Below are positions 1-30,880 of a DNA stretch of 30,880 nucleotides, piece after piece. The position numbers were made by a program, and so were the translations under genes. Position 1 is the first letter of the stretch, and the number at the start of each line of letters is the position of its first letter. A model generated the notes under the pieces. That model saw only the letters and a program-made list of their open reading frames with translations, did no database searches and was not told where the DNA came from. Source of the stretch: a virus; IMG/VR virus record IMGVR_UViG_3300012936_000092, positions 1 to 30,880 of that record; one strand, written 5' to 3'.

Positions 1-1520
1 GCGTCGTACCCGCCTTCATCAAAAGATAAGCTGTCAAAAGGCACACTAGCACTCACAGTGTAAGTTTCTGGAGTGACAAAATCAGTAACTGGTAACAGTT
101 CTATTGCAGTTCCAACACCTTCTACGTAGTATTCTTTGCCTTGATAACTGGTTGGCACTACTTGCCCAGTAAATTCAACCTTGAGTCCATTTGTAAACAC
201 AACGCCATTAGGTGATGTGTAGGTTGCTTTACCAACTATATCTTCATCAACATTTAAGTCTGATATGTTTGCTTGATCAACCAAGCGTATTACGCCAAAG
301 TTAAGTTCATCACTAGCATCTTGATAGTAGAGTATATCAAGATTTGCAGTAATCAACGGTTGCAATTCAAATACACCGTCTGCGTTTTTATACCAAGTTT
401 TTCCAGCATTATTTGTACCGTATTCAATTGCGGTCTTGCTAAGATTAGCAATGCTTTGTACTTTTGTAAGTTCCATAAAAGGACGCTCAGGGTCTGCATA
501 ATTGTAGTTTATTCTCCACTGGACCAATCGATTGGTGTTACCGTCTATTGTCGTAGTATCTGAAAATACACTATTATCAAATCCTTGACTGTCAAACGGC
601 TCTTCATCGGCCCAGCCCTCAGACTGTCCGCCTACAAAAATAAGTGTTCGATTTTGTAAATCAGTAATACCATCTATTCCACCATGTGCTTCGTTGAACA
701 CATCAACGTACTGATTATTGATTTGATTAAACTGTAGTGTGTCTTCCACTAGATCTGTGGATCCAATGTCTGATAGAGTAAAGAAAAAGTTTTGTGCAGT
801 TTTGTCAGGTACATTAAATTTTATTGTGCCAAAATCATCACCGTTGTTAGTAACACCTAGTACATCTCTTGAACTTTGATTTGGTTGTTGAGATAGTACA
901 CCACTGGTACCAGGTTGTGACTGTATCCAAAAATTACGTCCACTATCGCTAACATTAAAATTATATTGTCCTTGTCGAGCTAGTACAATTGTAGGCAATG
1001 TTCCTGCGTAACCAGAAAATGTGTAGCCAGTATTTTTATATTTTACATCATAGTCGGCACTTATTGGAATAGCGTTTGCAAACACGCTAACACTGTTTGG
1101 ACCTGCTGGCACCCAATAGTACTGTCCAAAGTTTACATATTTGTCGTAGTCAACCATTGGGTCAAAACTATAGTATTCACTATCAAATAATCTATCGTGT
1201 CGTGTGGTATTTGCACCTTGTAGTTCTAAACTGTCTATGATGCCAGGGTAGGTGATAGTGTTTAATATTTGCGTGCCGTTTTCGTTGGTTTGCACAACAC
1301 CAGGTTCAAGCTGATAATTGCTACGTGTTTGTGTTGGTTCAAGCACATAGTTGTCTGATGCAGTAACGCCTGGACCAATCTTGCGTCCAATGTAGCCTTC
1401 GGTTGGCTTTAGTTTTGGATTTTGTGTTAGTTGGTCAAGTGTACTACGCAACAACTGCTTGTTTGCAGGTGTTTGAAATATTTCCGGTAAAAACTGTTCT
1501 GAGCGTATACGCTTAGCCAT
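1..1520 (-). CDS. Large virion structural protein downstream of gp6 (partial)
   Basis: An open frame runs from an ATG at 1520 leftwards off the window edge with no stop, giving about 506 residues and no C-terminus. It begins MAKRIRSEQFLPEIFQTPAN. The start lies one base after the gp6 stop, and GGAG about nine bases upstream serves as ribosome site, so it is translationally coupled to gp6. The protein is rich in N, D, G, T and aromatic residues with many short beta-like stretches, as in baseplate or fibre proteins; no enzymatic motif is visible. In T4 the gene after gp6 is gp7 (wedge), so this may be a positional counterpart, but I do not recognise gp7 sequence. Placing it in the baseplate or tail-fibre apparatus is inference from position. 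Confidence 0.8.
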   Translation of the reverse strand, partial: MAKRIRSEQFLPEIFQTPANKQLLRSTLDQLTQNPKLKPTEGYIGRKIGPGVTASDNYVLEPTQTRSNYQLEPGVVQTNENGTQILNTITYPGIIDSLELQGANTTRHDRLFDSEYYSFDPMVDYDKYVNFGQYYWVPAGPNSVSVFANAIPISADYDVKYKNTGYTFSGYAGTLPTIVLARQGQYNFNVSDSGRNFWIQSQPGTSGVLSQQPNQSSRDVLGVTNNGDDFGTIKFNVPDKTAQNFFFTLSDIGSTDLVEDTLQFNQINNQYVDVFNEAHGGIDGITDLQNRTLIFVGGQSEGWADEEPFDSQGFDNSVFSDTTTIDGNTNRLVQWRINYNYADPERPFMELTKVQSIANLSKTAIEYGTNNAGKTWYKNADGVFELQPLITANLDILYYQDASDELNFGVIRLVDQANISDLNVDEDIVGKATYTSPNGVVFTNGLKVEFTGQVVPTSYQGKEYYVEGVGTAIELLPVTDFVTPETYTVSASVPFDSLSFDEGGYD

Positions 1521-1521
1521 A

Positions 1522-4500
1522 TTAGACTACTCCGCTATTTGGTGCAGTACGCAATTGACTGCCAGTAAGTGCGTCAATAATTTGCACGTCATTTACTGTT
1601 GCGGCGTTTACAAATATTTCATTTGCTTGTGAACGTATTTCGTATAGATCACCAAATGACTTCAAAGGATCAGTTGGTACTAATACCACTGAACTTATTA
1701 TGCTACCTAATCTATCATGTAGGTAAGCACTTAGTTCACTAAAGAAAAATGTATCGCCAAAATCCCAATTGTCAATTGTAAAATATTGGTTCATTGCACT
1801 TACCACTTGACTTTTAATTTCACTTACGCTCGCAGTGCTTGATGTGTTTTTTACACACTTAATAGTGGCTTGCAATTCGACTGGTGATTTGGTACCAAAT
1901 AGTGGCTTAAAGGTTACACTATTAAGTATAATATTATCTGAAATCATTTTGTATTGATCAAGTGTGCTATAACTTGTTGTAAGTTCATCTATGGTTGGCT
2001 TGGCAGGCTCTGTAACAGTGCCGGTACTGTCACGCAAATAGTTTTGATATGCAATATAGTATGATTGTGTGATAAGATAAAGATCAATTATATTTGTTGT
2101 GCCTGGGTCGATACGACGACTTAGAGGAGCATTATGCCTGTATTGAAAGTACAAGCCTTGCCTACCTACATAGGTTTCATAGCCAGTAACTTCGGCTATA
2201 GTGCGTACACCGTCATAGGCAACTGTTAATTTATAAAACTTTTCGTCAGTGTATGCATAAAAAACTTGTGCATCTGGGTATTCACTTTTGACCAATTCAA
2301 TAGCATCTTTAGTTGCAATGGATCCTATAACCACACCTTCTGCTAATGGCAAGTATCTTTCAAGATTGTCAAAGTCTACAGTTTGTTGCAGATATATTCT
2401 TTTTGTATTTGGGTTGACCAGTGGTGCAACAAGTGTTTCAAAATAGTCTGGATTATCTGGTATTCCATCGTTGTCGGAATCTTTATAACTTATTCTCACT
2501 TTAAAGTCATCAACAAATCCATCAGTTTCAACAGGTTGATCAATAATATCTAGCACCTCGTCACTGTTAAGTGTGGTTGTTGCATCTGGTTTATTGTTAG
2601 TTTTAAGCACATTAATGAAATCATTTATCACTGTGCCTGTCTTTGGATCGTAAACTTTTTGTGTGCCATCATAGAAGAATCTTGTTTCAAGCACACTTGC
2701 CCAAAAACGTTGTAAACTACGAGAACTTACAGTGTAGGTAACACCGTCGGTTGTGAAGTCAACTAACCATGAATTATCAAGTCCTGTGCCTGATGTGTTT
2801 TGTGCATTTACTAAACTGAATGTTATTGCGTTGTTTATATTGGTAGAAGTGATAACATACCAAGTACCAGTGAGGTTATCGTAGCCTAATCCAAAGTTTC
2901 TATACAGTTCAATGTTCTCACGCATGGTTGTTTCAATGCTGGTTGGCAAGTTGGTAATAAAGTTTGGTATGACTTCAGTTGGTATTGCATTAGTTGGTAT
3001 GAAATTGTTTAATGTAACGGGTCCAGTGCCATCAGCATTATTACCTACGCCTTGATTTGTACCGTCAAGTTCAAGTGCAGTTACAGTTGCCCATAATACT
3101 GTTTTATCTCCAGGCAATGTCGGGGAGCCAACTGCAAGTCTGTTAGTTGCAGTAAAATATTGTCCACTAGGTGGTGTAAATTTAACAAGTCCACCTTGTG
3201 CAATATATTGTTTGTTATCACTTGCTTGTGGGCCAACCGGTGCTGGTGCTCCACTTGATACAAATTTGAAATAGCCAGTGGTTTCATTGTTGCTGGTTGT
3301 ACTTTGATTCCATTCTAGATTAAGTGTAGCAAGATCTGGACGAGTGAAGTTATCATAGTAAAACTCTTGCATACCTCTACTTGCTAACACAGGTTCAACC
3401 TGATTTACAATTACATCTGTGATGTCATTTTGATCTACGAATGTAAATGTAAAACTTGGAATCGCAGTGTTTTCGTAAATTAAACCGTCACTGGCAAAAA
3501 TATTAGTGCTTGAGTATTTTCCAGTGATATCTACAAGATCCAAGTATCTACTAGTACCAATTGAGCTTCTGTTTACAGCTTTGGACTTGATTATAGTTGA
3601 ATAAAGTGTATATGGAAAATTATTGTAATCTTCACCGTTTACCATTCTATTTTGTGTGTAGTATCTAGCCGGTGCTCTTTGTTTGATATCGTTGATGTTT
3701 TCTCTGTTGGCTGCATTGCTAACTGGTTGTGTTAATGCACAAGTAAATGTAAGTGTTTCGTTCCTGCCTGTTCTGCTTACGTAGCCAATTGAAATAGTAA
3801 CATTTTGCATTTCGTCAGGATTAATTATATAACTCAATCCGTTTGATGCTCTTACATAGGTTCTAAAATTGCCAACAGGAATGCTACTAAACACACCATC
3901 ACCAAAGTTTAGATTGATTTGATCATTTGTTCTAGATGTAATTGAAAAATATCTACGTTGTTCAGGCGTAAGTTCTTCTACTGCACCAGAGTAAATGTTT
4001 TCAACTTTAGTCCATTCATTTTGTATGTTGCCGTTGCTATCCAGTTGATATACCCAGGTATCGTCGTTGTTTATACCTTCAATGTTAACATTTACAACTC
4101 TGTTTGATATACGCTCACCAAGATTGAAATCTAAATCCTGTAGACTTCCTTGCTTAAACAAAAAGAAGTAACCAGTGTTGGCACTAGCATAACCTTGTTT
4201 GTCGTTTCTATAGAGAATATTAAACGCACCATTAGGAGCAGGTGATGGTTCATACACAAATGTTTTATTTTGTGTTGTTGCACACACTGCTTCAAAACCC
4301 ATTGCAGTGCCATTTATTGTACTCGTAAATGGTATGACCGGTAAAAAGCCTTGTAGTAAGTTAATTGCATATTCTTCAGTGTCTACCCCAAGTATTGTTT
4401 GTGCATTTCCAGGACGTCCAAAACGCTGACTGTTGTCCAAGGCTGCATTTACTATCACTGTGAACTGTTCTAGCCAGTTTGCGTTTGTAGTGTCATTCCA

Positions 4501-4929
4501 ATTGACTGTGATGTTGGAAAGATTCACGCCTGTGAAGTCTATGACACCTTCAGTGGTGCTGATGCTTTGTACTTTTAAAAATCCTTGTGCCGCAGTATTA
4601 CGCTTTGGTGTGTAACTTACTAATTCTGCTAGTCGATTGACACTATCTCTTCTTTCGGCAGTGTCTATAAAATTTTCTCTTGTGTTTAGATCATTTCTAA
4701 AACTGTTTGCTTGACCCATAAAAGCCATAACGTCAAGTAGTGCAATAAATTCACTTGATTCTATATAGTCGTTAAAACTTTCTGGATAGTATAGACGTAT
4801 GTAGTCTATAAAACTTTTACGCAGTGTTTCAAAATCGTAACTTTGAAAGTCTGCTTCTCTATATGTTTGGTAGATTCGCTTCCAATCTTCAACACCAAAT
4901 ATACTTGTCTGTCTTGTAGTCTTAGCCAT
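1522..4929 (-). CDS. 6: Baseplate wedge protein gp6
   Basis: Structural subunit of the baseplate wedge; in T4, gp6 dimers form the inner ring that holds the wedges together and passes the contraction signal. The N-terminal 120 residues carry the familiar pattern FNDYIESSEFIALLDVMAFM followed by an NxFRNDLNTRENFIDTA-type stretch and a YTPKRNTAAQG turn. The middle (about 300-480) resembles gp6/baseplate J-like repeats with INLNFGDGVFSSIP. At 1135 residues it is much longer than T4 gp6 (660). Extra sequence includes a low-complexity G/P/T/N region around 545-660 and, near residue 820, the calcium-loop-like DSDNDGIPDNPD. ATG at 4929 has AAGGA upstream and a late promoter motif at 4947-4956. The C-terminus (INLYFTID-type region, SSVVLVPTDPLKSFGDLYEI) is typical of marine gp6. 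Confidence 0.93.
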   Translation of the reverse strand: MAKTTRQTSIFGVEDWKRIYQTYREADFQSYDFETLRKSFIDYIRLYYPESFNDYIESSEFIALLDVMAFMGQANSFRNDLNTRENFIDTAERRDSVNRLAELVSYTPKRNTAAQGFLKVQSISTTEGVIDFTGVNLSNITVNWNDTTNANWLEQFTVIVNAALDNSQRFGRPGNAQTILGVDTEEYAINLLQGFLPVIPFTSTINGTAMGFEAVCATTQNKTFVYEPSPAPNGAFNILYRNDKQGYASANTGYFFLFKQGSLQDLDFNLGERISNRVVNVNIEGINNDDTWVYQLDSNGNIQNEWTKVENIYSGAVEELTPEQRRYFSITSRTNDQINLNFGDGVFSSIPVGNFRTYVRASNGLSYIINPDEMQNVTISIGYVSRTGRNETLTFTCALTQPVSNAANRENINDIKQRAPARYYTQNRMVNGEDYNNFPYTLYSTIIKSKAVNRSSIGTSRYLDLVDITGKYSSTNIFASDGLIYENTAIPSFTFTFVDQNDITDVIVNQVEPVLASRGMQEFYYDNFTRPDLATLNLEWNQSTTSNNETTGYFKFVSSGAPAPVGPQASDNKQYIAQGGLVKFTPPSGQYFTATNRLAVGSPTLPGDKTVLWATVTALELDGTNQGVGNNADGTGPVTLNNFIPTNAIPTEVIPNFITNLPTSIETTMRENIELYRNFGLGYDNLTGTWYVITSTNINNAITFSLVNAQNTSGTGLDNSWLVDFTTDGVTYTVSSRSLQRFWASVLETRFFYDGTQKVYDPKTGTVINDFINVLKTNNKPDATTTLNSDEVLDIIDQPVETDGFVDDFKVRISYKDSDNDGIPDNPDYFETLVAPLVNPNTKRIYLQQTVDFDNLERYLPLAEGVVIGSIATKDAIELVKSEYPDAQVFYAYTDEKFYKLTVAYDGVRTIAEVTGYETYVGRQGLYFQYRHNAPLSRRIDPGTTNIIDLYLITQSYYIAYQNYLRDSTGTVTEPAKPTIDELTTSYSTLDQYKMISDNIILNSVTFKPLFGTKSPVELQATIKCVKNTSSTASVSEIKSQVVSAMNQYFTIDNWDFGDTFFFSELSAYLHDRLGSIISSVVLVPTDPLKSFGDLYEIRSQANEIFVNAATVNDVQIIDALTGSQLRTAPNSGVV

Positions 4930-4946
4930 GTGTATTTTCCTTACCT

Positions 4947-4956
4947 AGTATTTATC
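4947..4956 (-). promoter_or_regulatory. T4-type late promoter for gp6
   Basis: The minus strand reads GATAAATACT, matching the T4 late -10 element TATAAATA at seven of eight positions and identical to the motif before the portal gene. It ends 18 bases before the gp6 ATG and leaves room for the AAGGA ribosome site. It is probably read by the gp55 encoded at 13568. Confidence 0.7.
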
Positions 4957-4981
4957 TACAAAATAAACTACGTAGTTTATA

Positions 4982-5362
4982 CTACACGTCTGAAAATGCG
5001 GCTCGTTGTGATTGGTTATCAAAAAACACAGTTAGTGTGTTTGCATCTTGTCCTGCAATGGTTTGAACTTCTAGTTCACACAAAAATCCATTTTCTTGTG
5101 CAAAAACGTTGATATCAGATATTTCGATTCTAGGGTCTTGGGCAACTACACGTTGTAGTTCGTTGATAATTGCTTGCGATGTTTGTGCATTCTGTGGTTC
5201 ATAGATAAGGCTCCACATCGATGTGCCAACGTCTGGTCTGCCAGCTACCTCGCCTTGTCTTATATTAAGTGCATTCAGTAGATCAACTTTAATAAGTTCA
5301 AAATCCGTAAGGGTATAATTTTTGTATCTACCTACTGAGCTATATCCGATAATTGATGCCAT
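4982..5362 (-). CDS. 25: Baseplate wedge protein gp25
   Basis: Small baseplate wedge subunit of the gp25/lysozyme-like fold family shared with type VI secretion TssE; in T4 it nucleates sheath polymerisation. The 126-residue length fits T4 gp25 (132). The family core is visible: a DFELIKVDLLNALNIRQGE helix, then RPDVGTSMWSLIYEP (where T4 has a PEFG-type turn), and a C-terminal RIEISDINV beta strand. It sits between gp5 and gp6; gp25 next to gp6 is standard in T4-like phages. The ATG at 5362 follows the gp5 stop by seven bases and has no clear Shine-Dalgarno sequence, so it may rely on coupling to gp5 or on a very short leader from the motif at 5366-5374. Confidence 0.92.
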   Translation of the reverse strand: MASIIGYSSVGRYKNYTLTDFELIKVDLLNALNIRQGEVAGRPDVGTSMWSLIYEPQNAQTSQAIINELQRVVAQDPRIEISDINVFAQENGFLCELEVQTIAGQDANTLTVFFDNQSQRAAFSDV

Positions 5363-5365
5363 GCC

Positions 5366-5374
5366 GTATTTATG
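5366..5374 (-). promoter_or_regulatory. Possible late promoter overlapping the gp5 stop
   Basis: The minus strand reads CATAAATAC, a late-type element whose TAA is also the gp5 stop codon. A start site six or seven bases downstream would fall on the gp25 ATG, giving an almost leaderless transcript. The match is good but the position is unusual, so it may be fortuitous. Confidence 0.4.
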
Positions 5375-7604
5375 TAGCTATTCCTGTAACTTTTTTACTG
5401 GCAATCACTGACTGCACTGCCGTATCTATTTCTTTTCTAATCACTGTGCCAGTTGTGCCCACTGAGGTTGTAAATCCTTGTATTTCACTGCTTATTTTCT
5501 GTGTAGTAAGATTCACTGCATACTTTCCACCAGCAACTACTTCGTTCATCTGAGCGGCAGTTATTTTGGTACTATTTGCTCCATTTGCCAATGATCCAAG
5601 CACTGCACTGCCTTCTGTCCATTTTTTAACTGCATCAACTCCAAACTTACTTGCACCTGACACAAGTCCTGCCAGTTCTGCATCGTTTTCTAAACCTGTG
5701 ACTATTCCTGCATTTTGTAATCCATTGAGTCCTTTAGTAAACAGTTCATTTTTTGTAGCATCCTGTATTACTTCATTATTAAGAAAATCACTTAATCCGT
5801 TTATGCCTTGATTACCACTCCAAACACTCGAACTACTTAGGACAGTATTGAGATTGCTGGTTGCGTCTTTAAGAAAAAATTCACTGGTTCCAGGTTTTAG
5901 GAATCCAGCATCTTCTAGTTCTGGAGCACTAAATCCAAACTTGCCAACACCTGCAGTGTTAGATATTTCGTTAAAGCCTTGTGGCACTGATTTACTCGCT
6001 TGTGCTAACATTCCTGTGACTTTGGGCTTATCAAGTTTTCCAACATTGGTCTCGGCTTTATTCTGTGATTCGTAGTCGCCTTTGTCCATTTTTGTAATTT
6101 CAGTTGTGTTTGTTTTATCAACTGCGGCTTTGGTTTTTTCGTCCAATGGAACTTCATCGCTACTTGAGCTTAGGTTAGTTGAAGCGTTCACGCCTGTGCC
6201 ACGCTCAGCATAAGGTTCATGTGTAGGAGCACGAGTAACAATAGTTTGTATGGCTGCAGGCTCAGGTATCCAGCCTTTACTTGGATCAAATTTAGTGTCT
6301 GGTAATCTACGCTTTGGTATTTCTTGAGCCTTGGGAACATCTCCAGCACTACCACTGTTAAGTTTTATACAACCTGCTTCTAGTGTTAATTGGCTACCAG
6401 CACCCCATGATCCTGTGTTGCTTTTAAGCATCAAAGATGCATCACTTTTTAAACCTATCATGTTTTTACTGTACGCAAGTAAAGTGTTGGTACCTGTCAA
6501 ATTTAGACCTGCTGCTTCGAGACTCATTGACGCTTTAGCATTCATATTGATTTGACCATTTTCGCTGTTAATGTTAATATTACGATCAGCGTGCATGTTG
6601 ATTTCGCCAGCACTTCTAATGTTCAAACTATTTGACGCATATACATCAATGGTGCCTTCCTTACCAAGCTCTACCCAACTTTGTCCATTGGCATGCATGA
6701 TGTGTATGGTTTGTCCGTCAGGAGTATCATTCATCATTATCTGATGGCCGCCACTGGTCCGTATTCTAACCAAATTGTCTTCATTGGATTGACTTCCATC
6801 ATCCATTACAATACTATGTCCACCCTTACGTCCAATTATATTAACTTCGTTTGCTTGTAGTGTTGAACTTGCTAGTTTTTGTTGTAATTGTTCATCTGTC
6901 AAGCCACCCGAGTACACTGGTCTTCCTGGTGTGCTAATACCAAAGCACGCACTAGGCGATTCTCTTTGACTGTTTGAACTAATCGGACCAATCAATGGAT
7001 CGTCAATTACTCCTTGAGATAACATTTGGCCTGCAAGAACACTGTGTACTGGTTTATCTTGGTCAAAAAATCTTGGATTTTCACTTATGGCAGGATTAGC
7101 ATTGTTTATTTCAACAACAGGTAATTTTGATTTGTTTGTGAACAATGGCGAATTACTATCATCTACATATTTTTTACTTGCGCCAATTGCTGGTAGCATA
7201 TGATTGATTCCAGGCTCAATTGGCATACCCATGTAATAACCTTTGCTTGGATCTCCATCTACAAAGAAACACAAAACTTTTGTCCCAAGATCTGGGGGTG
7301 TGCCCCAAAACCCGTAACTTTGGTTGTTACCAGTAAAACTGCCTGGTCCAGTGGATTGGCGGGCACTCTGTTGTGTGAACCCATAAAATGGACTTAGATA
7401 GTTTACTGTACGCCAAAGACTTTTATCATTTTTATCTGGACCAGAAAGACTTGTTATAAAAACTTGAAGTCTACCACTGCGTGTTGGATCGACATTATTG
7501 GTTACTTCGCCTATATACGGACCGCTTTTGGATACTGTACCTCCAACATTTTCTTTGTAATTGGCCGGAACTCCTCTGCTTCTTTGAAAATTTTCATTTG
7601 CCAT
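5370..7604 (-). CDS. 5: gp5-like baseplate hub / central spike protein
   Basis: Forms the needle under the tail tube. Residues about 28-150 look like the gp5/VgrG OB-fold (GPYIGEVTNNVDPTRSGRLQ). Residues about 240-420 contain the repetitive short-strand pattern of the spike beta-helix (SLNIRSAGEINMHADRNINI and continuing). The C-terminal 200 residues (GKFGFSAPELEDAGFLKPGT, then a helical NNEVIQDATKNELF segment) resemble the accessory domain seen in VrlC-like tail proteins of marine T4-like phages. No T4-lysozyme domain with its Glu-Asp-Thr catalytic set is visible between OB-fold and helix, unlike T4 gp5 (575 residues). The ATG at 7604 has AGAGG upstream, and the gene follows its upstream neighbour by ten bases. 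The hub/spike assignment is firm; enzymatic activity is not supported. Confidence 0.85.
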   Translation of the reverse strand: MANENFQRSRGVPANYKENVGGTVSKSGPYIGEVTNNVDPTRSGRLQVFITSLSGPDKNDKSLWRTVNYLSPFYGFTQQSARQSTGPGSFTGNNQSYGFWGTPPDLGTKVLCFFVDGDPSKGYYMGMPIEPGINHMLPAIGASKKYVDDSNSPLFTNKSKLPVVEINNANPAISENPRFFDQDKPVHSVLAGQMLSQGVIDDPLIGPISSNSQRESPSACFGISTPGRPVYSGGLTDEQLQQKLASSTLQANEVNIIGRKGGHSIVMDDGSQSNEDNLVRIRTSGGHQIMMNDTPDGQTIHIMHANGQSWVELGKEGTIDVYASNSLNIRSAGEINMHADRNININSENGQINMNAKASMSLEAAGLNLTGTNTLLAYSKNMIGLKSDASLMLKSNTGSWGAGSQLTLEAGCIKLNSGSAGDVPKAQEIPKRRLPDTKFDPSKGWIPEPAAIQTIVTRAPTHEPYAERGTGVNASTNLSSSSDEVPLDEKTKAAVDKTNTTEITKMDKGDYESQNKAETNVGKLDKPKVTGMLAQASKSVPQGFNEISNTAGVGKFGFSAPELEDAGFLKPGTSEFFLKDATSNLNTVLSSSSVWSGNQGINGLSDFLNNEVIQDATKNELFTKGLNGLQNAGIVTGLENDAELAGLVSGASKFGVDAVKKWTEGSAVLGSLANGANSTKITAAQMNEVVAGGKYAVNLTTQKISSEIQGFTTSVGTTGTVIRKEIDTAVQSVIASKKVTGIAT

Positions 7605-7614
7605 TTATAACCTC

Positions 7615-10600
7615 TTATCTAAATGCACTTGAGTTGGTTCCTGCTCCACCGCCGCCAACTACTGTTGCACCAGCTTTCACTCTACGCTTTGATCTTTCTA
7701 AAGCCCTTTGCGTTTTCTTTTTCAATAAAGATCCACTGAAACCACTGTTGCCACCAGCATCATCACTTACTACATTACTGGCTGGTTTTGGTGGTACTTT
7801 TGGTTGCCAGTTGGCTTTGTTTATTATAGGGTCTACGTAATTAGTGCTGTTGTTCTGTAGACTGCTAATTCTTTGTCTACGCATAATATCGTCATCGTAG
7901 TTTTGCGTAGGAGTTACTTTACTACTTGTGTTTTCCACAGGCGTTGGTCCACTGCTTCTGGTACTGCCTGAAATATAATCTGGAACTTGGTTTACTCCTG
8001 TAGGTCCTTGTTGACTTGGATTTGCAAGACCTCTGGCCCTACGTTGTACGGCATCATCATAGGTTGGTGCTGGATCTTTCTTTGTGCTTCGAACACTTGG
8101 TCGAGCAACTGGTTGTTCAACTTTTTCAACTTTGTTTGATTCTGCTTTCTTCTGTTCTGGACTGTCTACCGCAGTATCAAATGTTCTTATGGATCCCATC
8201 AGTTTTTGTGTGAACTGACCATTTTGAAAATAACTGTAGATTTCAATTCCTGTGAAAACTATGCTTTCTTGTGCTATGTTAGTCTCTCCAGTGATAGCAC
8301 TTTTTTTAAAATTTTCTCTGAATACAGGAGTAAGTCCTGTGGCATAATCATAATCAACCACTCGATTGAAACGTATTTCGTATAGCACTTCAGAACTATT
8401 AGAGTTTACACTACCATCAGCTTCAAAACTTCCCAAGGTTACATTGTTGTAAAAAATTTCACTTTGCGTTATAAAGTCAGGATCGCCAACAATGGTTATT
8501 TGGCTTTTTGCAACATCAGCAGGACTGTACAATCTTGATGCCAGTTCAGCGGCTGGTCGTGTACTTTCGCCTGATCCTCCTTGCATACTGCTATTTGGTG
8601 CGGCTTCAAAAAACTTTTTTTCTGCAAATCTAGCATCACCAACTACTGTGGCACTTTCTGTGTTGAGTCCATCGTTACCAACAGATTGCAAATAGTTACT
8701 GTTCACATCAATTTCAAAATCAAGGACTTCTGTGTTTTCTCCTGTGAACCAATAGTTGAATATCTTGTGAGCTCCTCTGTACATGGCTGGAGGAAAATAT
8801 GGTGAACGAGGAGTGTTGATCTGATATCGACTGACAAAATATTTTATTCTATATGCGTAGTCGTTGCGTTTTGTATCATAGCCAATGGGCGTTGCAGTTT
8901 GCGTAATCTTATACCATTGCACAGTTTTTACAGGAGGATTTTCAATACGCTTTCCTGTGACTTCATCAAAAGCAACTGTCTGTTGTGCCGTTACATATGT
9001 GCTATTTTTCAATACCTGATCGATCAATTGAGTAATTTGTGTGCCTGCGGCAATACTATACTCCCTACTGTTAACATCCAATGACTGTTTATCTTGGTTT
9101 AGTTTTTGATTTGGATCAGAATTTTTTTGCATTGCAGTGCGTTTTTTATCTACAGTTCCTTGCTTTTTCATTTTGGCATCTTTTAGCCCTGCAACGTTTT
9201 CTAATTCAATCACGTACTCATCTGGAATCAAGTAGCCTTTCTTTTCAACAAGGTCACGTTGATGTTGATTTAGTGCTTCTGCTAGACCTTGTGTTACTGT
9301 ACGATCAGTTAGTCCAACTTTCTTGGCTGGAGGCGTGCGTTCTGCTACTTCTAATGCTTCATCATCTTCAATATCAACTTGTTGCGTTTGCACATCAACA
9401 AGTTGTGTGTTTCCATTGAACAATGTTTGTACATCTGCGGCACTGAGTTGAAAATTAAATGGTATAGTACCTCTAGCAGTGCTATATCCAACAGTGGTTT
9501 GAGGAATTGTTGCTTCAACGTTGTACACCACTGCTTGTGTATTGACCTTGTAGGTAATATTAGCAAATTGAAAAGGAATAAACTTTTCTACTAAAGCCTT
9601 AGGATCGCTAGTTTGCTCATCACCACTTGCTGGATCACTACTGATAAGATTGCCTTGATCATCATATCCATAAAACCTTATAACCATTAAAAAAGTTTGT
9701 GAATTAACATTTACATCTTCTATATTCTCGTGTGCTGCACAAGCCTGCGATAGTCTACTTAGAAATGTTATACCTTGTGGTTCAAGGATGTTGAATTTCA
9801 TGGTCTGTACATTATGCGGAGACTGTGTTTCTTGCGTGCCTATTGCACAACGTACTTCCAAATCTTCTATATAGAAGTCTAAATCAAAAAATGGATTACG
9901 TTGCTCTAGTGGAGCACCTCCAGATTGAATAATCAACTGTTCAGTAGGCAGTGTCTTTTTGTCAGTTGACAACAACTGTTTATACTCATCCATGTTCATG
10001 ATATAGATTGAGATACTATAGGTTTGACTTGCCAGAGCGGCTAATTTGTTTGGTGTTGCTACTATTGGTTCCATGAATTCAGCGGCGACTGCTACTCTTC
10101 CTTCAACAACTTGACTAGCAGTACCAACACTATTGGGTACAGACGTAGTGCTATCGTCATCTGTTGATCGTTGTATATCTTGTCCATTTCCTTGAAGATT
10201 GCTTTGAGTTTGTGTGCTAGAAATACGGTTTTGTGTGCTTGAGATCTTAAGCACTGGATTAGCACCGCCCACTGTGCTGGTACTGCCTGAACCTTTGTTG
10301 TCACCAAGTTGCTCGTTTTCTATACCACTTAGTGTGCTTGACAAAGCATTGGATGGTTTAGTTTGGCTTGAGAGTATAGGTTTGACTTCTGCGTCGTCGA
10401 GAAAAAAATTATTGCCAACAATTGGAGTTGTAAATCTTGCAGTCTCTACTGATCCAATTGTTTCATTTTTTACAATAGTGCCTGCACTGTCTCTTGGCAA
10501 GTTGTTGGTTACCTCAAAACTGTTTTCGTTTTTTATTGTGGTTTGTTTTACAACATTGAGATCGTTTATCAGTACATTTGTTTCTGTGATATTTTGTGTG

Positions 10601-10845
10601 AGTTTTGATTTTGTAGTTACATAACCTGGTTTACCTTTGAAACCTTCATTTTGACCATTTAGGTTTGTAAGTGTTTTTCTAGTAAGTTTAACGCTTTCAT
10701 CACTTTTATTCCATTCGTCAGTGATGTTGCTCCATCGTGCACCAGTACGTGCTTGTTGTTGCAAACTTTTTACTGCAAGTTTTTGCCTGTTAATTTCAAG
10801 TTGCTGGGTTAGTCTGGCTGTGTTTATCTCTGCCGGGTTAGCCAT
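7615..10845 (-). CDS. Large baseplate-associated structural protein (1076 aa)
   Basis: Not recognised with confidence. Three parts can be seen. Residues 1-250 are Q/S/T/N-rich and probably disordered or coiled. Residues about 255-900 are ordered, with SQTYSISIYIMNMDEYKQLL, an NPFFDLDFYIEDLEVRC segment, FNILEPQGITFLSRL, and a later NTPRSPYFPPAMYRGAHKIF segment. Residues 900-1076 are again low-complexity, K/R/P/S/G-rich, ending in a basic KKKTQRALERSKRRVK stretch. It lies between gp53 and gp5 in a block of baseplate genes, so a hub, wedge or tube-end role is likely; it could be a remote analogue of a T4 hub protein such as gp27 enlarged with disordered arms. ATG at 10845 with AGGA upstream; one base separates it from the gp53 stop. 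Confidence 0.75.
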   Translation of the reverse strand: MANPAEINTARLTQQLEINRQKLAVKSLQQQARTGARWSNITDEWNKSDESVKLTRKTLTNLNGQNEGFKGKPGYVTTKSKLTQNITETNVLINDLNVVKQTTIKNENSFEVTNNLPRDSAGTIVKNETIGSVETARFTTPIVGNNFFLDDAEVKPILSSQTKPSNALSSTLSGIENEQLGDNKGSGSTSTVGGANPVLKISSTQNRISSTQTQSNLQGNGQDIQRSTDDDSTTSVPNSVGTASQVVEGRVAVAAEFMEPIVATPNKLAALASQTYSISIYIMNMDEYKQLLSTDKKTLPTEQLIIQSGGAPLEQRNPFFDLDFYIEDLEVRCAIGTQETQSPHNVQTMKFNILEPQGITFLSRLSQACAAHENIEDVNVNSQTFLMVIRFYGYDDQGNLISSDPASGDEQTSDPKALVEKFIPFQFANITYKVNTQAVVYNVEATIPQTTVGYSTARGTIPFNFQLSAADVQTLFNGNTQLVDVQTQQVDIEDDEALEVAERTPPAKKVGLTDRTVTQGLAEALNQHQRDLVEKKGYLIPDEYVIELENVAGLKDAKMKKQGTVDKKRTAMQKNSDPNQKLNQDKQSLDVNSREYSIAAGTQITQLIDQVLKNSTYVTAQQTVAFDEVTGKRIENPPVKTVQWYKITQTATPIGYDTKRNDYAYRIKYFVSRYQINTPRSPYFPPAMYRGAHKIFNYWFTGENTEVLDFEIDVNSNYLQSVGNDGLNTESATVVGDARFAEKKFFEAAPNSSMQGGSGESTRPAAELASRLYSPADVAKSQITIVGDPDFITQSEIFYNNVTLGSFEADGSVNSNSSEVLYEIRFNRVVDYDYATGLTPVFRENFKKSAITGETNIAQESIVFTGIEIYSYFQNGQFTQKLMGSIRTFDTAVDSPEQKKAESNKVEKVEQPVARPSVRSTKKDPAPTYDDAVQRRARGLANPSQQGPTGVNQVPDYISGSTRSSGPTPVENTSSKVTPTQNYDDDIMRRQRISSLQNNSTNYVDPIINKANWQPKVPPKPASNVVSDDAGGNSGFSGSLLKKKTQRALERSKRRVKAGATVVGGGGAGTNSSAFR

Positions 10846-10846
10846 A

Positions 10847-11152
10847 CTATATTCCTAATACTGTTTTAAGCGTAGACTCTTGTGGTAGGTAAATTGTTGC
10901 TCCTGTAACAAAATCAAATAGAGGATCTTGCAGTTGGTTTGGATTGCGTTGTGCAAATACCCACCAAAGATTTGCATCTCCATACAAGTCAAAGGCTAGC
11001 AGATCAGGACGCAAGTTATAAGTTTCATTGATGGTAAAACTTAGGTCATCAATAAGTTTTGGTATTGGCCTATCAACCATAACACCAAGATATTGATTTT
11101 GTATCACAGGTGTATCAAAATACATGCTTGTACTTGCATATGGATTAGCCAT
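10847..11152 (-). CDS. 53: Baseplate wedge protein gp53
   Basis: Small wedge protein; in T4, gp53 has a LysM-like fold and joins neighbouring wedges around the hub. The diagnostic segment is RPDLLAFDLYGDANLWWVFA followed by QRNPNQLQDPLFDF, a near-signature of the Phage_gp53 family, and the C-terminus has a LysM-like GATIYLP turn. The chosen ATG at 11152 gives 101 residues and overlaps the upstream stop as TAATG, the same coupling used across this phage; a TTG two codons earlier is less likely. T4 gp53 is 196 residues, so this is a short form, as in other marine T4-like phages. Confidence 0.88.
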   Translation of the reverse strand: MANPYASTSMYFDTPVIQNQYLGVMVDRPIPKLIDDLSFTINETYNLRPDLLAFDLYGDANLWWVFAQRNPNQLQDPLFDFVTGATIYLPQESTLKTVLGI

Positions 11153-13458
11153 TACCAAAATCCCTTCTTGATTAAATTACCACTTGCATATTCTTTTAAA
11201 CTAAACGTTTGACTGACTGCTTGTCTGCTTACTATTGGTAACATGTTGATAGTCATTGACATTTTAGTTGGCACGTATGTTGCCCCTTTTGATCCTAAGT
11301 TGCCCGGAGACGGCTTAAAAGGTTGTGCTCCTGCCTGCAATGGTTCGGTGCCTCCACCTAGTGCATTGGTCACCGCAGTCCTCAGTCTATTTAAAGCACT
11401 GAAATTGCCATTTGAAGTTGCAGTTGCTAATGGTTTTTGAAACTGCAATTGGTCATCTCTGTTAATATGTCTACTTCTTGCACGTATATAGTTAACATCA
11501 TTGGGTAGGTTATAGTTAAATTCAGTAATTGCACAAGGTGCTTCGTTGAATTGATATTCTCCTAATCCTGTGAGATATAACAATGGTGGCGGAGATCCCC
11601 TTTGAGCGTCACGACCATAAAACATTTTACTACAACTTTTTAAAAAATGTATGCAGGCTAGTAAATATTCGGCTTCTATTGTATCTTGTGCAGTAAATTC
11701 TGCTACCATTTGCACAGTTTGTACACTAGAGTTTTTGTAAAAGTAGTGCTGGTAGTTACTGTGCGTAGGCGAATACGCATTGTATTCTGCTCGATATTGT
11801 ATATCTATAGTTGGTGTGTACGGAAAAATAATACCATCAGTAACTGCCAATGGTGCAAGTATGCCTGGATTTGGATCTTTGTAAAGATAAGTTGCTTGTG
11901 GAGCTAGTCGGAGCTTGACACGCCAGTCGCCATCAGCGTTCTTTACTCCACTTGCTTCACGCATTTCACTTACGGTTTGTTGTTGCCTTGCTTTCTCTTT
12001 GATTGAATTTGCTTGAATTGCGGCTAATTCAGGTCCATCTAGTCCAGCAGTAGCATCACCCGGTGCAACTGTTTCTTCTTCGATTTCACCAATTGGATCA
12101 TCGCCTACTAGACTCTCGCCATCATTTTGCACAAGTTCATCTTCAGGTGCAAGTATTGGATCACCAAATTCATCAAATTGAGCCGCCTCTGTATCGCCAA
12201 AATCGTCGACACCAAAAGCATTTACTTCTGCAGGACTATTTCGCGGACTGCCAAAGTCATCTACTTGTCCAAGTGGATTGTTGTCACCAAAGTCGTCTAC
12301 ACCAAACGTGTTAACCTGTGAGGGTGAATCAAATTCTGCAAAATCGTCAACTTGTCCAAGTGGATTGTTATCGCCAAAGTCATCAACACCAAAAGTGTTT
12401 ACCTGTTGCGGACTGCTAAAATCGCTAAAGTCGTCTACCTGTCCAAGAGCATTGTTATCACCAAAATCATCTACACCAAATGTATTAACATTACTTGGTG
12501 CTTGAAAATCAGCAAAGTCGTCAACTTGTGCAGGAGGCTGATATTCAGCAAAATCATCAACAGGTGTAATATTTCTACTTGGTCCACTGAAATCATCTAC
12601 TTGTGTTACTGGGTATCCAGAAAAGTCATCTACTTGTGTGATGTTTCTTGTATCATCACTAAAATCATCTACTTGAGGTACAGGATACCCTGAAAAGTCA
12701 TCTACAGGAGCATCAAAGCTCTCAACTGGTCTTGCTGGTGGTGGTGCTGGATAAGGATCAGGTGCAGGTGGTTCTTCAAAAGCGTTTGAGGCTTCGATAG
12801 CCGCACGTTCTTGTGCCCTAAGTGCATTTGCCAATCCTGGATCAACTGTGTTTTGTGTTGTGTTTGTTAAATTTTCTGGACGCGGTGTTGGTGTGGCTAC
12901 AGGTACTTGTGCGTCAAACTCTGCTTCAAAGGCCGCAGTTTCGTCTATTGGTGGCCTTGGAGGAGGGGGTGCTGGAAACGGATCAGGTTGTGGCGTTCTA
13001 TCGCTAAATGCTTGACTTGCAATAGTACCACCGCCTTGGAAAGCAGTGCCAGAACCCGTTGTGTTTGTGACAGTTTCTTGCGAAGCTGGTGATGTTACAT
13101 TTTGAGTTGTAGGTGTGGTAAACGGCCTGCCTGTTATTGGGTTAATTCTTGTATTTGATGTTGCACTTGATGGTGATGTCACATTTTGTTGTGTTGGAGT
13201 TGTTGTACCAGTAAATGCTGATCCTGACCCTGGAGTGTTTCTTGGAGTGTCTTCACTTTGAACGTTCTGCGACCTTTCACTTGTAACACGGCCAAAGTTA
13301 GCATTAGCCGCACGTGTGCCTACACTATCAGTGGTATAGTTGCCCAATTCACTTAAAGGTATATTCGCTAGAGTAGCCAAAGTACCAAGAGGTGCTTTTG
13401 GATATTGTTGTGCTAGTGCGTTCATTCTAGCGGCTTTTTTTGGATCGTAGCCAGCCAT
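11152..13458 (-). CDS. Structural protein with VDDF-repeat arm and conserved C-terminal baseplate domain
   Basis: 768 residues from ATG at 13458, preferred over an upstream alternative start because AGGAG lies seven bases before it and the reading begins MAGYDPKKAARMNAL. Residues 1-480 are low-complexity: T/N/G/P-rich first, two proline blocks (PFPAPPPPRPP and PYPAPPPARP), then about thirteen VDDF motifs at residues 250-430. The C-terminal 270 residues are ordered (KLRLAPQATYLYKDPNPGIL, IIFPYTPTIDIQYRAEYN, FTAQDTIEAEYLLACIHFL, KMFYGRDAQRGSPPPLLYL). I recall this domain as conserved in marine T4-like baseplate genes and it may be a tube-cap or hub component (gp48/gp54 class); that identity is tentative. 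It overlaps the gp53 start as TAATG and is first in the left baseplate operon. Confidence 0.8.
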   Translation of the reverse strand: MAGYDPKKAARMNALAQQYPKAPLGTLATLANIPLSELGNYTTDSVGTRAANANFGRVTSERSQNVQSEDTPRNTPGSGSAFTGTTTPTQQNVTSPSSATSNTRINPITGRPFTTPTTQNVTSPASQETVTNTTGSGTAFQGGGTIASQAFSDRTPQPDPFPAPPPPRPPIDETAAFEAEFDAQVPVATPTPRPENLTNTTQNTVDPGLANALRAQERAAIEASNAFEEPPAPDPYPAPPPARPVESFDAPVDDFSGYPVPQVDDFSDDTRNITQVDDFSGYPVTQVDDFSGPSRNITPVDDFAEYQPPAQVDDFADFQAPSNVNTFGVDDFGDNNALGQVDDFSDFSSPQQVNTFGVDDFGDNNPLGQVDDFAEFDSPSQVNTFGVDDFGDNNPLGQVDDFGSPRNSPAEVNAFGVDDFGDTEAAQFDEFGDPILAPEDELVQNDGESLVGDDPIGEIEEETVAPGDATAGLDGPELAAIQANSIKEKARQQQTVSEMREASGVKNADGDWRVKLRLAPQATYLYKDPNPGILAPLAVTDGIIFPYTPTIDIQYRAEYNAYSPTHSNYQHYFYKNSSVQTVQMVAEFTAQDTIEAEYLLACIHFLKSCSKMFYGRDAQRGSPPPLLYLTGLGEYQFNEAPCAITEFNYNLPNDVNYIRARSRHINRDDQLQFQKPLATATSNGNFSALNRLRTAVTNALGGGTEPLQAGAQPFKPSPGNLGSKGATYVPTKMSMTINMLPIVSRQAVSQTFSLKEYASGNLIKKGFW
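12165..12704 (-). repeat. VDDF repeat array inside the 768-aa structural gene
   Basis: The translated minus strand contains about thirteen VDDF tetrapeptides plus a degenerate FDEF. The better-ordered part consists of 29-30-residue units of the form VNTFGVDDFGDNNPLGQVDD followed by F and a variable acidic or serine spacer, about four in a row (roughly 12190-12510). The underlying DNA copies differ at many third positions while the peptide is kept. Confidence 0.9.
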
Positions 13459-13473
13459 TTTATCTCCTATAGT

Positions 13474-13484
13474 CTTATTTATGC
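13474..13484 (-). promoter_or_regulatory. Late promoter for the left baseplate operon
   Basis: The minus strand reads GCATAAATAAG. ATAAATA matches the T4 late element and lies about 18 bases upstream of the ATG at 13458, with AGGAG between. It shares the 109-base divergent spacer with the early promoter that faces the other way. Confidence 0.65.
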
Positions 13485-13509
13485 TCACCAAAAACTGCGT
13501 AGTTAATGA

Positions 13510-13538
13510 TTGACTTCTGATAAGTAATGTTGTATAAT
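13510..13538 (+). promoter_or_regulatory. Sigma70-type promoter for the gp55-gp47-gp46 operon
   Basis: TTGACT at 13510-13515 and a perfect TATAAT at 13533-13538 are separated by exactly 17 bases. Transcription would start near 13545, leaving a short leader with an AAGGAG ribosome site just before the ATG at 13568. This is the strongest host-type promoter in the window and suggests early expression of the downstream genes. Confidence 0.85.
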
Positions 13539-13567
13539 GTTACAGTTATTAGGCAAAGGAGAATTTT

Positions 13568-14458
13568 ATGCCAACGGTGAAAACACCAAGAAAAGTAAAC
13601 TATCTAAACAATAGAGATATCTTGAAAGAAATTTGGAAAAGCAAGAATACTTACTGTTCTTACTTAGAAAGAGAGTATGCACAGTATGACATTATTGTGC
13701 CAAATGTAAAAAAGATCAATCAGCGTAGTGTTGCTGAAGCAAGACGTAACAAAGCAGATAGAATCAAAAGAGAAACTGGCGAGATAGTTGATCCTGTAAA
13801 ACTAAACAATCAAGAACTAGTTTTTCGTGTTGTTTGTTGGGATCATATTCCAATGGTGCCAAAAAAGCTGACCAAAGCACAACAAAAGAAAAAATCAAAA
13901 CTAGAAGAACTGCTAGAAATGGATGATGTAGACGTTGAAGACGACGGTTTACAAGAACTGATGAGTGATGTAGAACAAGATCTCAACTATGTTAAACTTA
14001 ACTTTCCTCCTTTTTGGCACTATATGATTGATGAAAATAAGGTTCCGTATGTTGTGGGCAAATCACATTGGGTTGGCGGCATGGAGAACGGATACTTTTC
14101 CAAAGACCATGGCAAAATGACAGACAAACTAGCACACATGTTTATAAAATTGTGTGAACGTTATGCTACAAGATCAAATTGGCGTGGCTACACATACAAT
14201 GAAGAAATGCGTGGACAGGCATTGTTGCAATTAAGTCAAATTGGATTACAGTTTGACGAATCAAAATCACAAAATCCGTTTGCATACTACACTGCTACCA
14301 TAACAAACAGTTTTACTAGAGTGTTAAACATAGAAAAGAAAAACCAAAACATAAGAGATGACATACTTGAACAGAACGGACTCAATCCAAGTTGGACAAG
14401 ACAGTTTAACAACTCACCAGATGCAAAGAAACTACAACCGGAAGTTGCTAAAAAGTAA
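13568..14458 (+). CDS. 55: Late-transcription sigma factor gp55
   Basis: Sigma-like subunit that directs host RNA polymerase to TATAAATA-type late promoters. The diagnostic part is the C-terminal third: EEMRGQALLQLSQIGLQFDE, then the sigma region-2-like NPFAYYTATITNSFTRVLN and EKKNQNIRDDILEQNG, which parallels the NPFAYF...EKK pattern of T4 gp55. At 296 residues it is longer than T4 gp55 (185): residues 1-110 form a basic N-terminal region and residues 115-140 an acidic linker (MDDVDVEDDG). The gene has AAGGAG upstream and a strong sigma70-type promoter. Its presence agrees with the ATAAATA motifs before structural genes in this window. The N-terminal extension has no function I can name. Confidence 0.85.
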   Translation: MPTVKTPRKVNYLNNRDILKEIWKSKNTYCSYLEREYAQYDIIVPNVKKINQRSVAEARRNKADRIKRETGEIVDPVKLNNQELVFRVVCWDHIPMVPKKLTKAQQKKKSKLEELLEMDDVDVEDDGLQELMSDVEQDLNYVKLNFPPFWHYMIDENKVPYVVGKSHWVGGMENGYFSKDHGKMTDKLAHMFIKLCERYATRSNWRGYTYNEEMRGQALLQLSQIGLQFDESKSQNPFAYYTATITNSFTRVLNIEKKNQNIRDDILEQNGLNPSWTRQFNNSPDAKKLQPEVAKK

Positions 14459-14461
14459 TAA

Positions 14462-15376
14462 ATGCAAGATATTCCAAAAATTAATATTTCATTTGCTGGC
14501 GGAGCATATGGACATTACTTGAAATGGATACTATACAGTTTACTAATTGATGAACCACTAGTTGCTCCATGGGTTGGGTCAACCAGCCACAGTAAAGATT
14601 ACATAAGCGATGATGCAAAACGTGCCAAATTGTTTAATAGTTCATTGACTGCCACTAATCAAGCGGTTGCTGGTATCTTAGAATATAAAGTTACAATAAA
14701 TCATCCTGGAGCACCTGATAACAGACCCGGTTTTGGTGAAGGAATAGAGATGATATCACGTCATGTAGACCGTGTGTTGATTCCTTATATTGATCATAAA
14801 ACTTACTTGCTAGGTGTACACAATGCCTTGCACAAGCCCTTTACTAACTTCTATCAGGCATTGCACTACATTGACAGAGAAGATTTGCAAAAAGGATGGG
14901 GATTTGACGTAAACGAAGATTTAGCTAATCTACCAAATTGGATACTGAGAGAACATCATAGTCTGAATCTTTTCAACAGTTGGGAAAGCCAATGTTCATG
15001 GTTTCTTCCAAATGACTTGACCAAAGCTAATTGCCACTTTGTTTTTATAAGCGATTTGTTTTATAACTTTCTTGCTACAATTGAACAAATAAGAAAATTT
15101 TTAAGTGTTGAGTGGATACGTGATCCACATGATCTACTAAGTTTTCATAAAACTAATATTAGACAACAGAACTACAAGTATCAAGATGCACTGGCATCGC
15201 AGATTCTAAACAGTATTGCCGACGATACAAACTTTACATGGAGTGCCGAAGATATTACTGTACACACTGAAGGATATATCCAAAGAGCTTTACGAAATCA
15301 AGGTATTATGCTAAAATGTAATGGACTGAATCAATTTCCAACGTCAACCAAAGAACTCACTGAGGTATTTGAATGA
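14462..15376 (+). CDS. Sulfotransferase-like P-loop protein 1
   Basis: 304 residues. The N-terminus has SFAGGAYGHYLKW (residues 10-22), a glycine-rich loop at the end of the first strand like the 5'-phosphosulfate-binding loop of PAPS sulfotransferases, although the usual Lys-Thr/Ser pair is not obvious. Near residues 195-220 is FVFISDLFYNFLATIEQIRK followed by FLSVEW, the same layout as the 'DLF...I..FLgl' segment near the C-terminus of sulfotransferases. It starts three bases after the gp55 stop and overlaps gp47 as ATGA, so it belongs to the recombination operon. Known family chemistry would be sulfate transfer from PAPS to a hydroxyl or amine; the substrate cannot be told. Family membership is moderately supported; activity is unproven. 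Confidence 0.6.
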   Translation: MQDIPKINISFAGGAYGHYLKWILYSLLIDEPLVAPWVGSTSHSKDYISDDAKRAKLFNSSLTATNQAVAGILEYKVTINHPGAPDNRPGFGEGIEMISRHVDRVLIPYIDHKTYLLGVHNALHKPFTNFYQALHYIDREDLQKGWGFDVNEDLANLPNWILREHHSLNLFNSWESQCSWFLPNDLTKANCHFVFISDLFYNFLATIEQIRKFLSVEWIRDPHDLLSFHKTNIRQQNYKYQDALASQILNSIADDTNFTWSAEDITVHTEGYIQRALRNQGIMLKCNGLNQFPTSTKELTEVFE

Positions 15377-16389
15377 GCGGACTATTTAAAAAGGCATTAG
15401 TGTTCACAGACATCCACTTCGGCATGAAAAGCAATAGCATCATGCACAATCAGGATTGTGAACAGTTTGTCGAATGGGCAGTACAACAAGGCAAATTACA
15501 CAACTGTGAAACTGCTATATTCATGGGCGATTGGCATCATCACAGAGCCAGTCTAAGTTTACAAACCATGAGCCACAGTCTACGTGCATTAGAAAACCTA
15601 TCAAGAAGTTTTGACATAACCTACTTTATTACGGGCAATCATGACTTGTACTATCGAGACAAACGTGACATCTACAGTTTTGAATGGGCCAAACACATAC
15701 CAAATCTAAAAATATGCAACGATTGGTTTGAACAAGATGATGTTATACTTGTTCCGTGGCTGGTTGGAGATGATCACAAGCAGATAAAAACTGCAAGTGC
15801 CCAATACATGTTTGGACATTTTGAACTTCCGCACTTTAAAATGAATGCTATGGTTGAAATGCCCGATCACGGAGAAATCAAATCAGAACATTTTCAACAG
15901 TATGGCACAGTGTTTAGTGGACACTTTCATCTGCGTCAACAGAAAAACAACATCAACTATATTGGCAATGCGTTTCCGCATAACTTTTCAGACGCAGGCG
16001 ATGATCAACGTGGTTGCATGATACTTGAATGGGGCAAAGAGCCAGAGTACATTGCTTGGCCAGATCAACCATTGTACAAAGTGCTTGACTTGTCGCAGGT
16101 GATCGACTATGCTGACACCATACTCAAGCCAAAAATGCATGTAAGAGTAAACTTGGACATTGAAATATCCTATGAAGAAGCAAACTACATCAAAGAACAG
16201 TTTGCAACCAAATACAAACTGCGTGAGATGGCACTTATACCCAACAAACGCAGTGCATTAGAAGAAGAACTGCAACCAGGTGATATAAAGTTTGAAAGTG
16301 TTGACCAAATTGTTACTGAACAGATCATAAACATTGACAGTGAATTCTATGACAACAAATTGTTGCTTGAAATATACAGGAGTTTGTAG
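15373..16389 (+). CDS. 47: Recombination endonuclease subunit gp47 (Mre11-like)
   Basis: Metallophosphoesterase subunit of the SbcCD/Mre11-Rad50-type nuclease that resects DNA ends for recombination-dependent replication. All phosphoesterase motifs are present: FTDIHFG (Asp13, His15), GDWHHHR (52-58), GNHD (88-91), then GHFEL and FSGHFHL for the last metal ligands near residues 147 and 187. Its 338 residues match T4 gp47 (339). It overlaps the upstream gene as ATGA and is followed by a GTG-start gene; its partner gp46 lies one gene further on. In T4 the pair is adjacent or nearly so, and here a sulfotransferase-like gene is inserted between them. Confidence 0.96.
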   Translation: MSGLFKKALVFTDIHFGMKSNSIMHNQDCEQFVEWAVQQGKLHNCETAIFMGDWHHHRASLSLQTMSHSLRALENLSRSFDITYFITGNHDLYYRDKRDIYSFEWAKHIPNLKICNDWFEQDDVILVPWLVGDDHKQIKTASAQYMFGHFELPHFKMNAMVEMPDHGEIKSEHFQQYGTVFSGHFHLRQQKNNINYIGNAFPHNFSDAGDDQRGCMILEWGKEPEYIAWPDQPLYKVLDLSQVIDYADTILKPKMHVRVNLDIEISYEEANYIKEQFATKYKLREMALIPNKRSALEEELQPGDIKFESVDQIVTEQIINIDSEFYDNKLLLEIYRSL

Positions 16390-17087
16390 TGCTGGTAGAA
16401 AAAAACGAACAATTAGAAAGTAGAAACTTTGTCGACGGATTGGATTTTACCAAAGATGATCCTTGTATATTTGTTGTTTATACAGCTGGTGCTTCAGGTG
16501 ATTTGTTAGTATCAATTATTGATAAACATTACTTGCGAACCGGTTGTGAATATTATGGAATCGCTAAAAATGGTCGAGTACACATGTTCACAAGTGATTA
16601 TGAATGGTTAGTAGATGCAAACACTACATTTGATAAAGAATTTTTCTTTGACTTTGCTACAAGTCTTGCCAAAAGAAACTTGAACTATAGTTTGTTAGAT
16701 CAAGTTATTTTTGGTTGCCATCTGTATAAAGACGAAGAAGTTGAATATATTCTTAAGACTTTTCCAAAAGCAAAGGTAATAAGAATTTTGCCTCATGATC
16801 AAGCAGGTGATGACATAATAAAAACATTGCAACATAAAAAGCTGAATCCTAACGGTACTTTAGTCAAGAGTAAAATGTATCAAACTAAAATCAACAATGA
16901 ACGTGTTCTTGAAATACCGTTTGGCAGTTTGTTTGATCACAACAAGTACTATGAACAGTACGATAGAATTATTAACTTTTTAAACCTAAACGGTAGACTT
17001 ATCTGCTTTGATTATATACAATACTATCTAGCAAAGCAAGGCCCAGAACTTGAAAAAACTCTATTAGATTATAGCAAAACAATATGA
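16389..17087 (+). CDS. Sulfotransferase-like P-loop protein 2
   Basis: 232 residues from a GTG that shares its G with the gp47 stop (TAGTG); AGGAG six bases upstream supports this start. VYTAGASGDLLVS (residues 30-42) is a glycine-rich loop after the first strand, similar in place and shape to that of the gene before gp47. Near the C-terminus, IPFGSLFDHNKYYEQYDRII followed by NFLNLNG again resembles the sulfotransferase 'SLF....I..FLgl' segment. It overlaps gp46 as ATGA. Probably a distant paralogue of the gene at 14462; both are inserted around gp47. It lacks a clear RDP motif, so activity is uncertain, and it could be a kinase-like or non-catalytic P-loop protein. Confidence 0.5.
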   Translation: MLVEKNEQLESRNFVDGLDFTKDDPCIFVVYTAGASGDLLVSIIDKHYLRTGCEYYGIAKNGRVHMFTSDYEWLVDANTTFDKEFFFDFATSLAKRNLNYSLLDQVIFGCHLYKDEEVEYILKTFPKAKVIRILPHDQAGDDIIKTLQHKKLNPNGTLVKSKMYQTKINNERVLEIPFGSLFDHNKYYEQYDRIINFLNLNGRLICFDYIQYYLAKQGPELEKTLLDYSKTI

Positions 17088-18841
17088 TCCAAATTAAAGA
17101 CCTTACAGTCAAAAACTTTATGAGTGTGGGTAATGCCACACAGGCAATCAACTTTGACCGACAAGACCTTACACTGGTACTTGGCGAAAATATCGACCTA
17201 GGTGGCGACGGATCACGTAACGGAACTGGCAAGACCACAATAATCAATGCACTGAGCTATGCACTCTATGGCGAAGCACTTACAAATATACGCAGAGACA
17301 ATCTTATAAACAAAACCAATTCAAAAGGCATGTTGGTAAGTTTAGATTTTTGTATTGGTGAGCAGTGTTATAGAATCGAACGTGGACGCAAGCCAAATGT
17401 ACTAAAGTTTTACATCAACGACAGTGAACAAGAAGCAGATGACTATGCACAAGGAGACAGTAGAGAAACACAAGGTGCTATACTAAAACTTTTGTGTATG
17501 AGTCATACCATGTTCAAGCATCTTGTAGCACTGAATACCTATACTGAACCATTTTTGAGTCTCAAACAAAATGATCAAAGAGAAATAATTGAACAACTGT
17601 TGGGTATTACACAACTCAGTGAACGTGCAGAAAAGATCAAAGAACTAAGCAAACGCACACGTGATGACATCAAACAAGAAGAAATGACCATCAAAGCATT
17701 GCAAACTGCAAATGACAAGATAGGCGATCAAGTAAAAGCACTCAAACGCAGACAAACACTGTGGATAAACAAAAAAGAAGAAGACATAAAAAAGTTTGAA
17801 ACTGCAATTGAAGATCTTGCACATGTTGATATTGATGCAGAATTAGCCGCTCATGCTGACCTCCTAAAATGGACCGAATTAAATAATACACAGACACAGT
17901 TGCAAAAAGACATTGCCGCACTGACTGCACAAGTCGGCAGAGCAGAGAAAGATGTAAATCGCACACAAAAAGCATTGGAAAGTTTGCAATCTGGTACTTG
18001 TGATAGTTGCGGACAAAGTGTTACACACTTGGACACACATCAACAACATGTGGCAAAAGCACAGGAGGAATACAATGGGGCAAGTGATTTCCTTAGAGAA
18101 ATACAGGAAGGCATTGATGCACTCAAGGAAGATAAAGCAGAAGTACCAGCGAGACCAAGAGTTTTTTATGATAGCGTGTCTGATGCACACAATCATCGAT
18201 CAACACTATCACAACTTGAAACGCAGTTACAGAGCAAACATGCAGAAGCCGATCCTTACATTGATCAAATAGAAGAAATGCAAACAACTGCCGCTACTGA
18301 AATCTCATATGACAAACTGAATGACCTTACAAGACTGTATGATCATCAAGACTTTTTACTTAAACTGCTAACCAACAAAGACAGTTTTGTGCGTAAACGT
18401 ATAATTGATCAAAATCTCAGCTACTTAAACTCAAGACTAACGCACTATTTGGATAGAATAGGCTTACCACACACAGTGATATTTCAAAACGATTTGACTG
18501 TTGAAATACAAGAACTTGGTAGAGATTTAGACTTTGATAATCTAAGTAGAGGTGAAAGAAATAGGCTAATTATTAGTATGAGTTGGGCTTTCCGAGATGT
18601 ATGGGAGAGCCTGTACGGAGCTATTAATTTACTGTTTATTGATGAAATGATAGATAGTGGTATGGATACATCAGGTGTTGAAGCCGCACTGGCCTTGCTC
18701 AAGAAAATGGCAAGAGAACGTGGTAAAAGTATTTGGTTGGTATCTCACAAAGACGAACTAGCAGGGCGTGTAAATAACCTGTTGAAAGTTATTAAGGAAA
18801 ATGGCTTCACAAGTTATAGTACGGATATAGATGTTGCCTAA
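17084..18841 (+). CDS. 46: Recombination endonuclease subunit gp46 (Rad50/SbcC-like)
   Basis: ABC-type SMC-like ATPase that partners gp47 in DNA end resection. Walker A is GSRNGTGKTT at residues 43-52. A coiled coil runs from about 185 to 430, broken by a zinc hook CDSCG with Cys306 and Cys309. The ABC signature is NLSRGERNRLIISMSW, followed by Walker B LLFIDEMIDSGMD and the switch histidine in IWLVSHKDEL. The 585 residues are close to T4 gp46 (560). Starts with an ATGA overlap to the gene before it and ends in TAATG with the radical SAM gene after it, so translation is coupled on both sides. Confidence 0.96.
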   Translation: MIQIKDLTVKNFMSVGNATQAINFDRQDLTLVLGENIDLGGDGSRNGTGKTTIINALSYALYGEALTNIRRDNLINKTNSKGMLVSLDFCIGEQCYRIERGRKPNVLKFYINDSEQEADDYAQGDSRETQGAILKLLCMSHTMFKHLVALNTYTEPFLSLKQNDQREIIEQLLGITQLSERAEKIKELSKRTRDDIKQEEMTIKALQTANDKIGDQVKALKRRQTLWINKKEEDIKKFETAIEDLAHVDIDAELAAHADLLKWTELNNTQTQLQKDIAALTAQVGRAEKDVNRTQKALESLQSGTCDSCGQSVTHLDTHQQHVAKAQEEYNGASDFLREIQEGIDALKEDKAEVPARPRVFYDSVSDAHNHRSTLSQLETQLQSKHAEADPYIDQIEEMQTTAATEISYDKLNDLTRLYDHQDFLLKLLTNKDSFVRKRIIDQNLSYLNSRLTHYLDRIGLPHTVIFQNDLTVEIQELGRDLDFDNLSRGERNRLIISMSWAFRDVWESLYGAINLLFIDEMIDSGMDTSGVEAALALLKKMARERGKSIWLVSHKDELAGRVNNLLKVIKENGFTSYSTDIDVA

Positions 18842-20295
18842 TGCTAGATATAGTAATTGTTAATGTACCATACATGTTTACAAACAATCCACCAGTTGCC
18901 GGAGCTGTGCTACGAGCTTGTGTGGAAAAAGCAGGCTTTACGGCTGAAGCACTTGACTACAACATAGATTTTGTAAACAGTGATGTAAGCACTGATGATG
19001 TTATTGTTTGGTTGCAAAACGAAACTTCTCCTCCAAAAGTCGAAAACTATATTGCTTTCAAAGAATGGGTACGAGAGTGTGCTAAAGATATTCTCAAACG
19101 CAACGCCAGATGGATTGGCATAAGTGTGTTTACCAAAGACAGTCAACTGGCTACAGAAGAATTTGTAATTGCACTGAAGGATTTAGATCCTGATTGTAAG
19201 ATTGTGCTAGGTGGCACAGGCCAAGAAGATCGACGTAGCCAATGGAGTGAACGTTGGATTGATCTCATGTACGAAAGTGGTGTAATTGATGCAAGTATAC
19301 TCAAAGAAGGCGAAGTTGAGATAGTGAAACTTCTCAAAGGCGAATCAGCAGGACTTATTGACAGTACGCAACTAACAGTTGATCAGTTAAACAATATTCC
19401 TACACCAAATTTTGATGATTACAAGTTAGATTTGTATGGTGCACTGGATAGTTTCAGTGTCACTGAAGGAATAAGCATACCTATCACAGGCAGTAAAGGC
19501 TGTGTTAGAAAATGTACGTTTTGTAATGTTGGAGCATTTTGGCCTAGTTTTAGACAACGCAATGGCACAATGATTGGCAAAGAAATAGTAGAGCTTTATC
19601 AAAAATACAATATTAACAACTTTAAATTTACAGACAGTCTCATCAACGGAAGTTTAAAACACTTTAGACTAATGAATGAATATATCACAGAACACATACC
19701 AAATACCATAACCTACAAAGGACAATTTATTTTTCGTCCTGCAAAACAAATGCCAGATAGAGACTACGATCTAATGCGTACTGCTGGTTGTAAACTAGTA
19801 CAAATCGGTGTTGAAAGCGGAAGTGAACGTGTAAGAGAACACATGCGTAAAAAATTTACCAATGAAGACATTGAACGCACTGCGTATGCTTTGGCTGATC
19901 AAAAAATACGTCAACAATGGTTTATATTTGTAGGATATCCAACTGAAACTGAAAGCGACTTTGAACAAACACTAGCAATGATCGAAAAATATGCACATCT
20001 TGCTGATCGTAGATTAATAAACATCATACCAACTGGTGTGTACATAATGTTGGATAACACACCAAGTTCCTCGCCCGAAGGCATGAGCGACATGGGACTT
20101 TACATTGATGAAAGTCAAGCATGGCAAACCTATCATTGGCAAAGTACAAAATATACAGAAAATACTTTTCAAGTTAGAGCAGACAGATTGTTTAGATTGG
20201 TAGCACTGTGCCGCAAATTGAATTTAATAACAGAATTTGAAGACATGATTGAACATCATGTAACACTGGTACAACGTGAGTTAGCAAATGCCTGA
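18841..20295 (+). CDS. Cobalamin-binding-type radical SAM protein
   Basis: 484 residues. Residues 1-200 resemble the Rossmann-like B12-binding domain that precedes many radical SAM enzymes (NPPVAGAVLRACVEKAGF, WIGISVFTKD, KIVLGGTG), but the DxHxxG cobalamin-ligand motif is not visible, so cobalamin may be bound base-off without that histidine or not at all. The radical SAM core has the cluster motif CVRKCTFC (Cys221, 225, 228), FKFTDSLINGS, and the typical GVESGSERVREHMRKKF. It starts in TAATG overlap with gp46 and overlaps the next gene by eight bases. The family includes methyltransferases, methylthiotransferases and ring-forming enzymes; the substrate here is unknown. Confidence 0.85.
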   Translation: MLDIVIVNVPYMFTNNPPVAGAVLRACVEKAGFTAEALDYNIDFVNSDVSTDDVIVWLQNETSPPKVENYIAFKEWVRECAKDILKRNARWIGISVFTKDSQLATEEFVIALKDLDPDCKIVLGGTGQEDRRSQWSERWIDLMYESGVIDASILKEGEVEIVKLLKGESAGLIDSTQLTVDQLNNIPTPNFDDYKLDLYGALDSFSVTEGISIPITGSKGCVRKCTFCNVGAFWPSFRQRNGTMIGKEIVELYQKYNINNFKFTDSLINGSLKHFRLMNEYITEHIPNTITYKGQFIFRPAKQMPDRDYDLMRTAGCKLVQIGVESGSERVREHMRKKFTNEDIERTAYALADQKIRQQWFIFVGYPTETESDFEQTLAMIEKYAHLADRRLINIIPTGVYIMLDNTPSSSPEGMSDMGLYIDESQAWQTYHWQSTKYTENTFQVRADRLFRLVALCRKLNLITEFEDMIEHHVTLVQRELANA

Positions 20296-20764
20296 TGAAA
20301 TACAGCTTACAATTGAGCCATTGGTAAAGAAAAACAAGTTTCCGCTTATCTCGATAAGTGTAAACAACAAAAGAGATGAGATGTATCTTAAAGAAAAAAT
20401 GGTTTTCAATATCATACTAGACCAGCCAAGACTAAACGTTGTGTCTTTAGACTTTCTAAACAAAGTGCCAGAAGACACAGTTGTTAAAGATGGTGGCATT
20501 GTCGAAGACCTAGCAGTAATGTTGCAGAGCGTAAAGTACAAAACTTTTGACTTCCATCCTTATTTGCCATATGTAAGTGAGTACACAAAAGAATGTGGTG
20601 AGCTTGTAGAAAACACAAACGGGTTCATGGGCTTCAAAGGAAGACTCGATCTAAAACTAAAAACTCCGTTGTTTATTACTGCACGTGAACTTTCCATGAT
20701 GTCAGACAAGAATTACAAAGGAGTTGGCATCAAAATCGACAGACACTTACAGTATGCGTTATGA
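20288..20764 (+). CDS. Unknown protein between two radical SAM genes
   Basis: 158 residues, not recognised. It starts inside the last codons of the cobalamin-type radical SAM gene and overlaps the SPASM-like gene by four bases (ATGA), so the three are translationally linked. Composition is soluble and mixed, with many lysines, no membrane segment, no signal peptide and no cysteine cluster (one Cys only). Alternating strand-like segments (QLTIEPLVKKNKFPLISISV, LNVVSLDFLNKV, GRLDLKLKTPLFITAREL) suggest a compact alpha/beta fold. Fixed position between two radical SAM enzymes suggests a substrate, carrier or partner protein, but nothing in the sequence proves this. Confidence 0.75.
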   Translation: MPDEIQLTIEPLVKKNKFPLISISVNNKRDEMYLKEKMVFNIILDQPRLNVVSLDFLNKVPEDTVVKDGGIVEDLAVMLQSVKYKTFDFHPYLPYVSEYTKECGELVENTNGFMGFKGRLDLKLKTPLFITARELSMMSDKNYKGVGIKIDRHLQYAL

Positions 20765-21660
20765 CAAAAATTATACACTATGAACCTACCAGCAGATGTA
20801 ACGCCGCTTGTCCAATGTGTGCAAGAAACATCAATGGCGAAGGATGCATTGTACCTCTACAAGATCTAAGTTTAGAACTTTTCAAAACACAAGTCGGCGC
20901 CTGTATTGATAAACTAGAAAAAGTATTTTTTTGTGGTGCAGTTGGAGATCCTTGTGCAGACAAAACACTGCTGGATAAAATATCGTGGCTAAAACAACAA
21001 CGCAAAGATATTGTCATAGGCATTAACACCAATGGCAGTATTCGAAATGCCGTCTGGTGGACCCAGTGTGGAGAACTGTTAGATGGTATCTATGATTATG
21101 TTGTGTTCAGCATCGATGGACTAGAAGATACAAATCACATCTACAGAGTAGGTGTGCAATACAAAAAAATCATAGAAAATGCACAGGCATACATTGATAC
21201 AGGGGCCAGTGCCCATTGGGATATGCTGGTGTTTGATCATAACAAGCATCAAATTGAGGAGTGTAAACGCCTTGCTGATAGCATGGGATTTACATGGTTT
21301 CGCAGTAAAGAAACTGATCGTTGGGATCAATTTGATTTAGAGCAAATTAGACCTGCAAATCGTCCAAACAAGATTGACTACAAGGCTATAGAGGATATAC
21401 AATGTGAACGCAACATTGAACAATCAACTTATATTGATTATCAAGGGCAGGAGTTTCCCTGTTGCCATATTGGAGAAATGTATTACAGTACTACGCAGGT
21501 AGAAAACAACCAGGATATACTTGCACATACACCAAAACAATTAATGACAGAATATCAAACTAGATTGAACAACGGCAACCCTTTCTACACATGCAAACGG
21601 AGTTGTGGTGTAACAGTTGGAAAACAGTCACAGTGGAAACAAGAAATACAACTTAGATGA
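20761..21660 (+). CDS. Radical SAM protein with SPASM-like C-terminus
   Basis: 299 residues. The radical SAM cluster motif CNAACPMC is at the very start (Cys13, 17, 20). Next come the glycine-rich FFCGAVGDPCAD in the place of the usual GGEP, and INTNGS on strand three, both classic core features. The C-terminal part carries further cysteines (CERNIEQ, FPCCHIGE and CKRSCG), as in SPASM or twitch domains that hold an auxiliary iron-sulfur cluster. SPASM enzymes often modify peptides or proteins, which makes the 158-residue neighbour interesting. It overlaps that neighbour (ATGA) and the GIY-YIG gene downstream (ATGA). Confidence 0.85.
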   Translation: MTKIIHYEPTSRCNAACPMCARNINGEGCIVPLQDLSLELFKTQVGACIDKLEKVFFCGAVGDPCADKTLLDKISWLKQQRKDIVIGINTNGSIRNAVWWTQCGELLDGIYDYVVFSIDGLEDTNHIYRVGVQYKKIIENAQAYIDTGASAHWDMLVFDHNKHQIEECKRLADSMGFTWFRSKETDRWDQFDLEQIRPANRPNKIDYKAIEDIQCERNIEQSTYIDYQGQEFPCCHIGEMYYSTTQVENNQDILAHTPKQLMTEYQTRLNNGNPFYTCKRSCGVTVGKQSQWKQEIQLR

Positions 21661-22064
21661 CGTGGTCTTACAAAAACAAAGCAGTAGAAGAAATACCAGA
21701 AGGCTATATTGGTTTTGTGTATATTATCACGAATACAACAAACAATCGACGCTATATAGGTAAGAAACTAACACAGTTTAAACGCAGTAAGAAGCCTCTC
21801 AAAGGTAGAACCAACAAACGTAGATACACAGTTGAATCTGATTGGCGAGACTACTATGGAAGCAGTGATGAACTTACTGCTGATATTGAACACCTAGGCA
21901 AGGATAAATTTACACGTGAGATACTGTTTTGGTGTAAAAACAAAAGCGAACTTAGTTATATAGAAGCACGTGAACAGTTTACACACAAAGTTTTAGAATC
22001 ACGCGATTGGTACAACGGACACATAAGAGTCCGTGTGCATCAAAAAGGAATCCTAAAAGAATGA
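21657..22064 (+). CDS. GIY-YIG family nuclease
   Basis: 135 residues. The two halves of the motif are GFVYIITN (residues 19-26) and RYIGKK (32-37). They are followed by a very basic loop with KRSKKPLKGRTNKRR, then WRDYYGSS, and a C-terminal EAREQF segment carrying the conserved glutamate expected of the fold. Similar small stand-alone GIY-YIG proteins occur widely in T4-like phages, some as homing endonucleases (Seg type) and others of unknown role. No separate DNA-recognition domain is present. It overlaps both neighbours by four bases (ATGA), so it is embedded in the operon rather than free-standing, which fits a resident gene better than a recent homing insertion. Confidence 0.85.
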   Translation: MTWSYKNKAVEEIPEGYIGFVYIITNTTNNRRYIGKKLTQFKRSKKPLKGRTNKRRYTVESDWRDYYGSSDELTADIEHLGKDKFTREILFWCKNKSELSYIEAREQFTHKVLESRDWYNGHIRVRVHQKGILKE

Positions 22065-22867
22065 AGGTATTGCTAAGTGGTTGCAGTTTCAGTGCTGGTG
22101 TAGGCTTATCTAACACGCTTGTAAACAATGATACACTATATGCTGAGTGTAAAGACCATCCTGATCTTTGGATAAACTTGATGTACGATAACGTCGACAA
22201 CATTGCACGTGGCGGAAACAGTAACCTACGTATTTTTCAAATGGCTACCACTGCACTGCTTGAGAACAGTTACGATATGGCACTAATACAGTGGACCAGT
22301 TTTATGCGGCACGAGTGGAGTGCAGGATTTGAAACTTGGGATACCACAGTTCGATCAATACTTGGTTCAACTAGCAAATTTGTCAATCTACATAATCAAA
22401 CTCTATCTAGCAAATATATACAAGATCGAGTTGATAGTTTTTTTGTCTTGGAACATGCTCACTATAGGATTGTTCAAATACTAGAATACATGAATATACT
22501 TTCACGCATTGCCAAAATTACAAAAACGGAGATATTTTTTATCAATGGACTTTGTTGGTGGGACAACAATTTTTTTGATAAAATTGACTATAAATTGCCA
22601 AGTGAAACCACAAAATACACACAAGAATTGTTAGATTTGCCAAATCATAGCGATGAAGAATATGCAAAATTATATGCTCAAATGCACAGCGACTATACGG
22701 TTGCAGGTGGTATACAAAAATCACGTTGGCTAAACTTGTATGATAACATGCAAAGCAACTTAATTGACAGAGCATATGATGGTGCACACGCTGGCATTGA
22801 AACCAACAAACTATATGCAGAAAAATACTTGACAGAAATAAGGAATCGTACTAGTATAAGCACATAA
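22061..22867 (+). CDS. SGNH/GDSL-like hydrolase family protein
   Basis: 268 residues from the ATG at 22061, chosen because it forms an ATGA overlap with the GIY-YIG stop, has AAAAGGAA upstream, and begins directly with the first strand MKVLLSGCSFSAGVG. GCSFSAG (7-13) is the block-I serine motif, RGGNSN is the block-II/III glycine-asparagine region, and DGAHAG near residue 240 is the Asp-x-x-His catalytic pair. This arrangement is typical of SGNH-fold esterases and acetyl hydrolases. No signal peptide is seen, so it should act in the cytoplasm unless released by lysis. Plausible targets are acyl groups on glycans or small molecules; none can be chosen. It is the last gene of the early operon. 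Confidence 0.7.
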   Translation: MKVLLSGCSFSAGVGLSNTLVNNDTLYAECKDHPDLWINLMYDNVDNIARGGNSNLRIFQMATTALLENSYDMALIQWTSFMRHEWSAGFETWDTTVRSILGSTSKFVNLHNQTLSSKYIQDRVDSFFVLEHAHYRIVQILEYMNILSRIAKITKTEIFFINGLCWWDNNFFDKIDYKLPSETTKYTQELLDLPNHSDEEYAKLYAQMHSDYTVAGGIQKSRWLNLYDNMQSNLIDRAYDGAHAGIETNKLYAEKYLTEIRNRTSIST

Positions 22868-22970
22868 ATTTGATACATACAAAATACTCGCATAAACAAT
22901 TATGCATAGGCACATACAGAGCAATGCTCACACTCTTTTAAATTATATCTAAAATTACATTTATATGACA

Positions 22971-23305
22971 TCGATTGATCGGGACATGCTCGATCCACCT
23001 TGAGGTCTGCCAACGCGAGTTGTAGCCGACAGAACTGGTGCGTCAAAGGAAAAGGCTAACTTAAGGCTAGAATGATATGGGCTCTGTGAAACAGATACAA
23101 CCCATGCGTTGATATACTTTGCTTGAAGGGGTATATTATACGTTCCGTTGTGAGACAAGGCTAGAGTAAGGGGTACAGCACAACCGCCCCTGTTGCACAC
23201 GCAAATCTCTTTATTCATGTGACTGGACCAACTCAGATGATGACAGTTATCTTGCCCGTAGTAGGGCAAGTATGACTAAACTATCTAGATGATAACGGAG
23301 TAATA
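22971..23305 (+). ncRNA. Candidate structured RNA of unknown class
   Basis: GC-richer block between AT-rich flanks with many mutually compatible helices: GATCGGG/CTCGATC around 22977-22995; CAAC-GCGA-GTTG at 23011-23022, a GNRA-capped stem; TCTG/CAGA enclosing it; ATGGG/CCCAT at about 23077-23104 with inner CTGT/ACAG; GTTGTG/CACAAC around 23147-23184; GGGG/CCCC around 23170-23190; and CTTGCCC-GTAGTA-GGGCAAG at 23251-23270, itself enclosed by GTTAT/ATAAC (23246-23250 with 23292-23296). I could not match it to tmRNA, RNase P RNA, 6S, SRP RNA, group I introns or any riboswitch I know. Strand is assumed from flanking genes. It could be a free RNA or the leader of the gltD transcript. Confidence 0.5.
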
Positions 23306-23329
23306 TTTGCTGAACGATAGTGAAGCAAA

Positions 23330-23347
23330 AGATGTCTTTAGACATCT
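23330..23347 (+). promoter_or_regulatory. Hairpin in the gltD leader
   Basis: AGATGTC-TTTA-GACATCT is a perfect seven-pair stem with a four-base loop, ending 37 bases before the gltD ATG. No T-run follows, so it is not a standard terminator. It may be a leader control element or protect the 5' end of a processed message. Confidence 0.45.
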
Positions 23348-23384
23348 CAGATAAGTAAGCATATACTAAAAGGACATAATAAAA

Positions 23385-24800
23385 ATGCATAACCCACATG
23401 GTTTCAAAACCATTGAAAAAGAAGAACGATCTTACGTAGACACAGACACTCGCATAAAAAATTTTAGAGAGTTTGTAATACCTCTTGGTGAAGAAAGAGT
23501 CAAGCAACAGAGCGAGAGATGCATGAGTTGTGGCATACCGTTTTGCCACAATGGTTGTCCAGTCAACAACATGATACCAGATTGGAACGATCTAGTCTAC
23601 AACAACAGATGGCAAGAAGCACTTACTCTTTTACATAGCACGAACAACTTTCCAGAGTTTACTGGACGTATCTGTCCAGCACCGTGCGAAGCGGCCTGTG
23701 TGTTAAATCTCACTGACAAGCCGGTGAGTATCAAAAGCATTGAATGCACAATAGTGGACAAAGGTTGGGAAATGGGTTGGATTACTCCAGTACCAGCAAA
23801 AGTAAAAACAGGTAAAAAAGTTGCAGTGATTGGAAGTGGACCAGCAGGACTTGCTTGTGCTCAACAGTTAGGAAGAGCAGGACACAGTGTTACTGTGTAT
23901 GAAAAGAGTGCTAGAGTAGGCGGACTGCTAAGAATAGGCATACCAGATTTCAAAATGGAAAAGCATCTTATTGATCGTCGTATGGATCAAATGACAGCAG
24001 AAGGTGTAGCATTTATTACAAATACTGAAATAGGCAAGGATATCAGTGCTGAAGAATTAGTTGAACACTATGATGCAGTAGCAATATGTATAGGTTCAGA
24101 AGTGCCGAGAAACTTGCCAGTTGAAGGTAGAGATAACGATGGTATCTACTATGCTATGCAATTTTTATCTCAACAGAATGATAGAATAGCAGGAAAAAGT
24201 ATTGATCCTGAACGAGAAATACATGCCAAAGGCAAAAAAGTTTTGGTAATAGGCGGTGGAGATACTGGCAGTGATTGTGTAGGTACAAGTATTAGACAAG
24301 GTGCCGCCAGTGTAAGACAACTTGAAGTTATGCCAAAGCCTCCTGTGTTAGAAAACAAAAGTTTAGAATGGCCAAATTGGCCAATGAAACTGCGAACAAG
24401 TACCAGTCATGAAGAAATGGGCAGTAAAGGCAGAGCATGGAGTGTGCTTACCAAACGTTTTGAAGGTGGACCAAACGGGCAGGTTACAAAATTGCATTGT
24501 GTAAATGTAGATGAAAACATAAAAGAAATACCCAATAGTGAATTTGAAATAGAAGCAGACCTAGTGTTCTTGGCAATGGGTTTTGTGCATCCTGTACACG
24601 AAGGGCTACTAAAGGACTTAGGTGTAGCACTAGATGCCAGAGGCAATGTGCTTGCAGACGATTCTGCATACAAAACCGACAAAGACAAATTTTTTGTAGC
24701 AGGCGACAGTCGCAGAGGACAATCTCTTGTGGTATGGGCAATACGTGAAGGCAGACAGTGTGCCGAATCTATAGACAGTTTTTTACATGGGCTTAATTAA
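23385..24800 (+). CDS. gltD: Glutamate synthase (NADPH) small subunit, GltD
   Basis: FAD- and iron-sulfur-containing subunit that takes electrons from NAD(P)H for conversion of glutamine and 2-oxoglutarate into two glutamates by GltB. The N-terminal domain has [13 protein letters not shown] (Cys46, 49, 54, 58) and CPAPCEAAC (97, 101, 105), which hold the 4Fe-4S clusters. FAD binding is [14 protein letters not shown] (147-160); the NADPH site is [13 protein letters not shown]; the second FAD motif is [20 protein letters not shown]. At 471 residues it is full length (E. coli 472) with no visible damage. No gltB is in the window, so it presumably works with host GltB or feeds another acceptor. 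ATG at 23385 has AAAAGGA upstream. Preceded by the structured leader region. Confidence 0.95.
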
Positions 24801-25386
24801 GTTTAAACATTACAACAAGAACATAGCCATAGTACGCAACCACAAGTGTGCAACTACAACCATGTTGAGTTACGTAGCCCAAGCACTATGGAATGCTGAT
24901 CCAAAAGAAGAACAGTTCTACAGAAACTTTGAAAACAATCGTCCCGGCATATACAACAAAGCAAGACTATTTGAGGAGTTTAAAGACGAGCTACTATCAG
25001 CAGACATCCGAATAGCACTGTGGCGTGATCCAATTGACAAATTTGTAAGTGGTTTCTACCATACCATGACAAATCCAGCAAATCGAAGTTTATGGCGAGG
25101 GCCACCGGGTCTTACCAATTTTCTAAAGGACTTTGATTACTACAAAAACAATCCAAATGTACAGGATCATTGTGAAACCAACACTGCTAGATTGGGTCCT
25201 GACAGAAGCATTTATACACATATCTACAACTATAAAAGTGTGCATAAGATAGCAGAATTGTTAGGAGTGCCTGCACATGATACGCATCACAGACGAGATA
25301 ACACCATGCGTGCTAAGCCAACTGAACTGCAAAAACTGCGTGTCAAACAGGTTATGTTGGAAGATTATGTAAATGGTTGGTGTTAG
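24787..25386 (+). CDS. Sulfotransferase family protein 3
   Basis: 199 residues. The N-terminal strand-loop [16 protein letters not shown] (residues 15-30) contains KCATTT, the PAPS 5'-phosphosulfate loop of the Sulfotransfer_2 type. [14 protein letters not shown] (79-92) is the 3'-phosphate-binding motif (RDP..R..S.yy), here with Lys-Phe. The C-terminal half has an '[15 protein letters not shown]' segment that fits the end of the fold. Both cofactor motifs are present, so this is the best supported of the three sulfotransferase-like genes, though short. It overlaps the end of gltD by 14 bases, suggesting coupling, and its stop overlaps that of the convergent minus-strand gene by four bases, leaving no room for a terminator. 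Confidence 0.8.
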
Positions 25387-25700
25387 TCTGGATAGTCTCT
25401 GTACAAAAAGTGTTGTATGGTTTCTCCGTCTACCCACTGATTGAATCCTACGTGTTCAGTTTCGATATCATCAACATTTGATACCACATGTGTCATAGCA
25501 TCATCTAGTGCCTGCATGGTTTCAAATTCCATATCTATTCTAAACTCTGGCAAGTCCATTGAACGAAATCCCAACTTCATTCTGGTGATTCTATAGGCAT
25601 GCATTGTAGGTAATTTATCTAGGAAAAGGCGCATGTTTGCCACAAAAGTTCGTGCATCTATACCTTCTTTTACATCGGCGTAAACTGTGTAAACATTCAT
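25383..25700 (-). CDS. Small conserved protein, dimeric alpha/beta-barrel type (DUF6614-like)
   Basis: 105 residues. It begins MNVYTVYADVKEGIDARTFV and continues with YRITRMKLGF and an acidic helix DMEFETMQALDDAM. The strand-helix-strand order and the N-terminal 'vYtv..dlk.g' pattern resemble small ferredoxin-like barrel proteins, including a family I recall from alphaproteobacteria as DUF6614. No catalytic residues stand out. The start overlaps the preceding stop as TAATG, so it is the last member of the gp26-led operon. Family assignment is tentative and function unknown. Confidence 0.7.
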   Translation of the reverse strand: MNVYTVYADVKEGIDARTFVANMRLFLDKLPTMHAYRITRMKLGFRSMDLPEFRIDMEFETMQALDDAMTHVVSNVDDIETEHVGFNQWVDGETIQHFLYRDYPD

Positions 25701-26131
25701 TATATTCTGCCTTTTAGTATCTCAAATCCGTCAATTTTTGTCTTGTAGTCATCTGCTTGTCCGAGATACAAATAATCAAAACCACGTTTTTTATATATTG
25801 CACACTCGTTTTTCAAACTTCGTATACCTAAACGCAATCCTGGATTTACATAGTCCCAAGCAAACTGTACTGCTTCAACGTTTTTCTTATTATAACATCT
25901 AAGTAAACTAAATGCAACCAATTTTTCATCTTTATCGTAATATCCATACACTTCGTTTTTGTCGTCATAGTATTCTTCTGGAAAGATAGGCATTACACTC
26001 TTAAACTTTTTATGTTTACAGTAAGCGTCGTAGATTGGTTCAAGTTGATTTGGAAACGGACAGGTGATTTTTTTACAGTTGTCCATCAGCGAATAGTTGG
26101 TTTCGCTTAGATTAATTCTTGCGTATATCAT
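25700..26131 (-). CDS. GNAT-fold protein resembling the C-terminal half of arginyl-tRNA-protein transferases
   Basis: 143 residues. EVYGYYDKDEKLVAFSLLRC gives the central strands, and the C-terminal part NPGLRLGIRSLKNECAIYKK with RGFDYLYLGQADDYK matches the layout of the ATE/Bpt C-terminal region, where a 'lg...l..ei.....g.dylYLGy' segment precedes the substrate site. The N-terminal cysteine-containing half of true aminoacyl-tRNA-protein transferases is missing, so it may be a GNAT acyltransferase of other specificity. It overlaps both neighbours (ATGA upstream, TAATG downstream). The substrate is unknown; it could modify a phage or host protein N-terminus, but this is inference. Confidence 0.6.
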   Translation of the reverse strand: MIYARINLSETNYSLMDNCKKITCPFPNQLEPIYDAYCKHKKFKSVMPIFPEEYYDDKNEVYGYYDKDEKLVAFSLLRCYNKKNVEAVQFAWDYVNPGLRLGIRSLKNECAIYKKRGFDYLYLGQADDYKTKIDGFEILKGRI

Positions 26132-26637
26132 TTTCTTGGATCTTTTCTATGAGCAAATACTTCTTGTAGGTATTCTTCATCCCAGCCATCATAGTAACCT
26201 TTGTGGGCTAGGAATCGAGCATGTTCTTCTAGTTTCGCCTTATCTTGTATGAGTATGAGTGCGTATTTACCCATATTAAAACAGACTCCGTTATGCTCCT
26301 CGACTGTGTCTGGATGATCAGCGAGTGCTAGTAGATTGCGTTTGCGAAATCGTTTGCTCACGTTAGCAACATCCACTGCCCAGTTGAAGTATGCATCATC
26401 AAATTGTTTGGGTGGATAGGCAAAGATTACAACATCGTTTTTGCCAAGATACTGTTTTTTAGCAAATTTATAAAGATCGTCAATTGGATCCTTGCCTATT
26501 CTTACGTCATATTGATTTCTTAATCTTGCTTGTCGTGCATACGGACAAGGCGGAAAATTGCCCAGTGCTGGATGAGGAACTTCCACAAAGTTAATTAACC
26601 ACTGTTCAATGTCTGCTTTTACTTGATCGATTACCAA
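26128..26637 (-). CDS. Conserved protein of unknown function (CPYA motif)
   Basis: 169 residues. There is no ATG near the N-terminus; the likely start is TTG at 26637, overlapping the gp51 stop (TTTTGGTAAT). It begins MVIDQVKADIEQWLINFVEV, then HPALGNFPPCPYARQARL, which resembles the 'lnLCPFA' motif of small DUF1415-type proteins, then DVVIFAYPPKQFDDAYFNWA and a C-terminal EEHARFLAHKGYYDGWDEEY helix. No known catalytic set is visible. I recall similar proteins in marine T4-like phages. Part of the coupled gp26 operon. Confidence 0.65.
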   Translation of the reverse strand: MVIDQVKADIEQWLINFVEVPHPALGNFPPCPYARQARLRNQYDVRIGKDPIDDLYKFAKKQYLGKNDVVIFAYPPKQFDDAYFNWAVDVANVSKRFRKRNLLALADHPDTVEEHNGVCFNMGKYALILIQDKAKLEEHARFLAHKGYYDGWDEEYLQEVFAHRKDPRK

Positions 26638-26807
26638 AACGGTTGTCCAGTTTTTTTAGCAGTTTCTAGATTTTCTTTAATTAGACTGCCTATATATTCA
26701 CGTTCTGAGGTACTCATATGAACTATTTCATTATAGGTTACACCACCTCGCATGTACCAAACCATTTTCAGCATGTCTTCTTTAAGGCTCTTAACTTCTT
26801 TGTCCAT
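26631..26807 (-). CDS. 51: Baseplate hub assembly protein gp51-like
   Basis: The open frame extends from 26912 to 26631; the first methionine outside gp26 is at 26807 and gives 58 residues starting MDKEVKSLKEDMLKMVWYMR and ending KKTGQPFW. Coding character clearly begins before that methionine (SSPERIEQIVSDMDKEV), yet neither an ATG, GTG or TTG nor a Shine-Dalgarno sequence is found there. In T4 gene 51 directly follows gene 26, and gp51 helps hub assembly, so position and the short helical marine form support the name. Either translation starts at 26807 by reinitiation after the gp26 stop 39 bases upstream, or the frame is entered by -1 frameshifting from gp26 at 26864-26870. Both readings end at 26631. 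Confidence 0.65.
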   Translation of the reverse strand: MDKEVKSLKEDMLKMVWYMRGGVTYNEIVHMSTSEREYIGSLIKENLETAKKTGQPFW

Positions 26808-26845
26808 GTCACTAACGATCTGTTCGATACGTTCAGGAGAGGACG

Positions 26846-27691
26846 TTAAGAGCCTGATGCGAAAAAATTTGCAACATTTAGTGTGAATGGAGTTTCGTAT
26901 TTGTGTTGACACTTATCACAAGTTATGGTTAATGGTTTTATTTCACTGACTTCTTTGATGTATTCAATTTTTTTACGTATTTTATCAAAGTGTTTGTTAT
27001 CACAATTTTGTAGATATTCCTTAATATGATTTTTATCGACCACTATATCATCACCAGCTTTGATCATTGCTATGCTATCAGCAATGGCATTTAACGTAAG
27101 CACACTTATATTGGTGAAGGCATCTTGTATTTTTTGCAGTTTTTCTTCTTCCGGCAGATCACTTTGAGGTAATGCTTCTAGCATTTTTTGATCCTGAAAC
27201 TGTGATAGATTATTATCGTTCTGTTCTTTGTAACTTAAAGGTTTAAAGTGAATGCTTACATCGCCATTTACAACTGGTGTACTATAATCTGGCATTGCAA
27301 CGCTTTCTAGAATTGTTCTTAAGTCAATACCAAAGTCACTGATTTCTTCGCATTTTGGACACGTACTAGTAAAGTCCATCTCATGTCCATAGCTGGCCAT
27401 ACGAATTGATATCAACAATGTGTCTAAATCAGCAGTACTAATTTGCCAAGGATCTTTGAATGCTGGAATGCAACTTTTTACAACATTTGCAACTGCGGCA
27501 CCGTTGAACAATGCATCAGCAGTTCTATATTGAATCTCATCTAGTGCAGTCATTGGATACACTGGTAGTTCTCCGTTTTCTGGCATATCTACAACTGTTT
27601 CATCATAGTATGCACCTTCACTTGGCAACTTAATATAGATCGCTGGTTGCCTGAAATGTTTTGCAAGTGGATTCTCTTGTTTTACTTCCAT
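26846..27691 (-). CDS. 26: Baseplate hub subunit gp26 (T4_baseplate family)
   Basis: 281 residues of the T4 gp26-type hub family. Diagnostic N-terminal features are LPSEGAYYDETVVDMPENGE and LPVYPMTALDEIQYRTADAL, followed by SCIPAFKDPWQISTADLDTL. Two CxxC pairs, TCPKCEE near residue 110 and TCDKCQH near 260, could bind zinc, as in other members of this family. In T4, gp26 acts in central hub assembly. ATG at 27691 has AGGG upstream. It heads a five-gene minus-strand operon. Close to its end the message contains the heptamer A-AAT-TTT in frame, which could divert some ribosomes into the gp51 frame. Confidence 0.88.
   Translation of the reverse strand: MEVKQENPLAKHFRQPAIYIKLPSEGAYYDETVVDMPENGELPVYPMTALDEIQYRTADALFNGAAVANVVKSCIPAFKDPWQISTADLDTLLISIRMASYGHEMDFTSTCPKCEEISDFGIDLRTILESVAMPDYSTPVVNGDVSIHFKPLSYKEQNDNNLSQFQDQKMLEALPQSDLPEEEKLQKIQDAFTNISVLTLNAIADSIAMIKAGDDIVVDKNHIKEYLQNCDNKHFDKIRKKIEYIKEVSEIKPLTITCDKCQHKYETPFTLNVANFFASGS
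26864..26870 (-). other. Candidate -1 ribosomal frameshift site between gp26 and gp51
   Basis: On the minus strand the gp26 codons read GCA AAT TTT TTC. The seven bases A AAT TTT form a canonical X-XXY-YYZ slippery heptamer in the correct phase. A -1 slip leads into the gp51 frame, which is open to its stop at 26631, and gives a fusion of 353 residues (276 + 77). No strong downstream pseudoknot is seen by eye. Confidence 0.5.
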
Positions 27692-27702
27692 GTTTTTCCC
27701 TA

Positions 27703-27712
27703 CATAAATACT
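27703..27712 (+). promoter_or_regulatory. T4-type late promoter for the tape-measure gene
   Basis: CATAAATACT on the plus strand, ending 43 bases before the ATG at 27756. It lies in the 64-base spacer between the divergent gp26 and tape-measure genes and shares the ATAAATACT core with the motifs before gp6 and the portal gene. Confidence 0.7.
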
Positions 27713-27721
27713 GTTAACAAT

Positions 27722-27731
27722 GTACTTATAC
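27722..27731 (-). promoter_or_regulatory. Weak late-type promoter for the gp26 operon
   Basis: The minus strand reads GTATAAGTAC, one mismatch from TATAAATA, about 30 bases upstream of the gp26 ATG. It is the only late-type candidate facing gp26 in this spacer. Confidence 0.35.
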
Positions 27732-27755
27732 GGCGAAAAAACGGGCTTTTAATAA

Positions 27756-30017
27756 ATGGCAGACGACCAAACCATCGAAGAACTAACCAGAGCGGTACAA
27801 GCTCTGAATCAGACCATTGCCCAAGGTAAGACTGTTGATCCTAAAGAAGTAGAAAAAGTCAATAGAGCGTTGCAAAATGCATCCAAGTCGTCAAAGGCTC
27901 AGAGCGATGCATCAAAAATGCAAACTGCAGAGATTCAAAAAGGCAGTGTAGGTGTAGGTCGATTTGCAGGTAGTGTAAGCAATCTTGCAAGTAGGACTGC
28001 AAATTTAGCACGAGATTTTAGCGATGCCGCAACGGCAGTAAGAGAAAACCGAGAAGATTTTACCAGTCTAAATCCAGCAATCAAACTTACTGGTGATACT
28101 ATAAGCAAAGCAGGGCAACTAACCGGTGGCGTAGTTGATGCACTAGGAGATGCACTAAAAGGCATTCCTGTTGTTGGTGGAGCAATTGGTGGCCTAGTAA
28201 GTGCCGCTGGTAAGATTACTGCGGCCTTAGCAGAAGCAGCCGGCAATATAATCAACACTGTTGGGCCTATGCTCACGGCAGAACTTGAACGTGCAAGTAA
28301 AGCATATAGACAAGCAGGACAAGTTGGAGCACTAGGAGCCGAAGGATTAACTGGTTTAGCAAATCAAGCCATTGATGCTGGATTAAGTTTTAGTACATTT
28401 GCAGGAGTTATTAATAAAACTGCACCTGACTTGGTTTTTGCATTAGGTAACAGTGCAGATGCAGCCAAAACACTAGCAAGTACCAGTAAAGAAATGATGC
28501 CTTTTAGAAGAGGCTTGCTTGCACTTGGTGTATCAGTCGAACAACAGAATGAACTTACTGCTAGTTATATTGGACTACAACAGAGATTAGGACGTAACGA
28601 ACAAAGAGATGCACGTTCACTTGCACAAGGTTCTCAAAATTATATCAAGAACTTAACAGAACTTTCAAAACTCACAGGCAAAAGCGTCAGCGAGCAACAG
28701 AAAGAACTTGATGATCAAATGCGTAATGTTCGAGCATCGGCAGCCTTGCGTCAAGTGCAACAACGATTAGGTGGACAAGCTGGAAAAGATGCGGCTGATA
28801 ATATTCAAGGCGTAACTTCTGTATTGAAACAGCGTGCTCCGGCTATTGCAGCAGGTTTTGCAGATGCACTAGGCGGAAACTTAGGTACTGATGCGGCCAG
28901 AAACTTTCAACAAGCAACTGGCGCCGCTGGTTTGCAGATCATTGAACAGTTAAAGAAAGGCCAGATTGATAGAGATACTGCACTTATGAAATTGCAAGAA
29001 GCAGGTACTAAAAGATATCAAGCAATGGGTGGCGATCAGTTTGCAATGGCTGCTGGTGGCATGGGTACTGCACTTGAACCAGTAATACTAGACTTACAAA
29101 ACCTAACGTTTGGTGCTAAATTTGGTGAGCAGATAGGTAAAGTTGAACAGCAAGTTAATAAAACTGCTGCAACTACCGATTCAACTACTAAGTCAATGAT
29201 CAATGCTAACGAAGCAATGATTCGATCAGCACAAGCCTTAGATAAACTTGCATTACAAACAACACTGCCACTGGCCGCTAAAGGTATTGAAACATTCACA
29301 TCCGGCATGGTAAAGGCCACTGAAGCTCTTACAAAGTACGTAGGCAAAACACGAGAAGAAATAGCCGCTATGCTAAGAAATGAAGCTGGATTAGGTAAAG
29401 ACACTGTAGAAAAAGGTGACGTTGCAGTTACTTCCGCTGGTGGAGCATTAGCAGGAGCCGCAACAGGTGCATTAATTGGATCAGTTGTTCCGGTTATAGG
29501 AACTGCACTTGGCGGAGTCGTTGGTGGAATTCTCGGACTAGTAGCCGGAAACAAGGCTGGTCAAGAAGGTGTTGGTCAGAGCATGTTTGACTTTGATGAC
29601 GACTCATTTTTTGGACAACTGTTTCACAGTAAATCAAAAAAACCAAAGCCTAAAGCATTAGGTGGTCCAGTGAATCCAGACGAACTCTATCTGGTTGGCG
29701 AAGAAGGACCTGAACTTATGATACCAAATACTGCTGGTATGATTATGCCTAACAACCAATTACCAACTCTTAGCCCAGGTCTCGGTGCGATGGCAGGTCC
29801 TGCAGGAGGTATTGCAGGTGGTATGGACGATACGGCGGCATTTTTCAATTCTCTTGGTGAAGCAGCCACACCTGTTACAGAAACAGGAGCCGCTGGTGGC
29901 GGGGGCATGCAGAATGCTCTAGGCGAAGCCCAAATTGCAAGACTAGATATGCTAATTAGCGAAACATCTCGTGCAAACCAAATTAACACTAAAATCTTAC
30001 AGGCCGCTAGATCATAG
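27756..30017 (+). CDS. Tail tape-measure-like protein
   Basis: 753 residues, largely helical and rich in A, G, Q and K. Residues 1-130 are coiled-coil-like. Residues about 130-175 and 555-600 are glycine/alanine-rich hydrophobic stretches (GALIGSVVPVIGTALGGVVG) typical of tape measures, which are hydrophobic enough to reach a membrane during DNA delivery. The C-terminal LGGPVNPDELYLVGEEGPEL followed by MIPNTAGMIMPN is the near-universal 'G..G..vGE.GPEl..p..G.vi' ending of tape-measure proteins. In T4 this job belongs to gp29 in the hub cluster; this protein is a functional counterpart and may not be homologous to gp29. It has its own late promoter. The ribosome site is weak. Confidence 0.82.
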   Translation: MADDQTIEELTRAVQALNQTIAQGKTVDPKEVEKVNRALQNASKSSKAQSDASKMQTAEIQKGSVGVGRFAGSVSNLASRTANLARDFSDAATAVRENREDFTSLNPAIKLTGDTISKAGQLTGGVVDALGDALKGIPVVGGAIGGLVSAAGKITAALAEAAGNIINTVGPMLTAELERASKAYRQAGQVGALGAEGLTGLANQAIDAGLSFSTFAGVINKTAPDLVFALGNSADAAKTLASTSKEMMPFRRGLLALGVSVEQQNELTASYIGLQQRLGRNEQRDARSLAQGSQNYIKNLTELSKLTGKSVSEQQKELDDQMRNVRASAALRQVQQRLGGQAGKDAADNIQGVTSVLKQRAPAIAAGFADALGGNLGTDAARNFQQATGAAGLQIIEQLKKGQIDRDTALMKLQEAGTKRYQAMGGDQFAMAAGGMGTALEPVILDLQNLTFGAKFGEQIGKVEQQVNKTAATTDSTTKSMINANEAMIRSAQALDKLALQTTLPLAAKGIETFTSGMVKATEALTKYVGKTREEIAAMLRNEAGLGKDTVEKGDVAVTSAGGALAGAATGALIGSVVPVIGTALGGVVGGILGLVAGNKAGQEGVGQSMFDFDDDSFFGQLFHSKSKKPKPKALGGPVNPDELYLVGEEGPELMIPNTAGMIMPNNQLPTLSPGLGAMAGPAGGIAGGMDDTAAFFNSLGEAATPVTETGAAGGGGMQNALGEAQIARLDMLISETSRANQINTKILQAARS

Positions 30018-30018
30018 T

Positions 30019-30028
30019 GATAAATACT
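30019..30028 (+). promoter_or_regulatory. T4-type late promoter for portal gp20
   Basis: GATAAATACT, identical to the motif before gp6, begins two bases after the tape-measure stop and ends 28 bases before the portal ATG. Confidence 0.7.
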
Positions 30029-30056
30029 CCATAACAAAGAGTACATTGGAAATTAT

Positions 30057-30880
30057 ATGTCTTGGAAAAAATACTTTAAAGCAGTTGGTAGTACCGGCGG
30101 ACAACTTAGTCCAATAAGTGGCAACAACTACAGAGGACCTAACTACGGACTTGGTGCTGGTAAAGGTGGTGATTTTGGTTATAAAAATTATCAGAGCCAT
30201 TTACCAGAAGTATACACTGGACATCCTAACAGAATCGAACGCTACAATCAATATGAAAACATGGACACTGATAGCGAAATCAATGCATGTTTAGATATAC
30301 TTGCTGAATTTTCAACACAAGAAAACGAAAGCAACCATACGCCTTTTGAATTACAATACACAGATACTCCAACAAATAATGAAATCGAAATAATACGTAC
30401 ACAGTTACAACAGTGGACAAAACTTAACAAGCTAGATCAGCGTATTTTCAAAATGTTTCGTAATGTGTTAAAATACGGAGATCAAGTGTTTGTGCGTGAT
30501 CCAGAAACATTTGAAATGTACTGGGTCGATATGGCTAAAGTTGTGCGTGTAATTGTAAATGAAAACGAAGGCAAACGTCCTGAACAGTATGTTATACGTG
30601 ATATAAATCCAAACTTTCAAAACATGAGTGTAACCAGTAAAAACACTGTAGACTATGGATCTGGAACCAACGCTGGACAGATAAATGGCACTGGCGGTAA
30701 CGGTGCAATGGGTGGTGGAGCAAACTACAACATACCAAACACAGTCAACACTGGTAGTAGATTCGAACATACCATTAACGAAACAGTGATTGATGCAAAG
30801 AACGTTGTACACTTAGGACTAAGTGAAGGCTTAGACTTTTACTGGCCATTTAGTCAAAGTGTGCTTGAAATGATATTCAA
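30057..30880 (+). CDS. 20: Portal vertex protein gp20 (partial)
   Basis: Open frame from ATG at 30057 to the right edge; the first 274 residues are present (T4 gp20 has 524). The portal is the dodecameric ring through which DNA enters the head. Recognisable portal sequence: HPNRIERYNQYENMDTDSEI, then NACLDILAEFSTQEN, FRNVLKYGDQVFVRDPET, and VHLGLSEGLDFYWPFSQSV near the end. A Gly/Asn-rich insert (about residues 200-235, GGNGAMGGGANYN) is a loop commonly seen in marine gp20 at this place. Its own late promoter lies directly upstream. Confidence 0.93.
   Translation, partial: MSWKKYFKAVGSTGGQLSPISGNNYRGPNYGLGAGKGGDFGYKNYQSHLPEVYTGHPNRIERYNQYENMDTDSEINACLDILAEFSTQENESNHTPFELQYTDTPTNNEIEIIRTQLQQWTKLNKLDQRIFKMFRNVLKYGDQVFVRDPETFEMYWVDMAKVVRVIVNENEGKRPEQYVIRDINPNFQNMSVTSKNTVDYGSGTNAGQINGTGGNGAMGGGANYNIPNTVNTGSRFEHTINETVIDAKNVVHLGLSEGLDFYWPFSQSVLEMIF

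Follow-up and report, generated by a model that had tools for sequence, protein, structure and literature searches.

Gene content of the locus

The window, a 30.9-kb IMG/VR fragment of 30,880 nucleotides, contains a 517-base block between a gene for a 268-aa protein and a gltD-like gene (Table 1). According to the original prediction this block holds no credible gene, and inspection of its open reading frames agrees. The sole long frame runs antisense (22961–23269, − strand), and neither a Pfam search nor a tblastn search against 50,697 phage records gave a match. A conserved protein frame was also looked for across the relatives described below, where lengths vary by insertions and deletions and no frame is consistently open, and a protein gene was rejected on these grounds. 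The 268-aa protein has no Pfam or PHROG match and is inserted between the segE-like gene and the block in the window genome. A search of this protein against viral contigs found nothing; in a few other phages, weak relatives adjoin the RNA.

The predicted jump in composition is real, with 33 G/C in the 120 bases at 22851–22970 and 116 in the 240 bases at 22971–23210 (the earlier counts were 34 in 120 and 114 in 240). It is not unique, since 35 of 1532 segments of 240 nt have at least 114 G/C. Single-sequence folding was only moderately better than that of shuffled sequences (z = −2.25 on the + strand and −1.0 on the − strand). Thus, composition and hairpins by themselves are weak proof, and the case rests on the relatives.

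Table 1. Positions of the genes, RNA elements and related chromosomal units (window coordinates unless a contig is named).
Feature	Position	Strand	Description
segE-like GIY-YIG gene	21657–22064	+	PF19835, 3.5e-36; constant upstream neighbour in the family
Gene-free block	22868–23384		Between the 268-aa gene (22061–22867) and gltD (23385–24800)
AT-rich upstream stretch	22883–22965	+	Two small inverted repeats; conserved in closest relatives only
Whole structured RNA	22966–23347	+	Covarying extent, about 380 nt, true ends not mapped; nhmmer family and structure counts on 37 sequences
5' domain	22966–23045	+	P1–P5; replaced by an RF01718-type domain in another branch
P1	22966–22969 / 23042–23045	+	Encloses P2–P5; 82% paired; double changes
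P2 hairpin	22977–22995	+	Double changes
P3	22996–22999 / 23037–23040	+	100% paired; double changes
P4	23005–23007 / 23028–23030	+	Double changes
P5	23011–23022	+	GCGA loop; double changes
P7 hairpin	23077–23105	+	AUGGG(C)UCUG...CAGA...CCCAU; outer helix 85% paired; double changes in 4 of 5 pairs
P8 hairpin	23107–23142	+	Structure counts on 37 sequences
Helix A (pseudoknot)	23147–23152 (GUUGUG) / 23179–23184 (CACAAC)	+	Spans 23147–23184; enters the loop of helix C
Helix B	23163–23166 / 23207–23210	+	Spans 23163–23210; encloses helix C and hairpin E
Helix C	23170–23173 / 23187–23190	+	GGGG/CCCC; carries the motif GGUACMGSNYRACCGCC
Hairpin E	23193–23204	+	Inside helix B
Helix D	23124–23127 / 23214–23217	+	Long-range; P8 loop with the strand after helix B; own-versus-swapped z = 16.7
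Repeat copy 1	23231–23241	+	ACUC + label AGAUGAU (23235–23241); identity coupling with copy 2
CUUGCCC-GUAGUA-GGGCAAG hairpin	23251–23270	+	Between the two label copies; members have an equivalent hairpin
Repeat copy 2	23283–23293	+	AUCU + label AGAUGAU (23287–23293); identity coupling with copy 1
Two 3' hairpins	23306–23329; 23330–23347	+	GAUA inner loop in the first; strong covariation
gltD-like gene	23385–24800	+	Fer4_20 + Pyr_redox_2; glutamate synthase small-subunit type
Methylococcales chromosomal units	L216:38–2230; L258:16632–19244; L261:7582–8740; L260:6486–8279		RNA with a small RHH-like ORF

A conserved two-domain fold

Close relatives, about a dozen in number, have the block with 81–89% identity, and many others contain a detectable version of it. 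An iterated nhmmer search yielded 64 loci, and the family's most conserved motif, GGUACMGSNYRACCGCC, used as a search pattern, added at least 120 further stretches. Taken together, these make a family of at least 187 homologous loci in jumbo T4-like phages.

The original prediction had proposed a covariation test on relatives, and its outcome strongly supports a structured RNA. Of the cells formed by the 84 proposed pairs in a diverse set of 37 members from the branch of the window, 78.5% hold standard pairs and 370 are double-changed, as compared to 115 ± 8 in shuffles and 40–108 in slid controls. The window sequence served for drawing the structure, and the alignment was consulted in doing so; this biases the percentage measure in favour of the structure, and two further checks were therefore added. 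Against a null simulated on the tree, similar to that of R-scape, pairs of helices A, B, C and D and of the 3' hairpins were significant (E < 0.05). Furthermore, stems formed by a member's own strands were longer than those formed by strands swapped among members, with z values of 8.2 to 18.4, as compared to −3 to 1.4 for control combinations. The alignments were MAFFT-based, and the trees and null models are rough. Helix A is paired in 100% of the 37 sequences, with double changes in five of its six pairs and a z value of 18.4 in the swap test; one of its strands differs in position by three bases from branch to branch, and column statistics across branches therefore understate it.

The + strand is indicated by G:U being the commonest pair type at several positions in the 37 sequences, and by the scores of helices C and D, which are higher with G:U than with A:C; helices A and B are neutral. 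Both of the hairpins named in the original prediction, the GNRA-capped stem (P5) and the seven-pair stem with the GTAGTA loop, are present, and the relatives keep them through compensating changes or have equivalent hairpins. No U-tract was found at the 3' end of the RNA, and no terminator, and the 3' hairpins are thus not an intrinsic terminator. The fold has two domains, of which the 5' one can be replaced and the 3' one is a conserved core with the pseudoknot. We conclude that the block almost certainly encodes a functional structured RNA.

Genomic setting and relation to gltD

Contigs with relatives of the window's gp46 reach 328 kb, and the largest of them (328,292 nt) has a terminal repeat, as a complete genome would have. 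The RNA is single-copy in each large phage record examined, and its surroundings are strongly conserved in the 187 loci listed. A segE-like GIY-YIG gene is located just 5' of the RNA in 161 of these, often only 30–200 nt away and on the same strand, with gp46 upstream on the same strand in 152 and gp47 in 113. The genes on the 3' side are convergent, d93 being present in 148 and a gp26-like gene in 145 of the loci. No RNA match was found in the named phages near by gp46 (Phosso, Deifobo, Atu_ph07 and SCTP-2), nor by BLAST of a core sequence against 50,697 phage records.

The constant upstream neighbour invites comparison with the free-standing SegE / GIY-YIG homing endonucleases. The segE-like genes of cyanophages, Melnitz and others occur in other contexts with ordinary genes tightly downstream, and chromosomal copies of the RNA (see below) are found without segE. 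Thus, the link to segE looks positional.

Within the window the RNA immediately precedes gltD, which would suit a 5' leader or riboswitch of this gene, and a long cis-acting leader was among the options of the original prediction. The comparison of loci refutes a gltD leader. In the loci listed, gltD is at the 3' side of the RNA in 1 of 187, which is the window alone, and relatives of gltD with 77% and 75% DNA identity are found in other phages between other genes and without the block. A conserved co-directional downstream gene, which a cis-regulatory leader or riboswitch would have, was not seen; most members precede convergent genes, in about 148 loci. We therefore see next to no chance that the RNA is a leader of gltD. 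Instead, gltD is an insertion into the conserved gene order, specific to the window genome and outside the RNA system, whereas the RNA, independent of gltD, is stably maintained as a single copy throughout a large clade of jumbo T4-like phages. In two other phage contigs, near relatives of gltD are placed among virion genes.

Comparison with known RNAs

That the RNA is undescribed, as originally predicted, holds for the window member but not for the 5' domain of some of its relatives. A covariance-model search with the window RNA gave no Rfam match at the gathering cut-off, and at E ≤ 10 only two chance snoRNA/sRNA matches with E about 9; nine relatives of the window's RNA had no match at the gathering cut-off either. 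In another branch and in copies from Methylococcales, however, the 5' domain is matched by RF01718 (Polynucleobacter-1 RNA) with 62–121 bits (gathering 37), just 5' of the shared 3' core. The loci over the cut-off are L099 (121 bits), L204, L177, L139, L251, L257 and L216, and the cut-off is passed in 7 of 20 phage records.

RF01718 was reported from Burkholderiales and fresh water as a probably cis-acting RNA, its function being left open (Weinberg et al. 2010, PMC2864571). The present RNA differs from that listing in that phages carry it and in that a co-directional gene mostly does not follow it. The Rfam model comprises 141 nt and represents, for one branch, the 5' third of the RNA; neither the pseudoknotted 3' core nor the twin labels described below are part of it. 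The window's own 5' domain has no RF01718 match at E ≤ 10. Thus, the whole RNA has about three times the length of the Rfam model, which covers the 5' domain only, and the window represents a variant with another 5' domain. In the literature searched, we found no later paper on RF01718 and no description of the full RNA. A large, strongly conserved RNA is a core feature of a widespread aquatic jumbo-phage clade, known so far as a fragment of one branch in Rfam with no function assigned.

Among other large RNAs, GOLLD and ROOL are elaborate, pseudoknotted phage and prophage RNAs of unknown function, and GOLLD likewise combines a conserved 3' region with a variable 5' region (PMC12286853). The present RNA is shorter and has no match to their covariance models, and its scanned phage loci are without tRNA genes. 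We regard GOLLD and ROOL as analogues in kind, and not as relatives by any test made. Phage ICP1 produces an abundant non-coding transcript of about 800 nt and its satellite PLE also has an RNA, the roles of which are unknown (PMC7567579); these resemble the present RNA, by description alone, in being non-coding and in their phage or satellite setting, but belong to another phage group and another genomic place. Searches for tmRNA and tRNA with ARAGORN and Rfam gave no match. A group I or II intron was rejected, there being no Rfam match and the flanking genes being whole.

Two labels that change in step

The 3' part of the RNA contains imperfect direct repeats on either side of the CUUGCCC hairpin, each carrying a 7-nt label, with the two labels 52 nt apart. 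The labels are identical to each other in about 134 of 141 diverse members, despite many versions that include AGAUAAU, GGAUAAU, AGAUGAU, AACAAAA and GUAUGAA. The three strongest couplings of the alignment are these label identities and not base pairs. When mapped on the tree, copy 1 shows 29, 16 and 17 changes at the three variable sites of the label, and copy 2 changes on the same branch in 27 of 29, 15 of 16 and 14 of 17 cases (3.0, 0.9 and 1.1 expected), a co-change tighter than that of the helices. The flanks remain specific to each copy (CUC/UCU and G/A), which argues against a simple homogenization of the repeats. A Methylococcales paralogue displays ACUUAAAGAG in both copies, identical to each other and yet quite different from the other labels. 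Such a change in step is a rare and statistically strong clue to a partner in trans, and the twin labels offer a direct handle for seeking the carrier of a complement or a protein that binds both copies.

Several searches for a counterpart gave null results. The complement of the 7-nt label was found nearby in cis in 15 members, as compared to 11.7 hits expected. No alignment column covaries strongly with the labels save the other copy, and tests with swapped sequences were close to zero. In phage genomes the complement is in general neither avoided nor enriched; avoidance was striking in one genome (27:1) and absent across groups, and was rejected as an explanation.

In the ribosome bypassing of T4 gene 60, twin codons are placed about 50 nt apart. 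Bypassing between the labels was rejected by reasoning: most labels would read RGA and then a stop, so that a landing ribosome would meet a stop at once, and several variants, AACAAAA and CGACAGG among them, are without a stop.

Copies in Methylococcales chromosomes

A scan of bacterial and archaeal genomes returned nine pattern matches, five of which were homologous. Four of these are on Methylococcales contigs, and the fifth, on a Bacteroidetes-assigned contig, adjoins phage gp26/d93; the host assignments are those of the MAG bins. Within Methylococcales, matches were found in 5 of 151 genomes sampled. The neighbours of the Methylococcales copies are genes of cellular appearance, an MmeI-type restriction enzyme and a TIR protein; segE and gp46 are missing from the vicinity, and yet the core motifs and the labels have been kept.

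In L216, the RNA, a 52-aa ORF that we read as ribbon-helix-helix-like (RHH-like) and an NYN-domain gene make up a unit of 2.1 kb; a tRNA-Cys gene borders it with its 3' end on one side, and this end is repeated on the other. L260 has an incomplete copy of the RNA beside a tyrosine integrase that adjoins tRNA-Leu. The sequence GATAAATACT precedes the small RHH-like ORF in the chromosomal units and is the most enriched upstream motif of the 328-kb phage. We infer that the copies belong to small integrated, perhaps satellite-like, elements. They tie the RNA to phage-satellite or phage-defence biology in methane oxidizers, which are ecologically important.

Some units additionally contain an NYN-domain protein and a divergent gene for 136–138 aa starting with MRINELL. 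These divergent proteins (L258:18488–18904 and L261:7582–7992) end in a basic tail rich in proline, and at the N-terminus they are similar to several jumbo-phage proteins starting with M[RK][IVL]xE; this N-terminus is possibly a capsid-targeting peptide. Methylococcales contigs L217/L224, L251 and L255 begin or end within the RNA core at identical bases, which would be expected of a sample in which two copies have a common stretch of 141 nt.

Interpretation of the RNA and its labels

Taken as a whole, the observations are best explained by a stand-alone RNA that presents two identical sites to one partner, although we consider this explanation no likelier to be right than wrong. It agrees with the twin sites, with the interchangeable 5' domain and with the persistence of the RNA without segE or gltD in bacterial inserts. 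The RNA would act in trans, either from a promoter of its own or after being cut from the gp47-gp46-segE transcript. The core would serve as a scaffold that displays both labels to the partner, which may be an RNA contacted by base pairing or a dimeric protein, and binding would then be bivalent. If the sequence recognized in the partner changed, both labels would have to change as well. This bivalent mechanism is a plausible proposal, at best evenly balanced, and the tight co-change of the labels could also be explained by repeated gene conversion between the two copies. Since methanotrophs have the RNA in small inserts of their chromosomes, it may be recognized during infection by these phages or by elements that depend on them. 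A more specific version, which we regard as improbable, is that the label-bearing RNA is, for example, a guide or sponge against variable RNAs of the host or of rival phages, captured by or shared with the 2-kb non-autonomous, satellite-like inserts; if true, phage warfare would involve a class of bivalent address RNAs.

Constantly placed after segE and lacking a clear promoter, the RNA might also be a structured 3' UTR or operon-end element that protects or ends the gp47-gp46-segE mRNA and has no function in trans. The short distance to segE on the same strand, followed by convergent genes, is consistent with such a role, as is the finding that, in 146 loci, the 700 nt ahead of the RNA contain no late promoter ATAAATAC. 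However, the RNA is far bigger and more conserved than an end hairpin requires and has no U-tract terminator, the chromosomal copies keep the core away from segE and gp46, and in the window an 804-nt gene sits between segE and the RNA. A 3' UTR would also give the label coupling no role. We find this account unlikely. Doubtful, too, is a cis-acting element for replication or packaging, such as an R-loop primer or a packaging RNA, that small chromosomal elements have copied so that the phage replicates or packages them. Such an element would agree with the single copy per phage genome, the adjoining recombination genes gp46/47, the occurrence in a 2.1-kb non-autonomous insert flanked by the tRNA-Cys repeat and the shared motif before the small RHH-like gene. 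Against it, the cumulative GC skew of the 328-kb genome has no clear extreme at the RNA, its minimum being near 2 kb and thus near the arbitrary contig end, and the satellite nature of the inserts is itself inferred. Template jumping or strand exchange, finally, demands identical short direct repeats, as are coupled here, and the labels might be a template pair for reverse transcription or recombination. We hold this to be very improbable: RVT_1, sought as a sign of a retron or DRT template, was found in none of four large RNA-carrying phage records, the RNA has no recombinase neighbour in the phages, and strand exchange in DNA needs no folded RNA.

Other features of the window

The motif ATAAATAC(T), also given as [CG]ATAAATACT, is the most enriched motif upstream of genes in the related 328-kb phage. 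In the window it is found ahead of structural genes at 27704 and 30020 on the + strand and at 4948 and 5366 on the − strand. It is probably the late promoter of the clade, used with the gp55-like sigma factor encoded at 13568–14458. The segment at 25700–26131 (− strand) has a weak match to ATE_C, the C-terminal domain of arginyl-tRNA-protein transferase, with an E value of 4.9e-5, just under the curated cut-off.
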